A stretch of DNA of 64,000 bases from Candidatus Saccharimonadota bacterium (GTDB taxonomy: Bacteria; Patescibacteriota; Saccharimonadia; Saccharimonadales; Saccharimonadaceae): the NCBI GenBank assembly GCA_017510445.1, contig JAFWNF010000003.1, forward strand, positions 62,001 through 126,000, given 5' to 3'. The notes beneath the pieces were generated by a model. It ran no database searches. It was not told the DNA's origin and was given only the letters and a program-made list of their open reading frames with translations. Positions 1-64,000 of the stretch are shown in pieces (position 1 is the stretch's first letter; each line of letters opens with the position of its first letter). Position numbers and translations under genes: made by a program.

Positions 1-1166
1 AGCCTCTCACTGCTCTCGCTTTCAAAATTGCCACTGACCCATTCGTTGGAAAACTCATTTTCATCCGTGTTTATGCTGGTAAATTAAAATCTGGCGACAC
101 AGTCATGAACGCTACAACCGGCGACAAAGAACGCATCGGTCGTATCGTTCGTATGCACGCTAACGATCGCAAAGATATTACCGAAATCTGCGCTGGTGAT
201 ATCGCCGCTGTCGTTGGTCTCAAAAACTGTACCACCGGTACAACTCTTTGTGATCCATCTCACCCAATTCTTCTCGAATCAATCGAATTCCCAGATCCAC
301 CTGTTTCTATTGCCGTCGAGCCAAAAACCAAAGCCGACCAAGAAAAAATGGGTATCGGTCTCTCGAAAATGGCAGAAGAAGATCCAACTTTCCGCGTTCA
401 CACCGACGAAGAAACTGGCCAAACCATCATTTCAGGTATGGGCGAGCTTCACCTTGAAATCATCATCGACCGCTTGAAACGTGAACATGGTGTTGAAGCT
501 AACACTGGCGCTCCACAAGTTGCCTACCGCGAAACTATTCGTGGCACCGCTGAAGCCCAAGGTAAACACATCAAACAATCCGGTGGTCGTGGCCAATACG
601 GTGACGTCTGGATCAAATTTGAACCAAACGAACCAGGGAAAGGTTTCGAATTCATCGATCAAATCAAAGGCGGTGTCGTTCCTCAGGAATACCGCAAACC
701 GGTTCAAAAAGGTGTCGAAGATACTCTCGCTGGCGGCGTCATCGCTGGTTATCCAGTTGTTGACGTTAAGGCTACTCTCTATGATGGTTCTTACCACGAT
801 GTCGACTCATCAGAGCTCGCCTTCACCCTCGCTGGTAGCTTAGCCACTCGCGAAGGTATCAAGAAAGCTAACCCTGTTCTTCTTGAACCAGTCATGAAAC
901 TCGAAATTACCACCCCTGAAGAATTTATGGGTGACGTAATTGGCGATATCAACTCTCGCCGTGGCCGTATCGACGAAATGGAAGATTTGAACGGTGGCGC
1001 AAAGCTCATCAAGGCTTTCTGTCCACTCGCCAATCTCTTCGGCTATACGTCTGATCTACGTGGTATGTCTCAAGGCCGCGCAGCCTCCTCTATGGAGCTC
1101 TTCGCCTACGAAGAAGTACCACCTAACGTAGCTCAAGAAATCATCGAGAAACGCAACTCGAAATAA
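1..1166 (+). CDS. fusA: Elongation factor G, C-terminal part
   Basis: The gene runs in from the left edge; its reading frame is open from base 3, so the start codon lies outside the window. The visible part begins in domain II ([18 protein letters not shown]) and continues through domains III-V, with HVDLEI-like [14 protein letters not shown] and the domain IV/V segments GGVVPQEY and [10 protein letters not shown] is the GTPase that moves tRNAs and mRNA after peptide bond formation and splits ribosomes with RRF. It lies directly upstream of tuf, the usual str-operon arrangement, but the two are separated by a terminator and tuf has its own promoter. Identity is certain; only the N-terminal GTPase domain is missing because of the window edge. 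Confidence 0.97.
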
Positions 1167-1172
1167 ACAATC

Positions 1173-1202
1173 AAAAAAATCTCCCGAAAGGGAGATTTTT
1201 TT
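1173..1202. terminator. Intrinsic terminator after fusA
   Basis: Perfect stem AATCTCCC/GGGAGATT with a GAAA tetraloop, flanked by A and T runs, so it can work on both strands. On the minus strand it ends the short orphan transcription unit that starts near 1230. Confidence 0.9.
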
Positions 1203-1265
1203 GCTTTTTGACCTAATATCCTCCTTACTATAATTCATTATACCACACTTTACGAAAAAAGTCAA
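1203..1265 (-). promoter_or_regulatory. Minus-strand promoter with Shine-Dalgarno but no gene
   Basis: On the minus strand TTGACT (1260-1265) and TATAAT (1237-1242) are exactly 17 bp apart and are followed by AAGGAGG (about 1218-1224). No ATG/GTG/TTG frame follows before the terminator at 1173-1202. The 34-bp promoter block at 1236-1269 is 33/34 identical to the promoter of the minus-strand gene at 28459-28878. This could be an eroded gene cassette or a source of a ~60-nt RNA. The rest of the fusA-tuf gap up to 1306 shows nothing else. Confidence 0.65.
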
Positions 1266-1306
1266 GCATTTACACTATTTTATCCAAAAAATAAGTATTT
1301 TTCCTC

Positions 1307-1335
1307 TTTACAATCCCCGAAAAATCGTATAAAAT
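1307..1335 (+). promoter_or_regulatory. tuf promoter
   Basis: TTTACA (1307-1312), 17-bp spacer, TAAAAT (1330-1335): a good vegetative promoter giving a leader of about 65 nt before tuf. Confidence 0.75.
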
Positions 1336-1348
1336 AACAAGGTAGAGT

Positions 1349-1379
1349 CTTGAAGCTGGTTTTTTATTAGTGCTTCAAG
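1349..1379 (+). promoter_or_regulatory. tuf 5' leader hairpin
   Basis: CTTGAAGC (1349-1356) and GCTTCAAG (1372-1379) form a perfect 8-bp stem around a T-rich loop. It ends about 16 nt before the AAAGGAG Shine-Dalgarno of tuf. It could tune translation or mRNA stability; no function can be assigned from one copy. Confidence 0.55.
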
Positions 1380-1406
1380 TCATTAATAAAATTAAAAGGA
1401 GAATGA

Positions 1407-2591
1407 ATGGCAAATTTTGACCGTTCCAAACCACATATCAACGTCGGTACTATGGGCCACGTTGACCACGGTAAAACTACCCTCACTGCTGCAATCACTG
1501 CAGTTCTAGCAAAGAAACTTCCTTCCGAAGTTAACAAACCAGTAGCTTACGATCAGATCGACAACGCTCCAGAAGAGAAAGCTCGCGGTATCACCATCGC
1601 AACTTCTCACCAAGAGTACGAATCTGAAAAACGTCACTACGCTCACGTCGACATGCCAGGTCACGCCGACTACATTAAAAACATGATCACCGGTGCTGCT
1701 CAGGTTGATGGTGCTATCCTCGTCGTTGTTGCTAACGATGGTCCACTTCCACAGACCCGTGAACACGTTCTCTTGGCTCACCAAGTTAACGTGCCAAAAA
1801 TCATTGTTTTCTTGAACAAAATGGATCTCGCTGATCCTGAGCTCGTCGAGCTCGTTGAAATGGACGTTCGCGAACTTCTTAACAAATATGGTTTCGATGG
1901 CGACAACGCCCCAATCATCAAAGGTTCTGCAACCAAAGCTCTCGAAGGCGATCCAGAAGCTGAACAAGCTATTATGGATCTCGTTCACGCTATGGACGAA
2001 TACTTCGATATCCCAGAACACGATCTCGACAAACCATTCCTCATGCCAATCGAAGACGTCTTCTCAATCAAAGGTCGTGGTACAGTTGCTACCGGCCGTA
2101 TCGAGCAAGGTGTTGTTAAACTCAACGACGAAGTTGAAATCGTTGGTCTTAAAGAAACTCAAAAATCCGTCGTTACCGGTATCGAAGCCTTCCACAAAAC
2201 TCTCGATCAAGGTCAAGCTGGCGATAACGCCGGTCTTCTCCTCCGCGGTATCGAACGCGATCAAATCGAACGTGGTCAAGTTATTGCAGCCCCAGGCTCA
2301 ATCACCCCACACACCGAATTTGAAGCTCAAGTTTACATCTTGAAGAAAGAAGAAGGTGGCCGCCACACTCCATTCTCAAAGGGTTACAAGCCACAATTCT
2401 ACTTCCGCACCACTGACGTTACCGGCGAAGTTGAACTTCCAGCCGACAAAGAGATCGTCATGCCTGGTGACCAAGTTACCTTCAATGTTAAACTCTTGGC
2501 TCCAGTTGCTATGAACAACAACGACCGCTTCGCTATCCGTGAAGGTGGTAAAACTGTTGGTTCTGGTGTTATTACCAAAGTTATCAAGTAA
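1407..2591 (+). CDS. tuf: Elongation factor Tu
   Basis: A 394-residue EF-Tu, full length for the family. The GTP-binding motifs are GHVDHGKTT (near residue 18), [12 protein letters not shown] (switch II, near 79) and NKMDL (near 134), followed by beta-barrel domains 2 and 3. It delivers aminoacyl-tRNA to the ribosomal A site. In switch II the residue after Asp is Met rather than the usual Cys (DMPGH for DCPGH). The start is supported by AAAAGGAG seven bases upstream of ATG. It has its own promoter and a leader hairpin, and ends in an intrinsic terminator, so it is monocistronic. Confidence 0.98.
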
Positions 2592-2609
2592 TTTGATTCT
2601 TATAACTTC

Positions 2610-2635
2610 AAAAAGTCCCCGAAAGGGGATTTTTT
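2610..2635 (+). terminator. tuf terminator
   Basis: Stem AGTCCCC/GGGGATT with GAAA loop followed by a T run. Confidence 0.9.
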
Positions 2636-2636
2636 G

Positions 2637-2665
2637 TTGATTTTCTAGCAAAATTATGTTAAAAT
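2637..2665 (+). promoter_or_regulatory. Promoter of the 2743 gene
   Basis: TTGATT (2637-2642), 17-bp spacer, TAAAAT (2660-2665). The leader of about 70 nt carries a GGGGGT Shine-Dalgarno and a small GGT/ACC hairpin followed by a T run. Confidence 0.65.
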
Positions 2666-2742
2666 AAACAAATCCGTGCAAAAATCTTACAATTTGTTCG
2701 GTAGGACCTTAAATTTTTTGTTCCAAAAAGGGGGTAATTATT

Positions 2743-3972
2743 TTGGAAGGTCAGGAAAAAGGCAATTTCATAGTCCGTATTTTACGCGCTTTGCTAAGCC
2801 ACGTCTACGTCCTAATTATAGCTGGTGGACAGGGGACAAGGCTGTTTCCGCTTAGTCATGACGGTTGTCCTAAGCAGTTCTGTCATATTGATAAAAACAG
2901 AACCTTTATTCAGGCAACAATCAAACGTTTTATCGACCTTGGTATTAAACCGCAGCACGTGATTATCATCGTAACTAACGATAACCAGCTAAGGCTCGCA
3001 AAGAAACAATGTATCCCGCTTGGCATCATTTCAGAAAATATTCTGAAAATTGACCCAGGTTATGGATATGCCGGCGCAATGATTAAGGGAGCTGAATTCA
3101 TCAAAGAGCTTGATGAGGAAGCAGTAATTATCAATACTCCCGCCGATCAGTATATTGTGCCCGATGAGAGCTTTAATGAAGCGATCAATAATGCACTTGA
3201 ATCAGCGCAGGCTGGAAATCCGACTATTCTTGGCGTGAAGGTTAACGATCTTGTCACCTTCACTGGTTGCGGACACGCTCTGTATCACGCACCAGACAAT
3301 GAGGACGACGAACAACCGACATATACCGTTCACAGCTTTGTCGAAAAACCTGATAAGGATTATGCAACTATGCTAATGCGTAAAGGTTGCTCAGCGTGCA
3401 ATACTGGTATCAATGTCTGGAGCGTGTCAACTATTTTAGGCATAGATGTCGACCCTATGGGGCTCGGCACAGACACTCTGATGGACAAGCTAAAAGAAAA
3501 CAGTCGTCTTCAAGTGGCAATCGGAACTTTCCCATGGTATGATTGCGGAACGCTGAAATCGTTATACGATATCAGCGCAAAAACCCCAAACCATGAGAAT
3601 GCGAATCTCGGTAAGGGAATTATCGAGAGAACAGATTGCCGTGACAGTCTTTTCTATTCCATCGAAGGAGTCACATTACGCGCAACCAACATCAGGGATA
3701 CAGCCATCATTATCAATAATATTGATGACCGAATCGTTATCGCCGTAGTCGAGCTTTCAGACAGCCAGAAGGTCAAAGAACTAGCCGAAAAATACAAGGA
3801 GCATAAAGAACTTCTTGTTAACGACTTTGCCGTCAGCGCACGTAATAATGAAATCATGCGCTCCGACTATTCAGGCGAAATTCGTGTCGGATTCGTAGGC
3901 GTAGATGGTTGCATTGTCTACTCTCACAAAAACCCGGATGGTACTATCGAAATTGCCATCTCAAAACAGTAA
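2743..3972 (+). CDS. Mannose-1-phosphate guanylyltransferase-like nucleotidyltransferase
   Basis: A 409-residue sugar nucleotidyltransferase. The signature GGQGTRLFPLS...PKQF near residue 27 is that of GDP-mannose pyrophosphorylases, which join mannose-1-phosphate and GTP to give GDP-mannose. Other family motifs are FVEKPD, NTGINVWS and a WYDCGT stretch corresponding to the usual W-x-D-x-G. No isomerase domain follows. About 20 residues (rich in basic and hydrophobic residues) precede the catalytic domain. The start is TTG at 2743 behind GGGGGTAATTAT; no in-frame ATG suits better. It is a single-gene cassette with its own promoter and terminator. Sugar specificity (mannose or another hexose) is inferred from the family. 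Confidence 0.8.
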   Translation: MEGQEKGNFIVRILRALLSHVYVLIIAGGQGTRLFPLSHDGCPKQFCHIDKNRTFIQATIKRFIDLGIKPQHVIIIVTNDNQLRLAKKQCIPLGIISENILKIDPGYGYAGAMIKGAEFIKELDEEAVIINTPADQYIVPDESFNEAINNALESAQAGNPTILGVKVNDLVTFTGCGHALYHAPDNEDDEQPTYTVHSFVEKPDKDYATMLMRKGCSACNTGINVWSVSTILGIDVDPMGLGTDTLMDKLKENSRLQVAIGTFPWYDCGTLKSLYDISAKTPNHENANLGKGIIERTDCRDSLFYSIEGVTLRATNIRDTAIIINNIDDRIVIAVVELSDSQKVKELAEKYKEHKELLVNDFAVSARNNEIMRSDYSGEIRVGFVGVDGCIVYSHKNPDGTIEIAISKQ

Positions 3973-3981
3973 TAATGGAAC

Positions 3982-4013
3982 AAAAATCCTCCTCATCTCG
4001 AGGAGGATTTTTT
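3982..4013. terminator. Bidirectional terminator
   Basis: AAATCCTCCT/AGGAGGATTT stem with T runs on both strands. It serves the 2743 gene (plus) and the phosphopantetheinyl transferase (minus), which converge here. Confidence 0.9.
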
Positions 4014-4557
4014 ATCCTTTAAATCGAACCAGATTCCTCATTTTTAGCTCTTCGCCTTTACGATTTGTCACCGAAAGGCAATAATTTCCAATCCAAAAAC
4101 TCGTCACATTATAACGACGTTTGCGACGAAAAGCATTTTTTAGACTTTGCACGTTCAAAAGTCCGCTCCCAATCATTTTGAGAATCGACCTTTTTTCCGC
4201 CCACTTAATTGCCAAAAACCCAACTGGGTCATCTGACTTTAACAGCTCTTTTTGTTCTTTATCGCTCAACCACGTTCTATATTCTTTTTCATTAAATCCA
4301 TTTTTCATCATATCGCGATGTTCCGTATCGATTCCTACCTCATTATCAGAAATCGCCACTGCGCAAAGATTTCCATAATGCGAAATGTTGAAATAAACTA
4401 AGTTGCCTTTCAAAAACGGTTTTCCATGTTCATTAAAAATGATATCGTCATCCGAGAAACTAATATTAAAATCTTCCTTCAAAACTTTTCGGAGCATATT
4501 CCACGAAAATTCATGATCGCTTCCTTCACCTGAATCTCCATAATAAACTTTTAACAT
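4012..4557 (-). CDS. 4'-phosphopantetheinyl transferase (Sfp type)
   Basis: A protein of about 181 residues with the Sfp-family landmarks FNISHYG, VGIDTEH (Mg-binding Asp and Glu) and KWAEKRSILKMIGSGL. The family moves phosphopantetheine from CoA to a serine of a carrier protein. In Sfp enzymes the last motif is W-x-x-K-E-[AS]; here it is W-A-E-K-R-S, so the usual metal-binding Glu is Arg and a Glu sits two residues earlier. Activity is therefore uncertain. I chose ATG at 4557, behind AAAGGAG, rather than a start 9 codons upstream. No carrier protein or synthase lies nearby in the window. Confidence 0.8.
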   Translation of the reverse strand: MLKVYYGDSGEGSDHEFSWNMLRKVLKEDFNISFSDDDIIFNEHGKPFLKGNLVYFNISHYGNLCAVAISDNEVGIDTEHRDMMKNGFNEKEYRTWLSDKEQKELLKSDDPVGFLAIKWAEKRSILKMIGSGLLNVQSLKNAFRRKRRYNVTSFWIGNYCLSVTNRKGEELKMRNLVRFKG

Positions 4558-4621
4558 TTTTTCTCCTTTAGAATTTCTACACAAAAATCCTTATTTAAAT
4601 TATAGCACATTATTCTTATGT

Positions 4622-4633
4622 TAAAATATAATT
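4622..4633 (+). promoter_or_regulatory. Leaderless -10 box of gpsA
   Basis: TG-T-TAAAAT with the -10 hexamer at 4622-4627 and exactly 6 bp before ATG. No Shine-Dalgarno fits, so transcription probably starts at the initiation codon. Confidence 0.6.
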
Positions 4634-5440
4634 ATGAAAATAACGATTATTGGCGCTGGCGCGTTCGGCACCGCTCTCGCTTCAATTCTCGAAGAAAATG
4701 GCAATGAAATTTCTTTTTTTGACCCTTATAAATTTCCAGACATTTCTTTAATCAGCGCGCTCGAATCTTCCGAAACAATCATCTTCTCCGCTCCCTCAAA
4801 TACCCTAAAAAATACGCTAAAATCCTTGCCCGAGGAAGCAAAAAATCTTCCTTTTATCAACGCCTCAAAAGGTTTTCTATCAAACGAACCTTTTTTAGGT
4901 CTTAAAAAATTCTCTATTATTTCCGGCCCTTCTTTCTCTAAAGACATCAAAGCTAAAAAAACAACTACCTTGACCGCAACAGATTTTTTCACAAAAAAGC
5001 TTTTCGAAACTCCTTGGCTCAAAATCGAGATTTCTCACGACAAAAAGGGAATTCTTCTCTGCGGGACTCTAAAAAACATCTTCGCAATCTATTCTGGCTC
5101 AAGAAATATCAAACCCGCAACAAAAGAATTCCGCGATTTTCTTATCGAGTCGATCCATGAAATGAAAGAAATTTTGAAAGCCAACGGTTGCGACGAAAAT
5201 ACCGCCGAGCTCGCCTGTGGTTTTAAAGACCTCGCTCTCACTACCTCCTCCGAAAACTCCAGAAATTATCGCCTCGGCAAACGTTTAACAGGGGATAACG
5301 CTGATTCAAGCGCGCTCGATTCTTCCGAAACAATCGAAGGCCTTTCCGCTCTAAAATCCCTCAAAACCTCCGGTCTCATAATCCCCAAAAACCTCCCCAT
5401 CCTCGAAGAAACCCTCACCCTCTGCAAACCACTTCTCTAA
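4634..5440 (+). CDS. gpsA: Glycerol-3-phosphate dehydrogenase, short form
   Basis: A 268-residue NAD(P)-dependent dehydrogenase that interconverts dihydroxyacetone phosphate and sn-glycerol-3-phosphate for phospholipid synthesis. The N-terminal Rossmann motif is GAGAFGTALA. GPSFSKDI, CGTLKNIFAI (catalytic Lys) and a C-terminal DLALTTSSENSRN segment match the family. It is about 60 residues shorter than typical GpsA (about 330), mainly in loops, which fits a reduced genome. It is preceded by an extended -10 box placed for a leaderless mRNA and followed within 22 bp by the helicase gene. Confidence 0.85.
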   Translation: MKITIIGAGAFGTALASILEENGNEISFFDPYKFPDISLISALESSETIIFSAPSNTLKNTLKSLPEEAKNLPFINASKGFLSNEPFLGLKKFSIISGPSFSKDIKAKKTTTLTATDFFTKKLFETPWLKIEISHDKKGILLCGTLKNIFAIYSGSRNIKPATKEFRDFLIESIHEMKEILKANGCDENTAELACGFKDLALTTSSENSRNYRLGKRLTGDNADSSALDSSETIEGLSALKSLKTSGLIIPKNLPILEETLTLCKPLL

Positions 5441-5449
5441 ACCACATGC

Positions 5450-5461
5450 TATAATATTCCC
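5450..5461 (+). promoter_or_regulatory. Leaderless -10 box of the helicase gene
   Basis: Extended -10 TGCTATAAT (hexamer 5450-5455) followed by 6 bp and ATG at 5462. No good -35 or Shine-Dalgarno is visible. Confidence 0.65.
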
Positions 5462-8400
5462 ATGGGAATCGAACTAAATGAAGAACAAAAGCAAGCTGTA
5501 GAATATCTTGAAGGGCCGCTTTTGGTACTAGCTGGTCCAGGCACCGGCAAAACCCAGCTTTTATCAAAAAAAGTCGCTTATATCCTAGAAAATACTGATA
5601 CCAATCCTGAAAACATTCTCTGTATTACCTTTACTGAATCTGGCGCCTCAAATATGCGCGAACGCTTAAATTCCATCATCGGTAAAGCTTCGGCCAAGAT
5701 TAACATTAATACCTACCACGCCTTTGGTCGCGAAATCCTAGCTTCTTATAATAATTACTCCGACAAACCAGGCCGTCGTTTCGACGAGCCAATCGACGAT
5801 GTCACAAAATTCAAAATTATCAAAAATCTTCAAGGCGCGCTCGCACCTTCCGACATTTTAAGAGGTGATAACCCTGCCGATATCGCCGACACCATCAATT
5901 CCGCCAAATCCGCCGGCCTCACCGCCAAAGATCTTGAAATTATCGCCGAAAAAAATCTCGAAGATAGCGAAGTTTTAAGCAGTGTAATCTCTAATTTCCT
6001 GGAGAATCTCACACCGCGCACGCTTCATCCAAACCTCGAAGAAGTATATGAGCCAATCTACGAAGTTCTAAAAAGTCACAAAAAGGACGACTTTATCTTA
6101 AAAAACGTTTCAAGAAACATCGAAGATATCGCTAAAGACCTCGAAAAAGCTTTAGATGCAGCAAAAACGGTCAACAAAATAAGTCCATTAACTGCCTGGA
6201 AAGATTCCTATTTTGAAAAAGACGGCAAAGGACGATATCGCCTAAAAGACCGCGTTGCCAACAAAAAACTTTTATCTCTCGCCCACATCATGGCTGATTA
6301 TCAAGATTATCTCGAGAAAAACTCTCTCATCGATTTCGCTGACATGATTGAAGAAGCAATCAACGCTCTCAAAAATGACGATGGTTTTCGTCTCACTCTC
6401 TCAGAAAAATACCAGTTTATCCTCCTTGACGAGTTTCAGGACACAAACCCCCAAGAATTTGAAATTATTAAACTCCTAACAGATTACGAGAACCCGGTCG
6501 TGATGGCCGTAGGCGACGACGATCAGGCGATTTTCGAATTTCAAGGTGCCAGTGCCTCGAGCCTCAAGAATTTCAAAAATCACTACAATGCCAAAGTTAT
6601 CAATCTTATTCATAACTACCGTTCGACTCAAGAAATCCTCGATTTTTCTCGCAAAATCATCGATGAAGTAGATGATAGCTTCGTCAAAACCGAACCAGAA
6701 CTAAATCTCAATAAATCTCTAATTTCTCACCTCGATAAATCTGAAAAGTTTGGCATTTCTCGTCATGAATTTATCTCTAGCGATGCAGAATATTATTGGA
6801 TTGCAGACGAAATCTCAAAGCTAATCAAATCTGGCGTTCCGCAAAAAGAAATTGCCATCATCGCGCCAAAACACAAATATATCACCCCAATTCTGCCATA
6901 TCTAAAAGAACACCCGGAAATCAATATCGCCTACGAAAAACGCGAAAATCTTTTTGAAAACGAATATATCCACCAAATACTCACCATTGCACGTTTTCTT
7001 GCAAATACAGCCGCCGAAAAAAACACAGCAAGCTTACTTCTTGAAGTCTTAAGTTTTGACTTCTGGGAAATCGACCCGTACACAGCAATTAAAGCCGTCG
7101 AAAACGCCAAAAAAGATCATAAATCCGGCTTAGATTATCTAATGGAATCCGAGGATGAAAAACTCAAAAACATCGGCGCCTTCCTCTCTAGCCTAGCCCT
7201 AAAATCACTTAATCTACCCCTTGAATTTGTCCTCGATTGTTTGATCGGCACTGCAAAAATCAAAGACACCGAATTCCGTTCCAACTTCCTCGATTTCTAT
7301 ACCAAAAATGAATCCGAAGCCGTAGCCTTTGAAATTTACGAAGCACTCCATGTTTTGAAAGAAAAACTAAAATCTCATCTTAAAGTTGAATCACCAAAGC
7401 TTACCGACTTGATCGAATTTATCGATGATTATGAGCTCGCGAAAGCTCCTCTCACGAACACTAGCCCTTATAAAGACGCCGAAGATTCCGTCCAGGTTCT
7501 CTCTGCCCACAAAGCCAAAGGTCTCGAGTTTTCACACGTCTTTCTCATTGCTGCCGACGATATGGCCTGGGGTAAAGGCAAAGGGAATAACAACATGCTT
7601 TCTCTTCCTAAAAACCTCACCTTTATTCGCCACACCGGCGCTACTGACAGTGAGCGCATCCGCCTCCTTTTCGTTGCCACCACTCGTGCCAAAACAAATC
7701 TCATAATCACAAACTCTACCAAAGATTTCTCTGGTAAAAGTCCGAAGCGTCTCGAATATCTATCTGAATTCATAGATGAAAACGGCAAAATTATTTCCCC
7801 ATATCTTCCGCACGACAGCCAAACCGTTATCAGCCACCAAGACGATATCTCTGGTCATCAAATTCGTACTAATCTTCACACCAGCTGGACCTCAAAATAC
7901 CTCCATCTCACGCCAAACCTTTATGAAATCATTAAAAAACGTACCGACAGCCTCCGTCTTTCCGCTACCCATCTTAGCACTTTTGTCGATATCGTTTACG
8001 CCGGTCCACTCAGCTTTTATCAGACCTATCTCTTAAAAGCTCCAGGCGAACCAACTACGGTTAGTCTAGAGTATGGTAGCTTGATTCACGAGATCTTTGA
8101 AAAAATCACCAAAGAGGGGATTACGGACAGCGAAGCAATTGAACTATACACCGCCGAAGCCAAAAAAACCGCACTTCCACCTGAAGATATCGAGGAACTA
8201 TTAGAACGCGGCAAGCACGCTCTCGAGATATCACTTAAAGCTTTCGGAAGAATCATCCGCGCTGGCAAAGCAGAGGTCGATTTCTATCCAGAGCATCTTG
8301 CTTATAACGATATCCCTATTACCGGCAAAATCGACCACATCACAATCGATAAAGAGAAAAAAACTATTGAAGTCTACGATTTCAAAACCGGCGTCTATCA

Positions 8401-8743
8401 CTCCACCAAAAACTGGTGGGGAAACGCCTCTCTTCTCCGTTATATGCTCCAACTCAATTTCTATAAACTCCTTTTAAATGCGTCACCGACTTACCGCAAT
8501 TACACCGTCACAAACGGCCATATCCTCTTCGTAAATCCAGACAAAGACGACGAAGTTTATGACAAAGTTTACGAATACAGTGACAAAGACTTCGAAACCT
8601 TCAAAAAGCTTTTATCTTCCGTATTCTTCCATATCAAAAACCTCGACTTCTTAAACGAAGATTCGCCACTCCACATCGAACCAGATGTTGATAAAAATCA
8701 TAAAGACATCAAAGAATTCATCAATTTGCTTATTACACAATAA
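5462..8743 (+). CDS. UvrD/PcrA-type helicase fused to RecB-like nuclease
   Basis: A 1093-residue superfamily 1 DNA helicase. Helicase motifs appear in order: Walker A GPGTGKT (near residue 24), Walker B LLDEFQDTNP (near 320), AVGDDDQAIFEFQGA (motif III), SAHKAKGLEF (near 680, motif V) and LLFVATTRAK (motif VI). The C-terminal third carries GKIDHI and VYDFKTG, the PD-(D/E)XK nuclease signature of RecB/AddB-type proteins. The combination suggests DNA end processing or recombinational repair in a single polypeptide. It stands alone with a leaderless-type promoter; no AddA, RecC or RecD partner is in the window. Substrate and polarity cannot be told from sequence. Confidence 0.88.
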   Translation: MGIELNEEQKQAVEYLEGPLLVLAGPGTGKTQLLSKKVAYILENTDTNPENILCITFTESGASNMRERLNSIIGKASAKININTYHAFGREILASYNNYSDKPGRRFDEPIDDVTKFKIIKNLQGALAPSDILRGDNPADIADTINSAKSAGLTAKDLEIIAEKNLEDSEVLSSVISNFLENLTPRTLHPNLEEVYEPIYEVLKSHKKDDFILKNVSRNIEDIAKDLEKALDAAKTVNKISPLTAWKDSYFEKDGKGRYRLKDRVANKKLLSLAHIMADYQDYLEKNSLIDFADMIEEAINALKNDDGFRLTLSEKYQFILLDEFQDTNPQEFEIIKLLTDYENPVVMAVGDDDQAIFEFQGASASSLKNFKNHYNAKVINLIHNYRSTQEILDFSRKIIDEVDDSFVKTEPELNLNKSLISHLDKSEKFGISRHEFISSDAEYYWIADEISKLIKSGVPQKEIAIIAPKHKYITPILPYLKEHPEINIAYEKRENLFENEYIHQILTIARFLANTAAEKNTASLLLEVLSFDFWEIDPYTAIKAVENAKKDHKSGLDYLMESEDEKLKNIGAFLSSLALKSLNLPLEFVLDCLIGTAKIKDTEFRSNFLDFYTKNESEAVAFEIYEALHVLKEKLKSHLKVESPKLTDLIEFIDDYELAKAPLTNTSPYKDAEDSVQVLSAHKAKGLEFSHVFLIAADDMAWGKGKGNNNMLSLPKNLTFIRHTGATDSERIRLLFVATTRAKTNLIITNSTKDFSGKSPKRLEYLSEFIDENGKIISPYLPHDSQTVISHQDDISGHQIRTNLHTSWTSKYLHLTPNLYEIIKKRTDSLRLSATHLSTFVDIVYAGPLSFYQTYLLKAPGEPTTVSLEYGSLIHEIFEKITKEGITDSEAIELYTAEAKKTALPPEDIEELLERGKHALEISLKAFGRIIRAGKAEVDFYPEHLAYNDIPITGKIDHITIDKEKKTIEVYDFKTGVYHSTKNWWGNASLLRYMLQLNFYKLLLNASPTYRNYTVTNGHILFVNPDKDDEVYDKVYEYSDKDFETFKKLLSSVFFHIKNLDFLNEDSPLHIEPDVDKNHKDIKEFINLLITQ

Positions 8744-8754
8744 AAAGCTTAAGA

Positions 8755-8783
8755 TTGCAAATTAGACCACTTTAGATTATAAT
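8755..8783 (+). promoter_or_regulatory. Promoter of the zinc-finger small protein
   Basis: TTGCAA (8755-8760), 17-bp spacer, TATAAT (8778-8783). The leader of ~80 nt contains AAAGGAGC-GTG opening a four-codon frame (to TAG at about 8834) and a GACTA/TAGTC hairpin. Confidence 0.65.
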
Positions 8784-8870
8784 TTTTTCGTCAGCATTTT
8801 GCTTGCACGTTAGAAAGGAGCGTGAGGAGCGACTAGTCTAGTCAAAATTCTCATGAAAGGTGGTGATAGA

Positions 8871-9059
8871 ATGACATGGACTTGCCATAAATGTGGAAAG
8901 ATTTTCACAAATGAGCTCGACTACCAGAGACATAATTGCAACTACTGGGAAAGAGACACCAGAAAATGCCCCCACTGCAACGGCACTGGCGTAATCACCG
9001 GCGGTATATTCGAACCCAATCGCACTTGCCCTTACTGCCACGGTTCTGGCAGAGGTTAA
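8871..9059 (+). CDS. Small double zinc-binding protein
   Basis: A 62-residue protein of unknown role. The N-terminal half has CHKCGKIF followed by H and C spaced like a C2H2/C2HC zinc finger. The C-terminal half has CPHCNGTG and CPYCHGSG, the CxxCxGxG repeat of the DnaJ zinc-binding region. The start is ATG at 8871 with AGGTGGTGA upstream; the ATG at 8853 lies before the Shine-Dalgarno. It is a single-gene cassette with its own promoter and terminator. It might bind nucleic acid or act as a chaperone accessory; neither can be shown. Confidence 0.7.
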   Translation: MTWTCHKCGKIFTNELDYQRHNCNYWERDTRKCPHCNGTGVITGGIFEPNRTCPYCHGSGRG

Positions 9060-9082
9060 TATAAACGCTCCTTTCTTCAAAC

Positions 9083-9107
9083 TGGGGTCCTTCGGGACTC
9101 CTTTTTA
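9083..9107 (+). terminator. Terminator after the zinc-finger gene
   Basis: GGGGTCC-TTCG-GGACTCC hairpin (one G-U pair) followed by TTTTT. Confidence 0.85.
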
Positions 9108-9139
9108 TTGAAAAAAATAGAGAAATATCGTTTTACCTA

Positions 9140-9168
9140 TTGACTTTTTTAATCATTTATGCTATAAT
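9140..9168 (+). promoter_or_regulatory. Promoter of ncRNA candidate
   Basis: TTGACT (9140-9145), 17-bp spacer, TATAAT (9163-9168) with TG-C extension. It is very similar to the promoter at 58194-58222. Confidence 0.8.
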
Positions 9169-9174
9169 TAAAAG

Positions 9175-9287
9175 GATTTGGGTGGGAAAGCTTCTCGGAG
9201 CGCTCGGATGGCTATCCATTAGCTTTAAATACTTGTCCGGATCATTAAACCCCAGCTTGAGCTAGCTGAGGATATTTTTATTTTTTA
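9175..9287 (+). ncRNA. Candidate ~110-nt small RNA
   Basis: A strong promoter is followed by ~110 bp with no ORF of useful length and then a terminator hairpin (CCCAGCT/AGCTGAGG, 9250-9271, then T-rich). The RNA can form AAAGCT/AGCTTT around a core. The core includes an 18-nt stretch at 9202-9219 (GCTCGGATGGCTATCCAT) that recurs in the leader at 58271-58288. It points towards the minus-strand thioredoxin-like gene, overlapping its last codons. No Rfam family was recognised; it does not fit SRP, 6S, tmRNA or RNase P by eye. Confidence 0.6.
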
Positions 9288-10300
9288 TACATCCCAAAGT
9301 GCTTTTTCCCGTCATAAATCAACGTCGGAATCCCCTTTACGTGCACTTCGTTTTCAACAACATTCTTTACTTTTTCAAGAATTTCATCAATTTCTTCCGA
9401 ATGAGCCAGTTTTTTTACTTTTTCGTATTCTTCACCATTTAATCCAAATTCCTTTAGCCAATCTTTCAAAAGTCTTTCCGCCTCCTCATTATTCAACTTA
9501 TTATTGAAGACTGACTGATAGTTTATTCCATTTTCATTATATCCATTAAAAACGCGCTCAAGAATCTTTGTCGAAATATCGGAATTTACGAGCGCGCTTG
9601 CATAAAAGTATCTCGCTATAATTCCAGAATTCTTAAATTTATATCCACTCTCGGTCTCAATCGGATAAACCAAAAGAATAGTCTTGTAGTCATCAAAGAA
9701 TCCCGATTCTAATTGATTACGATAAGAATTCATACAAGCTGAACAACCAGGGTCAACGATATCAAGCGCAACAGGTTTTTCATCCTGAAGATTCTTCGCA
9801 AAAACTTTTGGCTCAACGACATATTCTTCTGCATTCCAATTTTTAATTCTATCTGGGATCGCACCAAAAATTTCGCCCCAGCCTTCGAACCAATTCAATT
9901 CTTTTTCTTCCGTCGAGCAAGCATCAGCTCCTAATGCGCAAGAAGACGGGCTTGTTACATTGCATGTTCCTAGCGCCCAAAGCGAAAGTCCCGCTTTCAC
10001 CGCTTCAACAAGCGACCAAATTGTTACCACCACAATCAAAACCGAAAAAATCTCAATCAGAGCCGATAACGGTTTTACAAGTTTCGGTTTTTTTATTACG
10101 ACCTTTTTCAAAATGCTGTTTTTTACATCTTCTTTAAAATTTGTTTCGCATTTTTGTAAACGTACTTTTTTCCAGACGCAGCCCCAAGCTTTCTTAAAAG
10201 TTTTCCAATATTTTCGCCCAACGTCACGCTTAAAAATACTTAAAACTGCCACAAATAAACTAATTAGACAGAGAATTATAAACGCAGCCACACAAACCAT
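9278..10300 (-). CDS. Membrane-anchored thioredoxin/DsbA-like protein
   Basis: A 340-residue protein with an N-terminal membrane segment (about 1-23), a basic stretch, a second hydrophobic segment (about 83-105) and an extracytoplasmic domain. The domain has a CSAC active-site motif (VDPGCSACMNSY near 193) and a VKGIPT cis-proline loop near 324, as in DsbA/thioredoxin-fold oxidoreductases. It probably makes or reshuffles disulfide bonds in surface proteins. Its start codon overlaps the stop of the desulfurase gene (TAATG), so the two are translationally coupled. No VKOR or DsbB partner is in the window. Confidence 0.75.
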   Translation of the reverse strand: MVCVAAFIILCLISLFVAVLSIFKRDVGRKYWKTFKKAWGCVWKKVRLQKCETNFKEDVKNSILKKVVIKKPKLVKPLSALIEIFSVLIVVVTIWSLVEAVKAGLSLWALGTCNVTSPSSCALGADACSTEEKELNWFEGWGEIFGAIPDRIKNWNAEEYVVEPKVFAKNLQDEKPVALDIVDPGCSACMNSYRNQLESGFFDDYKTILLVYPIETESGYKFKNSGIIARYFYASALVNSDISTKILERVFNGYNENGINYQSVFNNKLNNEEAERLLKDWLKEFGLNGEEYEKVKKLAHSEEIDEILEKVKNVVENEVHVKGIPTLIYDGKKHFGMYKK

Positions 10301-11460
10301 TAAAGCGCCTTTCTTATTACATTTATTATCTTATCAATATCAGCCTGATTGTTGTGTAGGCCGAGCGAAATTCGAATAAGTGGCGGATAATTTTTTTCAT
10401 GCGAAAGATAATAATGCACGCAGAAATATCCAGTCCTAACCATAATTCCTTCATCTGCAAGCGCAGCTCCGAAAAGATGCGAGTCAATTCCATCAATATA
10501 AAACGAAATCACCGCGCTAGGCTTTTTGTTTAGAAGTTTAATCTTTGGCTGATTGTCCAAAAACTCAAATAATTGCTCGCATAATCCGTCGAATTCTTTT
10601 CGTGCTTTTTTAGGAACATTTTCTAGCCAATCAATCGCTTCGCTAAATGCAATAATTTCCCCGAATGCTTGCAGGCCAGGCTCAAATTTTGTATAGAACT
10701 TTTCTGGATTATCATAAGATGGCTTAAATTCATCACGAAAAACATCATCTACCATTCCGCCGCCAATAAAAGATGTATTTAATTTTGGCAAAAAATCTTT
10801 TCTGACAACCATCACTCCAAGCGACGGTGCATACATTTTATGAGCCGAAAAACAAATCGCATCAGCTTGAACTTTTTCTAAAATATCAGAGTTGTGTGCC
10901 ATTGCTTGTGCCCCATCAACGACAATCACTCCACCTTCTTTGTGAACTTTTTTCACAATCTCGCTCAAATTCTCCAACCTTCGCCCGTCCACATTCGAAA
11001 CGCAGTTTAAAACCACAATTGCATTCTTAAAATCGACATCAGCCGGAATAGTCCCGTCCTCATTTCTCTTAATCACTTCTCTTGGAATTTTGTTTTTCTT
11101 TGAAAAGGCTAAAGTCGAAAGAAACGGGGAATTATGTTCGATATCACTCGTTACAATTTTTTCAAAATCCTTAACGTCAATCTGATTTAAAATCAAATTA
11201 ATTCCATACGTCGTATTTAAAGTAAACGAGACGAAATAGTCTTTTGGTTTTAATTTTAGAAACTTCAGAACTTTCTTTCGCGCTTCTTCAACTTTTTGTT
11301 CCGTTTTTTCTCCCCATGGATATTTCACGCGCTCCCCACAAGAATTAAAGTTCGTGTAATATTCATTCAAGGCATCAATCACAGGTTTCGGTCGAAGAGA
11401 TTGGCAGGCCGTATCGACATAAATGTCTCCATCTTTCAGATAATCAAAATCCTCTCTCAT
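10300..11460 (-). CDS. Class V aminotransferase, cysteine desulfurase-like
   Basis: A 386-residue PLP enzyme. SAHKMYAPSLGVMVV (Lys near 211) is the PLP-binding site, and RTGYFCVHYYL (Cys near 348) matches the persulfide-forming loop of SufS/Csd-type cysteine desulfurases. The predicted reaction is L-cysteine to L-alanine plus enzyme-bound persulfide for Fe-S clusters or thio-modified tRNA. No suf or isc partner is adjacent. An extended -10 (TGCTATAAT) lies eight bases before ATG on the minus strand with no Shine-Dalgarno. Selenocysteine lyase or another class V activity remains possible. Confidence 0.75.
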   Translation of the reverse strand: MREDFDYLKDGDIYVDTACQSLRPKPVIDALNEYYTNFNSCGERVKYPWGEKTEQKVEEARKKVLKFLKLKPKDYFVSFTLNTTYGINLILNQIDVKDFEKIVTSDIEHNSPFLSTLAFSKKNKIPREVIKRNEDGTIPADVDFKNAIVVLNCVSNVDGRRLENLSEIVKKVHKEGGVIVVDGAQAMAHNSDILEKVQADAICFSAHKMYAPSLGVMVVRKDFLPKLNTSFIGGGMVDDVFRDEFKPSYDNPEKFYTKFEPGLQAFGEIIAFSEAIDWLENVPKKARKEFDGLCEQLFEFLDNQPKIKLLNKKPSAVISFYIDGIDSHLFGAALADEGIMVRTGYFCVHYYLSHEKNYPPLIRISLGLHNNQADIDKIINVIRKAL

Positions 11461-11486
11461 ATCAACTAATTATAGCACTTAAGTAG

Positions 11487-12749
11487 CTATTCTTCTATTT
11501 TCTTCTCAATCGCCTGAAGATAAATTTCTTCGAATCTTGCAATCGTATTTTTCAAATCATGTTTTTTAGCTAATTCTAAACTTTTTTCGCCATATTTTAA
11601 TTTTAATTTATCGTCCGACAAGATCTCAATCATACCCTTTGAAAGCCCATCAATATCCCCGCCAGGTTTACAAAGTTTTCCGTTTTCTTTATCTTTACAA
11701 ATATCTCTTACGGCACCTTTATCGACCGCCACAATCGGCAGACCAGTTGCTGCCGCCTCAATCAAAACAATCCCTTGCGTCTCAATTTCGCTCGCGGTGA
11801 CAAACAAATCCCCAACTTTATATATTTCATATAAATCTGGTGGCAAAACTTTGCCCAGAAACTTCACAGAATTTTCAAGCTCGAGATATTTTACTTGCTC
11901 TTCAAGGTGCGATTTATCAATCCCATCGCCAACAATAAGAAGCAAAGCGTCTGAAATTTTCTCCAAAACTTTCGAAAATGCTTCAATGACCCGTGAAATA
12001 GTCTTTTCTGGATCTACTCTCCCAACATAAAGAGCAATTTTTCTATCTGTTGGAATTTTGTACTTATTGTAAATTTTGATATTCGCTCGTCCAGGTTTAA
12101 AGGCAGATAAATCCACTCCGTTTGAAAGCGCTTCAAACGGCACCTTGAATTTCCTGCGTCTCTTCAAAATTAAATCCTCAATCGCCATCTCTGTTGGCAT
12201 CGTGGCAAAATCAGAATGTCTTTGATAATCAACTAAATAGTTTGTTAAAGCTAAATCGAGTGGTTTTTTAATCAGTTTTAGAGCTTTAAGCTGTCCAGTA
12301 ATTGTATCTGGATAAGTATGCCCAGTCGTCACAAACGGGATTTCTTTTTCTTTCGCCACCATAGAAATCGCAATTCCAATCGGATCGCACGTCTGAGAAT
12401 GAATTACATCAGGACGATATTTTTTAATAATCTTCCTAATCTCATTATATGGCGCTGGAGACACCCAAAGTCCCCGCTTGTAAAAAAGCCTCGGCATTTC
12501 CTTGCCAAACATTTTTTTATTCTCTGGGACTTCATTTATCTGATCCGGATAAACAGGCAAACGAATTGATTTTATATGAAAAATCGTCAAATTATCTTTC
12601 TCTTCGACATATTTTTTGCCCGTAAAACTTGGGCAAATCACCGCCACTTCATTACCTTTTTGAGCCAAACCCTCCGCTAAATTATGTGCGAAAGTCGCCA
12701 CCCCATTAATCATCGGATAATAAGCAGCTGAAGAAATTACAATTCTCAT
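11487..12749 (-). CDS. GT4 glycosyltransferase
   Basis: A 420-residue GT-B fold glycosyltransferase. N-terminal YPMINGVATFAHNLAEGL, mid-protein LYVGRVDPEK and the nucleotide-sugar site SEIETQGIVLIEAAATGLP (E-x7-E) are family 4 hallmarks. The sequence resembles the diacylglycerol glucosyltransferase branch, so a membrane glycolipid product is plausible but unproven. It heads the minus-strand run with the desulfurase and thioredoxin-like genes. Its -10 box (ext. TATAAT, 12756-12761) is six bases from ATG. Confidence 0.8.
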   Translation of the reverse strand: MRIVISSAAYYPMINGVATFAHNLAEGLAQKGNEVAVICPSFTGKKYVEEKDNLTIFHIKSIRLPVYPDQINEVPENKKMFGKEMPRLFYKRGLWVSPAPYNEIRKIIKKYRPDVIHSQTCDPIGIAISMVAKEKEIPFVTTGHTYPDTITGQLKALKLIKKPLDLALTNYLVDYQRHSDFATMPTEMAIEDLILKRRRKFKVPFEALSNGVDLSAFKPGRANIKIYNKYKIPTDRKIALYVGRVDPEKTISRVIEAFSKVLEKISDALLLIVGDGIDKSHLEEQVKYLELENSVKFLGKVLPPDLYEIYKVGDLFVTASEIETQGIVLIEAAATGLPIVAVDKGAVRDICKDKENGKLCKPGGDIDGLSKGMIEILSDDKLKLKYGEKSLELAKKHDLKNTIARFEEIYLQAIEKKIEE

Positions 12750-12787
12750 GATTAGATTATATCATAATTCTGTGTTATACTTATGAC
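12750..12787. promoter_or_regulatory. 38-bp divergent leaderless promoter pair
   Basis: On the minus strand TG-A-TATAAT (12756-12761) lies 6 bp from the GT4 ATG. On the plus strand TG-T-TATACT (12776-12781) lies 6 bp from the Mur ligase ATG. Only 14 bp separate the two -10 boxes, so both polymerases cannot easily bind at once. No Shine-Dalgarno exists on either side. Confidence 0.65.
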
Positions 12788-14059
12788 ATGACACGTATAG
12801 CGCGCTTCAAAAAGCGCTTTTATTTCAACGCAGCGAAATATTTTCGTTTTTTTGCAAATATTTCTCTCAAACGCTGGAAACCAAGAATTATAGCTATTAC
12901 CGGTTCCGCCGGAAAAACCACCATGCTCCATCTTGTCGAATTTGAACTCGGCAAAAAGGCTCATTATTCCCATAACGCCAATTCTGCCTTTGGAGTTTCC
13001 TTTGATATATTAGGCCTAAAAGGCGTTCGCGGTTCAAAACTCCACTGGATTATTCTTTTTCTTGCTACTCCGATTAAAGCCCTTTTCTATACCCACAAAG
13101 AAAAGTTTTATGTTGTCGAAATCGACGGCGAACGTCCCCATGAAACCGAATTTTTAGCCACTTGGCTCAAACCAGAAGTAACCGTCTGGGTGTCTATCGG
13201 CCGTTCACATGCAATCCAGTTTGAAAGCATCGTTAGTGATGGTAAATTCGATACTCTTGACGATGCAATCACTGCTGAATTTGCTAATCTTCCTAAAAAC
13301 ACCAAAAAGCTTGTTCTCATTGATGCCGATGAAAAATTGATGGTAAATTCAACCAAAAACATCGAAGCATCAGTCGAATCCTTTAATAAATCAGACATCA
13401 AAAAATATATCGTTTATCCTGATTCGACCGATTTTTCTGCAGGTAGAACCACCTTCCACTTTTCCCAACCCCAACCTCGAGATATTTCTATCCAACTCCT
13501 AATGCTTAGGCGCCTATGTGAATATTTAAAGATAAATTTAAAAACTGATTTCACCGGCATGCCAGTCCCGCCAGGGCGCAGTTCGTTCTTCCAAGGGAAA
13601 AATGGCCTCAAAATCATTGACAGTAGCTATAACGCTCATATTATCTCCATGGAATCTATTTTGGAAATGGCCAAATCCCTTCACGCTCCCCATAAATGGC
13701 TAATTATCGGTGATATTGTTGAACAAGGCTCAATCGAAAAAGAAGAACACGAAAAACTCGCCGACCTAATCGCTGGCGTTGATGCTGAAGAGATTATTCT
13801 AGTCGGCAGAAGAACCAAACAATATACCGCACCAAAGCTCAAAGAACTCGGCCTTTCTCCAAAAACTACCCTCGATCCGAAAAAAGCTCTTGAATATATC
13901 GAGAAAAAAACCCACGGTCGTGAAACCCTCATCTTTAAAGGTAGTCAATATCTCGAATGGATTATTGAACAGCTCCTAGAAAACCCTGAGGACGCAAAAC
14001 TTCTTCCTCGTCGTGAACGCGCCGCCATAAAACGTCGTAAAAAACGAGGTCTAAAGTGA
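12788..14059 (+). CDS. Mur ligase family protein (MurF-like)
   Basis: A 423-residue ATP-dependent ligase. The P-loop ITGSAGKTT is already at residue ~38, followed by EIDGERPHETE, a YNAHIISMESIL segment (MurF Y/D-N-A-x-P-x-S-M region) and IIGDIVEQGS. Standard MurF has about 80-100 residues of UDP-sugar-binding domain before the P-loop; here only a short basic, hydrophobic N-terminus is present. The protein may therefore act on a different peptide or precursor. It starts a tight operon (GTGA and ATGA overlaps) with a hydrolase, a DegT protein and two FemAB proteins, which points to wall peptide assembly. Confidence 0.75.
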   Translation: MTRIARFKKRFYFNAAKYFRFFANISLKRWKPRIIAITGSAGKTTMLHLVEFELGKKAHYSHNANSAFGVSFDILGLKGVRGSKLHWIILFLATPIKALFYTHKEKFYVVEIDGERPHETEFLATWLKPEVTVWVSIGRSHAIQFESIVSDGKFDTLDDAITAEFANLPKNTKKLVLIDADEKLMVNSTKNIEASVESFNKSDIKKYIVYPDSTDFSAGRTTFHFSQPQPRDISIQLLMLRRLCEYLKINLKTDFTGMPVPPGRSSFFQGKNGLKIIDSSYNAHIISMESILEMAKSLHAPHKWLIIGDIVEQGSIEKEEHEKLADLIAGVDAEEIILVGRRTKQYTAPKLKELGLSPKTTLDPKKALEYIEKKTHGRETLIFKGSQYLEWIIEQLLENPEDAKLLPRRERAAIKRRKKRGLK

Positions 14060-14736
14060 AAACTCTCTACATCATTCACGGCTGGACCTACTCTGTTGAA
14101 CCCTGGACAAAAACTTTAGAGATTCTCAAAAATAACGGCATCAAAGTCAAAATTCTCAACGTCCCAGGCCTAACCACTAACTCAAAAAAGGTTTTTACTA
14201 TTTCTGACTATGTAAACTGGGCAGACGAGAATATTCCAAATGGTGCCATCGCCCTCGGCCATAGCAACGGAGGACGAATTCTTCTGAACCTACTCTCGAA
14301 AAAACCAAAAAAGCTTTCCCATCTTATCCTACTCGATTCCGCAGGGATTTATGAGCCTTCAAAGAAACGCGATTTTACGAGAAAAGTTGCAAAACTCGGC
14401 GCTCCTCTAAAAAAAATTCCTCTTGCTTCTAAAGTTTTTCATAAACTCATCGGCGCCGGAGATTACGAACGCGCTCCCGAAAATATGAAAAAAACTCTTT
14501 CGAATATGCTCGAATCTGACAAATCCCTCGATTTGTCAAACATCTTAACCAAAACTACTATTCTCTGGGGAGAAAACGACACCATAACCCCTCCTCGTCA
14601 AGCTAAAATCCTTCATGAGAAACTTAAAAACTCATCCCTCAAATTTTACAAAAACTGGACTCATGCTCCTTACATCTCCGATCCAAAAGGTCTAGCTATT
14701 GCAATCGAAAAAGTTCTAAAGGAGCAAGACCAATGA
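14056..14736 (+). CDS. Alpha/beta hydrolase
   Basis: A 226-residue alpha/beta hydrolase with the IIHGW oxyanion region at the N-terminus, nucleophile elbow GHSNGG (Ser near 77), LWGENDTITPP (acid Asp near 175) and a C-terminal His in THAPY. It starts at GTG 14056, overlapping the upstream TGA by four bases. Its position in a wall-peptide operon suggests an ester or amide substrate linked to envelope precursors; the substrate is unknown. Confidence 0.8.
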   Translation: MKTLYIIHGWTYSVEPWTKTLEILKNNGIKVKILNVPGLTTNSKKVFTISDYVNWADENIPNGAIALGHSNGGRILLNLLSKKPKKLSHLILLDSAGIYEPSKKRDFTRKVAKLGAPLKKIPLASKVFHKLIGAGDYERAPENMKKTLSNMLESDKSLDLSNILTKTTILWGENDTITPPRQAKILHEKLKNSSLKFYKNWTHAPYISDPKGLAIAIEKVLKEQDQ

Positions 14737-15815
14737 TTTTTCTAGGTGAAGCTTCAAACCTAAAAGGGAAAACCCTCCATCATTTCTTCACTCATGGCCG
14801 AAAAAACGACTCTCTTGCCCTAAAAGACTACCTTTTAAAGTCTTTCGGCGCTAAAAAAGCAATTCTCACTGCAAACGGCCGCTCCGCCCTCTGTCTCGCT
14901 CTAAAAACTCTCATTCCAAAGGGAAGCGAAGTCGTTTTGAACGGCTTCACCTGCCAAGCCGTAGTTATCGCCATCAAAAAAGCTGGCTGTATTCCAATTT
15001 ACGCCGATATCGAAAAAGAAACTCTAAATTATTCTCCAGAAACTCTCGAAAATCTTCTAAAGACCCATAAAGACATTAAGGCCTTTATTATCCAAAACTC
15101 TCTTGGTAATCCCGTAGATATTGAAAAATTCGAAAAAATCGCCAAAAAATACGACCTAAAACTCATTGAAGATCTTGCTCATTGTGCTGGAAGAAAATAT
15201 AAAGACGGCCGTCTCGTCGGCTCAGTTGGCGACGCTTCCGCATTCTCCTTCGGCAAAGGCAAATCTATCGACACCACTACCGGCGGCGCTCTAATTTTCC
15301 GTGAAACCCCAGAAAATTTGCCAAAAACTCCAGAAAAAAAACCAAAATTCTCCCAAAATTTCCGCGCCCGTTTCTACCCAGTTTTCGGAAGTTTCATCCG
15401 CGCTTCCTTCAGGCTCCACCTCAATAAAATTATCACTGGCGGACTTCTGAAACTCCATTTCATAGAGCGCTCCGCTGATGCTCCACTAGATTTAACAAGA
15501 TGCCCAGCTCATTGGCAATCAAAACTCGCTTTGGAACAACTCAAAAACTCTCAAAAAGGACCAATCCGCAATTTTCTTTTTGTAGAAAATCGCCAAGAAC
15601 TTCTCAAAAAACTCCGAAAAAAAGGCTATATCTTCGATGAGATTTGGTACGATGTACCAGTTTCACCTGTCCGCTACTATAAAAAATCTGGCTTCGACGA
15701 AAATGCTTGCCCAATCGCTACCGAAGTTTCGAAAAAAATTATCAATCTCCCCACTTGGATAGAAAAAACAAAATTAAAAACTGCAGAAAACATCATCAAG
15801 GAGTATAAAATATGA
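14733..15815 (+). CDS. DegT/DnrJ/EryC1-type aminotransferase family protein
   Basis: A 360-residue PLP-fold protein. LTANGRSALCLALK, GFTCQAVVIAIKKAG, EDLAHCAGRK and the Schiff-base segment SFGKGKSIDTTTGG (Lys near 182) match the DegT family, which usually aminates keto-sugars bound to nucleotides. It overlaps the hydrolase (14733-14736) and the first FemAB gene (15812-15815). Between a Mur ligase and FemAB genes, a wall or surface amino sugar is a reasonable target. Confidence 0.78.
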   Translation: MIFLGEASNLKGKTLHHFFTHGRKNDSLALKDYLLKSFGAKKAILTANGRSALCLALKTLIPKGSEVVLNGFTCQAVVIAIKKAGCIPIYADIEKETLNYSPETLENLLKTHKDIKAFIIQNSLGNPVDIEKFEKIAKKYDLKLIEDLAHCAGRKYKDGRLVGSVGDASAFSFGKGKSIDTTTGGALIFRETPENLPKTPEKKPKFSQNFRARFYPVFGSFIRASFRLHLNKIITGGLLKLHFIERSADAPLDLTRCPAHWQSKLALEQLKNSQKGPIRNFLFVENRQELLKKLRKKGYIFDEIWYDVPVSPVRYYKKSGFDENACPIATEVSKKIINLPTWIEKTKLKTAENIIKEYKI

Positions 15816-16837
15816 AAAAAACAGATTGGCAAAAACTGCTAGACAAACACCCTGAAGGAAACTTTCTCCAATCTGAAACTTGGGCTGAAGCCAACAGCCT
15901 TATGGGGCGTAGATTTACTATGGCCGTAATCGACGGAACTGGATTAGTCTCAATGATCGTCAGAGACGCTAAACGTGGCAGATTTCTTCAAGTTGCTGGC
16001 GGTCCACTAATCGACTGGACTAACAAAAAACAAATCGAAAAAGCTCTCGAGAAAATTAAAGACTACGCAAAAGAAGAAAAGTGCATTTTTGCCCGAATTC
16101 GACCCCAACTCCGAAAAACTCCAGAAAATCTCACTCTTCTAAAATCACTCGGTCTAAAGGTCGCTCCAATGCACCTTGCCGCCGAAAACACAGTCATTCT
16201 AGATCTCGAAAAAACCGAAGATGAGCTTCTTGCCGGAATGCGTCGCCAAACTCGCTATGAAGTCCGCCGTAGCCAAAAGCTCGACCTTGTTGTTGAAAAA
16301 TCAAATTCCGAAGAAATCTTCAGGGAATTTCACAAAGTCCAAGCCGAAACTGCCAAACGTCAAAACTTTATCCCGCCTAGCCTTGATGATTTGCTTGCTG
16401 AAAGATCAGCTTTTCTGAAAATGGGCGACTATATCCAAATCTACGTCGTTAAAACAGGGAAAAATACCGAATTCAAAGGCGAGAAATATGAGGCTGGCCT
16501 ACCGATTGCCTATGGTCTCGTTTTTGCCCACGGCAACGAAGCAGAGTATTTCGAAGCAGCATCTACTGACTTAAACCATGTTCTTCCAGGCGCTTATGCT
16601 CTCCAATGGCAAATTATTAAAGATTTGAAGGCGTTAGGAATTAAACGTTACAACCTCTGGGGAATCGCTCCACCAAACTCGCCACACCATCGTTATGCTG
16701 GCGTCACGACTTTCAAAACTGGTTTCGGCGGCGAAGTAGTCGAATACGTTCCCGCTCACGATTTAATCATTAATAAACCAAAATATCTTCCTAATCTTAT
16801 CATCGAAAACGTTCGCAAAAAGAAAAGGCATCTATGA
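15812..16837 (+). CDS. FemAB-family aminoacyl transferase 1
   Basis: A 341-residue FemA/FemB/FmhB-like protein (two GNAT-like folds). These enzymes move amino acids from aminoacyl-tRNA onto the peptide stem of a wall precursor. Diagnostic stretches are NFLQSETWAEANSLMG, RFLQVAGGPL, MRRQTRYEVRRSQK and the C-terminal YNLWGIAPPNSPHHRYAGV...FKTGFGG. It overlaps the next gene, a clear paralog, by four bases (ATGA). Confidence 0.85.
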   Translation: MKKTDWQKLLDKHPEGNFLQSETWAEANSLMGRRFTMAVIDGTGLVSMIVRDAKRGRFLQVAGGPLIDWTNKKQIEKALEKIKDYAKEEKCIFARIRPQLRKTPENLTLLKSLGLKVAPMHLAAENTVILDLEKTEDELLAGMRRQTRYEVRRSQKLDLVVEKSNSEEIFREFHKVQAETAKRQNFIPPSLDDLLAERSAFLKMGDYIQIYVVKTGKNTEFKGEKYEAGLPIAYGLVFAHGNEAEYFEAASTDLNHVLPGAYALQWQIIKDLKALGIKRYNLWGIAPPNSPHHRYAGVTTFKTGFGGEVVEYVPAHDLIINKPKYLPNLIIENVRKKKRHL

Positions 16838-17853
16838 TCGAAGTAAGAACCGCTGAAAAAAAATCCGAATGGGATAAATTTATCAAAAGCTTTAAAGAAT
16901 CAAATTTTCTCCAATCTTGGGATTTTTATGAATTTCATGCTTCCCGTGGTAACAAAGTCGTTCGTCGCCTTTTTGAAAAAGATGGCAAAATCGTCGGCGC
17001 CTACGCTGGAGTTGTTGAAGATGCCAAACGTGGTCGTTTCTTGGCTATCGCTGGTGGCCCAATTCTCGATTGGAAAGACAAAACACTCATCAAAAAAATT
17101 TTCGCCGACATTAAAGAACAAGGCGAAAAAACTAATTGTGTTTTTGTTCGCGTCCGCCCTCAGCTCGAACTTTCTGAAAATTCTTTAAAACTCTTTAAAG
17201 AACTCGGCCTTAAAAAAGCACCAATGTATCTTTCTGTCGAATATGCCGGTATCCTTAACTTAGGAAAATCAGAGGAAGAAATCCTTAAAAACGCTTCTCA
17301 AGGCTTTCGTCGAAAGCTTCGCAAAGCTGAGAAAAATGATATTAAAATCGAAACCTCAACCGACTATAAAATCGCCAAAGAATTCTATGAACTCGAAGTT
17401 GCTCACGCCAAACGCCAAGGTTATGTTGCTTTTTCGAAAACTTTTCTCGAAAAACAGTTTAAGGCTTTCATGGAAAACGACGAAGCAATCGTCTACATCG
17501 CCAAAAAAGACGGCGAAATTCTCGCCGAAAACTTTATGATTTTTTACGGTGACGAGGCCAGCTACCACTACGGCGTTTCCACCGATCTCGGTACCAAATA
17601 TTCCGCCGCTCCTCTCCTTCATATGGAAGCTATGGAAGAAGCTAGAAAACGCGGAATTTCTCGCTACAACCTATGGGGAATCGTCGGTCTAGACGAAAAA
17701 AAACATCGCTTCTACGGCGTTTCCGAATTTAAGCGTAGTTTTGGTTGCGAGGAATTTAAATACACCCCCGCCCACGACATGATTCTAAAAAAATCTAAAT
17801 ACCTCCTTAATAAAACCGTCGAAACTGCCCGCAAAAAGATTCGTCACGTCTAG
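16834..17853 (+). CDS. FemAB-family aminoacyl transferase 2
   Basis: A 339-residue paralog of the preceding protein with the same blocks (NFLQSWDFYEFHASRGN, RFLAIAGGPILDW, QGFRRKLRKAEK, YNLWGIVGLDEKKHRFYGV, FKRSFG). The tandem pair probably adds successive residues to an interpeptide bridge, as FemA and FemB do in staphylococci; that is an inference from order and homology. It is the last gene of the 12788-17853 operon. Confidence 0.85.
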   Translation: MIEVRTAEKKSEWDKFIKSFKESNFLQSWDFYEFHASRGNKVVRRLFEKDGKIVGAYAGVVEDAKRGRFLAIAGGPILDWKDKTLIKKIFADIKEQGEKTNCVFVRVRPQLELSENSLKLFKELGLKKAPMYLSVEYAGILNLGKSEEEILKNASQGFRRKLRKAEKNDIKIETSTDYKIAKEFYELEVAHAKRQGYVAFSKTFLEKQFKAFMENDEAIVYIAKKDGEILAENFMIFYGDEASYHYGVSTDLGTKYSAAPLLHMEAMEEARKRGISRYNLWGIVGLDEKKHRFYGVSEFKRSFGCEEFKYTPAHDMILKKSKYLLNKTVETARKKIRHV

Positions 17854-17907
17854 ACTTTTTGAGAAAAAACCGCTAAAATAGCCATAAGAATTTAAAGGAG
17901 TATTTTT

Positions 17908-18519
17908 ATGGTCCACATTAACAGAAGATATATTGATAGCCACTGGCTAACATTCGTAATTCGCGGAGTCGTCGCCGTACTTTTTGGCTGGGTAACGCTT
18001 TTTCACTCAAACAACAGCTTCCCAACTATCGTTTCAATTATCGGTCTCTTTCTTATTAGTCTCTGTATTATCGAATTCGTTAACGCTCTTCATCGCACCA
18101 AAACTAAAACCGGCTGGGTAATTTCCATCTTAGTCGCTCTTTTCGATGCTACCGCCGCCCTCTTCCTAATTCTCGCCCCAGGAGACCTAACTTGGCACCT
18201 CGTTACAATCGCCCTTTACACCATAATTCGCGGTGTTGCCGAAATCGTCATCGGCTTTCGTACCACAGTCGATCCAACCGATCGCTTTATCTGGATTTTA
18301 ACCGGTGTCTGTGGTACTATTATGGGTATCGTCATCTTAAACTCCGGTTCAATCGACATAAACTCCTTCGTCCGTTTCTTCGGAGCCTATCTCCTAATTT
18401 TCGGCGTTTCGAGTTTAATATACGGTGTTGACAACCGCCATCAAAAACTCGAAGATAAAAAGGCACGCTCAGAATCCGCAAAAGCTCGCAAAACCAAGAA
18501 AACCGCAAAGAAAAAATAG
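17908..18519 (+). CDS. HdeD/DUF308-like membrane protein
   Basis: A 203-residue integral membrane protein with about six hydrophobic segments in three similar pairs (from about residue 15 to 160), the DUF308/HdeD pattern. The C-terminus is a basic, lysine/arginine-rich cytoplasmic tail. RBS AAAGGAG lies upstream of ATG, and a TAAAAT -10 box is near 17872. HdeD is linked to acid resistance in E. coli; no specific role can be inferred here. Confidence 0.75.
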   Translation: MVHINRRYIDSHWLTFVIRGVVAVLFGWVTLFHSNNSFPTIVSIIGLFLISLCIIEFVNALHRTKTKTGWVISILVALFDATAALFLILAPGDLTWHLVTIALYTIIRGVAEIVIGFRTTVDPTDRFIWILTGVCGTIMGIVILNSGSIDINSFVRFFGAYLLIFGVSSLIYGVDNRHQKLEDKKARSESAKARKTKKTAKKK

Positions 18520-18549
18520 TGTGTTATAATAGAGGCTCAAGGAGATCTT

Positions 18550-19428
18550 ATGAACTACAAAAAACCAAGAAAAGCTATTATTACCGACGCTGGCTTTGCT
18601 AGTCGTTATCTTCCGATCACAAAAACCATCCCGAAAGGTATGCTTCCAATCGGCAATCGCCCAGTTATCCAACTCGTTGTTGAAGAATGCGCAAAATCCG
18701 GCATTGAAGAAATTGTCCTTGTCGCAACTCCTGAGGGAAAACCGATTTACGAAGATTATTTCGAAAACCACGTCCCCCATATCGAAAAACAACTTGCCTC
18801 CCAAGGTAAAGAAGACCGTTTTGAGCCAGTGAAAAAGATTTTTGATTTACCAAAAATCACCGTTATCACTCAAGACCCGTCGCTTCCTTACGGCAACGGT
18901 TCGCCGATCGCTTCCGCTAAAGATTTCATCGATAACGACGAAGCTTTCCTCGCTATCTACTCTGACGATGTCGTTTTTGGCGCTCCAGCCGTTAAAGATC
19001 TTATCGACGCCTTTGAAGAACATCCTGACGCTGTCGCTGTTATCGCCGGCCAACTCGTTCCGCATGAAGAAATAAAGAAATATGCCTCTATCGATTATGA
19101 TGAGGAGACTGGAAAACTCAACGGTCTTGTTGAGAAACCGAAACCAGAAGAAGCTGCTTCCGATCTCGCTTCTTATGGCCGCTATCTTCTCACTCCAGAA
19201 ATTTTCCAGTATCTCGATCCTAGCCTTACCGGCCTCGATGGCGAACTTTGGACCGCTGACGCTATCGCCCGCTTAATCCCAACCGGAAAAGTCTATGCAA
19301 AAAAGACTAACGGCACCTGGATGACTACTGGTGATCCAAAAAACTATTTCCTTGCGCTTCTTAGCTACACTTTAGATAACGAAGACTATACTGAAGATAT
19401 TAAAAAAATAATTAAAGAAAGGGAATAA
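18550..19428 (+). CDS. galU: UTP-glucose-1-phosphate uridylyltransferase
   Basis: A 292-residue nucleotidyltransferase that makes UDP-glucose from glucose-1-phosphate and UTP. The N-terminal signature reads DAGFASRYLPITKTIPKGML, where typical GalU has AAGLGTR and PKEMLP; the Glu of PKE is Gly here. Later blocks (YGNGSPIASAK, VEKPKPEEA, DGELWTADAI, WMTTGDP) follow the family. A TATAAT box sits close upstream and AAGGAG precedes ATG. It is followed after 3 bp by the small membrane protein. UDP-glucose would feed surface glycan synthesis. Confidence 0.87.
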   Translation: MNYKKPRKAIITDAGFASRYLPITKTIPKGMLPIGNRPVIQLVVEECAKSGIEEIVLVATPEGKPIYEDYFENHVPHIEKQLASQGKEDRFEPVKKIFDLPKITVITQDPSLPYGNGSPIASAKDFIDNDEAFLAIYSDDVVFGAPAVKDLIDAFEEHPDAVAVIAGQLVPHEEIKKYASIDYDEETGKLNGLVEKPKPEEAASDLASYGRYLLTPEIFQYLDPSLTGLDGELWTADAIARLIPTGKVYAKKTNGTWMTTGDPKNYFLALLSYTLDNEDYTEDIKKIIKERE

Positions 19429-19431
19429 AAA

Positions 19432-19701
19432 ATGAATATAGCAGAATGGATTTTAGTTGCGTTTCTCTCCGTAGCGCTTCTTGTTTTTCTCATCGTTGGC
19501 ATCGTTGCTCTCGTAAAATGGAATCACCTCGTTGATGAGGCGAAAAAAGTCGTGAAGAAAGGTCAGGACATCGCCGAAACTACTAACGATATCGCCGAAA
19601 ATGTAAAGGGCATGACTTCCTTCGGAAACATTATCAAAACCGTCTCCGACACCGTCGCCGACAATATCGACAAAAAACCCAAGAAAAACCCAAAAAAATA
19701 A
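19432..19701 (+). CDS. Small single-pass membrane protein
   Basis: An 89-residue protein with one strong hydrophobic segment (about 6-28), a helical, polar middle part (about 30-78, VDEAKKVVKKGQDIAETT) and a KKPKKNPKK tail. The pattern resembles DUF948/YtxH-like envelope proteins. It is translated 3 bp after galU and probably co-transcribed. Confidence 0.65.
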   Translation: MNIAEWILVAFLSVALLVFLIVGIVALVKWNHLVDEAKKVVKKGQDIAETTNDIAENVKGMTSFGNIIKTVSDTVADNIDKKPKKNPKK

Positions 19702-19724
19702 CTTTTTAACAATTTTTTGAAAAC

Positions 19725-19750
19725 GTCGGCTTGCGAGCCGACCTTTCTTT
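19725..19750 (+). terminator. Terminator after the galU operon
   Basis: GTCGGC/GCCGAC stem (loop TTGCGA) followed by CTTTCTTT. Confidence 0.75.
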
Positions 19751-19769
19751 AGCAAAACCACAAATAATT

Positions 19770-19797
19770 CGACGGGTGGCAGAACTGTCGCTTTTTT
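19770..19797 (+). terminator. Second terminator-like hairpin
   Basis: CGACGG/CTGTCG stem (one G-U pair) followed by CTTTTTT. It sits between the galU terminator and the repeat element. Confidence 0.55.
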
Positions 19798-19810
19798 CTA
19801 GCTTCACCTA

Positions 19811-19956
19811 AAAAGTACGGGACTTTTTTTGAGAATTTTAAAGGCTAAAAATAGAAAAAAATAGTGATGGAAAGCCGGTACTGGAATACCGGAAGGACTT
19901 CCATCAGATTATTTTTTTCTATTTTTACCTTTCGAAGAAAAAGGTTCCGTACATTC
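19811..19956. repeat. Structured repeat element, copy 1
   Basis: A ~145-bp imperfect palindrome in a 368-bp gene-free gap (19702-20069). The outer stem is GTACGGGAC (19815-19823) with GTTCCGTAC (19944-19952). The middle stem pairs 19846-19872 with the T-rich strand 19899-19926. The apical hairpin is CCGGTA/TACCGG at 19875-19892. Copy 2 lies at 25803-25949. The core is conserved but the outer stem sequence is different in each copy while staying complementary. Confidence 0.75.
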
Positions 19957-20069
19957 TTGAAATAACTTTATTGATTTTTTTCAAAACAAGATAAATTGCT
20001 CTTGCTTTTTTTTGATTTTTCTGTATTATAAAAAGCATAAAGCTTAAGTAAAGTTAAGGAGTAAAAAAT

Positions 20070-20600
20070 ATGAACAAAAATATTAACAAAAAAGGCTTCA
20101 CGATTATCGAGGTCGTCTTAGTCCTCGCGATCGCCGGTCTCATCTTCCTCATGGTCTTCGTCGCCTTGCCGAGATTACAAATGTCCCAACGTGACACCCA
20201 ACGCCGTGACGATGTCGCAGCAGTTGCCACTGCTATCACTCAATACCAATCTAACAACAGTGGCGCGATGCCTGCCGATGCATCACCTGACACAACTCTC
20301 GTAAACAGTTATCTCGCTATCGGAGGCGCCACCTTCAATCAACCAAATAGTGAAACTCCGTACACGCTTAATATTATTACAGCAACTACTGATGGCGGTA
20401 CAACCACTCCTGCTACTTTAGCCGAAGCGTTAACTACTGGTGAAGGTGAAGCACAGGCCCAAGCACAAGCCGGAACAACGATAGTTGTCGTAAAAGGAGT
20501 AACTTGTGGTGTCGAAGGAGAACTTGTACCAGGACAAGCTCGTAATTATGCTGTAGGTATCCAACTTGAAGGGTCCGGTTACTACTGCACCGACAACTAA
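20070..20600 (+). CDS. Type IV pilin-like protein
   Basis: A 176-residue prepilin. A short basic leader ends in KKG and is followed by FTIIEVVLVLAIAGLIFLMV, the class III signal where prepilin peptidase cuts before Phe; Glu is at position +5. The globular part is rich in Thr, Ala and Gln and has a pair of Cys (near 151 and 173, CGVEGE and YYCTDN) that could form a disulfide. RBS AAGGAG precedes ATG. Prepilin peptidase and assembly ATPases are not in the window. It could be a major or minor pilin for adhesion to a host or for DNA uptake. Confidence 0.85.
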   Translation: MNKNINKKGFTIIEVVLVLAIAGLIFLMVFVALPRLQMSQRDTQRRDDVAAVATAITQYQSNNSGAMPADASPDTTLVNSYLAIGGATFNQPNSETPYTLNIITATTDGGTTTPATLAEALTTGEGEAQAQAQAGTTIVVVKGVTCGVEGELVPGQARNYAVGIQLEGSGYYCTDN

Positions 20601-20610
20601 TTTATCCTAG

Positions 20611-20644
20611 AAACAAACCTCTCTTCCGGGAGGTTTGTTTTTTT
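20611..20644 (+). terminator. Pilin gene terminator
   Basis: AAACAAACCTC/GAGGTTTGTTT stem followed by a T run, ending 3 bp before the dnaE -10 box. Confidence 0.9.
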
Positions 20645-20646
20645 GT

Positions 20647-20658
20647 TATAATATTTCT
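20647..20658 (+). promoter_or_regulatory. Leaderless -10 box of dnaE
   Basis: TG-T-TATAAT (hexamer 20647-20652) and 6 bp to ATG 20659. No Shine-Dalgarno. This decides the start over an upstream in-frame codon at 20635. Confidence 0.7.
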
Positions 20659-23600
20659 ATGACAGAAAAAGTGGAGCTAAAACCTAGTGATTTTGTGCAT
20701 TTACATAATCACACCCATTACTCTCTTCTTGATGGTTTAACTAAAATTCCCGAGCTAATTTCCTTCGTGAAAGAACAGGGAATGGAAGCTGTCGCCGTCA
20801 CTGACCACGGCACCATGTCCGGCCTCGTCGAACTCTATAAAACCGCCAAAGACGCTGGTTTGAAGCCTATTCTCGGCCTCGAAGCCTACGTCGCTTCGAG
20901 AAAACGCACCGACCGCGACCCCGCCCATGACAAACAGCGTTTTCATATAACCTTGCTTGCGATGAATAATAAAGGCTTCGAAAACCTCTGTCGCATTATG
21001 TCCGATGCCGAAATCAACGGCAAATACTACCGCCCCCGCACTGACCATGAAATGCTCGAAAAATATAACGAAGGAATTATCTGCCTCTCTGGCTGTGCCG
21101 GCTCTGAAATCTCCGAAGCTATCCGCGCTAGCGACTTTGATCGCGCCGAAAAACTCATCAAATGGTATTCTGGAGTATTTAAAGACCGTTTCTATCTAGA
21201 GATGCAAGATCACGGCCACCCCGACTCTCCAACTCACTGGGATGAGCAAAATAAGATTAATGAGTGGCTAATGGATTATTCCAAAAAATCCGGCCTACCT
21301 CTAGTAGTTACCTGCGATGCCCATTATCTAAAGCATGAAGACCAAGACGCCCATGAAGTCCTTCTTTGTATCGGCACCGCCGCAAATCTCAGTGACAAAA
21401 ACCGCATGACCTTAAAGGATTTTGAACTTCACGTTATTCCACCCAAAGAAATCATTTCTCGCTGGGGTAAAACTTGCCCTGAAGCCGTTTTAAACACCAA
21501 AAAAATTGCCGATAGATGTAACGTCGAACTAGACCTCGGCCGTATCCTTATTCCAAAATTCCCCGTACCAAAAGGCGAAGATGAAAAATCTTTCCTAGAC
21601 AAACTCGTTTTTCAAGGTCTCATCTTCCGTTATTGTGATAAAACTGAAGATGAAAGCAAAAAACTTTCTATCGCGGAGTGTCGAAAACTTCTCGAAAAAA
21701 GAGACGAAAAAATCGAAGACGAAACAAAAAAAGTTCTCCCGCGTATCGATTACGAGCTCTCGGTAGTCGACAAAATGGGATACAACGGTTATTTCCTTAT
21801 CGTCCAAGACTTCATTAACTGGGGAAAAAGTAATCGTATTGTTTATGGCCCAGGTCGTGGTTCCGCAGCCGGCTCTATTCTCGCTTACGCTCTCCGCATT
21901 ACCGAGCTCGACCCCTTAAAATACGACCTTCTTTTCGAAAGATTTTTGAATCCTGATCGTATTTCTATGCCAGATATCGACACCGATATCCAAGATACCC
22001 GTCGCGACGAAGTTATTGAATATTGTACCGAAAAATATGGCGAAGCGCGCGTATCCAATATCGCCACCTTCGGTAAAATGATGGCCAAAAACGCCGTCCG
22101 CGACGTCGCTCGTGTCCTCGAAGTCCCATACGCCGAAGCTGATCGTCTCGCCAAAATGGTCCCAGACCCCGTCATGGGTCACCACGTTCATCTCCCTGAT
22201 GCCATCAAAAACGTCCCCGATTTAAAGCACGAATACGAGACCAACCCCGTTTCAAAAGAGGTACTAGATTTTGCCAGTCGTCTCGAAGGCACCATCAGAA
22301 ACCACGGCGTCCACGCCTGTGGCGTTATTATCGCCCCTGACGACCTCGTCAAATTCCTTCCACTCGAAGTTTCTGCCAAAGGCCCGATCGCCGCTCAGTT
22401 CCCAATGGGCACAGTCGAAGAGCTCGGCCTCTTAAAAATGGACTTTCTCGGGCTTTCCAACCTCAGCGTTATCAACAACGCCCTCCGCATGATCCGTAAA
22501 GTTTATCACGACGATATCGATTTATATTCCGTTCCGCTCGATGACAAAAAGACTTTCGAGCTCTTCCAGCGCGCTGAAACCACCGGAGTTTTCCAGCTTG
22601 AATCTGCCGGCATGAAACGCTATCTTAAAGACCTTAAAGCCAGTTCTTTCGAAGACATTATCGCTATGGTCGCGCTTTATCGCCCAGGCCCAATGCAGTT
22701 TATCGATTCCTTTATTCGCCGAAAACACGGCAAAGAAAAAATTACTTATCTCCACCCAGGCCTCGAAAACTCTCTGAAAAGCACCTATGGCATTTTGATT
22801 TATCAAGAGCAATTCATGCAGATTTCCAAGGAATGGTGTGGATTTACTGGTGGCCAAGCCGATACACTCCGCAAAGCCGTTGGTAAAAAGAAAATCGACC
22901 TTATGAAAAAGGTCAAGCCAGAATTTATCGAAGGCGCTATTAAGGTTGGTGGTGCTACCGAAGAAATAGCCGAAACTTTCTGGTCTCAGCTTCTAGAATT
23001 CGCTAACTACTGTTTCAACAAGTCTCACGCCGCTTGTTACGCCCTAATTGCTTATTGGACCGCCTATCTTAAAGCCCACTACCCAGACGCCTTCATGGCC
23101 GCACTCATGACCGCCGATATGCGCTGGACCGATCGCCTTGCGATTGAAATTAATGAATGTAAACATATCGGTCTTAAAGTCCTTGGCCCTGACATTAACC
23201 AATCCTACGGCGATTTTGCTATCGTCGGCGGAAAAAAGACTATCCGCTTCGGCCTTTCCGGTATTAAAAACATGGGGAAGGCTCTTATTGAAGATATTGT
23301 CATCCCGGAACGTGATAAAAACGGACCATTTAAATCCGTTTGCGATTTTGCCAAACGCGTCGATAGTACCAAATTCAACAAAAAATCTTGGGAAGCCGCT
23401 ATTAAGACTGGTGCTTTCGATAGTTTCGGCTATTCTCGCTCCGATTTATTATTTAATCTCGAGAATATCCAAGCCTACGGCGCCAAATGTCAAAAAGACG
23501 CCTCCTCTGGCCAGACCGATCTCTTTGGTGCTTTTGGCGATGCCGGCGCTATTCCTGAACCCGAAATTAAACCCGCACCTACTGAATTTACCGAAAAAGA

Positions 23601-24375
23601 ACAGCTCCTCTGGGAACGCGATCTTATGGGCCTCTATCTCTCTGCCCATCCACTTGATAAATACGACACTTTCTTCGAAGAACAAACTCACCCATTTTCC
23701 TTCATTACTCCAGAGAATGATGGCAAAAACATCGTTGTCGGTGGCATAATCACGTCTGTCCGCACTATCCTTACTAAGAAAAACGAAAAAATGGCCTTTA
23801 TAAAAATCGAAAACAAAACTTCCGAAACCGAAGTAATCGCTTTCCCGTCCATTTATAACCAAAATATCGATAAACTCGCTCAAGACAATGTCGTCAAAAT
23901 CACTGGCCGCGTCAACGCTAAAGATAAAAACGGTAATGTCTCGCCCGAACCAAAGGTTCTCATTGATTCTGTTGAAGTTATTTCCGACGACGTATTAAAA
24001 AACTACCAATCAACAGGCCAAACCTTACCCGCACCAAAATCTTCTGAGAAAAGCTCTCGCCGTTTCTTTAAATCTTCCGCTGAACACGTTTCAGAAGCAA
24101 AAATTCCCGAATCAACTGACCAGCCAGTCGTAAAACCCAAAGATTTAAGAAGCGAAAAACTTTATCTCTTAATCAAAAATCCTGACGACGCCGAAACTTT
24201 AACTAAAATTCGCAAAATCTGCGATCTAAATCTCGGTGTCCAAGAAGTAATTCTCGTTTTCAAAGATAATGACGAAAAAAGAATTCTAAAAATGCCTTTT
24301 AGAGTCGAAATAAACGATAATCTAAAAAAAGAATTAACAGATATCCTAGGCGAAGAAAACATTAAAGTAAAATAA
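20659..24375 (+). CDS. dnaE: DNA polymerase III alpha subunit
   Basis: A 1238-residue replicative polymerase subunit. The N-terminal PHP domain has HLHNHTHYSLLDG and VTDHGTMSG. The C-family polymerase core contains GPGRGSAAGS and the catalytic PDIDTDIQDTRRDEV (usual PDIDIDF), then HACGVIIAP and VALYRPGPM. A helix-hairpin-helix region and an OB fold (VVGGIITSVRTI near 1030) follow. Its length is normal for DnaE1. I chose ATG 20659 because a -10 box stands six bases before it. It is the main chromosomal replicase; other holoenzyme genes are not nearby. Confidence 0.96.
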   Translation: MTEKVELKPSDFVHLHNHTHYSLLDGLTKIPELISFVKEQGMEAVAVTDHGTMSGLVELYKTAKDAGLKPILGLEAYVASRKRTDRDPAHDKQRFHITLLAMNNKGFENLCRIMSDAEINGKYYRPRTDHEMLEKYNEGIICLSGCAGSEISEAIRASDFDRAEKLIKWYSGVFKDRFYLEMQDHGHPDSPTHWDEQNKINEWLMDYSKKSGLPLVVTCDAHYLKHEDQDAHEVLLCIGTAANLSDKNRMTLKDFELHVIPPKEIISRWGKTCPEAVLNTKKIADRCNVELDLGRILIPKFPVPKGEDEKSFLDKLVFQGLIFRYCDKTEDESKKLSIAECRKLLEKRDEKIEDETKKVLPRIDYELSVVDKMGYNGYFLIVQDFINWGKSNRIVYGPGRGSAAGSILAYALRITELDPLKYDLLFERFLNPDRISMPDIDTDIQDTRRDEVIEYCTEKYGEARVSNIATFGKMMAKNAVRDVARVLEVPYAEADRLAKMVPDPVMGHHVHLPDAIKNVPDLKHEYETNPVSKEVLDFASRLEGTIRNHGVHACGVIIAPDDLVKFLPLEVSAKGPIAAQFPMGTVEELGLLKMDFLGLSNLSVINNALRMIRKVYHDDIDLYSVPLDDKKTFELFQRAETTGVFQLESAGMKRYLKDLKASSFEDIIAMVALYRPGPMQFIDSFIRRKHGKEKITYLHPGLENSLKSTYGILIYQEQFMQISKEWCGFTGGQADTLRKAVGKKKIDLMKKVKPEFIEGAIKVGGATEEIAETFWSQLLEFANYCFNKSHAACYALIAYWTAYLKAHYPDAFMAALMTADMRWTDRLAIEINECKHIGLKVLGPDINQSYGDFAIVGGKKTIRFGLSGIKNMGKALIEDIVIPERDKNGPFKSVCDFAKRVDSTKFNKKSWEAAIKTGAFDSFGYSRSDLLFNLENIQAYGAKCQKDASSGQTDLFGAFGDAGAIPEPEIKPAPTEFTEKEQLLWERDLMGLYLSAHPLDKYDTFFEEQTHPFSFITPENDGKNIVVGGIITSVRTILTKKNEKMAFIKIENKTSETEVIAFPSIYNQNIDKLAQDNVVKITGRVNAKDKNGNVSPEPKVLIDSVEVISDDVLKNYQSTGQTLPAPKSSEKSSRRFFKSSAEHVSEAKIPESTDQPVVKPKDLRSEKLYLLIKNPDDAETLTKIRKICDLNLGVQEVILVFKDNDEKRILKMPFRVEINDNLKKELTDILGEENIKVK

Positions 24376-24380
24376 AACTC

Positions 24381-24409
24381 TTGATTTTTCATTTTGTTTA
24401 TGCTAAAAT
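24381..24409 (+). promoter_or_regulatory. Promoter of the 24457 surface protein
   Basis: TTGATT (24381-24386), 17-bp spacer, TGC-TAAAAT (24404-24409). Confidence 0.7.
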
Positions 24410-24456
24410 AAACCCATATTTAGGCTAAAAACAAAAAATAAACAAGGAAAAATAAT

Positions 24457-25281
24457 ATGTCAGCATCACCGGAAACAAAAATCATTTTCGAGCTCTCTGG
24501 CTCGGGAGCATCACCAGCCGATATGGAACCGGCAACTCCATCGCAACAAGCACCAACGTCATCAGACACGGGTCTTTTTACCGCCTCTGATTCGTTATCA
24601 GCAGGATCAGTTATCGTTGGTCTTTCAATCTGTCTTCTCATCGCCGTTGGAATAATCGCCCTAAAATCCATCAAACAGCCAAAAATGAGAACGTCTGGCG
24701 TATCAAAAAACTTTAATCTCGGAAAAGGCATCTTTAAAAAATTCGGTATTTTCGTCCTCTTTATTCTTGCATCCGGTGCAATTCTACCAAACCTCCTTCC
24801 AGAATCCGAATCCGCTTCCGCCTTAATTCCAGAAGGCGCTACAACAATCGAACTCACCACTGGTTCTGGAGGTAAACTAACCGCCGGCACCACCATCGCT
24901 GGAAAAACCGGCAAACTTGCCCACGAAAAAGAAGCCCTCACTTGTAAATCAGAGTGTGATATTTATATCTCAACCGCCACTTCAGGCAACAGTCTCTACT
25001 ACAATAACGACACCACAAAAGGCTGGATTGGTGCAAAATCTGGCGCAAAATCCGCTCTCGCAATAAACACCTGGGGTTATGCAACGAGCGTTTCTGGTGT
25101 TCCATCTGCAACCGCCTCAATCTGGTCAGTAATCCCAGCTAAAGGAAACGAAGTCAAAGTTGTCAGTAATCTTGAAGCTAACAAAGAGTTTGAAATTACC
25201 TATGGCGCCTACGTCAACGGCGACATCCCAACCGGTTCCTACTCAAACACCATCGTTTATACCGCTGTTAAACCAGTCTAA
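24457..25281 (+). CDS. Predicted membrane-anchored surface protein
   Basis: A 274-residue protein of unknown function. An N-terminal Ser/Pro/Thr-rich stretch (1-45) precedes a membrane helix near 46-68, a basic loop with KQPKMRTSGV, and a second hydrophobic segment near 93-113. The C-terminal ~155 residues are Thr/Ser/Gly-rich, beta-like and contain a possible disulfide pair (TCKSECD). The end, GSYSNTIVYTAVKP, resembles the last strands of WxL-like and other Gram-positive surface domains. RBS AAGGAA precedes ATG. Its stop overlaps the convergent methyltransferase gene by four bases. Confidence 0.6.
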   Translation: MSASPETKIIFELSGSGASPADMEPATPSQQAPTSSDTGLFTASDSLSAGSVIVGLSICLLIAVGIIALKSIKQPKMRTSGVSKNFNLGKGIFKKFGIFVLFILASGAILPNLLPESESASALIPEGATTIELTTGSGGKLTAGTTIAGKTGKLAHEKEALTCKSECDIYISTATSGNSLYYNNDTTKGWIGAKSGAKSALAINTWGYATSVSGVPSATASIWSVIPAKGNEVKVVSNLEANKEFEITYGAYVNGDIPTGSYSNTIVYTAVKPV

Positions 25282-25781
25282 TCTTTAGACAGCTCGTAGA
25301 GCGCAATTCCAGTCGCAACCGAAACATTAAACGATTCTTTCCGACCAGACATCGGGATTTCCGCAAAATAATCTATTAAACCATAAAGAGTTTGGTCAAT
25401 CCCGTTCACTTCTTCACCAAGAATTAAAACTACGTTTTTGCCTAATTTATCTTTTAACTTTTTATCAGAAAGCTTGAAAATCTCTTTTTCGATGTTATTT
25501 TCAAGTCCAAGAACCATAAACCCATCCTTTTTGAGTCCAGAAATAGTTTTTAAAATATCTTGCGAAACAGAAATTTCTACCATATCTTCCGCTCCAAGCG
25601 CGGTTTTATGGATTTGCTTATCTAATTTTTCTCGAAGATGTGGAAGTAGGGAATTATCATGCACCCTTGGCGTAATCCCTGAAAAAATTACGGACTTAAC
25701 TCCAAAACCTTCGCAGGTCCTCAGAATCGCCCCGACATTATAAGTCGAACGAATATTATTGAGCACTACCACAATTTCCAT
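25278..25781 (-). CDS. SpoU/TrmH-family RNA 2'-O-methyltransferase
   Basis: A 167-residue SPOUT methyltransferase. The three motifs are NNIRSTYNVGAILRT (N-terminal), LILGEEVNGI (mid) and IPMSGRKESFNVSVATGIALYEL (knot region). It methylates a ribose 2'-OH in rRNA or tRNA using S-adenosylmethionine; the exact target is not clear. It is close to the minimal length, without an N-terminal substrate-binding extension. A TG-A-TAAAAT box lies eight bases before ATG and no Shine-Dalgarno is visible. Confidence 0.87.
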   Translation of the reverse strand: MEIVVVLNNIRSTYNVGAILRTCEGFGVKSVIFSGITPRVHDNSLLPHLREKLDKQIHKTALGAEDMVEISVSQDILKTISGLKKDGFMVLGLENNIEKEIFKLSDKKLKDKLGKNVVLILGEEVNGIDQTLYGLIDYFAEIPMSGRKESFNVSVATGIALYELSKD

Positions 25782-25802
25782 TAAAAGTTATTTTATCACA
25801 GC

Positions 25803-25949
25803 TTTAAAGGCATAGATCTTTTTCTTCAAATCCTAAAGGCTAAAAATAGAAAAATAGCGACGGAAAGCCGGTACTGGAAGACCGGAAGAATTTCAACCTG
25901 ATTATTTTCTCTATTTTTACCTATTTGCAGAAAAAAATCTATGCTTTTC
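25803..25949. repeat. Structured repeat element, copy 2
   Basis: Second copy of the palindromic element, between the divergent trmH-like and leuS genes and upstream of both -10 boxes, so it is in neither mRNA. Core 25836-25921 (AGGCTAAAAATAGAAAAA...CTATTTTTACCT, apical CCGGT/ACCGG) is close to copy 1. The outer stem here is GCATAGAT (25810-25817) with ATCTATGC (25937-25944), unrelated in sequence to copy 1. Confidence 0.75.
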
Positions 25950-26005
25950 TACATAAAACAAAGTGTTGTATTTTTTACAACATTTTCTTTTCTCTGTTTT
26001 GATGG

Positions 26006-26017
26006 TATAATTTACTC
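26006..26017 (+). promoter_or_regulatory. Leaderless -10 box of leuS
   Basis: TG-G-TATAAT (hexamer 26006-26011), 6 bp, ATG 26018. No Shine-Dalgarno. Confidence 0.65.
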
Positions 26018-28402
26018 ATGGAAAGATATGACCCTCTAAAAATCGAAGCAAAATGGCAATCTAAATGGGAAAAGGAAAAACCGTTTAAAGCCCTAGAAGG
26101 CAAAGAAGGCGACGGTCGACAAAAAGTTTATCTCGCCGAAATGTTCCCCTATCCTTCTGGTGCCGGCCTTCACGTTGGTCATGTCCGCAACTTCACAATT
26201 GTTGACGTTCTAACCCGTTTTTATACTCAACAAAAATGCAACGTTCTTCGTCCGTTCGGCTACGACACCTTCGGACTTCCAGCCGAAAACTATGCCATAA
26301 AAACAGGCGTATCTCCTCAATCCGCCACCGAAACCAACATCAACAACTTCAGAAAACAAGCTAAACGCCTCGGCTACGCCATTGACTGGGACCGCGAAAT
26401 CAACACTTCCGACCCCGATTATTATCATTGGACCCAATGGTGCTTCCTCCAGCTTTTCAAAAAAGGTCTAGCCTACCAAAAAGAATCTTACCAATGGTGG
26501 TGTCCAGTCGACAAAACTGTTCTTGCCAACGAACAAGTCGAGGGTGGCTGCTGCTGGCGCTGTGGCCACGAAGTCGAAAAGAAAAAAATGAAGCAGTGGT
26601 TCTTCAAAATTACCGCCTACGCTGACGAACTTCTTGACGAAATTGATTCTCTTGATTGGCCAGAAAAAATTAAAACCATGCAGAAAAACTGGATTGGCCG
26701 TTCCGAAGGCGCTGAAATTGATTTTGAGGTAAAAGACAAAAAAGAAAATATTAAAGTCTTTACCACTCGTCCTGACACTCTTTTTGGCGCTACTTTTCTC
26801 GTCCTCGCTCCCGAACACCCAAAAGTTAAAAAACTCGTCACCGAAAAAACAAAATCAGAAGTCGAAGACTACATTAAAACCGCTGTTAAAAAATCCGAAA
26901 TCGAACGCCAAGAAAACAAAGAAAAAACTGGCGTCTTTACTGGTAGTTACGCTATCAACCCCGCCACTGGTGAAGAAATTCCAATCTGGATTTCTGATTA
27001 TGTCCTCATGGGCTATGGCGAAGGCGCTATCATGGCCGTTCCTGCCCACGATGAACGCGATTTTGAATTTGCTAAAAAATTCGATCTCGAAGTCAGAAAA
27101 GTCATCGAAAAATCTGAAAATATCGAAGATGATAGCCTCTGTTATTGTGGCGAAGGCGAATTAATCAATTCTGGAAAATTCAACGGAGTAAACACCGCCG
27201 ACGCAAGGGAAGGAATCGTTTTTTGGCTCGAGTCTCAAAAAATCGGCAAAAAACGCGTCACCTATAAAATGCGTGACTGGCTCATTTCTCGTCAACGCTA
27301 CTGGGGTTGTCCAATCCCAATCGCCTACGACAAGAACGGTAAACCCCACGCTATTCCTGAAGATCAGCTCCCAGTCGTTATTCCTGAAGTCGAAGACTAT
27401 AAACCTGACGACTCTGGCCGTTCCGCCCTTGCGAAAGCCAAAGATTGGCTCAAAGTCACTATTGACGGTGAGGAAATGACTCGCGAAACCGACACGCTCG
27501 ACGGATATGCCTGTTCGAGCTGGTATCTCTGGCGCTATGTCTCCCCACACGACAAAAAACACGCCTGGGATGAAAAAGCTATAAAATATTGGGCGCCAAC
27601 CGACATTTACGTCGGTGCCGACCACGCCGTCGCCCACCTGCTTTATGTCCGCTTCTGGTGCAAATTCTTTGCTGATGAAGGTTTCTTACCATTCCGCGAA
27701 CCAATCAAAAAACTAATTTACCACGGTTATATCAACGCTCCAGACGGCAAAAAGATGTCAAAATCAAAAGGCAATGTTATCGACCCACTTGATGTCATCA
27801 ACGACGGTTATGGCGCCGACACACTCCGTACTTACGAAATGTTTATCGGCCCAATCGAACTCGATGCCGCTTGGAACCCTCGTTCCGTCGGCGGTGTCTA
27901 TCGCTTCTTAAATCGCTGTTGGACTCTCTGTTTTGACACGGAAATATCTAAGAAGGCCAACAATATCGTTCTCCGCAACAAAACCATCAAAAAAGTCACC
28001 GACGATCTCCATCGTTGCTCGTTTAACACCGCTGTTGCGACTTTGATGGAATACGTTAATGAGCTTTATAAACTTGGCGCCGAAAAAGACGATCTGGTCG
28101 CCCTCGCAAAGCTTTTAAAGCCTTTCGCCCCACACCTCGCCTCCGAAATGCTCGAAAAACTTGATTCCGACGACGAATGGCCAATATGGGACGAAAAATA
28201 TTTGAAAGACGAAACTATCGAAATCATCGTCCAAGTTAACGGCAAACTCCGTGCAAAAATTTCAATAAATACCGATGAAATCGATAACGAAGAAAAAATC
28301 ACTGCTCTCGCCCTTGAGAACGAAAATGTTAAAAAGTTTGCAGGAAATCCAAAAAAGACAATCTATGTGAAAAAAGCCCACCTCTTGAACATCGTCGCCT
28401 AA
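26018..28402 (+). CDS. leuS: Leucyl-tRNA synthetase
   Basis: A 794-residue class I synthetase that charges tRNA-Leu. The HIGH-type motif is YPSGAGLHVGHVRN (near 45) and the KMSKS motif is KKMSKSKGNV (near 580). The editing domain (CP1) is present, including TTRPDTLFGATF and the Thr-rich region, and the zinc-binding insert has WCPVDKTVLANEQV...CCWRCG, with the usual Cys retained. The C-terminal anticodon-binding part ends in NGKLRAKI and KTIYVKK. Slightly shorter than the usual 800-870. The transcript is probably leaderless. Confidence 0.97.
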   Translation: MERYDPLKIEAKWQSKWEKEKPFKALEGKEGDGRQKVYLAEMFPYPSGAGLHVGHVRNFTIVDVLTRFYTQQKCNVLRPFGYDTFGLPAENYAIKTGVSPQSATETNINNFRKQAKRLGYAIDWDREINTSDPDYYHWTQWCFLQLFKKGLAYQKESYQWWCPVDKTVLANEQVEGGCCWRCGHEVEKKKMKQWFFKITAYADELLDEIDSLDWPEKIKTMQKNWIGRSEGAEIDFEVKDKKENIKVFTTRPDTLFGATFLVLAPEHPKVKKLVTEKTKSEVEDYIKTAVKKSEIERQENKEKTGVFTGSYAINPATGEEIPIWISDYVLMGYGEGAIMAVPAHDERDFEFAKKFDLEVRKVIEKSENIEDDSLCYCGEGELINSGKFNGVNTADAREGIVFWLESQKIGKKRVTYKMRDWLISRQRYWGCPIPIAYDKNGKPHAIPEDQLPVVIPEVEDYKPDDSGRSALAKAKDWLKVTIDGEEMTRETDTLDGYACSSWYLWRYVSPHDKKHAWDEKAIKYWAPTDIYVGADHAVAHLLYVRFWCKFFADEGFLPFREPIKKLIYHGYINAPDGKKMSKSKGNVIDPLDVINDGYGADTLRTYEMFIGPIELDAAWNPRSVGGVYRFLNRCWTLCFDTEISKKANNIVLRNKTIKKVTDDLHRCSFNTAVATLMEYVNELYKLGAEKDDLVALAKLLKPFAPHLASEMLEKLDSDDEWPIWDEKYLKDETIEIIVQVNGKLRAKISINTDEIDNEEKITALALENENVKKFAGNPKKTIYVKKAHLLNIVA

Positions 28403-28412
28403 ACTCGAAAAA

Positions 28413-28444
28413 GAAAAACCCGCTGAAAATTTCAGCGGGTTTTT
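28413..28444 (+). terminator. leuS terminator
   Basis: AAACCCGCTGAAA/TTTCAGCGGGTTT stem with T run. Confidence 0.92.
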
Positions 28445-28458
28445 GCGTTAGGGTTCGG

Positions 28459-28878
28459 TTATTCACCAGGTCCACGCATTTGCGTGTAATCAACAGGGAA
28501 AAACAGTGTTTTCTCGGCCCCCGTTCTATACACAAAGTGCGCAACGATCTGCGTCCCGTCTTCAGAAACATAAAGCTCTCTTTCAGTACATCCCTTAAGA
28601 TAATCTGAGAGATTTGCTTCATATTTTGTTTCGCCCAGATAGTCGCACGAAATCACAAGTATGCCATCCGAAGGGTTATACTCGTACCACGTGCCCTTAT
28701 CTGTTTTTACGATTACAGGCCGATAATAGGTTTTCGACGTGTCCGTGTCGCCACCGACAAAGCCATTTCCGGGATCAACGGGATCAACAGGCTCACCGCC
28801 TCCGAAGAACCCAAAAATCCCTCCGAAAATTGAAAAAATGGACATAAAGAATGCCAGAATACCACTTAAGAATGCCAT
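28459..28878 (-). CDS. Small exported protein, unknown
   Basis: A 139-residue protein not recognised. The N-terminus (1-27) is very hydrophobic and Phe/Gly/Ile-rich (GGIFGFFGGGEP), a membrane anchor or uncleaved signal. A PVDPVDPG linker follows, then a ~95-residue polar, beta-rich domain with two Cys (ISCDYL, GCTERE). It is preceded by AAAGGGGTG Shine-Dalgarno, a long leader with a strong hairpin, and a consensus promoter at 29006-29034. It is a lone cassette between leuS and the 29172 gene. Confidence 0.6.
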   Translation of the reverse strand: MAFLSGILAFFMSIFSIFGGIFGFFGGGEPVDPVDPGNGFVGGDTDTSKTYYRPVIVKTDKGTWYEYNPSDGILVISCDYLGETKYEANLSDYLKGCTERELYVSEDGTQIVAHFVYRTGAEKTLFFPVDYTQMRGPGE

Positions 28879-28911
28879 TATTAGACACCCCTTTCTTTAG
28901 AATTTACCGAC

Positions 28912-28961
28912 TTTTAAGCCAGCGTTTAACTCTAATTTTAGAACTAAACGCTAGCTTAAAA
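28912..28961 (-). promoter_or_regulatory. Leader hairpin of the 28459 gene
   Basis: The strands TTTTAAGC(C)AGCGTTTA (28912-28928) and TAAACGCTAGCTTAAAA (28945-28961) form an almost perfect 17-bp stem in the mRNA leader, about 35 nt before the start codon. A second small hairpin (GGGGTATTCCCC type) lies closer to the promoter. Confidence 0.65.
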
Positions 28962-29005
28962 TAACCTAACACGTTAAAAAGCGAGGGGAATACCCCTATA
29001 CCTCC

Positions 29006-29034
29006 ATTATACCACACTTTACCAAAAAAGTCAA
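29006..29034 (-). promoter_or_regulatory. Promoter of the 28459 gene
   Basis: Minus strand TTGACT (29029-29034), 17-bp spacer, TGG-TATAAT (29006-29011). A 34-bp block (29005-29038) is 33/34 identical to the orphan promoter at 1236-1269. Confidence 0.8.
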
Positions 29035-29073
29035 GCATAAATACTAAAAACCCGGTTTTTGCCCCTTAGACTA

Positions 29074-29102
29074 TTGACTTTTTATTGCTTTTATATTAAA
29101 AT
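29074..29102 (+). promoter_or_regulatory. Promoter of the 29172 gene
   Basis: TTGACT (29074-29079), 17-bp spacer, TAAAAT (29097-29102). The leader contains ATCTGA/TCAGAT followed by AGATCTTTTT, which looks like a weak attenuator just before the GGAGG Shine-Dalgarno. Confidence 0.7.
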
Positions 29103-29171
29103 AGAAGCATAGAGTTACCTCTGTCCGCTCATCTGACGGTTTCAGATAGATCTTTTTATGGAGGTTTGATT

Positions 29172-29630
29172 ATGGAAAAGTCAAACAAGAAAAAATTTAG
29201 CATTTTCATTCCGTCATTCGGGGAACCAATTCCTGAAGAAGTAGTGAAAATGGCAGAAAAAATCAGCACCTTGCTAAATAAATTCATCCCCGATGAAGAT
29301 AAAGACTTGCCAGATTTACCAGAAAAAATGACATGTTTCAGAGACTCCTTGTCATTTGTCAAGGAGTTATCAAGCACCACTATCATTAAAATACAGAAAT
29401 TCATTGATGCCATCACAGAATTTCTCGCAAACCCTCCCGACAAAAAAGTTAATGATGAAGATTTCATAAAACTGATAGTCGCCACCAACTCTGCCCTCTT
29501 TTCGATTGATGGCTTTGACACCATTCTCAGACATTTATCGGAAGGCTTTATGCCATTGGCTTTCGATGTTGTCGGCGGCGCAGAAATAACTTTCGAAGAA
29601 TTACTCGATACGAATCGCACCGACACTTAA
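29172..29630 (+). CDS. Small orphan protein, unknown
   Basis: A 152-residue, mostly helical, mildly acidic protein without signal or membrane segment and without a recognised domain. The start is ATG 29172 behind TGGAGGTTTGATT; a TTG two codons upstream is less likely. It is a self-contained cassette (promoter, leader, gene, terminator) between leuS and rpmF. Sequence style and the strong Shine-Dalgarno are like the other small cassettes at 31759, 32341 and 59660. Confidence 0.6.
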   Translation: MEKSNKKKFSIFIPSFGEPIPEEVVKMAEKISTLLNKFIPDEDKDLPDLPEKMTCFRDSLSFVKELSSTTIIKIQKFIDAITEFLANPPDKKVNDEDFIKLIVATNSALFSIDGFDTILRHLSEGFMPLAFDVVGGAEITFEELLDTNRTDT

Positions 29631-29635
29631 CCTCC

Positions 29636-29659
29636 AAAACCAGCCTCGGCTGGTTTTTT
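29636..29659 (+). terminator. Terminator of the 29172 gene
   Basis: AAAACCAGCC-TC-GGCTGGTTTTTT hairpin. Confidence 0.9.
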
Positions 29660-29672
29660 CATTAAACTCCGC

Positions 29673-29701
29673 TTGCAAAACCTGAATTTTAGTGCTAAAA
29701 T
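29673..29701 (+). promoter_or_regulatory. Promoter of rpmF-nusB-nudix-rnc
   Basis: TTGCAA (29673-29678), 17-bp spacer, TGC-TAAAAT (29696-29701). Confidence 0.75.
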
Positions 29702-29735
29702 AAATCCAAATATATCATCAAAAAAGGAGCATTAA

Positions 29736-29936
29736 ATGCCTGAACCTAAAAAACAGAGCAGCCCAAGAAAAACCGGTTTGAGACGAAGCCATCTTCGCCT
29801 AAAACTTGCACGCGCTGTAAATAAAAAATCACCAGTCAAGGCTTTCGAAACCAAAAAGAAAACCCCAAATCTGAAAGTCAAAACCTGCACCTGCAAAAAG
29901 TGCAACTGTAAAAACTGTAAATGTAAAAAAGCGTAA
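29736..29936 (+). CDS. rpmF: Probable ribosomal protein bL32 with Cys-rich tail
   Basis: A 66-residue basic protein. MPEPKKQSSPRKTGLRRSH resembles the L32 N-terminus (xPK-x-S-x-R-x-x-RRxH), and the gene lies upstream of rnc, a neighbour of rpmF in many bacteria. Instead of the usual two CxxC zinc ribbon it ends in CTCKKCNCKNCKCKKA: six Cys in CxC and CxxC spacing, like a small metallothionein. The start has AAAAAAGGAG upstream. A separate small basic or metal-binding protein cannot be excluded. Confidence 0.6.
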   Translation: MPEPKKQSSPRKTGLRRSHLRLKLARAVNKKSPVKAFETKKKTPNLKVKTCTCKKCNCKNCKCKKA

Positions 29937-29942
29937 ATCACC

Positions 29943-30470
29943 GTGGCAAGTAATCGACATTTAGGAAGAATAATCGTTTTACAGAGCTTATACGAATATG
30001 AGTTCCGTGAAAGGGCGGGTGACCCTAATCTTGACCTCGATTTAATTGTCGCAAAAAACATCGAGCCTTATTCTGACACGCTCGGAGATACCGAGTTTGT
30101 CTATTCTCTAACCAAAGGCGTCAAAGAAAACATCGAAGACCTTGACAAGGTCCTTCGTCCTATCGCCCCAGAATGGCCTCTAGAAACAATTGCCGCCATC
30201 GACCGCAATATTCTTCGCATTGGTCTCTATGAGCTCGCTGAATGTCGCGACAAAGTTCCACCAAAAGTAGCAATCAACGAAGCCGTTGAGCTTGCAAAAG
30301 CCTTCGGCTCAGAGAATTCTTCAAAGTTCGTTAATGGCGTTCTAGGCACCGCCTATCGCCAACTTGGAATCGAAGAAGAATCCTCGGAAAGTTCACATGA
30401 AACCAAGCAAAAAACCAAATCCGAAACAAAGGAGCCTGAAAGTTCCGGAAGCGCTTCCGAAGAAGTATAA
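29943..30470 (+). CDS. nusB: Transcription antitermination factor NusB
   Basis: A 175-residue NusB-fold RNA-binding protein. RHLGRIIVLQSLYEYEFRE opens the family; ETIAAIDRNILRIGLYEL and VPPKVAINEAVELAKAFG are its conserved C-terminal blocks. NusB with NusE (S10) supports antitermination on rRNA operons. The start is GTG six bases after the preceding stop. A Ser/Glu/Lys-rich tail (about 145-175) is an extension; its coding DNA overlaps the next gene in another frame. Confidence 0.9.
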   Translation: MASNRHLGRIIVLQSLYEYEFRERAGDPNLDLDLIVAKNIEPYSDTLGDTEFVYSLTKGVKENIEDLDKVLRPIAPEWPLETIAAIDRNILRIGLYELAECRDKVPPKVAINEAVELAKAFGSENSSKFVNGVLGTAYRQLGIEEESSESSHETKQKTKSETKEPESSGSASEEV

Positions 30471-30951
30471 AGAATCTCCGATTCGCAAAATTTTCAACCG
30501 TGCTCCCCAAATTCAGGAAATTGTCCGCGAACCGACATCGGGTGGTATCGTTTTTCGCATGTCCAAAGACCAAAAAGACATCGAAATTCTTTTGATCCAA
30601 GATTCAAAAAACCGCTGGACAATCCCTAAAGGCCACATTGAGCCAGGCGAAAATGCCAAACAAACCGCAATCCGCGAAATTGAAGAAGAGACTGGCCTAA
30701 AAAACGTCTCCGTTCTCGCATGGCTCGGAAAAATTCATTTTAAATACCGCCGAGTTGACAAACTCGTCTTAATGACAACCCAAATCTATCTCGTCCGTTC
30801 TCTTGATGAATCTGAAACTCCAATCAAAGAAAAGTGGATGAATGGAATTAAATGGTTTAGTTTCTCTGATGCGCTCGACGCCATCGAATATGAAGATATC
30901 GAAAAATTAATGCTAATCGCGAAAAACAAAATTCGCTCTGGAGAATTTTAA
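30397..30951 (+). CDS. Nudix hydrolase
   Basis: A Nudix protein of about 184 residues. The Nudix box GHIEPGENAKQTAIREIEEETG (residues ~80-101) is complete, with the Mg-binding REIEEETG. Substrate could be a nucleoside diphosphate derivative, Ap4A or an RNA 5' end; the flanking RNA genes favour nucleotide or RNA metabolism but do not prove it. A start at ATG 30397 overlaps nusB by 74 bp; a TTG at 30364 or a later start is possible. The stop overlaps rnc (TAATG). Confidence 0.85.
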   Translation: MKPSKKPNPKQRSLKVPEALPKKYKESPIRKIFNRAPQIQEIVREPTSGGIVFRMSKDQKDIEILLIQDSKNRWTIPKGHIEPGENAKQTAIREIEEETGLKNVSVLAWLGKIHFKYRRVDKLVLMTTQIYLVRSLDESETPIKEKWMNGIKWFSFSDALDAIEYEDIEKLMLIAKNKIRSGEF

Positions 30952-31658
30952 TGGATTTAGAACCCTATAAAGCCTTTGCGAAAGAAAAGCTCGGCTTTGA
31001 ATTTAATGACATCAATCTCCTCGTTACCGCTCTAACGCATAGAAGTTATATCAACGAACACAAAAAATCCGCCACCGAGCACAACGAACGCCTCGAATTT
31101 CTCGGTGACGCCGTTCTCGAACTAGTTTCTTCAGATTTTTTGTTCAGAAACTATGACGAACCAGAAGGCATCATGACCTCTTGGCGCGCCGCCCTCGTTC
31201 GCACCGAATCAATTGGCGACGCCGGCAAAGAGCTCGGCTATGAACCCCTTGTCCGTCTTTCAAAAGGCGAACACCAACATGGTTCCGATCGTGCCCTTGA
31301 TATTATCCTTGCTGACTGTTTTGAGGCTGTGATTGGCGCGATTTACCTCGACCAAGGTTACGACGAAGCCAAAAAGTTCATCGAAAAACATATTTTAGTG
31401 AAAATCGACCAAATCCTCGAGGAAGGCTCTTGGCGCGACCCAAAATCTTATTTCCAAGAACTTGCCCAAAAATACGATAGTCTAACCCCGACTTATCATT
31501 TATTAAAAGAAGAAGGCCCAGACCACGACAAAACCTTCACGGTCGGTGTCTATGTCGGAAATTCTTTAAAAGGACAGGGAACTGGTCATTCGAAACAAGA
31601 AGCCGAAACTAGTGCCGCTAAAGAAGGCATCAAATTCTACAAAAAACGCGAAAAATAA
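30951..31658 (+). CDS. rnc: Ribonuclease III
   Basis: A 235-residue double-strand RNA endonuclease. The catalytic signature is HNERLEFLGDAVLEL (residues ~43-57) with a second acidic site in LADCFEAVIGAIYLD (~121). The C-terminal dsRNA-binding domain starts near 160 (DPKSYFQELAQ) and ends GHSKQEAETSAAKEG. It processes rRNA precursors and structured mRNAs. It ends an operon with rpmF, nusB and the Nudix gene, all related to ribosome or RNA metabolism. Confidence 0.95.
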   Translation: MDLEPYKAFAKEKLGFEFNDINLLVTALTHRSYINEHKKSATEHNERLEFLGDAVLELVSSDFLFRNYDEPEGIMTSWRAALVRTESIGDAGKELGYEPLVRLSKGEHQHGSDRALDIILADCFEAVIGAIYLDQGYDEAKKFIEKHILVKIDQILEEGSWRDPKSYFQELAQKYDSLTPTYHLLKEEGPDHDKTFTVGVYVGNSLKGQGTGHSKQEAETSAAKEGIKFYKKREK

Positions 31659-31685
31659 AGAACTCCTTCAGGGGGTTCTTTTTTT
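31659..31685 (+). terminator. rnc operon terminator
   Basis: AGAACTCC-TTCA-GGGGGTTCT hairpin and T run; the next promoter's -35 overlaps its end. Confidence 0.88.
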
Positions 31686-31712
31686 GATTAAATAAAGAAT
31701 TTATGATATAAT
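31684..31712 (+). promoter_or_regulatory. Promoter of the 31759 gene
   Basis: TTGATT (31684-31689), 17-bp spacer, TATAAT (31707-31712). A small AGAC-TTCG-GTCT hairpin follows in the leader. Confidence 0.75.
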
Positions 31713-31758
31713 AGTATTGCAGACTTCGGTCTAGTATTTTAAGAAGGGAGTGCTATTT

Positions 31759-32136
31759 ATGCACTTTAATTGTTTAATCAGCTATCGTTACGAAAAATCT
31801 ATCCCAGGACCCGCCGTTTCAGGGTTCAAAAATGGAAAAGCTCCTAAAAATGCCGTTGCTGGCATGAATGGAACTTATAGATTAGCCTCTACCCCGCCCA
31901 GAGTCATCGCAACCGTAAAAGACAACACAGGGTGTAAGATCAGCGTGGATTTGTATCACGCGATAAAAACTGAGCTCTCAAAAATAGGTATGCGAATCTC
32001 GAAAAATCGTGTAGAAATAATTTGTGACTACTTGATCAAGGACCATACACCTTTCGAGATGGTCCTCAACGAACATAATAAATGGTTTTTTATAGATTTC
32101 GATATCAAAAAAATCATAGATAAGAGAGGAGCGTAA
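31759..32136 (+). CDS. Small orphan protein, unknown
   Basis: A 125-residue basic protein with no recognised family. The N-terminal third is Gly/Pro/Lys-rich (SGFKNGKAPKNAVAGMNG), the rest alternates charged and hydrophobic residues (RVEIICDYLIKDHTPFEM). No membrane segment. The start is ATG 31759 behind AAGGGAG; the GTG at 31750 overlaps the Shine-Dalgarno. It is followed after 5 bp by a 34-codon lysine-rich frame, so the two are probably one transcript. Confidence 0.55.
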   Translation: MHFNCLISYRYEKSIPGPAVSGFKNGKAPKNAVAGMNGTYRLASTPPRVIATVKDNTGCKISVDLYHAIKTELSKIGMRISKNRVEIICDYLIKDHTPFEMVLNEHNKWFFIDFDIKKIIDKRGA

Positions 32137-32141
32137 CCCCA

Positions 32142-32246
32142 ATGGCGAAAAAACAACCCAAAAATCTTTTTGTCTTTACCCCTGAAGCAACAGGGGAAAA
32201 ACCCAAGAAAAAACCGAAGAAAAAGAAGGACAAAAAGAAGAAGTAA
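32142..32246 (+). CDS. 34-residue lysine-rich peptide
   Basis: ATG at 32142 with GAGGAG about 10 bases upstream opens MAKKQPKNLFVFTPEATGEK and ends in KKKPKKKKDKKKK before TAA. Half of the residues are lysine. The strong Shine-Dalgarno, the close spacing to the upstream stop and the terminator right behind it support translation. It might bind RNA or DNA; no homolog was recognised. Confidence 0.5.
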   Translation: MAKKQPKNLFVFTPEATGEKPKKKPKKKKDKKKK

Positions 32247-32249
32247 CCA

Positions 32250-32280
32250 GGGGCGCATCTGCGCCCCTCTTGCATTTTTT
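32250..32280 (+). terminator. Terminator of the 31759-32246 unit
   Basis: GGGGCGC-ATCT-GCGCCCC stem, then TCTTGCATTTTTT. The next -35 (TTGCAT) lies within its T-rich tail. Confidence 0.9.
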
Positions 32281-32298
32281 GACATTTTGTGCTATAAT
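32270..32298 (+). promoter_or_regulatory. Promoter of the 32341 gene
   Basis: TTGCAT (32270-32275), 17-bp spacer, TGC-TATAAT (32293-32298). Confidence 0.75.
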
Positions 32299-32340
32299 AG
32301 ATATAACTGGACAAATTATACCTTGAGGAGGTGATTATGA

Positions 32341-32787
32341 ATGTCCGGCGCACCTGAAACCTATACCCCAAAGGTGTCTCCAGTTAATTACTGGAAACAG
32401 TACGAACGCGTTCTCCACTGCTGTGGAAAGGTCGCTTACTACGACCGTTCCCACGATGGCATTGAACGTGGTAGCCCGACCTTGACCCGAGTGGCCAAAG
32501 AATATGATCACGACTCGCACTATTATAGTGCAAAAGTAAAAAAATGGGTCAAACGCCGCGACGAAGCTCTGCATATTTTTAACAAGAGCATCATCGCGCT
32601 CGGCCAACCTTATTTGACCGTCCGCACAGGCAGGGAATTGTTATATTTCTTAACATTCAACCCTGACTACCGAGCGTGTTGCTACGACACGCTTCGCTAC
32701 GGCCAGAAAAAAGGGAAAATTCTTTCCCTCGAAGAAATTGACGCCCGTTACGACAAGCGTCTGAAAAAAAGAAGTGAAAGAGACTAA
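32341..32787 (+). CDS. Small orphan protein, unknown
   Basis: A 148-residue basic protein, rich in Tyr, Arg and Lys, not recognised. It has two CC pairs (VLHCCGKV and RACCYDTL) about 85 residues apart and no membrane segment. The strong GAGGAGGTG lies seven bases before ATG 32341; a competing ATG at 32337 opens only a six-codon frame. A lone cassette with own promoter and terminator. Confidence 0.6.
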   Translation: MSGAPETYTPKVSPVNYWKQYERVLHCCGKVAYYDRSHDGIERGSPTLTRVAKEYDHDSHYYSAKVKKWVKRRDEALHIFNKSIIALGQPYLTVRTGRELLYFLTFNPDYRACCYDTLRYGQKKGKILSLEEIDARYDKRLKKRSERD

Positions 32788-32789
32788 AA

Positions 32790-32814
32790 GGGCTCGCCTC
32801 GGCGAGTCTTTTTT
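32790..32814 (+). terminator. Terminator of the 32341 gene
   Basis: GGCTCGCC-TC-GGCGAGTC hairpin followed by TTTTTT. Confidence 0.9.
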
Positions 32815-32820
32815 CCTACC

Positions 32821-32848
32821 AAAAAATCTCCCTCTCGGGAGATTTTTT
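32821..32848. terminator. rpsP terminator (bidirectional)
   Basis: AAAAAATCTCCC-TCTC-GGGAGATTTTTT; serves rpsP on the minus strand. The stem is the same sequence as the fusA terminator. Confidence 0.9.
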
Positions 32849-32850
32849 AA

Positions 32851-33246
32851 TTAAGCTTCTGTGTTTTCAGCAGGTGCTTCTTCGGCTGGAGCTTCTGCTG
32901 GTGTTTCAGGCGCCTCAGCTGGAGCTTCTTCCTTTGGCTGATTTTTGCGAAGCTTGTCAGCGTGCTTTGCAGCCGCGTGTTTTTCAGCTGGTTTTTTGTA
33001 CCATTTTGGCAATTTAACGCCATTTTTCTCGAGAACAAACGCAACTCTCGAAGAAGGTTGCGCACCATTCTTAAGGTAGAATTCCACCTTTTCTTTGTCG
33101 AGAACAACTTTTTTAGTTTCTGGGTTGTAGTTGCCGACCTCAGCCACAACACGACCCGAAAGTGGGTGGCGCTGGGATTCTTGGACGACTATTCGGTACA
33201 CTGGGCTGTGCACACGACCATTACGTTGCATACGAATCGCAAGCAT
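32851..33246 (-). CDS. rpsP: Ribosomal protein bS16
   Basis: A 131-residue S16. The first ~80 residues are the family core (MLAIRMQRNGRVHSPVYRIV, LSGRVVAEVGNYNP). The rest is a low-complexity tail: basic (KHAAAKHADKLRK) then Ala/Pro/Glu repeats. Standard S16 is about 80-90 residues, so the tail is an addition. TAAGGAG precedes ATG on the minus strand. It stands apart from the usual rimM-trmD partners. Confidence 0.95.
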   Translation of the reverse strand: MLAIRMQRNGRVHSPVYRIVVQESQRHPLSGRVVAEVGNYNPETKKVVLDKEKVEFYLKNGAQPSSRVAFVLEKNGVKLPKWYKKPAEKHAAAKHADKLRKNQPKEEAPAEAPETPAEAPAEEAPAENTEA

Positions 33247-33317
33247 GTTTTCTCCTTAAATTATTTTAATTTCTATATTTTATCACATTTCCCTAGAAAT
33301 TACCACCCCTAATTTCT

Positions 33318-34721
33318 CTAGAATCTGAAATAAATAAACGGATTATAGGAACTATTCACAAGCGCACAAATAGCTACACAGAACAAAGCAAGCAATATTA
33401 TATCGAGAATAAAACGACCAAATTTCCATTTCAAAAGTTTTCCAGTCATTTTTTTCCAAACAGGGAACATAAATATCAAACCCAAAATCATGAATAGGAA
33501 ATACGAAACAATTGAGAAATTATGTGCGAGAAAATCAGCGGTCGATGCTTCTGGGTGGAAGAAAGATTTAACGATAAGTCCAAGATCATCCATGGTATTT
33601 ACCCGAAAAAGTAGCCAACCAATATTCACAATAATAAACGTAGAAATCCAAGTAAAGATTTTTGGAATTTTCGCCAAAATCTTACCAAGAAATTGTTTCT
33701 CAATGAGCAAAATCACCATATTAAACACGCCCCAGAGAACAAAGTTCCAGCTCGCTCCATGCCAAAAACCAGTGAGTAGCCAAACAATAGAAAAATTACG
33801 TAGCCACCTGAGCTTCGAACAACGGTTTCCACCCAATGGAATATAAACATAGTCACGGAACCAGCTAGTCAAAGAGATATGCCAGCGTCGCCAGAAATCC
33901 GTTAGGCTTGTTGCGGAATATGGATAGTTAAAGTTCTCATCAAAATCGAATCCGAAGATTTTTCCGAGTCCAATCGCCATATCGCTATAACCAGAAAAGT
34001 CATAATAAATTTGTAAGGCATAGGCTAGAAGGGAAATAACAATCGCCACCGGCCCCAGCTCGACCGCAGATGGATCATTGAAAACAGTGTCTGCAATAAT
34101 CGCAACATTATTCGCAATCAAAACTTTTTTCACAAAACCAAGGATAAACCGACGGAATCCATCGCAGAATTTCTCGAGAGAATGAGTACGAGATTTTAAT
34201 TGCTTCTCAACATCCGAATATCGGACAATCGGACCGGCGATCAGTTGTGGGAATAGCGCAATATAAGTTCCAAGTGTAAAAATGTTCTTCTGGACTTTAA
34301 CTTTTTTACGATATACATCAATCACATAAGACAAAATTTGGAAAGTGTAAAACGAAATTCCGATTGGCAAAGAAAGATGCGCAGGCTGAATATTAAAGTT
34401 AAAAACAACATTCAAATTCTCAATCGCAAAATCGAGATATTTAAAGATAAATAGCGCACCAATATTCACAAATACTGTGATGAACAACAGAAACTTTTTA
34501 AGTTTCTTCGTTTTCGATTTTTTGTCAATCAATCGCGCGATGAAATAGTTGAAAATAATGGAGAGAATCATTAAAATCACATATTTTGGCTCTCCCCAAG
34601 CATAGAAAATCAAGGACGCGACCAAAAGCACATAGTTTTTATATTTATCTTTAACCAAAAAATACAGAATCAATGTAATCGGCAAAAACGCAAATAGGAA
34701 CGTCAAACTACTAAATAGCAT
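33318..34721 (-). CDS. MBOAT-family O-acyltransferase (AlgI/DltB-like)
   Basis: A 467-residue protein with about ten membrane helices. FSGYSDMAIGLGKIFGF and TDFWRRWHISLTSWFRDYV are AlgI/PatA signatures, and GFWHGASWNFVLWG holds the catalytic His of membrane-bound O-acyltransferases. It brings an acyl (usually acetyl) group across the membrane for modification of a surface glycan. It shares one base with the upstream DHHW gene and lies next to the polymer cluster on the other strand. Confidence 0.9.
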   Translation of the reverse strand: MLFSSLTFLFAFLPITLILYFLVKDKYKNYVLLVASLIFYAWGEPKYVILMILSIIFNYFIARLIDKKSKTKKLKKFLLFITVFVNIGALFIFKYLDFAIENLNVVFNFNIQPAHLSLPIGISFYTFQILSYVIDVYRKKVKVQKNIFTLGTYIALFPQLIAGPIVRYSDVEKQLKSRTHSLEKFCDGFRRFILGFVKKVLIANNVAIIADTVFNDPSAVELGPVAIVISLLAYALQIYYDFSGYSDMAIGLGKIFGFDFDENFNYPYSATSLTDFWRRWHISLTSWFRDYVYIPLGGNRCSKLRWLRNFSIVWLLTGFWHGASWNFVLWGVFNMVILLIEKQFLGKILAKIPKIFTWISTFIIVNIGWLLFRVNTMDDLGLIVKSFFHPEASTADFLAHNFSIVSYFLFMILGLIFMFPVWKKMTGKLLKWKFGRFILDIILLALFCVAICALVNSSYNPFIYFRF

Positions 34722-35926
34722 TAATTCTCCAATCCTTGAATTGCTTTTTGATCATAAAGGAATCTCGGACTAATAATGAATAAAACTTTATCAATTTTAT
34801 TGTCTTTAATATACTCGCTTAAGCAAAAGGCTTTTCCTAGTTCATTTTTATAGTTACGCGGATCGACAATATAAGTTTTATTAAAATGCTGTGCCACCAA
34901 AACATTAATCGGATTACTAAATGAATTCGACACTATTAATAGATTCTCTTTGTTCGGTTGCGAAAAATCAAACAAAAGTTCTCCAGGATCTCCACCATAT
35001 ACCCAGCCATAATAATTAGTATCTCTCTTATACTGATAATTATGTTTTGCAAAATCTTGATAATGCCCATATTGCCCAAGTTTACCATTAATAAATGTAT
35101 CGTGTTCAGGAATGCTAAACTCATAAACAGCAAACTCCTCTCTGAAATCATATTTTTGCGAATCCCTCGCTTTTGAACCAAAAAAATGTTCATGGTTAGT
35201 AACAACACCAATTGGTTCAATCGGCTCTACACCAAACATATTAGCTATATCCCGGTATCCTTGATATGAACCTATGTAATTCCAATGATGATCCGTTTTA
35301 TAAAAATACTTCTTTTGATCTTCGTAGTCATTATATTGAAGACTAGATAGTACATATTTACCGTGGAGTTTTTCTTTTAAAACTTCTTTCAAATCAATGA
35401 CCTTCTTACTAGTTTCAAAATTAAAAGTTTGTGCTTCATCAATAAAATAATAATACGTATCTGCAGCTTCGTTAGCATAACTAAAATAATCAATAAAATC
35501 ATCTAAAATTCCCGATTCAAGTTGATCTTTCTGCTTCGGATCAATATTCATGGGTGGAGAAATAATATAATCATCACAATTAAACATTGTATTTGTAGAA
35601 TTCCAGCCACTTAAGTATATATAACGATTACGACAAATAAGCCGATTAAAACCAAATGTAGATAAATTATTAACTATTTCTCCATATTTAACTCTAATAT
35701 ATTCACTTTTAGGAAATTGATCGGCAAGAGCATCCTCGAAGCTATCTTGAAATTTACCACCCAAAAAACCGCCAACTGTGAAGTGTTTGAATTGTGTGAG
35801 TGAACGATTTTCAGCAATGGAAGTTAAAGAAGGTTCCTTAACTAATGAATACATACCAAAAGCGAAAATTAGACAAACAAAAACAGAAAATATATATTCC
35901 TCTTTAATCCCAATCTTTTTTTTCAT
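34721..35926 (-). CDS. DHHW/AlgX-like acyltransferase partner
   Basis: A 401-residue protein with an N-terminal membrane segment (about 12-30) and an extracytoplasmic SGNH-hydrolase-like domain. KTDHHWNYIGSYQGYRD (Asp-His pair) and a later VSNSFSNP serine segment match the DHHW/AlgJ-AlgX group that finishes O-acetylation with an MBOAT partner. It is translationally coupled to the MBOAT gene. A TG-T-TATTAT box lies seven bases before ATG on the minus strand. Confidence 0.82.
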   Translation of the reverse strand: MKKKIGIKEEYIFSVFVCLIFAFGMYSLVKEPSLTSIAENRSLTQFKHFTVGGFLGGKFQDSFEDALADQFPKSEYIRVKYGEIVNNLSTFGFNRLICRNRYIYLSGWNSTNTMFNCDDYIISPPMNIDPKQKDQLESGILDDFIDYFSYANEAADTYYYFIDEAQTFNFETSKKVIDLKEVLKEKLHGKYVLSSLQYNDYEDQKKYFYKTDHHWNYIGSYQGYRDIANMFGVEPIEPIGVVTNHEHFFGSKARDSQKYDFREEFAVYEFSIPEHDTFINGKLGQYGHYQDFAKHNYQYKRDTNYYGWVYGGDPGELLFDFSQPNKENLLIVSNSFSNPINVLVAQHFNKTYIVDPRNYKNELGKAFCLSEYIKDNKIDKVLFIISPRFLYDQKAIQGLEN

Positions 35927-35960
35927 TACATAAATAATAACATGTTAATCATTTTTTTTA

Positions 35961-35972
35961 TATAATTGAATT
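35961..35972 (+). promoter_or_regulatory. Leaderless -10 box of pta
   Basis: TATAAT (35961-35966) and 6 bp to ATG 35973, no Shine-Dalgarno. It is back to back with the minus-strand box at 35934-35939. Confidence 0.6.
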
Positions 35973-36737
35973 ATGAAAATTGTTTTACCAGAATATGAGA
36001 ACCCAATTATCAAAGAAGCAATGTCGGTCTGTCCGGACATCGACTTTATCAAAGCCGATAGTCTAGCTTCAGCCTGCGACATTTTGAACAGAAACGAAGC
36101 TGATGCTCTAGTTGCCGGCATCGATATTACGACAAGAGATGTAGTTTTAGCTTGTAAAGAAAACTTAAAAATGACCGAAAAATATTTTTCCTCTTGTTTC
36201 GTCATGAAAAGGGAAGAAGAAACGATTATTCTCGCCGACGCAGGAATCTGCAAAAACCCAGACGCAGAAATCCTAAAATCAATTGTCATAGAAACCTACA
36301 AAACCGCCAAAGTTGTTCTAAACGAAAGCCCAAAAATCGCCATGCTCTCCTTCTCAACTTTCGGTAGTGGCGGAAACGACCCTTCCATTGAGAAAATTCA
36401 AGAAGTTATAAAAAAAATAAAAAACGAACATCCAGAAATAGAAATTGATGGCGAAATGCAACTTGATGTCGCGATTGATAAAACTGTCGCAAAAAAGAAA
36501 GCACCAAATTCAGAAGTTGCTGGAAATGCGAATGCCCTCATTTGTCCAGACTTAAACGTCGGAAACATTCTTTATAAAAGCATGGAACGATTCGGAGGCT
36601 TCACTGCCGCCGGTCCAATTATCCAAGGTTTCAGACCACTCATCTCCGACCTCTCCCGCGGAAGCACAAAAGAAGACGTAGTTTTAGTTTTTAGAACACT
36701 CCAAAAATTGCATAACAATAAAAATATGCTAAAATAG
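35973..36737 (+). CDS. pta: Phosphate acetyltransferase, short form
   Basis: A 254-residue PTA/PTB-family protein that exchanges acetyl-CoA and phosphate for acetyl phosphate and CoA. The C-terminal signature NALICPDLNVGNILYKSMER and GGFTAAGPIIQGF is well conserved. Typical catalytic domains are about 320-330 residues, so roughly 70 residues are missing, mainly from the N-terminal half. With acetate kinase (not in the window) it would give ATP from acetyl-CoA. A phosphate butyryltransferase activity is possible. Confidence 0.82.
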   Translation: MKIVLPEYENPIIKEAMSVCPDIDFIKADSLASACDILNRNEADALVAGIDITTRDVVLACKENLKMTEKYFSSCFVMKREEETIILADAGICKNPDAEILKSIVIETYKTAKVVLNESPKIAMLSFSTFGSGGNDPSIEKIQEVIKKIKNEHPEIEIDGEMQLDVAIDKTVAKKKAPNSEVAGNANALICPDLNVGNILYKSMERFGGFTAAGPIIQGFRPLISDLSRGSTKEDVVLVFRTLQKLHNNKNMLK

Positions 36738-36742
36738 AATAG

Positions 36743-36808
36743 ATGAGTAGAGTGAAATTTGAGATTTTATTAGCAACAAAATTCATTTTTAATCCCATCA
36801 AAAAATAA
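36743..36808 (+). CDS. 21-residue leader peptide candidate
   Basis: TGC-TAAAAT (36730-36735), overlapping the pta stop, lies seven bases before ATG 36743. The frame reads MSRVKFEILLATKFIFNPIK plus one Lys and ends two bases before the next gene. The position suggests a leaderless peptide whose translation could help start the glycosyltransferase gene, which lacks a good Shine-Dalgarno. Chance is possible for so short a frame. Confidence 0.35.
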   Translation: MSRVKFEILLATKFIFNPIKK

Positions 36809-36810
36809 TT

Positions 36811-38025
36811 ATGGAAGAATCAGCTCAAGATATTAATAAAAAGAAAAAGGTTTTGTTTTTGATACATACTCTTCAAATCGGCGGAGCAGAGCGTGTTCTT
36901 GTCGACCTAGTGAACAATCTGCCAGCTAATAAATACGACATAACCCTTATGACCGTCGTAGATGTCGGTATCCTAAAACGACAGTTAAAACCGCATATAA
37001 AATACGAAAGTATTTTCAGTTTTAAAGCGCTTAAAAAACTTTCTGGTGGCACAAAAAAATATGAAGCATCGACAAATGCAACTTCCAAGAAAAACATTCC
37101 TAAAGAATTATTTATTAAGGCTTATACCTCGTTTTGGAAGCATGCAAATCTGAAAAAACTTTACGAAAAACATATTAAAGAAAAATACGACATTGAAGTT
37201 TCATTCCTTGAAGGAATACCAGCAAAAATCATTGCTAATTCAACAAATCCAAATTCAAAAAAAATGTGTTGGATTCACATTGATCTAATTAACGAACCAA
37301 AATCGGATAAGTTCTTCAAAAATGTCAAAGAACAAAAGAAAATTTATAATAAATTCGATAAAATCATTTGTGTCTCTGAAGAAGTCAAAAATCAGCTGAT
37401 CAAAAAACTGCATATTAAAGAAGATAAACTCAAAATTGTCTATAATCCCATTGACGCTGAAAACATCTTAAAGAAATCAAAAGAAAAAACCATCAAAAAA
37501 GACAACAAAAAACTTACATTTTGTTCGGTCGGCAGATTGGCAAAACAAAAGGGTTATGACCGGCTCATAGATGTTTGCTCGCAACTAGAAAAAGAAAAAT
37601 ATAATTTCGAAGTATGGATTGTAGGCACCGGCCCAGAATTAAAAAATCTTGAAGACAAAATAAGAGAAAAAGGCGTAACCAGTATTAAACTTCTTGGATA
37701 CCATCCAAACCCATACCCTTACATCAAATCGGCGGATTGGTTCTTATGTTCTTCGCGTGCCGAAGGCTTTAGCACGGTCGTTGCGGAAGCTATTATACTT
37801 GAAAAGGCCATTATTTCAACTAATTGTTCAGGAGCAGAAGAAATGCTTGGCAAAAACTCAGAATACGGAATTGTGTGCGAAAATAGCGAAGACGGGATTT
37901 ATGAATCGATGAAGAAAATCCTAAACTGTAAAGAGCTATCCAAACACTATGAAACCGTTATAAAGCATCAACAAAAATTGTTTATTTTAGAAAAATCTAT
38001 TAATGATATAGAAAAGGCGTTGTAG
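36811..38025 (+). CDS. GT4 glycosyltransferase
   Basis: A 404-residue GT-B glycosyltransferase. The N-terminus LIHTLQIGGAERVLVDLVN, the middle SVGRLAKQKGYDRLID and the C-terminal SSRAEGFSTVVAEAIILEK (E-x7-E) are typical of family 4 polysaccharide enzymes. It opens the plus-strand polymer cluster. It has no clear Shine-Dalgarno and may depend on translation of the short frame just upstream. Confidence 0.88.
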   Translation: MEESAQDINKKKKVLFLIHTLQIGGAERVLVDLVNNLPANKYDITLMTVVDVGILKRQLKPHIKYESIFSFKALKKLSGGTKKYEASTNATSKKNIPKELFIKAYTSFWKHANLKKLYEKHIKEKYDIEVSFLEGIPAKIIANSTNPNSKKMCWIHIDLINEPKSDKFFKNVKEQKKIYNKFDKIICVSEEVKNQLIKKLHIKEDKLKIVYNPIDAENILKKSKEKTIKKDNKKLTFCSVGRLAKQKGYDRLIDVCSQLEKEKYNFEVWIVGTGPELKNLEDKIREKGVTSIKLLGYHPNPYPYIKSADWFLCSSRAEGFSTVVAEAIILEKAIISTNCSGAEEMLGKNSEYGIVCENSEDGIYESMKKILNCKELSKHYETVIKHQQKLFILEKSINDIEKAL

Positions 38026-38031
38026 GATAAA

Positions 38032-40335
38032 GTGGTCAAACTATCTAAAATCAATAGAAATAATTTCGTTGAAACAATAGTATTTCCATTTTTCTTATTT
38101 TTATTTGTTTTTTCTACAGTAAATCGTGAGTTCATGCTATTCGGAATAGATTTGCGATATATAATCGTCGCACTAGAGGCAATACTCTTAATTTACGACA
38201 TTTTTTTTAGAAAGAATAGAAGACAAGCTATACTAGAAAAAGACACTATTTTTCCACTTATCATTCTGCTTTTTATTTGGTGTTTTATTTCTAATATTTC
38301 TTGGTTATGGAATAATCTAGAAATAGATATCATCAAATGGTTAAACCAAAATATACTTTTAGCCAACAATGCCATCGCCTTAATAATATTCTACAAATAC
38401 AAAAACAGCATTAACAAAAACCAAATATATACAAGCATGATTATAGCGTGTCTTATTCTGATAGCTAGCTTTATTTTGACGGGTATCGGGATTCCTCTGA
38501 GCGATATTTCAGGATCCGATGTCAAGGCCATGGTCGCACAAAAAAACCTCCTCGGCATTGATGTAAGACTTGCAGGGTATGCCGAAGACGCGAATTATGC
38601 AAGCGCACTATTGGTTTTAGGTATAATAACAGTCCTTCAGTTCCCAAAAATAAAAACAATCTTAAAAATAATCCTTACGCTAATTTTCTGTATAGCGCTC
38701 GGATTTGCTAGTTCTAAAACAATATTAGTATCGATCATCATAGGTATCATCTATATCCCAACCAGAAGCCTATTTAAAAAAGACTCCTCAAAAAAAATAT
38801 TAAACATAATCTTCGTAACCACAATTATCTTCTCTGCAATAATTTTACCTAAAACCGGCCTATTTTCTTCAACAAGTACCATGGAGAATAGATACTTGTT
38901 TTGGGGCGTAACGGAAGAAATGTTCAAAAACAGCCCTATCGTTGGTAATGGTATTAGCTCCGCACGTAGTGCAATAAACACCCGTTTTGGCAACTGGTAT
39001 GTTCAGCCACATAGCAACTATTGGCAGTTATTGGCCGAGACGGGAATCATAGGTCTGATAATATTCTTTATTCTCGCAATAAGAAGCCTGAGCAATAAAA
39101 ATAACTCAAAAGCAGACTTATTCGCGATTATAATGCTATTAATCTTCGGCATCACGTTCGAAATAATACAACTTCAAATGTTTATTTTTGTATTTTATCT
39201 TTTAGCAATAAAATCTCCTAAGCATAACGACGAGGCAACAAAAGTAGAAAAAAACAAAAAGATTCTTTTCATCGTCAATGGTTTAGGTAATGGCGGAGCA
39301 GAAAGAGTCTGTATAAATATGGCGGAAGAGTTCCTGGGACAAGGTTATGGAGTTGATATCATAGCAATGTCTAAACCCCAACAAAATAATTATGATATTA
39401 ACGACAAAATCAATTGTATATATCTAGAATATAACCTTGATAATCCATTAGAAAAAATTAAATGCATATTTTTCGGTCACAAAAAGATAAATGAAATAGT
39501 AGACAACATAAATACATATGAATTAATTACGAGTCATCTTCCAGTAGCAAATATTGTCACTAGAATATCAAACGCCGGAAAAAGAAGTATTTACGTCTTC
39601 CACAATACAGTCAAATCTACTCAAAAAGGCCCAACCGCTATTTACAAGTTTATTCTAAAGGCTTTCTTTTATAATCGTAAAATTGTCACCGTATCTAAAG
39701 GCATAGAAGAAGAAGCAACAAAAAAATATGGTCTTCAAAAAAAATTTATAAAAACTATCTATAACCCACTCAGCCCAATAGTTTTAAATATCAAAAATTG
39801 TTCAAATCCACATAAAATTAGACCGTATATATTAGTAGTCGGAAGACTAAGCGACCAAAAACGCCAAGACAGAGCCATCAAAATATTTTATGAAGGATAC
39901 TTTTATAAAAAATATGACCTAGTTCTCTGCGGCGACGGCCCAAACAAACAAAAACTGCTAAATATGGCAAAAGACTTAAAAATATCCAAAGAAGTAAAAA
40001 TAATAGGTTGGCAAAAAAATATCTACGACTGGATAAAAAACACGAATTTACTCTTGTGCACATCCGACTATGAAGGTTTTCCAATGAGTCTAATAGAGGC
40101 ATCATCATTAAAAATAAAGATCGTGTCTTCTGACTGTAATTTCGGCCCATCAGAAATCCTAACTGGAGAATATTCGAAATTTCTAATCGATGACAAAGAC
40201 AATATTGAAGAATATATAAAAAAGATTAATTTAGCAATCGAAAATTATCCAAAAAGTATAAATCCTATCATAGAAAAATGTATGCCTAAACATGTGACAA
40301 AAAAATATCTAGATTTTTATGAGAAAGAAATATGA
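38032..40335 (+). CDS. Wzy-like polymerase fused to GT4 glycosyltransferase
   Basis: A 767-residue two-part protein. Residues 1-400 hold about ten membrane helices with an extracytoplasmic loop containing YAEDANYASALLVLG and NGISSARSAINTRFGN...PHSNYWQLLAETG, the O-antigen ligase/polymerase (Wzy_C) pattern. Residues ~410-767 are a full GT4 domain (FIVNGLGNGGAERVCINMAE, LVVGRLSDQKRQDRA, TSDYEGFPMSLIEASSLK). The join is in one open frame with no internal stop. Start at GTG 38032. Polymerase and glycosyltransferase normally are separate genes; the fusion puts repeat-unit synthesis and polymerization on one chain. Confidence 0.82.
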   Translation: MVKLSKINRNNFVETIVFPFFLFLFVFSTVNREFMLFGIDLRYIIVALEAILLIYDIFFRKNRRQAILEKDTIFPLIILLFIWCFISNISWLWNNLEIDIIKWLNQNILLANNAIALIIFYKYKNSINKNQIYTSMIIACLILIASFILTGIGIPLSDISGSDVKAMVAQKNLLGIDVRLAGYAEDANYASALLVLGIITVLQFPKIKTILKIILTLIFCIALGFASSKTILVSIIIGIIYIPTRSLFKKDSSKKILNIIFVTTIIFSAIILPKTGLFSSTSTMENRYLFWGVTEEMFKNSPIVGNGISSARSAINTRFGNWYVQPHSNYWQLLAETGIIGLIIFFILAIRSLSNKNNSKADLFAIIMLLIFGITFEIIQLQMFIFVFYLLAIKSPKHNDEATKVEKNKKILFIVNGLGNGGAERVCINMAEEFLGQGYGVDIIAMSKPQQNNYDINDKINCIYLEYNLDNPLEKIKCIFFGHKKINEIVDNINTYELITSHLPVANIVTRISNAGKRSIYVFHNTVKSTQKGPTAIYKFILKAFFYNRKIVTVSKGIEEEATKKYGLQKKFIKTIYNPLSPIVLNIKNCSNPHKIRPYILVVGRLSDQKRQDRAIKIFYEGYFYKKYDLVLCGDGPNKQKLLNMAKDLKISKEVKIIGWQKNIYDWIKNTNLLLCTSDYEGFPMSLIEASSLKIKIVSSDCNFGPSEILTGEYSKFLIDDKDNIEEYIKKINLAIENYPKSINPIIEKCMPKHVTKKYLDFYEKEI

Positions 40336-41351
40336 TTAGCGTTATTATCCCTTTTTATAATTCAGAAAAACACATTTCACGATGCATAGAAAGCATTTTG
40401 AAACAGACCTATAAAAATTTTGAACTAATTCTAGTAAATGACGGATCTACCGACTCTTCTGAGAGAATCTGCAATACATACAAAACTAAAGACAAAAGAA
40501 TTCAAATTATCAGAAAACAAAATGGCGGAGTCTCTTCCGCTAGGAATATAGGCATAAAAGCCGCAAAAGGCGAGTATATCACTTTTGTTGATTCAGACGA
40601 TTACTTGAAGAGGGATTTTCTGAGTAACGCTATAGGTATTTTTTCTAAAAGAAATGTGGATATAGTAAAATTCCCATATATTAGAAAAATTGGACCAAAA
40701 TACTTCACCCAAAAATTAAATATCCCATATCATTCAATCATTAAAAATAGAGATTATATAGAAAAGATCTATAGAAACATCGGACTAGGCAATACCATTG
40801 ATACTGCCTGCGCCAACGTATTTAAAACAACCCTTATCAGGAACATAAGGTTCGATGAGAGAATAGAATACGGTGAAGACACTCTTTTTATGATAAAAGC
40901 CCTCGAATTATCCAACAATGGAATATATGTAGCAAATACACCGTCGTACGTATATGTATATGATAAAAATGAAGCTACAAACATTTTTAACAGTACAAAA
41001 TGGATAAAAAGATTGCGAGACTTCAGAAATATTTTTATGTCAGAAGCTATCCATTACATTTCAAAAAATAGGGAAAAAGATATTCGTTTAGAGAAATACT
41101 TCATCGAAAAATATAAGCTTAGCATCAATGGCATAGTCCATATGTCAATCGCAAACAATAGCCTAGCGAAACATAGAAATTTTGTCAAAAACCTTATTAT
41201 AATGCTAGACGAAAAAAAGGCATTATCGCCAGGAAATGAATATTATAGCAAAATTAACAGAACCTGCTCAAAATCTAAATTTATATTTTTGAAAATAATT
41301 TATAAAAGCAAAAGAACAATATATAACATATTAACCACAGTAAAACCGTAG
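40332..41351 (+). CDS. GT2 glycosyltransferase
   Basis: A 339-residue GT-A enzyme: SVIIPFYNSEKHISRCIESI, LVNDGSTDSS and the metal-binding TFVDSDDYL. Its start overlaps the preceding stop by four bases (ATGA). It probably adds one sugar to the lipid-linked repeat. Donor unknown. Confidence 0.88.
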   Translation: MISVIIPFYNSEKHISRCIESILKQTYKNFELILVNDGSTDSSERICNTYKTKDKRIQIIRKQNGGVSSARNIGIKAAKGEYITFVDSDDYLKRDFLSNAIGIFSKRNVDIVKFPYIRKIGPKYFTQKLNIPYHSIIKNRDYIEKIYRNIGLGNTIDTACANVFKTTLIRNIRFDERIEYGEDTLFMIKALELSNNGIYVANTPSYVYVYDKNEATNIFNSTKWIKRLRDFRNIFMSEAIHYISKNREKDIRLEKYFIEKYKLSINGIVHMSIANNSLAKHRNFVKNLIIMLDEKKALSPGNEYYSKINRTCSKSKFIFLKIIYKSKRTIYNILTTVKP

Positions 41352-41394
41352 AAATAGATTTTTCTATTAAAATCTGTTATTCTAAATACATCGT

Positions 41395-42546
41395 ATGCGA
41401 ATCAAAAATCTTATTTATAACTTAAATTACAAACCTTTTTTAAGGAACTATATTTTATTAGAAAGCAATCCCGATTTTTCCGATAATACTAAAGCAGTAT
41501 TTGACGAGCTTATAAGATTAAAGGTCAACGAAAAATATAAGCTCATTTGGCTCGTTGACAATAAAAAAGATTTTAAAGATATTAAAATTAAAAATGTAAA
41601 ATTCATCACTAGAAAAAAAAGAAACACCATAAGATATAGACTATTTGCCAAATATATCATCGATTGCAACAAATACATCAAGAAACTCAATAAAAACCAG
41701 TTCAGAATACATCTTCGTCACGGCACAGATTTTAAAGACGCTTCTTTTTATAACTCTAACATTGGCAGTGTAGATGTTCTTATCCAGCTATCAGATTTCT
41801 TCATAAATATTCCGTCTAGCTCATCTTTTGGCATCGATAAATCAAAAATGATTGCCACCGGATATCCAAGAAACGATTGGCTTTTTAGAGAAGATCCTAT
41901 ATTCAAAAAACAATTTAAAAGCAGGGGGCAGAAAGTCATTGTCTGGATGCCGACATACCGCAATCATAAAACCAACACGACGAGCGAAAAAGCAAGAACG
42001 AGCATTAAATTCAAATGCGGAATGCCAACAATAGAAAGCGAAACACAACTTCAAAAGCTCAACACATTTTTAGCTAAAAAAAATATAATCTTAATTTTTA
42101 AACCTCACCCAGCAGAAGATATCAGCACCCTTAAGAGCCTAAATCTTTCAAATATCAAGATCATTTCAAATGAGGATTTAATAAAGAATAAATATTCTAC
42201 GATTTATCATCTTCTATCTATTTCTGACGCACTAATCACCGATTATTCGTCAATTTATTATGATTATCTACTCTTAGACAAGCCAATTGGGCTAGCGACT
42301 CCAGACTACGACGAATTCATGAAAAAAGTAGGCTTCATTTTTGATGACCTCAAACCGAATCTACCAGGAGAATATTTTGAAACCTTCAACGGCCTCATAA
42401 AATTCCTAAAAAACGTCGCGGACGGAAAAGATAATTTCAAAAAAGAAAGAACGGCAAAGAAAAAACTCTATCATGCCCATTTTGACGATAAATCTACAGA
42501 ACGTGTTATCAAAATTCTTCTTAATCAAATGGCGAAAGACAAATGA
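41395..42546 (+). CDS. TagB/TagF-type polyol phosphotransferase
   Basis: A 383-residue CDP-glycerol glycerophosphotransferase family protein. Motifs: LRHGTDFKD, ATGYPRNDWL, WMPTYRNH, IFKPHPAED and ALITDYSSIYYDYLLL. These enzymes transfer glycerol-phosphate or ribitol-phosphate from the CDP-activated form to build or prime teichoic acid. It is on the short side of the family. TAAATA/TATTCT boxes but no Shine-Dalgarno precede ATG. With the IspD-type gene at 44069 it suggests a polyol phosphate polymer. Confidence 0.85.
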   Translation: MRIKNLIYNLNYKPFLRNYILLESNPDFSDNTKAVFDELIRLKVNEKYKLIWLVDNKKDFKDIKIKNVKFITRKKRNTIRYRLFAKYIIDCNKYIKKLNKNQFRIHLRHGTDFKDASFYNSNIGSVDVLIQLSDFFINIPSSSSFGIDKSKMIATGYPRNDWLFREDPIFKKQFKSRGQKVIVWMPTYRNHKTNTTSEKARTSIKFKCGMPTIESETQLQKLNTFLAKKNIILIFKPHPAEDISTLKSLNLSNIKIISNEDLIKNKYSTIYHLLSISDALITDYSSIYYDYLLLDKPIGLATPDYDEFMKKVGFIFDDLKPNLPGEYFETFNGLIKFLKNVADGKDNFKKERTAKKKLYHAHFDDKSTERVIKILLNQMAKDK

Positions 42547-44069
42547 AAAAAGAGTTAAAAATCAGTGCGATTATAGGTTATTTTAATATCGCAGCTAACA
42601 CTCTTGTCTCACTACTATTTATCCCATTCATGCTCAAAACAATGGGCCAATCTGAATACGGACTCTATTCGTTAGTTGCAAGCATAATTGCCTATTTATC
42701 AGTTCTTGATATGGGCTTTGGCAACGCAATGATCAGATTTGTCGCCAGATCTAAGGCGAAGAAAGACGACAGGGAGCCAAAAATTAATGGACTATTTCTT
42801 TTCCTTTATTCTATAATTGGCGCGCTAACAGTGGTCGTCGGCATCATCCTCGTCAACAACACAAATACAATCTTCGGCAATTCTTTGACTGTTGATGAGA
42901 TTGAAAAAGCTAAAATTCTTATCATCATTCTAACCGCAAGCGTAGCAGCATCTTTTCCGCTCAGTATTTTCGATTCATACATTATTTCCAATGAAAAATT
43001 TATCTTTAGCAAAACCTTAGCTATCATCAAAACAATCGCCAAACCGCTTTTTATGATCCCACTTCTTCTCATTGGCTATAAATCAATTGCTATGACGACA
43101 GTTGTGGCAAGTGTAAATATTCTATTACATATTGTTTCTCTAGTTTATTGCTTCAAAAAACTAAAAATGAAGATTGCTTTTTCTATTAAAAATATAGATA
43201 AAACACTCTTAAAAGAAATTGGAGGTTATTCATTCTTCGTATTCCTAAGTCTTATTGTCGACAATGTCTTCAATAATACCGACCAGGTAATTCTAGGAAT
43301 TGTCTCAGGCACCATAGCCGTTTCTGTCTACGCCGTAGCACACCAAGTTAATCAAATGAACGTCCAATGCTCAACGGCAATCAGCAGTTTATTCTTACCA
43401 AAAATTACCAAAACGCTCGAAGAAAAAAATGCCGATAAAAAAATCTCCGATATTTTCATTAAAGTTTCAAGAATCCAAATCTATATCATGTCGCTTTTAT
43501 TATTTGGATTTATAGTTTTTGGAAAATACTTTGTTTCAATTTGGGCTGGTCCAGAATATGAAATGTCTTACTACATTATTCTAATTCTCATTGTCCCGTC
43601 AATTATACCTTTAACACAAAACATAGGTATTTCGGTTATCCAGGCAAAAAATCAACACCAGTTTAGATCTATAGTCTATATCATCATTGCAGTGTTTAAT
43701 ATCGCCATTACAATCCCACTCGCAAAAATGTATCAAGGAATTGGTGCCGCTATCGGCACGGCCCTAGCTAATCTTTGTGGACAGATTATTGCAATGAATA
43801 TTTTCTATTACAAAAAAGCTAAGCTTGATATCCCAAAATACTGGAAATTTTTGCTAAGAATGCTTTTTCAATATTCTCTTCTTTCGGCGCTAACAATAGT
43901 AGCCATGCACTACATTGGATTTTCAATCGCTACATTCATCATTGGCATAATAATTTTCTTTATTCTTTTTGCTGTGATAAACTATATAAACATGAACCAA
44001 GACGAAAAAGCAGATTTGTCATATAGTTTAAATAAAATAATTCCAAAGAAATTAAGGAGAACAAAATAA
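42543..44069 (+). CDS. Wzx-type polysaccharide flippase
   Basis: A 508-residue MOP-superfamily transporter with about 14 hydrophobic helices. N-terminus FNIAANTLVSLLFIPFMLKT and MGQSEYGLYSLVASI are typical of Wzx/RfbX. It would flip the lipid-linked repeat to the outside for the Wzy-like protein. It overlaps TagB/F by four bases and the next gene by one. Confidence 0.88.
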   Translation: MKKELKISAIIGYFNIAANTLVSLLFIPFMLKTMGQSEYGLYSLVASIIAYLSVLDMGFGNAMIRFVARSKAKKDDREPKINGLFLFLYSIIGALTVVVGIILVNNTNTIFGNSLTVDEIEKAKILIIILTASVAASFPLSIFDSYIISNEKFIFSKTLAIIKTIAKPLFMIPLLLIGYKSIAMTTVVASVNILLHIVSLVYCFKKLKMKIAFSIKNIDKTLLKEIGGYSFFVFLSLIVDNVFNNTDQVILGIVSGTIAVSVYAVAHQVNQMNVQCSTAISSLFLPKITKTLEEKNADKKISDIFIKVSRIQIYIMSLLLFGFIVFGKYFVSIWAGPEYEMSYYIILILIVPSIIPLTQNIGISVIQAKNQHQFRSIVYIIIAVFNIAITIPLAKMYQGIGAAIGTALANLCGQIIAMNIFYYKKAKLDIPKYWKFLLRMLFQYSLLSALTIVAMHYIGFSIATFIIGIIIFFILFAVINYINMNQDEKADLSYSLNKIIPKKLRRTK

Positions 44070-44743
44070 TGAACATAGCAATTATATTATCAGGAGGAGT
44101 AGGGAATAGATTTGGATCAAAAATTCCAAAGCAATATCTAGATTTGTGCGGAAAACCAGTAATAAACTACGTCTTAGATGTAGCATACAATTCACAACTA
44201 ATTGATGAAATTGTACTAGTAATGGACAAACAGTATCTACCAATTACTGATATTTCCGGAAAAAAGAAAACCCATATTGTGGAAAACGGAAAAGAGAGAA
44301 TAAATTCAGTTAGAAACGCCCTAGATTATATAAAAGAAAACATCCCGAGATGTAAAAATGTCATAATACTACAAGCCGTTTCTCCATTTGTGAGCGTCTA
44401 CTTAGTCGATAAGTATTTAAACCTACTGGATGACTATGACGTAGTTACAACAGCAGAAAAAATTGTTGGTGAATTATTCAACAAAAATAGATTTAAAAAG
44501 ATTAAAAGAGACGACTATTATTTTTGCCAATCACCAGAAGCGTTTAAATTTAACGATTTGTATAGATGTGCAAACGTTAACAGTGAATACACTGAATTAA
44601 TCTACCATTATGACTTTGAACCTAAAATATATTACAATCTAGACTTCGATAAAAACATCAAGCTGACATATAGACAAGATCTAGAATATGCGAAGTTCTT
44701 AATGAAAGAAAAAATACAAACCAAGCAACAAAAAAAGGCATAA
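44069..44743 (+). CDS. IspD/TarI-type cytidylyltransferase
   Basis: A 224-residue CTP transferase: IILSGGVGNRFGSKIPKQYL at the N-terminus and ENGKERINSVRNAL later, both of the IspD/TarI family. IspD works on methylerythritol phosphate; TarI makes CDP-ribitol from ribitol-5-phosphate. The neighbours (TagB/F-type transferase, flippase, kinase) favour a TarI-like role. No TarJ dehydrogenase follows; instead an APH-type kinase does. The start ATG overlaps the flippase stop. Confidence 0.8.
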   Translation: MNIAIILSGGVGNRFGSKIPKQYLDLCGKPVINYVLDVAYNSQLIDEIVLVMDKQYLPITDISGKKKTHIVENGKERINSVRNALDYIKENIPRCKNVIILQAVSPFVSVYLVDKYLNLLDDYDVVTTAEKIVGELFNKNRFKKIKRDDYYFCQSPEAFKFNDLYRCANVNSEYTELIYHYDFEPKIYYNLDFDKNIKLTYRQDLEYAKFLMKEKIQTKQQKKA

Positions 44744-44744
44744 T

Positions 44745-45695
44745 ATGGAACTTGCCAATTTTGATATTGAAAAAACAAGATTTATTTTCGATAAATTAGA
44801 AACGTTTTGCGACTCTAGCGAAGTCAAAAAATGGGAAAATAGCGTTAAAGAAACTATAGATTTTTTCTTTAAAAAATATCGAATCTGTAGCTATAATTTA
44901 AATAAGAGAAGCTATATGGGCATCGTCATAGACTGCACATCAAAATCCGGCAAGCATTTTTTCCTCAAAATGGTTCCTCCGATGATTAATAGATTTTCAA
45001 ACGAAATAGAAACCCTTAAAAGACTCCCTAAAAAACTAACTTGCAAAATCTACGAAATTGACTACGAGAAGAATACCTTCATCATGGAGAAGATAATCCC
45101 AGGAAAAAGAGCACATTTTGACAACAATAAAAATGCCTATTCAGACCTTTTTAAAGTTCTCAACGAAAACAAAATTAAAATTGATAAATTTATAGAAAAA
45201 AAATTTAAAAGTTTTGATGAAGTAGTTACTCGAGACTACAAAATCTTACTCTCCATAAATCAAGATCATCATAATGCAAAAATTCTATACAGCTACTTCA
45301 TCAAAAAATATTCAAAACTGACTAAAAACGAAGAATGCTTCTTGCTTCATGGGGACGTATACAAAAACAATGTTCTCACATCGAACAAAGGACTAAAGAT
45401 TATAGATCCTCTTGGTTTTAAAGCACCGTTCGTAATGGAACTAGTTTCAATTTGCGCCTATGCATTATATGAAAACCAAGAACAAAACGAAAATAAAAAA
45501 ATACTAAATGAATTTATAGAATTTTTCTCGCCATTCGTTGATCCCAACACATATTCCGACGCACTGTTTTGCCAACTAATAAAAGTATTTATTCCATCAC
45601 TGTTTGAAGCGAATGATGGCGGAATACGAGCCAACAAATGGCTGACAATAATAAAAGATTTATATCCAGAAATTAAGCCAAAATTAAATACCTAA
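44745..45695 (+). CDS. APH/choline-kinase-like phosphotransferase
   Basis: A 316-residue kinase-fold protein. The catalytic loop is LLHGDVYKNNVLT (near 205) followed by KIIDPLGFKAP (metal-binding Asp), the pattern of aminoglycoside, choline and related small-molecule kinases. It starts two bases after the cytidylyltransferase stop. In this position a kinase for a polyol or amino alcohol that feeds CDP activation is more likely than antibiotic resistance; this is inference from order. Confidence 0.75.
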   Translation: MELANFDIEKTRFIFDKLETFCDSSEVKKWENSVKETIDFFFKKYRICSYNLNKRSYMGIVIDCTSKSGKHFFLKMVPPMINRFSNEIETLKRLPKKLTCKIYEIDYEKNTFIMEKIIPGKRAHFDNNKNAYSDLFKVLNENKIKIDKFIEKKFKSFDEVVTRDYKILLSINQDHHNAKILYSYFIKKYSKLTKNEECFLLHGDVYKNNVLTSNKGLKIIDPLGFKAPFVMELVSICAYALYENQEQNENKKILNEFIEFFSPFVDPNTYSDALFCQLIKVFIPSLFEANDGGIRANKWLTIIKDLYPEIKPKLNT

Positions 45696-45707
45696 AACAA
45701 TTCGTGT

Positions 45708-45713
45708 TATAAT
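45708..45713 (+). promoter_or_regulatory. Extended -10 of the LCP gene
   Basis: TG-T-TATAAT at 45708-45713, 32 bp before ATG 45746, so this gene can be read separately from the polymer cluster. Confidence 0.55.
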
Positions 45714-45745
45714 ATCCTTAAGCATTAATTTTTAGTGGAGTGAAA

Positions 45746-47674
45746 ATGCCAAAAGTCGATATCGTATCACCAAAAGAAAGTTCTGGTATGCCAGAATTCA
45801 AAAAACCCTCGCCGAAAGGGAAGCCAAAATCGAAAATGCCAAACCTAAACGCCTCGTCAGTTCATCATAGCGGGGATGTAAAAGTTACCGAAATCGTTTC
45901 GTCAGAAACAATCGAAACTGAAAACGGAGCAGAAACTAGAACCGAATCGTTAATCATAGAAGAACCAGTTAACCAGCCTGAAGAGTCAGAAAAGAAGGAA
46001 CTCGAACTCGAGGAGAAAAAAGACGAACCAGAGCTTGTCGAAAACCTTGATAATTTCGAAGAAGAAAAAGACGATTTCGACATGGAGATTAAGGAGGAAA
46101 AAATGCCAAAAAAGTCAAAGAAGAATAAAAAAGAACTCGGCAAAGGCCTAAGTATTTTTAGTAAAGCAATCTTCTTTATTTATCTTGTCGCCGGAATACT
46201 TTTCTTTATTAACGTCCTGAAGTATCTACCAGAATCGCTTACCCTAGTTTTTGTAATATCCTTTGCGCTTTTATCTATACTTTTCGCAGTTTTCACTTTC
46301 TTAAAGAAATTTAAAAAAGTCGCAAAAATTCTCTCGATCTTTTTCGAGATACTTCTCACGACTATTTTTATTTTTGCGACCATCAATATCGACAAATTCA
46401 CTGATTTTATCTTGGCAATCTCCGCTAAAGATTATCAAATTGAAGAATATTATGTCGTCGTTAAAAAAGACTCAGAATTCGAAAAGTCCGAAGACTTAAA
46501 CGACCATTCCATCGCAACATATACCGATAATATTTCAGAAAACTATAAAAAAGCTCTGGAAGAATTCGCCAAAAAATCTTCAGCCGAACAAAAAAACCAC
46601 ACCGATTTCTCTGATGCTAGCTTCGCATTCTTAAATGACGAAACCGATGCTCTTTTCCTTAAAGGCTCTCTGAAAGGCACTGTGGAAGAAATAGTCAACG
46701 ATTTCAATAAAAACAACCCGAACGATAAAGTCCCCGCTTTTAATGAAAACAATATCAAAATCATCGACACCATTGAAATCAGAATCGAAGTCAAACAAAA
46801 CGACAACGAAAATATCGATCTCACGACTGAGCCGTTCAATATCTTTATTAGTGGCATCGATACCTACGGCGACATCTCTCTCGTCTCTCGTAGTGATGTT
46901 AATATGATTGCGACCGTCAATCCAAAAGAACACAAGATTCTCTTAACCTCCATCCCTCGCGATTATTACGTCCAACTCCACGGCACTACTGGCCTAAAAG
47001 ACAAGCTCACCCACGCTGGTATCTATGGCGTCGATATGTCTCGTCAAACTCTCGAAGACCTTTTTGAAACCGACATCAAATTCTTCGCCCGAGTCAACTT
47101 TAGCTCTGTCATAAAAATTGTCGATGCAATTGGCGGCATCACAATCAATTCGGACCTCGCTCTAAATCTTGCCCCAGCTGGCGGACCTGGCAAATATTGT
47201 ACATACATCCAAGGCGACAACAACGTCGACGGTGAATGCGCCCTTCGTTTTGCTCGCGAACGTCATTCTTATGCCGAAGGCGACAATCATCGTATAAAGA
47301 ACCAGCAAGAAGTTCTCGACGCCATCATCAAAAAAGTTTCCTCTTCAAAAACTCTAATTTCTAGCTATTCCGAACTCCTCTCCGCGCTCAGTGGCAATCT
47401 CGAAACCAACATCCCGACCAACCAAATCTACAAACTCGTCCAAAATCAACTTAAAGACATGCCTTCATGGAACGTCGAACGCATCACGGTCGCTGGCACC
47501 GGAGCCCACGATCTTACCTATTCAATCCCGTCTCAGTCCCTCTATGTCATGATCCCAGACGAAGGAACCGTTAACACCGCTAAAAAGAAAATCAACGAAA
47601 CTCTCGGTCTTATCGAACCGGAACCAGAAACCACAGAAGAACCAACAGAAGAAACGGAAGAAGTTACGGAATAA
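45746..47674 (+). CDS. LytR-CpsA-Psr (LCP) family ligase
   Basis: A 642-residue protein. Residues ~1-130 are a charged, Glu/Lys-rich cytoplasmic tail, followed by three hydrophobic segments (about 140-230). An extracytoplasmic part has a YVVVKKDSEF region and then the LCP domain (about 375-600): ISGIDTYGDISLVSRSDV, LTSIPRDYYV, VNFSSVIKIVDAIGGI and LRFARERHSYAEGDNHR with the conserved Arg. LCP enzymes attach teichoic acid or capsule to peptidoglycan, which completes the neighbouring polymer pathway. The start is ATG 45746 behind TGGAG. The tail ends in Glu/Thr repeats. Confidence 0.9.
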   Translation: MPKVDIVSPKESSGMPEFKKPSPKGKPKSKMPNLNASSVHHSGDVKVTEIVSSETIETENGAETRTESLIIEEPVNQPEESEKKELELEEKKDEPELVENLDNFEEEKDDFDMEIKEEKMPKKSKKNKKELGKGLSIFSKAIFFIYLVAGILFFINVLKYLPESLTLVFVISFALLSILFAVFTFLKKFKKVAKILSIFFEILLTTIFIFATINIDKFTDFILAISAKDYQIEEYYVVVKKDSEFEKSEDLNDHSIATYTDNISENYKKALEEFAKKSSAEQKNHTDFSDASFAFLNDETDALFLKGSLKGTVEEIVNDFNKNNPNDKVPAFNENNIKIIDTIEIRIEVKQNDNENIDLTTEPFNIFISGIDTYGDISLVSRSDVNMIATVNPKEHKILLTSIPRDYYVQLHGTTGLKDKLTHAGIYGVDMSRQTLEDLFETDIKFFARVNFSSVIKIVDAIGGITINSDLALNLAPAGGPGKYCTYIQGDNNVDGECALRFARERHSYAEGDNHRIKNQQEVLDAIIKKVSSSKTLISSYSELLSALSGNLETNIPTNQIYKLVQNQLKDMPSWNVERITVAGTGAHDLTYSIPSQSLYVMIPDEGTVNTAKKKINETLGLIEPEPETTEEPTEETEEVTE

Positions 47675-47707
47675 TCATAACCTTTTTCACAAAATCGCAC
47701 TTTGTGC

Positions 47708-47713
47708 TATAAT
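47708..47713 (+). promoter_or_regulatory. Extended -10 of khpA
   Basis: TGC-TATAAT at 47708-47713, about 35 bp before ATG; the -35 is poor (TTTCAC at 47685-47690). Confidence 0.55.
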
Positions 47714-47747
47714 AAACCTATTAACTTTAACTTGGAGAAAACCAGAA

Positions 47748-48131
47748 ATGGCAACAATCGACCAACAATTCGTAGAATACATCGTAAAAACCTTAGTCAA
47801 CAACCCTGACAAAGTTGAAGTCGAAAGAAAAATTGACGAAAAAGGCGTCCTTCTCAGCCTCACCGTTGACCCAGAAGACGTCGGCCGTGTCATCGGTCGC
47901 CGTGGCGCCACCGCCCAATCAATCCGCACTCTTCTTCGCGCCCTCGGCACAAAAAATGATGCCCGCTACAACCTCAAAATCGTTAACGACGAAGAGCCAG
48001 CTTCAAGCGAAAAGGCCCCAGAGGAAAAAGCAGAAGACGTCGAAGAGCCTACTGAAGAAGCTGAAGAGTCCAGCGAGCTTGCTGAAAAAACTCGCGCCGA
48101 ACTCGCCGATCTCGACGATCTCGACATCTAA
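47748..48131 (+). CDS. khpA: KH-domain RNA-binding protein (KhpA-like)
   Basis: A 127-residue protein. Residues 1-80 are a single KH domain with the GxxG loop in DVGRVIGRRGATAQSIRTLL, the KhpA/YlqC type, usually ~76 residues. The remaining ~45 residues are a very acidic tail (EEKAEDVEEPTEEAEESSE). KhpA with KhpB binds many RNAs in Gram-positives. TTGGAG lies upstream of ATG. Confidence 0.87.
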   Translation: MATIDQQFVEYIVKTLVNNPDKVEVERKIDEKGVLLSLTVDPEDVGRVIGRRGATAQSIRTLLRALGTKNDARYNLKIVNDEEPASSEKAPEEKAEDVEEPTEEAEESSELAEKTRAELADLDDLDI

Positions 48132-48154
48132 ACACATCTCAACCTCACACACAC

Positions 48155-48187
48155 GAAAAACCTCCCCCGCTTTGGGGGAGATTTTTT
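48155..48187. terminator. Bidirectional terminator
   Basis: ACCTCCCCC/GGGGGAGAT hairpin with flanking A and T runs between khpA and the converging kinase gene. Confidence 0.88.
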
Positions 48188-49277
48188 ATTGGAGTTCTTT
48201 AATTAATTTACTTATCATCCATTCCATATCAGAAAAATGTTCTTCCATGCTTTCGAGCAGTCTCAACTGATTAACTGCACGAATGAGATTATGATCATCA
48301 AATTCACAACGAAAATAAGTATCGCCATTGATGTAATCATCAAGAAATCTCATCGCAAGTTCCAAAGTAATTGTTCGACAGGAAAAGGCAAGATTTTGAA
48401 TTTCCATCGGCTTTAAAATCCCATATGTCTCCTTCAGATAATTTTCGGCAAAAGCCCAATAATAATCCAAATTAATTTCAGGATTCGAACCGTCTTCCGG
48501 CTCAGTTGAAGCACCCGAGCGGATGGCATCACCAAAATCAAACAAGATTGACCCGGGCATCACCGTATCGAGATCAATGACACAAAGCGCATCCTTCGTA
48601 TCCTTATCGAATAACACATTAGAAATTTTCGTGTCATTATGTGTCACCCTGACCGGAATTTCGCCGACTTCCATATAATCAACAATCCGTGTTAAATCGA
48701 AAAATCTCGACTTTATTTTCTCAATCTGTTCTTGACATTCAGCTACTCTTCCGCAAGGATCCCGACGAATATCTTTGAGAAAATCACGATAGCGAACCTT
48801 CGAGTTATGGAAATTCGGAATCGTTTCGTCTAATTCCTCAATCGGATACCCATCAAGCAACTTAGCAAACCGACCAAAAGCCGTTCCGGCCGACGCAAAC
48901 ATCCCAACATTATCAAGTTGATCAAACACAACACAATCAGTGACGAATTTATACACACGATAGTATTCGCCCCGAATTCTAAACAAGTTTTTGCCATCTT
49001 TCGTTTTAACAATAGTCAAAGTCTCGCGTTCAGGATCGCCTCCACTTTTTACAATTGATTCTCGGCAATAATTCGTTACGCTCTCAATATTCCGCATCAG
49101 AACAAAAGGTTTCGAAAAAACATTTGTATTTATCCTTTGTAGGATATATTTTTTTCCTTCGTCGGTAGAAAACGTAAAAGTCGAATTGATATTCCCAGAA
49201 CCATACTTTCTAAAAGTAGTGAGTTCACCATCAATCGCAAACTGGCCAGCTACAGCCCTTATGATCATTTCGTCCAT
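48186..49277 (-). CDS. N-acetylhexosamine 1-kinase-like (NahK family)
   Basis: A 363-residue APH-fold kinase. VTHNDTKISNVLFD (catalytic loop) and CVIDLDTVMPGSILFDFGDAIR (metal-binding) closely match NahK-type enzymes, which phosphorylate GlcNAc or GalNAc at C1. FRKYGSGNINSTF is the N-terminal nucleotide loop. The start is ATG 49277 behind AAGGAG. A TGG-TATAAT box (49325-49330) and a small GGGATAATTCCC hairpin lie upstream. A lone cassette; with a 1-phosphate nucleotidyltransferase it could salvage host amino sugars, but that is inference. Confidence 0.75.
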   Translation of the reverse strand: MDEMIIRAVAGQFAIDGELTTFRKYGSGNINSTFTFSTDEGKKYILQRINTNVFSKPFVLMRNIESVTNYCRESIVKSGGDPERETLTIVKTKDGKNLFRIRGEYYRVYKFVTDCVVFDQLDNVGMFASAGTAFGRFAKLLDGYPIEELDETIPNFHNSKVRYRDFLKDIRRDPCGRVAECQEQIEKIKSRFFDLTRIVDYMEVGEIPVRVTHNDTKISNVLFDKDTKDALCVIDLDTVMPGSILFDFGDAIRSGASTEPEDGSNPEINLDYYWAFAENYLKETYGILKPMEIQNLAFSCRTITLELAMRFLDDYINGDTYFRCEFDDHNLIRAVNQLRLLESMEEHFSDMEWMISKLIKELQ

Positions 49278-49324
49278 TTTAAAACTCCTTATCAAAGTAC
49301 TAGGGAATTATCCCCGTGCGCATC

Positions 49325-49330
49325 ATTATA
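49325..49330 (-). promoter_or_regulatory. -10 box of the NahK-like gene
   Basis: Minus strand TGG-TATAAT; the -35 (TTTTGT, 49348-49353) is weak. Confidence 0.55.
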
Positions 49331-49357
49331 CCATTTTTTAAAAGCCAACAAAAACTC

Positions 49358-49386
49358 TTGACAATCCTATTCCGCTCATGTAAAAT
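49358..49386 (+). promoter_or_regulatory. Promoter of ncRNA candidate
   Basis: TTGACA (49358-49363), 17-bp spacer, TAAAAT (49381-49386): near consensus with no gene behind it. Confidence 0.75.
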
Positions 49387-49391
49387 AGAGA

Positions 49392-49482
49392 AAGCTAACA
49401 CTGCGAGATTAGCTTATAGAGTTTTAAATTTTTCGTTGAGAGTTTATTGTGTCTAAAAAACGCCCTTTGGGTGTTTTTTGGT
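49392..49482 (+). ncRNA. Candidate ~90-nt small RNA
   Basis: Transcript expected from the promoter just upstream. It opens with AAGCTAA/TTAGCTT, a 7-bp hairpin (about 49392-49415), has an A/U-rich middle without ATG, and ends in a strong terminator (AAAAACGCCC-TTTG-GGGTGTTTTT, 49457-49482). No ORF and no known RNA family recognised. Confidence 0.55.
49457..49482 (+). terminator. Terminator of the 49392 RNA
   Basis: AAAACGCCC/GGGTGTTTT stem with T run. Confidence 0.88.
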
Positions 49483-49486
49483 ATGA

Positions 49487-49515
49487 AAAAAAACGGAGAA
49501 TTACTTCTCCGTTGA
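49487..49515 (-). terminator. Terminator of the 49523 gene
   Basis: AACGGAGAA-TTAC-TTCTCCGTT; T run on the minus strand. Confidence 0.88.
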
Positions 49516-49522
49516 AAAAAGG

Positions 49523-49966
49523 TTAGAATGGATATTTTCGAGAGCTTTCTGCCTTAGAAAAGAAATATCTTCTTTTCAGGTCTTCAATCTCTTCAATTTG
49601 CCACTTTTCATCGCCAGAATCAGACGTCATCCTCAGAAGGTCTTTCCCATATTTCCAGTGCGAAATAACAACCCCGCGAATAAACATTGCCTCAGTTATG
49701 TGTGGGCGATAGCGGCAAATCTTTTTCGCTCTGTCGTACGCGAAATGCGGGTCGAGAACACCTCGATTCATCTGCTCCTGCATGATTTTTATCCAATTTT
49801 CGGCAAAAATCAAACGATCCTTCAAAAAATGTTTCTGCCTCGATTCGGCTTTATAGCGCTCAAACGATTCGCTCCATTCATTACCATCGAATAAAATCCT
49901 TTCGGATTTTATCAGTTTTTTCAAGGTACGTGTGCTTGGCGTGGCAGTTGGTAATCTATCTGCCAT
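49523..49966 (-). CDS. Small orphan protein, unknown
   Basis: A 147-residue basic, helical protein, not recognised. It is rich in Arg, Lys, Trp and aromatic residues (FERYKAESRQKHFLKDRLIF) and has no signal or membrane segment. The start is ATG 49966 behind AAAGGGGGTG; the codon 9 residues upstream lies before the Shine-Dalgarno. Its promoter is at 50003-50031 and its terminator at 49487-49515, so it is another single-gene cassette. Confidence 0.55.
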   Translation of the reverse strand: MADRLPTATPSTRTLKKLIKSERILFDGNEWSESFERYKAESRQKHFLKDRLIFAENWIKIMQEQMNRGVLDPHFAYDRAKKICRYRPHITEAMFIRGVVISHWKYGKDLLRMTSDSGDEKWQIEEIEDLKRRYFFSKAESSRKYPF

Positions 49967-50002
49967 CTTTACACCCCCTTTCAAAATTAGCACATTACCA
50001 TT

Positions 50003-50031
50003 TTTATAACACTAGAGAAATAAAAAGTCAA
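50003..50031 (-). promoter_or_regulatory. Promoter of the 49523 gene
   Basis: Minus strand TTGACT (50026-50031), 17-bp spacer, TATAAA (50003-50008). Confidence 0.75.
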
Positions 50032-50078
50032 GGAGAAACTTTTTTTTCGCCTCTGTTATATCCCTGTTATTTTCCTCT

Positions 50079-50107
50079 TGACATTTTAAACCGCTTGTGC
50101 TATAATG
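50079..50107 (+). promoter_or_regulatory. Consensus promoter without gene
   Basis: TTGACA (50079-50084), 17-bp spacer, TGC-TATAAT (50102-50107). It points into the terminator at 50140-50178 only 30 bp further on. Confidence 0.75.
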
Positions 50108-50112
50108 GGATA

Positions 50113-50178
50113 TAATAAGGGAATTTTATATCAATAAAAGAAAAATCCCCAGAGGCAGACCTCTGGGGGATTTTTTTA
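50113..50178 (+). ncRNA. Candidate ~65-nt transcript
   Basis: The transcript from the 50079 promoter would be about 65 nt and consist mainly of an AAGGGAA stretch and the terminator hairpin. It has no ORF. Either a small RNA or the remains of a gene cassette. Confidence 0.35.
50140..50178. terminator. Bidirectional terminator
   Basis: AAAAATCCCCAGAGG/CCTCTGGGGGATTTTT, a 14-15-bp stem. It ends the MTAN-like gene on the minus strand. Confidence 0.92.
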
Positions 50179-50661
50179 TCCTGATTTTTTCGGCTCACGC
50201 CCGAGAAACTCGTCAAAATCATGTAGATTTAAATTATCACTGACGATTCTCCAGCAGGATAAATTCGGGAAAAATGGCGTCAAAAAGCCAAGTTCCATGT
50301 CAAAAATTGACGGTTCAATTACCTTTGTCTCGACGACAAAATCTGAGCTAGAATAACAGGGAACACCGAGTTCTGGAACGCCTTTTAGGTCTGGCTTCTT
50401 TAAAACCGCAGGCGCATCTTCATAACTTGCATTTAGCTGATGAAGATAGCTTTTTGTCACATAAACCTCGGTTCCGACTGGCAGATAATTACTTCCCGCA
50501 AATCCAAACAGCATCACCTGTGAATCCGGAGAAATACCCATTTCTGTTACGGCTCTTAAGGCATTCCTTGGTCCAACCCCCAACCAGATTATGTCGTGAG
50601 AAAAACCGAACCTATCTTTCGCGATAGTATATTCGGCTGGCATTGGTGCCAAAATGACCAT
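50176..50661 (-). CDS. Nucleoside phosphorylase/MTAN-like protein, short
   Basis: A 161-residue protein resembling the purine nucleoside phosphorylase superfamily. VMLFGFAGSNYLPVGTEVYV matches the central G-x-A-G-x-L region, FDMELGFLTPFF the D-M-E substrate loop and RIVSDNLN the catalytic Asp region. MTA/SAH nucleosidases are ~230 residues, so the domain is reduced, lacking most of the first third. It may be a remote or non-catalytic homolog. ATG 50661 has GGGGGTG upstream; the promoter (TTGACT near 50727 on the minus strand) has a poor -10. Confidence 0.55.
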   Translation of the reverse strand: MVILAPMPAEYTIAKDRFGFSHDIIWLGVGPRNALRAVTEMGISPDSQVMLFGFAGSNYLPVGTEVYVTKSYLHQLNASYEDAPAVLKKPDLKGVPELGVPCYSSSDFVVETKVIEPSIFDMELGFLTPFFPNLSCWRIVSDNLNLHDFDEFLGREPKKSG

Positions 50662-50756
50662 TAAAGTTCACCCCCTATTTTTAGATTCGAACAAACGTTC
50701 TTCTTTAGCCTATCATCTCTGTTAAAAAAGTCAAGAAATTTTCTCTGTTTTTTCTC

Positions 50757-50784
50757 TTGCATTTTTTAAAACTTTCTGTAAAAT
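50757..50784 (+). promoter_or_regulatory. rpoB promoter
   Basis: TTGCAT (50757-50762), 16-bp spacer, TAAAAT (50779-50784). Confidence 0.7.
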
Positions 50785-50790
50785 AGAACT

Positions 50791-50937
50791 TAAGAAGTAG
50801 TTTGTTGATTTTTTTGTAGCCTTGAAGTCTGGCGAGCTGATGGGCAAAAATCAACAGTAATCTTCGGCGCTAAACCTCTGTTAAGGCGTAAACCGAGGTT
50901 TAAAGATTACAACAAACTTAAAACAAGAAGGATATTT
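50791..50937 (+). promoter_or_regulatory. Structured rpoB leader (three-way junction)
   Basis: The ~147-nt leader can fold into a closing stem AGTTTGTT (50799-50806) with AACAAACT (50911-50918), a hairpin GTTGATTTTT (50804-50813) with AAAAATCAAC (50846-50855), and a second arm GTAATCTT/AAGATTAC (50857-50864/50903-50910) topped by AAACCTC/GAGGTTT (50872-50878/50895-50901). The closing stem and the first hairpin share bases 50804-50806, so they compete in part. The fold ends just before the Shine-Dalgarno (AAGAAGG). Such leaders often carry autogenous control. Confidence 0.65.
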
Positions 50938-53900
50938 GTGAAATCACAACCGAAAAGCGGTCGTATTTTCTTCACCGAAGGCGACCAAGCTCTTCCTATC
51001 CCTGACCTTATTGCTCACCAAAAGGACAGCTGGGAAGATTTTGTCAAATCCGGACTTCGTGAAATCTTCACTGAGTTCAATCCTATCGACGATTACACTG
51101 GCCAAAAATTGTCGCTTAGGTTCAAAGATTATTACTTTAAAGAGCCAAAAGAAACCGAAAGGGAAGCCAAAGACAATCTTGCAACCTACGAAGCTCCGCT
51201 TCATGTCGTTGTCGAATTGACCAACAAAATCTCTGGCGAAACCAAAGAACAAGACATTTACTTTGGTGACTACCCTTGGATGACCGATCGTGCCACTTTT
51301 ATTATCAACGGCACCGAACGCGTTATCGTTTCTCAATTGATCCGTTCAGCCGGCGTTTTCTTCACTGCGGATACCATCAGTGGACGCAACTACTACGGCG
51401 CCAAGGTTATCCCAGGCCGTGGTGCATGGCTCGAATTTGAAACAGCCACAAATGGCGCAATCTACGTTAAAATTGATCGCCGTCGTAAAATCCCTGTAAC
51501 AACTCTTCTTCGCGCACTTGGCGTTGCCAAAAACAGCGAAATCAAAGCCAAATTCAAAGGTCTTGATGAAGGAGAAATTAGCTACATTGATGCAACTCTC
51601 GATAAAGACCCAACTCGCGGTCAATCTGAGGCGCTCATTGAAGTTTATCGACGTCTTCGCCCAGGCGATCTCGCTACAGTCGACAACGCTCGTTCGATGA
51701 TCGAACGCACTTTCTTCGACTATAAACGCTACGATTATTCTCGTGTTGGTCGCTACAAAATCAACCAAAGACTTGGTTTTGACACGCCAAACGACAGCAT
51801 CCATCGTACTCTTCAAATGGAAGATCTTATCGCGATTATTGCTGAAATCATTCGTTTGAACAACACTCAAGAGCCAGCCGATGATATCGACTCCCTCTCA
51901 AATCGTCGCGTCAAACTCGTTGGCGAACTTGTCCAACGCCAATTCCGTCTTGGTATGCTCCGTTTGCAACGTAACATCTTAGACCGTATGTCGATGGCAA
52001 ATCCAGAAGAAGTTACCCCTTCTCAGCTCCTCAACTCTCGCCCAGTTGTAGCGGCTGTCAAAGAATTCTTTGCTTCTTCTCAATTGTCTCAGCTCATGGA
52101 CGAAACCAACCCATTCTCAGAACTTGCTCACAAACGCCGTCTGAGTTCTATGGGCCCTGGTGGTTTAACCCGTGAACGCGCCGGATTCGATGTCCGTGAC
52201 GCTCACCCAACCCACTACGGTCGCATCTGTACCGTTGAAACTCCAGAAGGTGCCAACGTCGGTCTCGTTTTGAACCTTGCTACCTACGCTCGTATCAACG
52301 AATACGGCTTCATTGAAGCTCCTTATCGTGTTGTCAAAAACGGTAAAGTTACCGATGAAATCGTCTATGTTGACGCTGCCGCTGAACAAGACATGATTAT
52401 CGCTGACGCCTCCGTCAAACTCGATAAAGATGGTAAATTTGTTGAAGAATGGGTTTCCGCTCGTAAAAACGGCTCACCAGTTCAGGTCGCCGCATCTGAA
52501 GTTACTCACGTCGATGCCGCCCACAAGGAAATTCTAGGTGTCTCCGCCTCCCTTATTCCATTCGTAGAGAAAAACCGTGTTGACCGTTCTCTTATGGCCT
52601 GCGCCATGCAGAAACAAGCCGTCCCTCTACTTAAGAATGATAATCCAACCGTCGGAACTGGTATTGAGGGTGAAGTCGCCAAAAATACTTCCCAAATCGT
52701 CCTTGCCGAAGGAGCTGGTGAAGTTAAAAAAGCCGATGGCGATTCAATTATCGTTGCCTACAAAGACGGTGATAAAGAATACAAACTCACCCATTTCGAA
52801 AAAACCAACGATGACCGTTGTTACAACCAGCGTTGTAATGTCGTCCGTGGTCAAAAAGTCAAAAAAGGCGATGTTCTTATCGAAGGCGCTTCAATCAAAA
52901 ACGGCGAACTTGCCCTTGGTAAAGACCTTCTCGTTGCCTTCATGCCATGGCGTGGTTACAACATGGATGATGCCATCGTCATTTCTTCGCGCCTAGTTGA
53001 AGACGATGACCTCACTTCAATCAACATCAAAGACTTCAACGTCGAAGTCCGTGATACGAAACTCGGTCCAGAACAAGTTACCCGCGATATTCCAAACGTC
53101 AGCGAACACGCTCTTCGCCACCTTGGAGAAGACGGTATCGTCACTGTTGGTAGCGAAGTCTCCGCCGGTGATATCCTCGTCGGAAAAATTACACCAAAAG
53201 GCGAACAAGAACTCTCTTCCGAGGAACGCTTACTCCGCGCCATCTTTGGTGAAAAAGCTAAAGACGTTCGCGATACTTCAGTTCGCATGAACGGTTCAAC
53301 CGGAAAAGTTGTCGGCGTTAAAATCTTTACCCGTGACCAAGGTCACGACCTCAAAGCTGATGTTCTTATGCAAATCCGCATCTACGTCGCTGAAATGCGC
53401 AAAATCAGCGTCGGCGACAAGCTTGCTGGTCGCCACGGTAACAAAGGTGTGGTCTCCCGCATTCTTCCAGTCGAAGATATGCCATTCATGGCTGATGGTA
53501 CTCCAGTAGATATTCTTCTTTCGCCAATGGGCGTGCCAAGCCGTATGAACCTCGGTCAGCTCTTTGAAACTCACCTTGGTTTTGCCGCCAAAGCCCTCGG
53601 CTACAAAGTCGTCACCCCTTCCTTTAACGGTATTCCAGGCGAAGTTATCTCCGAAGAGCTCAAAAAAGCTGGCTACGACGAAGATGGTCGTGTCCAACTT
53701 TATGATGGTCTAACCGGCGAACCATTTAACGAAAGAACATCTGTTGGCGTCATGCATATCATCAAACTTCACCACATGGTCGAAGATAAGATTCATGCCC
53801 GTTCAACTGGTCCTTACACCATGGTTACTCAACAGCCACTCGGTGGTAAAGCCCAAAACGGTGGTCAGCGTTTCGGGGAAATGGAGGTCTGGGCTCTCGA

Positions 53901-54309
53901 AGCTTACGGTGCCGCCACTACCCTTCAGGAAATGCTTACTATCAAATCCGATGACGTTTATGGCCGTGCTAAAGCTTATGAGTCAATCATCAAACAAGAG
54001 CCAATCGAAGGTCCAAAGCTTCCAGAAGGCTTCAACGTTCTTGTTAAAGAGCTTCAAGGTCTTGGCCTTAAAGTCGACCTTCTTGACCATGGAAAGATGA
54101 ACGACGCTTCAGATGTCATCGAAAAAACATCAAGAGAAATTGAAAAAGAAAAAGATGATCAAACAATCTATGCTCAACACGAATCACAAACTACTCCAGA
54201 AATCACCGATCTCGATGATGAAGATGTCGCTGAATTGATGGACGATGAAGGCATGGAAATAATTGAGGACGACGAAGATGGAACCGTCGACCTCGGAGAG
54301 GAGTTCTAA
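50938..54309 (+). CDS. rpoB: RNA polymerase beta subunit
   Basis: A 1123-residue beta subunit. The rifampicin region SSQLSQLMDETNPFSELAHK and RRLSSMGPGGLTRERAGF, then HPTHYGRICTVETPEG, and the active-site block GDKLAGRHGNKGVVSRILP are all present. E. coli beta is 1342 residues; this form lacks the large lineage-specific inserts. The C-terminus is a strongly acidic tail (DLDDEDVAELMDDEG onwards). The start is GTG 50938 behind AGAAGGATATTT. rpoC follows after one base. Confidence 0.97.
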   Translation: MKSQPKSGRIFFTEGDQALPIPDLIAHQKDSWEDFVKSGLREIFTEFNPIDDYTGQKLSLRFKDYYFKEPKETEREAKDNLATYEAPLHVVVELTNKISGETKEQDIYFGDYPWMTDRATFIINGTERVIVSQLIRSAGVFFTADTISGRNYYGAKVIPGRGAWLEFETATNGAIYVKIDRRRKIPVTTLLRALGVAKNSEIKAKFKGLDEGEISYIDATLDKDPTRGQSEALIEVYRRLRPGDLATVDNARSMIERTFFDYKRYDYSRVGRYKINQRLGFDTPNDSIHRTLQMEDLIAIIAEIIRLNNTQEPADDIDSLSNRRVKLVGELVQRQFRLGMLRLQRNILDRMSMANPEEVTPSQLLNSRPVVAAVKEFFASSQLSQLMDETNPFSELAHKRRLSSMGPGGLTRERAGFDVRDAHPTHYGRICTVETPEGANVGLVLNLATYARINEYGFIEAPYRVVKNGKVTDEIVYVDAAAEQDMIIADASVKLDKDGKFVEEWVSARKNGSPVQVAASEVTHVDAAHKEILGVSASLIPFVEKNRVDRSLMACAMQKQAVPLLKNDNPTVGTGIEGEVAKNTSQIVLAEGAGEVKKADGDSIIVAYKDGDKEYKLTHFEKTNDDRCYNQRCNVVRGQKVKKGDVLIEGASIKNGELALGKDLLVAFMPWRGYNMDDAIVISSRLVEDDDLTSINIKDFNVEVRDTKLGPEQVTRDIPNVSEHALRHLGEDGIVTVGSEVSAGDILVGKITPKGEQELSSEERLLRAIFGEKAKDVRDTSVRMNGSTGKVVGVKIFTRDQGHDLKADVLMQIRIYVAEMRKISVGDKLAGRHGNKGVVSRILPVEDMPFMADGTPVDILLSPMGVPSRMNLGQLFETHLGFAAKALGYKVVTPSFNGIPGEVISEELKKAGYDEDGRVQLYDGLTGEPFNERTSVGVMHIIKLHHMVEDKIHARSTGPYTMVTQQPLGGKAQNGGQRFGEMEVWALEAYGAATTLQEMLTIKSDDVYGRAKAYESIIKQEPIEGPKLPEGFNVLVKELQGLGLKVDLLDHGKMNDASDVIEKTSREIEKEKDDQTIYAQHESQTTPEITDLDDEDVAELMDDEGMEIIEDDEDGTVDLGEEF

Positions 54310-54310
54310 T

Positions 54311-57300
54311 ATGGCTTGGATGGATAACTTCATTAGCGCTAGCGATTTTGATTCTATTCGTCTTAGCGTTGCCTCCGCTGATGACATCCTAAACTGGAGT
54401 TATGGCGAAGTCACCAAACCAGAAACAATCAACTATCGCACACAAAAACCTGAACGCGACGGTCTTTTCTGCGAAAGAATTTTCGGTCCAGTAAAAGACA
54501 TCAATCCACATGATGCAAAACTCAAAGGCGTCCGTTCTCGCGAAGCCGCTGTCGATAAAGAAGGTAACCTTGTCACCAAATCAATCGCCCGCCGTGAACG
54601 CATGGGTCACATCTCCCTAGCCGCTCCAGTCGCCCACATTTGGTTTATGCATGGCACACCTTCAGCTCTCAGCCTTCTTCTCGATATGACTGTCAAAAAC
54701 ATTGAGAAAGTTGTTTATTTTGCCACTTATCTCATTACCGACGTCAAAACTGAAGAAGTTGAAAAAACTCTTGCTGACATTGAGGCAACCTATGAAGCCG
54801 CTAAAACAGCAATCAAACTTCGTTATGAAGCCGAATCAAAAGCAGAAAACGCCGACATCAAAGCTCTTTCCGAGGCCCAAACCAAAGAGCTCGAAGAACT
54901 TGAATCTGATTTTCTAGCTAAAAAAGGCGCGCTCGAAGGATTTAACAAAGGTGCAGTTATTACAGAAATCGAATATCGCAATCTTCCAGAAGGTTACGAA
55001 GACCTCATCGAAGTTGGCATGGGCGCAACCGCCATCAAAAAACTTCTTGAAGAAATCGACCTCGATAAACTCATCGAGAAACTTCACGAAGATGCCGAAA
55101 CCGCCAAAGGTCAAAGAGCCAAAAAGATTGCTAAACGTCTTAAAACTCTTGAAGGAATGCAATCTGCCAAAATTAAACCAACCGATTTGATTTTGTCCGT
55201 TATTCCAGTTATTCCTCCAGATCTACGCCCAATGATTGCTCTTCCAGGCGGTCGTTTCGCAACTTCCGACCTTAACGATCTTTATCGTCGCGTCATCAAC
55301 CGTAACAATCGTCTCAAAAAACTTCTCGACCTTAACGCTCCAGAAGTCATTTGCCGAAACGAAATGCGCATGCTCCAAGAAGCCGTTGATGCTCTTATCG
55401 ACAACTCTTCTTCCCATGGCGCAAACACTCAGAGCGGTCGCCGAAAGCTCAAAAGCCTATCTGACCTCCTCAAAGGTAAACAAGGTCGCTTCCGCCAAAA
55501 CCTTCTTGGTAAACGCGTTGACTACTCTGGTCGTTCCGTTATCGTCGTCGGTCCAGAACTAAAACTCAACGAATGTGGTCTTCCAAAACAAATGGCACTC
55601 GAACTCTTTAAGCCGTTCGTTATCAGCTGGCTCATCAGAAACGAATATGCCAACAACATTCGTGTTGCAACTCGTATGATCGAAGCTGGCGAAGCTATCG
55701 TTTGGGATGCTCTTGACGAAGTAATCGCCGGAAAATACGTTCTTTTGAACCGTGCTCCGTCGCTTCACCGTCTCTCAGTCCAAGCTTTCCAACCAAAGCT
55801 TATCGACGGTAAAGCCATCAAACTTCACCCACTCGTCGCTTCTGGTTTCAACGCCGACTACGATGGTGACCAAATGGCCGTCCATTTGCCACTTTCCGCC
55901 GACGCTCAGCTTGAAGCTCGCGAGCTCATGTCCGCACCAAAGAACCTTTTGAAACCTTCTGATGGTGCTCCAGTTCTCGCCATTTACCAAGACGTTGTCC
56001 TCGGTATTTACTACTTAACCTACAACAAGCCAGGTACCGACACAAAAGACGTCAAAGCCTTCTCTTCAATCTACGAAGCAGAAATGGCCTACGACCAGGG
56101 AATTATTGAGCTCCAAACCCCAATTCGCGTCTTCGCCAAACGTGAAATCCGCGATACAACCCTTGGTCGTGTTATCTTCAACGAGATCTTGCCAAAAGAC
56201 TTCCCGTTCGATAACAATGTCCAAACAAAGAAGCAACTTTCCAAAGTTATGGCTAAGATCTTCGACACTTACGGCTCTGAAGTAACCGTTAAAACAGCCG
56301 ACGCTTTGAAGGATCTTGCCTTTGAATACGAGACAATCGCCTCTGTTTCAACCGCAAAAGATGATTACCCAACCTATCCAGAAATCGACGACTTTATCGC
56401 CGAAGGTGATGCAAAAACCGCTTTGATTCAGGAACAATTCGATCAAGGTCTTGTTACTGAAGAAGAACGCTACAATCTCACCGTTGCCAACTGGCGTGAT
56501 ATCGATAAAAAGATTTCGAATTTCTTGAAAGAGAAACTCGACGAAATGGACACCGATATCGCCGTCATGGTCAACTCTGGTGCCCGTGGTAGCATTTCAA
56601 ACATTAAACTTGCTTCCGCTGAAATCGGTATCATGGTCGACATTAACAACAACGAAATCGAGCTTCCAGTGAAATCTTCATTCAAGAAAGGTCTCACCAC
56701 CCTCGAATCCTTCATTGCCACCCGAGGCGCTCGCCAAGGTCAGGTTTCAACCGCTCTTCGTACCGCTGACTCTGGTTATCTCACCCGTCGTCTCGTCGAC
56801 GTCGCCCAAGACGTCTTCACGACCAACGAAGAAGCCTACGACCCAGGATTTGGCGTCTACAAATGGGAAACTGAACTCACAGGTATCGACTTCTCAAAAC
56901 GTATTTCCGGCCGCTACACCGCTGAAGCAGTTCCAGGCTACATTGAAGCCGATCAGTTAATTACTCCAGAAATCGCCGCCCAAATCGAAGCTGACGACAA
57001 TATTGAAGGCATCAAGATTCAATCCGTCCTTTCGACTACAGCCGTCTCTGGCGTTCCTCGTAAAGCCTACGGCGTCGACATGTCCACTCGTGAACTCGTC
57101 GAATCCGACCAACCTGTCGGTGTTATCGCCGCCCAATCTCTTGGTGAACCAGGCACCCAGCTTACCCTCGATACTAAGCACGGTTCAGGTGTTGCTGGTT
57201 CTGGTGCTATCGCCCGTGGTCTTCCTCGTGTTGAGGAGCTTCTCGAAGCCCGTAGTCCAAAAGGTCAAGCCTATGTCTCCCCAATCGACGGTGTCGTCGA

Positions 57301-58120
57301 AACTTGGGAAGATGGCAACCACTACATCGTCCAAATTACTCCAGAAGCTGGCGAAACTCTCCATCTCAAGCTCGACGGTAAAAAACCAAAAGTTAAAGAT
57401 GGTGCCTCTGTTAAATGCGGCGACGTTCTTGCCTCAAAACCAAAAGGCGCAGAACCAATCATCGCCCCATTTGACGGCAACGCTCAAATTCTCGAAGACG
57501 AAATCATCCTTGTCGCTGATGCCGGTAACAAGGTTCGCATCGAAATCCCAGGTTCAGCTGAACTCCTCGTTAAAAGCAACGACAGCGTCAAAGCTGGCGA
57601 TCGTTTGACAACTGGTTCCTTGAATCTCCAAGATCTCATGCGCTACAAGGGAATTGAAGAAACCGAACGCTATATTATGGACGACGTTATGTCCGTCTAT
57701 GCCGCCCAAGGTCACGAAATCTCTGCTAAACATTTCGAAATCATCATCCGCCAAATGTTTAGCCGTGTGATTATCAACGAACCAGGCGATACATCATTCG
57801 TTTCTGGCGACATCACTTCTCGCTCTGCCGTTACAGCTGAAAACGAAGCTTTGAAAGCCGAAGGAAAAACCGAAGCCACCTTCGATAGTCTCCTTCTCGG
57901 AATTACCAAGGTCTCTATCTGGTCCGATTCCTTCCTTTCAGCCGCTTCCTTCCAGGATACTACCCGTGTCCTTATCAACGCCGCCATCAATGGTCGCGTC
58001 GATCATCTCCACGGTCTCAAGGAAAACGTTATCATCGGTCGCAAAATTCCTGTTGGTACCGGTGTCAAACCATTCCTCGAAGAAACCATCTCCGAAGAAG
58101 CCGAGCTCGAAGAGAACTAA
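54311..58120 (+). CDS. rpoC: RNA polymerase beta' subunit lacking zinc-site cysteines
   Basis: A 1269-residue beta' subunit starting at ATG 54311 behind GGAGAGGAG. The catalytic loop [12 protein letters not shown] is intact, as are [34 protein letters not shown] and [16 protein letters not shown]. The N-terminal zinc ribbon (normally C-x-C ... C-x2-C right after FGPVKD) reads [19 protein letters not shown], without Cys. The second site (normally DCGT, LTCE, GVC, KCYG) reads [19 protein letters not shown], also without Cys. A coiled-coil insert rich in Ala/Glu/Lys lies near residues 150-230. Polymerase core with rpoB. Confidence 0.97.
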
Positions 58121-58131
58121 AAAGGCAAAAT

Positions 58132-58161
58132 TTCACCCCTGTCTACCAGGGGTGATTTTTT
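58132..58161 (+). terminator. rpoBC terminator
   Basis: TCACCCCTG-TCTA-CCAGGGGTGA hairpin and T run. Confidence 0.92.
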
Positions 58162-58193
58162 GTTGTTTTTTGAAAGAATTTATGCTAAACCTA

Positions 58194-58222
58194 TTGACTT
58201 TTCATTCCGTTTGTGCTATAAT
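58194..58222 (+). promoter_or_regulatory. Promoter of the lipoprotein gene
   Basis: TTGACT (58194-58199), 17-bp spacer, TGC-TATAAT (58217-58222). Confidence 0.8.
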
Positions 58223-58228
58223 TAAACA

Positions 58229-58345
58229 GATTGAGGGGGGCAATTGTTCATTAAAAGTTGTTATAGGGGTGCTTGGATGGCTACCCATAGTGATTTTTTG
58301 ATGAGCTTTCGCTAGCCAAAATCAAATAAGAAACGAAACACGGAA
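58229..58345 (+). promoter_or_regulatory. Structured lipoprotein leader with shared motif
   Basis: The ~140-nt leader holds GCTTGGATGGCTACCCAT (58271-58288), 16/18 identical to the ncRNA candidate at 9202-9219. A GGG/CCC pair (58266-58268/58284-58286) closes the motif loop; the same positions are GGA/TCC in the other copy. A TGATTTT/AAAATCA hairpin follows (about 58290-58325). It could be a cis-regulatory RNA. Confidence 0.5.
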
Positions 58346-58367
58346 CAAAAAGAAAAGGAGAAACCTT

Positions 58368-59465
58368 ATGAAGAAGCTCGTTTCACTCGCACTCGCAATA
58401 CTCACGCTCATCGCCGTTGTCGCCTTCACCGGCTGCGGCAAAACACCGGCAAATGACACCACTACGACAGCAACAGATAACGGCAACACCACTAAAGTTA
58501 TCGACACAGAGAAAACCATTTCGCCTGCGCAAGTCTCTGAAGAGTACCTCAACGGTACCTGGGACGGAGAAACCCGCCATGAAGGTAAATTTTTTTACTA
58601 CCTGGATGGCAATGGATATCTCATCCAGGAAAAAGACGACTATACAGAAAAAGAATTCTGCGGTCGCCCAGATGCTCCAGAATTCTTTAAAGTCGGATTC
58701 GCCATCAAGGTTGTCCGAGGTGGAATCGTAGCAGTGAATACTGACTTCACCGATATCGTTTATGCCTTGAAGGGCAAAATAATCCGCAGATTGGCAGACG
58801 TACAGAGCTGGGATGCTCTTGACGGCAAGCTTAAGTTATTCACCATAGGCGACATTGTAGTCATCAGAGAGGGTGAAACCGCCCTAATCATGAACTATAT
58901 GACTGGTGAAAAACAAAAGATGACGGGCGTCAGCAGCGTGGAGTATTCCACCGATGATACCGGCATCGCAATCGCAACTTTCGCCGGCAAAAACCAAATA
59001 GTTCTCCACGATGGAACAATAACGGAGTTGAAAACCAAATACATCCAACTCCCCGATGATGTGGACTTCAACTGTCATGATCTTCCCGACGACCTCGAGG
59101 TCTACCCAAAAGGTAGAACCACCGAATGTGATGCGGAAGCGCAGATGTATTTCTACGCATACGCTAACAAGGACAACCGAAGCTACACAATTGTCCTTAG
59201 AAAAAATGGTGCTTATGTCGGGATGATCGCCCGCAACGTCATCGCAGTTGAAGAAGGTCAGAATCGAATTTATTATCTGACCGACTCGGGTGAAGTATAT
59301 GTGTACGACTGCGTCGAAGGTGAAGCTCAGATGTTTGTCGGTATTCCGGTCTACGGACTGGTCACCATCGAAGACAAAGTTTACGCCATCTCCGACGCGA
59401 ATCACACCGACACTCCGCCTATGCATGGCTACACAAACCTGTATAAAGGCGATATAGTCGGATAA
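58368..59465 (+). CDS. Predicted lipoprotein
   Basis: A 365-residue exported protein. MKKLVSLALAILTLIAVVAF is a signal peptide and TGC-GK at residues 21-23 forms a lipobox (F-T-G-C), so it is probably anchored by lipidated Cys 23. A Thr-rich linker follows (TTTTATDNGN). The remainder is beta-rich with repeated short motifs (GKIIRR, GDIVVIREG, GEVYVYD) like a small propeller or PQQ-type repeat domain. No enzyme signature. RBS AAAAGGAG. It is a single-gene cassette with structured leader. Role unknown; possibly surface sensing or binding. Confidence 0.7.
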   Translation: MKKLVSLALAILTLIAVVAFTGCGKTPANDTTTTATDNGNTTKVIDTEKTISPAQVSEEYLNGTWDGETRHEGKFFYYLDGNGYLIQEKDDYTEKEFCGRPDAPEFFKVGFAIKVVRGGIVAVNTDFTDIVYALKGKIIRRLADVQSWDALDGKLKLFTIGDIVVIREGETALIMNYMTGEKQKMTGVSSVEYSTDDTGIAIATFAGKNQIVLHDGTITELKTKYIQLPDDVDFNCHDLPDDLEVYPKGRTTECDAEAQMYFYAYANKDNRSYTIVLRKNGAYVGMIARNVIAVEEGQNRIYYLTDSGEVYVYDCVEGEAQMFVGIPVYGLVTIEDKVYAISDANHTDTPPMHGYTNLYKGDIVG

Positions 59466-59486
59466 ACCAAACCTTCTATAACAGCG

Positions 59487-59523
59487 AATACCCCCTGGAC
59501 TCAACATCCAGGGGTATTTTTTT
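59487..59523 (+). terminator. Lipoprotein gene terminator
   Basis: AATACCCCCTGGA/TCCAGGGGTATT stem and T run. Confidence 0.92.
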
Positions 59524-59578
59524 ATTTTACTTTTTTTGAGAATTCTATTGATTTTTCATATAATATATTAAAATGCTA

Positions 59579-59607
59579 TTGACTTTTTAAGACGTTTGTG
59601 CTATAAT
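59579..59607 (+). promoter_or_regulatory. Promoter of the alpha-CTD-like gene
   Basis: TTGACT (59579-59584), 17-bp spacer, TGC-TATAAT (59602-59607). Confidence 0.82.
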
Positions 59608-59612
59608 AAAAA

Positions 59613-59640
59613 GAGGTAGGTTACTACCTAATTTTTTTAT
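59613..59640 (+). promoter_or_regulatory. Attenuator-like hairpin before the alpha-CTD-like gene
   Basis: GGTAG-GTTA-CTACC followed by TAATTTTTTT, directly after the transcription start and before the GGAGGTG Shine-Dalgarno. It looks like a weak intrinsic terminator inside the leader. Confidence 0.5.
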
Positions 59641-59659
59641 CCATTGGAGGTGCAATATA

Positions 59660-60130
59660 ATGGATGTCATAAATTCGCAAGAACTTTTTCTTTTAAGCCA
59701 GATTAAGGAGCAAAATGAAAAGCTCCTCAAACAAAACGAGGAACTTTTGAAAATTAATCGGCAGTTTTTGCCAATCTCCGAACTTCCATTTTCACAGGAA
59801 GAGAAGGAGTATTTATTCTCGCGTGGCGCAAAGGTTCTTGGAGATCTGCTTGCCCCAAATTTCTTCAACGCCGCCGAAGCAAAACAGTGGCAATCCATCA
59901 TCAAACGACTTCGTGAATGGGGATATTCTCCAATAATCTCCGGCGATATGAAGATTGAAGAGATGGACTTCGAAGTCCGAACAAAAAATGCTCTCATTAG
60001 GAGCAAAGTTATTTATCTCTTAGATCTCGTGTCTATGAAGGAACAAGAAGTCAAGAAAATCCACAATCTTGGTGCCAAATCCTTCGCGGAAATCCACACA
60101 AAATTGCAACTTTTAGGCTACGATTGGTAG
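59660..60130 (+). CDS. Free-standing RNA polymerase alpha-CTD-like protein
   Basis: A 156-residue protein. Residues ~8-35 form a coiled coil (KEQNEKLLKQNEELLKINRQ). Residues ~103-156 align with the C-terminal domain of RpoA: FEVRTKNAL matches TVRSANCL (E. coli R265 and N268) and IHNLGAKSFAEIHTKL matches PNLGKKSLTEIKDVL (G296, K298, S299, E302). These are known UP-element DNA contacts. Residues ~38-98 (ISELPFSQEE...GAKVLGDLL...LREWGYSP) look like a degenerate second copy. No alpha N-terminal domain is present. It may bind promoter DNA as a dimer or act as a regulator; the role is inferred. Confidence 0.72.
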   Translation: MDVINSQELFLLSQIKEQNEKLLKQNEELLKINRQFLPISELPFSQEEKEYLFSRGAKVLGDLLAPNFFNAAEAKQWQSIIKRLREWGYSPIISGDMKIEEMDFEVRTKNALIRSKVIYLLDLVSMKEQEVKKIHNLGAKSFAEIHTKLQLLGYDW

Positions 60131-60133
60131 CCA

Positions 60134-60165
60134 AAAGCCTCGGGAAAAAACCGAGGCCTTTTTTA
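60134..60165 (+). terminator. Terminator of the alpha-CTD-like gene
   Basis: GCCTCGG/CCGAGGC stem with an A-rich loop, then CTTTTTT. Confidence 0.9.
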
Positions 60166-60178
60166 TTAAAAATACCCC

Positions 60179-60207
60179 TTGCACTTCTCTTTAAAGTGTG
60201 ATAGAAT
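60179..60207 (+). promoter_or_regulatory. Promoter of the L3 operon
   Basis: TTGCAC (60179-60184), 17-bp spacer, TGA-TAGAAT (60202-60207). Confidence 0.75.
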
Positions 60208-60212
60208 GAACT

Positions 60213-60315
60213 CGTATATTCTAACGGGAACATACATCTAGACAAGGGAGCAAGCCTACGGGAACTGCTCGAAAGTCTAGTTTTATTAATGTCAAATTTA
60301 AGGGAAAGGAACAGA
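60213..60315 (+). promoter_or_regulatory. Structured ribosomal-protein operon leader
   Basis: The leader folds into CTAGAC (60237-60242) with GTCTAG (near 60276-60281), enclosing GAGCA/TGCTC. ACAT and ATGT segments may extend the stem. The Shine-Dalgarno AAGGAACAG follows. Position and shape suggest autogenous control by a protein of the operon, as L4 does for the S10 operon in E. coli, but no known leader class was matched. Confidence 0.55.
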
Positions 60316-60936
60316 ATGCAAGTCATTCTCGGCACCAAAATTGGTATGACCCAGATCATCGGCAAAGATGGCGTTGTGACCCCTGTTACAATCCTCCAAG
60401 CCGGCCCAGTCACAGTGACTCAGATTAAAACCGTCGAAACTGATGGTTATAACGCTGTGCAACTCGGTTACGGTCAGGGTAAGAATCTGAGCAAGTCGGT
60501 TTCCGGTCACGTCAAAAAGGCTGGAGAAAATATCAACCCTAAGGTTCTCAAAGAATTCCGCGTCGAAGAAATCCCAGAAGGATTGAAAGTCGGTGATCAG
60601 CTCACCGTTGAAAACTTCAATCTTGGCGACAAAGTCGCTGCTACTGGCACTTCCAAAGGTAAAGGCTTCGCCGGCACCGTTAAACGCTGGAACTTCCAAG
60701 AATCGCGCAACACCCACGGTTTCAAAGGTGACATCAGAAAAGTCGGTTCTATCGGCTCTATGTATCCTCAGAAAGTCTGGAAAGGCAAGAAAATGCCAGG
60801 ACGTATGGGACACGACCAGGTCACTGTCAAAAACCTTGTCGTTGCTTACATCGATAAAGAAAATAACCTTCTCGGTCTTAAGGGCGCAGTCCCTGGTCCA
60901 AAGAAGGGAATTGTAAGCTTGGAGGGAAAGGAGTAA
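60316..60936 (+). CDS. rplC: Ribosomal protein uL3
   Basis: A 206-residue L3: GTKIGMTQIIGKDGVVTPVT at the N-terminus and GHDQVTVKNLVV near the C-terminus. I chose ATG 60316 behind AAGGAACAG over an in-frame ATG at 60289 that precedes the Shine-Dalgarno. It is the first gene of the operon here; S10, which normally precedes L3, is not present upstream. Confidence 0.96.
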   Translation: MQVILGTKIGMTQIIGKDGVVTPVTILQAGPVTVTQIKTVETDGYNAVQLGYGQGKNLSKSVSGHVKKAGENINPKVLKEFRVEEIPEGLKVGDQLTVENFNLGDKVAATGTSKGKGFAGTVKRWNFQESRNTHGFKGDIRKVGSIGSMYPQKVWKGKKMPGRMGHDQVTVKNLVVAYIDKENNLLGLKGAVPGPKKGIVSLEGKE

Positions 60937-60937
60937 T

Positions 60938-61555
60938 ATGACTGAACCTACCGTTAAACTAAACAAAGAAATCTATAGCCTCGAAGTTAAGAATCATGAA
61001 CTCTTAAAGCAAGCTTACGACACTTACTTAGCAAATTCTCGTTCTTCTCACGCAAAAACCATGACCCGCGCAGAAGTTTCCGGTGGTGGTAAAAAACCAT
61101 GGAGACAAAAAGGAACCGGTCGTGCTCGTTTCGGCAGCACCCGCAACCCAATCTGGCGCCATGGTGGCATCGCCTTTGGTCGTACCGGCAACGAAAACTT
61201 TGAGAAAAGTCTCAGCAAAACTTCTAAAAAAGTCGCTGTTCGTCAAGCTCTTTCTATGAAAAATGCTGATAAAGCTGTTGTCACAATCGCCGATTTTAAA
61301 GTTAAAGACGGCAAAGCCAAAGAAACTATCGCCATCTTTGCAAAGAACAAAATCGACATCACAAAAAACACTTTACTCGTTGTTGAAGAAAAAGACGAAC
61401 TAACTATCCGCGCTACTAGAAATATTGCAACCCTCAAAGTTGTTCGTCCAACTTATCTTAACGTTTTCGATATCATGAACGCTGATAAAATCGTTATTAC
61501 CGAAAAATCACTTCCTGTCATCGAAAATTGGCTCTTAGGAAAGGAGGCTAAATAA
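60938..61555 (+). CDS. rplD: Ribosomal protein uL4
   Basis: A 205-residue L4. The extended loop RAEVSGGGKKPWRQKGTGRA and RHGGIAFGR, which line the exit tunnel, are conserved. GGAAAGGAG precedes ATG, and its stop overlaps the L23 start (TAATG). L4 is the autoregulator of this operon in E. coli. Confidence 0.96.
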   Translation: MTEPTVKLNKEIYSLEVKNHELLKQAYDTYLANSRSSHAKTMTRAEVSGGGKKPWRQKGTGRARFGSTRNPIWRHGGIAFGRTGNENFEKSLSKTSKKVAVRQALSMKNADKAVVTIADFKVKDGKAKETIAIFAKNKIDITKNTLLVVEEKDELTIRATRNIATLKVVRPTYLNVFDIMNADKIVITEKSLPVIENWLLGKEAK

Positions 61556-61974
61556 TGGCTGACACAAAGAAAACTAAAGCAGTCGTTAAACTCCACGCTT
61601 TGGAGCCACGCGCAACTGAAAAAACTTATTTTGAACAAACCAAACGCACCTACGTCTTCCCAGTTAAAAGATCAATGACCAAGCAAGAAATTGCAGAACT
61701 CGTTGAAAAAGAATTTTCCGTAACTGTCACTGACGTCCGTGTTCTCACCCGCAAAGGCAAGAAGACTCGCTTCTCAAAAGGCAAACATGCCTACCCTGGA
61801 ACAGCTTATCGCCAAGATAAGAAATTCGCTTATGTCACTTTGAAAGACGGCGACAAAATCAAAGTCTTCGAAGAAGCGGAAGAAAATGATAAAAAAGCCG
61901 ACAAAAAGGCTGATAAAAGCAGCGCAAAGGAAGCCAAAAAGGCCGACAAGAAAGCAGCTAAGGAGAATAAATAA
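61555..61974 (+). CDS. rplW: Ribosomal protein uL23 with lysine-rich tail
   Basis: A 139-residue L23. The core (EKTYFEQTKRTYVFPV, ITKQEIAELVEKEF-like segment, TRKGKKTRFSKGK) ends near residue 105. A 34-residue repetitive Lys/Ala/Asp/Glu tail (KKADKKADKSSAKEAKKADK) is extra. L23 sits at the tunnel exit and docks SRP and trigger factor, so the tail would be close to nascent chains. Confidence 0.93.
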   Translation: MADTKKTKAVVKLHALEPRATEKTYFEQTKRTYVFPVKRSMTKQEIAELVEKEFSVTVTDVRVLTRKGKKTRFSKGKHAYPGTAYRQDKKFAYVTLKDGDKIKVFEEAEENDKKADKKADKSSAKEAKKADKKAAKENK

Positions 61975-62807
61975 TGAGTATTAAAGCCTATCGCCCAACT
62001 ACTCCGGCTCAACGTCAAAAGACGACTCAGGATTTCGATGGCATCACCACCAGAAAACCTCTCAAATCTTTAACTAAAGCCAAAAAACAGAATGCTGGTA
62101 AAAACAACCAAGGCCGCATTACTGTTCGCCACCGCGGTGGTGGAGTCAAACGCCATTATCGTATTTTGACTCACAATCTTCCAAAAGGTCTTAACCTTAC
62201 TATTGAAGAAATCGAATATGATCCAAACCGTAGCGCTCGTATTGCTCGCGTTAAAGATCAAAACGGAACCTATTATTATGTTCTCGCCGATACCAACATG
62301 CGAAAAGGTGGCAAATTCTCAACCGGCGATGAAGCTCCAGTTGAAGCTTCAAACCGCATGTCGCTCGAAGTTATCCCAGTTGGTACCGTCGTTTACGCCG
62401 TCGAATTAACTCCAGGACGTGGCGCTCAGTTAGTGCGCTCTGCAGGAACTGGTGCTCAACTTATGGCTAAAGAGAACGGCTACGCCACTCTCAAAATGCC
62501 ATCCGGTGAAGTTCGCAAAGTTCTAATTTCTTGCGAAGCTTCAATTGGTACAGTTGGCAACGTTCAACACCAAAATATTAAAATTGGTGCCGCTGGTCGT
62601 CGTCGTCGCAAAGGTATTCGCCCAACAGTCCGTGGTGTCGTCATGAACGCAACCGATCACCCTCATGGTGGTGGTGATGGTGGCCGTCACGGTTCTGGTA
62701 AAGCTCCCCGCACACCATGGGGTCAACTTACTCTCGGTTACCGTACCCGTCATAATAAGAAAACTAATAAAATGATCGTGCGCAGTCGCCACGAAGGAAA
62801 GAGGTAA
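61974..62807 (+). CDS. rplB: Ribosomal protein uL2
   Basis: A 277-residue L2, full length, with [17 protein letters not shown] and the catalytic-centre region [19 protein letters not shown]. Overlaps L23 by one base. Confidence 0.97.
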
Positions 62808-62809
62808 TT

Positions 62810-63103
62810 ATGTCTCGAAGTTTGAAAAAAGGTCCTTTCGTGGACTACAAACTCGCCAAGAAAGTTTCTGCACTCTCTTCCGAAGATCGCACCATTATTA
62901 AAACTTGGGCTCGCCAAAGCACCATTTCTCCAGAAATGGTTGGTCGCACCATCGCCGTTCATAACGGTAAAGTCCACGTCCCAGTTTTCATCTCCGAAAA
63001 CATGGTCGGTCACAAACTCGGAGAATTTGCACCAACTCGTAAATTTAAACGTCACGGTGGTAAAAAAGCTGCTGAAGCTGCAGCCGCGAAAGGAAAGGCC
63101 TAA
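62810..63103 (+). CDS. rpsS: Ribosomal protein uS19
   Basis: A 97-residue S19: [38 protein letters not shown], and a C-terminal [16 protein letters not shown] tail slightly longer than usual. GAAAGAGG precedes ATG. Confidence 0.96.
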
Positions 63104-63105
63104 TC

Positions 63106-63519
63106 ATGACTGAAAAAACTCATTTCGCCCACGCCTATATTAAAGGAGTCGATTCAATGCCACGCAAAGCCGGCATCGTTGCCAGCCTAGTCCGTGACCG
63201 CTACGTCGCTGACGCAGTTGTTATTCTTGAAAACACTCCTCGCCGTGCCGCTCGTGCAGTCCTTAAAGCTGTCGAATCCGCCAACGCAAATCTTTTGAAT
63301 GGTAAAGTTTCAATCGATCCAAAAACAATTCGTATTGCTCGCATCTCCGTCACCGCCGGAACTCGCATTCGTCGCTATGTTCCAGCTTCTCGCGGACGTG
63401 CACTTCCATTTGAAAGAGTTTCAAGCAACATCTTCGTTGAAGTTGCTGGCGAAGAAAAAGTTAAGAAAACAGCAGAAAAAAGCGAAGTCAAAAAACCTGC
63501 TGGAAAGGAGAATAAATAA
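63106..63519 (+). CDS. rplV: Ribosomal protein uL22
   Basis: A 137-residue L22. The core to residue ~112 contains RKAGIVASLVRDRYVADAV, RIARISVTAGTRIRRYVPASR and GRALP; a basic tail (EEKVKKTAEKSEVKKPAGK) follows. The beta-hairpin that lines the exit tunnel is conserved. One-base overlap with S3. Confidence 0.94.
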   Translation: MTEKTHFAHAYIKGVDSMPRKAGIVASLVRDRYVADAVVILENTPRRAARAVLKAVESANANLLNGKVSIDPKTIRIARISVTAGTRIRRYVPASRGRALPFERVSSNIFVEVAGEEKVKKTAEKSEVKKPAGKENK

Positions 63520-64000
63520 TGGGACAGAAAGTTAATCCTATCTCATATCGTCTCCAGGTCAGCAAAGATTGGTCTTCAAAATGGTTCACCAAAAAGACCG
63601 ACTTCCGCCACTGGCTTGTTGAAGATATTAAAATCCGAGAATTGATCGAGAATCGTTTCAAAGCTCGTCCAACCATTGCCAAAGTCAACATTGAACGCAG
63701 TGCCAATCTCACCACCATTACAATCTTGACTGCAAAGGCTGGTGCCGTTATCGGCAAACAAGGTGCAGGTATCAACGAAATCAAAAAAGAACTCGAAAAA
63801 ATCGTTTCTGGTCCAATTCGCATCAATGTCGAAGAAGTGAAAAAACCAGAACTCGTTGCAAAACTTGTCGCCGAAAATATTGGTTTCCAACTCGGCAAAC
63901 GTATGAACTTCCGCCGTGCTGTTAAAATGGCTCTCCAGTCATCAATGACTGCAGGCGCTAAAGGCGTTCGTATCGAAGTTTCCGGTCGTCTTAATGGCGC
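63519..64000 (+). CDS. rpsC: Ribosomal protein uS3, N-terminal part
   Basis: The gene starts at ATG 63519 (MGQKVNPISYRLQ) and runs off the right edge in frame. The type II KH domain is visible (TAKAGAVIGKQGAGINEIKK near residue 83). S3 binds at the mRNA entry side of the small subunit. Gene order L3-L4-L23-L2-S19-L22-S3 is the conserved S10-operon order without S10. Confidence 0.96.
   Translation, partial: MGQKVNPISYRLQVSKDWSSKWFTKKTDFRHWLVEDIKIRELIENRFKARPTIAKVNIERSANLTTITILTAKAGAVIGKQGAGINEIKKELEKIVSGPIRINVEEVKKPELVAKLVAENIGFQLGKRMNFRRAVKMALQSSMTAGAKGVRIEVSGRLNG

Follow-up and report, generated by a model that had tools for sequence, protein, structure and literature searches.

A probable orphaned 5' leader and a small constant-loop hairpin associated with a lipoprotein gene in Saccharibacteria

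Described leader hairpins and relic leaders

The closest described counterparts of the element considered here are the hairpins in mRNA leaders that control translation or stabilize the 5' end. The likeness lies in the position within the first ~20–90 nt, the variable stem, the purine-rich loop and the association with genes for secreted proteins; the difference is that the loop consensus found here, YGGAUGGC, occurs in no Rfam family. A second comparison is with orphaned or relic 5' leaders and small RNAs (sRNAs) derived from 5'UTRs, with which the first of the two loci described below (copy 1) shares a promoter and leader, here with a terminator-like hairpin, that lack the ORF served by the leader in a relative. 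Copy 1 is a predicted transcript, and one relative was compared. Hairpins that bind CsrA/RsmA are also similar in having GGA in a hairpin loop, but CsrA was found in neither of the genomes that carry the element.

Regulation in Saccharibacteria, post-transcriptional regulation included, is nearly unexplored, as stressed in a 2024 review, in which the way differentiation works is said to be unknown and regulation of translation is expected to be key (PMC11665869). A literature search turned up no report on leaders of this kind in Saccharibacteria. The leader hairpin would be a small, previously undescribed cis element in this group, found in a genome of the rumen type.

The two copies of the motif and their hairpin

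The window (the whole 64-kb stretch of DNA that was analyzed) contains two copies of an 18-nt motif (Table 1). The copies are identical at 16 of 18 positions, against ~62% (21/34 columns) for the rest of the aligned leader. The recurrence had been pointed out in the original prediction and is confirmed with its positions, and the two copies make up the only such pair in the genome: a third copy within three mismatches is absent from the window (0.03 expected in shuffles), and a search of the whole genome to which the window belongs found no others. Since 2.5% of random 18-mers from the window have a partner with two or fewer mismatches, a single pair of this kind is unremarkable in 64 kb. It is noteworthy because a strong promoter precedes both copies, at the same kind of location. 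The motif pair is real, but narrow and mostly ordinary.

Table 1. Features of the two loci in the window and of the related leaders in G098, the nearest relative compared. The 5'-terminal hairpin and the micro-ORFs were read from the sequence.
Feature	Position	Strand	Description
Copy 1 promoter	9140..9168	+	-35 TTGACT, 17-nt spacer, extended -10 TGCTATAAT; 11/12 sigma-70 match
Putative orphan leader	9175..9277	+	Predicted start about 9175, runs to terminator; lipoprotein ORF absent inside
Copy 1 leader hairpin	9197..9217	+	GGA/TCC stem (9197-9199 pairs with 9215-9217), loop holding CGGATGGC
Motif copy 1	9202-9219	+	GCTCGGATGGCTATCCAT
Possible micro-ORF, copy 1	9208..9222	+	ATG GCT ATC CAT TAG (MAIH), GGAG 7 nt upstream
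Terminator-like hairpin	9253..9268	+	CAGCT/AGCTG stem, then AGGATATTTTT
Convergent thioredoxin-like gene	9278..10300	-	340 aa; neighbor common to window and G098 (75% identity)
Copy 2 promoter	58194..58222	+	TTGACT, 17 nt, TATAAT with extended TG; 11/12 sigma-70 match
Copy 2 5'-terminal hairpin	58230..58244	+	ATTG[AGGGGGG]CAAT
Copy 2 leader hairpin	58267..58286	+	GGGT/ACCC stem, loop GCTTGGATGGCT
Motif copy 2	58271-58288	+	GCTTGGATGGCTACCCAT
Possible micro-ORF, copy 2	58277..58315	+	MATHSDFLMSFR
Lipoprotein gene behind motif copy 2	58368..59465	+	365 aa, lipobox AFTGC; homologue in G098
G098 lipoprotein leader	L086 about 4100-3935	-	Before homologue of lipoprotein 58368
G098 SleB leader	L086 about 8060-8110		Before SleB-like cell-wall hydrolase gene

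The consensus promoter that had been proposed for copy 1 is indeed present. The likeness between the two promoters also stands, but as evidence it is weak, since the consensus occurs genus-wide: blastn searches with each element found it in 147 of 147 genomes of the genus, nearly always as matches that end where the promoter ends. Promoter similarity was consequently dropped as a link between the copies. In many promoters of the genus (loci L103, L107, L117 and others), GGTGGG or GGGTGGG follows within 10–15 nt, inside what is presumed to be the start of the transcript, and this signature accounts for part of the likeness between copies 1 and 2. The 5'-terminal hairpin of copy 2 has a counterpart, ATTG[GGTGGG]CAAT, in the lipoprotein leader of G098 and is altered in copy 1.

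The motif most likely forms the top of a small hairpin in the RNA leader of a lipoprotein gene. Both RNA folds share a hairpin tip of the form GGR-nn-GCU-YGGAU-GGC-UA-YCC, and the closing stems, predicted to differ by a compensatory change at one pair, do so by an A-U to G-C replacement. The loop reads YGGAUGGC in each of four leaders from two genomes, whereas the stems vary (GGA/UCC, GGGU/ACCC, AAGGGU/GCCCUU and GGGGGCC/GGUCCUC) in a compensatory manner, which supports the earlier proposal of a conserved loop. In a MAFFT alignment of the four leaders, 12 of 12 cells are paired, compared to 25–67% in slid controls, and one stem pair varies between A-U, G-C and C-G. With a sample as small as four leaders, the covariation score was reached by 30 of 500 shuffles. 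Folding of copy 2 RNA is more stable than that of its own shuffles (z -2.7), that of copy 1 no better (z -0.5 to -0.7). No Rfam family matches the window above the gathering score, and at permissive thresholds the element itself has only chance-level matches. When the loop stays fixed while the stem changes freely, this usually points to a loop that is recognized in trans, or to a site connected with the ribosome.

The counterpart locus in a relative

Among 174 genomes of the genus, convincing homologues of the leader were found in one other genome, that of Candidatus Saccharibacteria bacterium isolate Tb.RUG.198 (contig JAEEKR010000040.1; here G098), which has two. The comparison of leaders thus covers two genomes, both of them incomplete or fragmented assemblies. 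For a model of the RNA that covers the -10 box and the leader, copies 1 and 2 and the leader of the G098 lipoprotein served as training sequences; they score 69, 96 and 81 bits, values that are high by construction. The next match in the 174 genomes reaches 29 bits and lacks the motif, and the matches inspected have a -10 box, often with a G-rich start, and no motif. The G098 SleB leader is not strongly picked up by the model; it is counted as a member because it shares CTTGGATGGCT, which in this leader lies inside a 10-bp hairpin. The gene behind it is SleB-like at scores below cut-off (TIGR02869, E 1.4e-9; PF07486, E 3e-5, just below).

Outside the window's own genome, exact matches to the motif in 60 relatives do not have the promoter-leader layout, and promoter-plus-motif patterns in 174 genus genomes, 393 order genomes and IMG/VR gave chance-level results or nothing beyond the known loci. 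The original prediction was to be given up if the motif were missing from all relatives or lacked further covariation, and this was found in part: almost all relatives lack the motif.

The lipoprotein is similarly restricted. It is present once each in the window genome and G098 (27% identity, E 1e-36) and absent from the rest of the 174 genomes, save for one marginal local match; a search of genome contigs returned only that of G098. Both lipoprotein genes carry the motif in front of them, as the original prediction had suggested looking for. Another gene, at 59660-60130, lies between the lipoprotein gene of the window and rplC; its 156-aa product contains the C-terminal domain of the RNA polymerase alpha subunit in stand-alone form (PF03118, E 9e-16). 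Among nine genus genomes searched, the protein is found at full length only in the window genome, and the others match the domain part only.

In G098, the thioredoxin (Trx)-like orthologue is convergent with a unit that, going outward from this gene, presents its terminator (CCCCAGC-GAAA-GCTGGGG), then the lipoprotein ORF and lastly the leader, which contains GGGTACTACGGATGGCGCCC. The Trx-like neighbor in the window faces a terminator (CCCCAGC-TTGAGCTA-GCTGAGG) with a 5' arm identical to that at the same place in G098, and then directly the leader, without an ORF between them. The Trx-like gene resembles thioredoxin weakly (PF13462, E 0.003, which is below cut-off) and occurs in 156 of the 174 genomes, with the G098 orthologue closest by far; the leader is absent beside it at all 28 other Trx loci inspected. 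Since neighbor and orientation are the same and the leader is missing from these 28 loci, the copy 1 leader and the G098 lipoprotein leader are orthologous by position, and what differs is the ORF. The genes upstream of the leader differ between the two genomes. In the window, a gene in a short unit of its own lies upstream of copy 1, at 8853-9059; its 68-aa product is a zinc-ribbon protein rich in Cys that weakly resembles the DnaJ CXXCXGXG domain and anti-TRAP.

By this comparison, the copy 1 locus is not supported as the clean RNA gene it had been taken for, since its equivalent in G098 consists of a leader, lipoprotein ORF and terminator. Copy 1 was not found conserved without an ORF in any relative: the G098 leader precedes the lipoprotein ORF, and no other relative has the leader. 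The 110 nt described as ORF-free do lack a lipoprotein-type ORF, but a mechanical ORF of 41 aa (9140-9265) overlaps the stretch, which also contains the micro-ORF. Likewise, the expected terminator exists as a hairpin, but it is a poor one, with a 5-bp stem and a gap before the T run, and it may belong to the convergent gene.

Copy 1 (9140-9277) is therefore best read as the orphaned 5' leader of a lipoprotein unit, with promoter, leader hairpin and terminator-like hairpin in place and the coding sequence missing, a reading that the sequence comparison supports with a probability of about 0.68. An ancestor shared with G098 would have had the leader, lipoprotein ORF and terminator, convergent with the Trx-like gene. 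A duplication in the lineage of the window probably placed a second unit behind rpoC, made up of copy 2 and the lipoprotein gene at 58368, and the original unit beside the Trx-like gene would then have lost its ORF. Duplication within this lineage is suggested because copies 1 and 2 (37/52 aligned columns identical) are closer to each other than to the G098 leader (27/51 and 40/66 for the two copies). Judged from the one relative that carries the locus, the change may have been loss of the ORF here or its gain there. Between hairpin and terminator, the tail of copy 1 scores at shuffle level against the lipoprotein units; TAAACCCCAGC in the tail resembles TAAACCCTAGC beside the stop codon, a match reached by 7 of 500 shuffles and suggestive at most. 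Against this reading stand the shuffle-level scores of the tail, the differing upstream genes and the intact promoter of copy 1, which is not required of a decaying relic.

In the intact genes, the hairpin lies within the first 20–90 nt of the predicted mRNA for a secreted protein, where it would be a cis-acting 5' element, most likely acting through its constant loop to tune the translation or stability of secreted envelope proteins. A cis-acting translation or stability hairpin, which a protein, ligand or RNA may recognize, is thus favored, and copy 1 would be its orphan. For the prediction of sRNAs from sequence, copy 1 illustrates that a convincing-looking gene, with promoter, terminator and no ORF, can be an empty gene shell.

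Other readings of copy 1 and of the loop

Copy 1 could instead be a dedicated trans-acting sRNA, such as a decoy, which shares its loop with copy 2 because the same protein or RNA binds both. The intact promoter and terminator-like hairpin fit such a gene, as does the stronger conservation of the motif relative to the rest of the leader, although constraint on copy 2 alone explains this identity well enough. However, the counterpart in G098 is a lipoprotein gene leader, a stand-alone copy is found in no relative, and the fold of copy 1 is no better than that of shuffled sequences, all of which makes this unlikely.

It is also rather unlikely that a micro-ORF begins in the motif, encoding a leader peptide of 4–16 codons that controls the downstream gene. 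The layout would be a Shine-Dalgarno-like run, 5–9 nt and then GG-ATG-GC, and the candidate peptides are MAIH, MATHSDFLMSFR, MAPLSTLSCFGAGKTP and MAGPHEI. All four leaders have the loop ATG and an upstream purine-rich run, and in that of the G098 SleB gene a TTG that could open the SleB frame overlaps the TGA that ends the micro-ORF. However, the peptides have only Met-Ala in common and differ fourfold in length, the constant bases reach past the ATG (YGGATGGC), and the loop TTGGGAGG, found in two related leaders of the same genome as the window, has no ATG. Coding in the GGA-TGG (Gly-Trp) frame was rejected, as the SleB leader of G098 offers this frame no start codon and in the lipoprotein leaders it runs into stops before the genes.

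As an extension of the orphaned leader, loss of the ORF might have turned copy 1 into a free-standing decoy RNA, the loop of which would compete for the binder of the lipoprotein and cell-wall gene leaders, but this is considered improbable.

Least probable is that the loop is a GGA-type site for CsrA or that the element belongs to a known kind of riboswitch: CsrA sites typically consist of GGA in a hairpin loop, as seen here, but PF02599 is absent from both the window genome and G098 (0/2) while control genomes are positive, which rules out CsrA as the binder at the sensitivity of the search, and no Rfam family matches.

The favored cis-acting hairpin may have more distant kin. A related loop, UUGGGAGG, is present in two further leaders of this genome, those of the orthologue of the G098 SleB-like gene on contig C5 (46% identity) and of the secreted gene preceding it. 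Both genes have 5' hairpins with an identical loop, TTGGGAGG, on compensating stems (GATTTCTAGA/TCTAGAAATC and TAATTTCTA/TAGAAATTA). As an orthologous gene has TTGGGAGG in one genome and TTGGATGG in the other, the leader hairpins of envelope proteins may form a single loose family. This is suggestive only, since some GG-N-GG hairpin is present in about 4% of leaders (6/135). G-rich loops in 5' hairpins as a theme of the whole genus were unsupported, the six observed in 135 leaders comparing with an expectation of 2.0 from shuffles and 4.2 from arm swaps.

The C5 genes (L173, G000:C5:141000-144200) are in tandem, at about 759-1546 and 1627-2435, both secreted and with 5' hairpins of 9–11 bp, the second being SleB-like. 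Their natural signal-peptide start, after a Shine-Dalgarno-like run, falls on ATA or ATT and not on ATG, GTG or TTG, and the SleB gene of G098 has ATT or CTG at the corresponding start.
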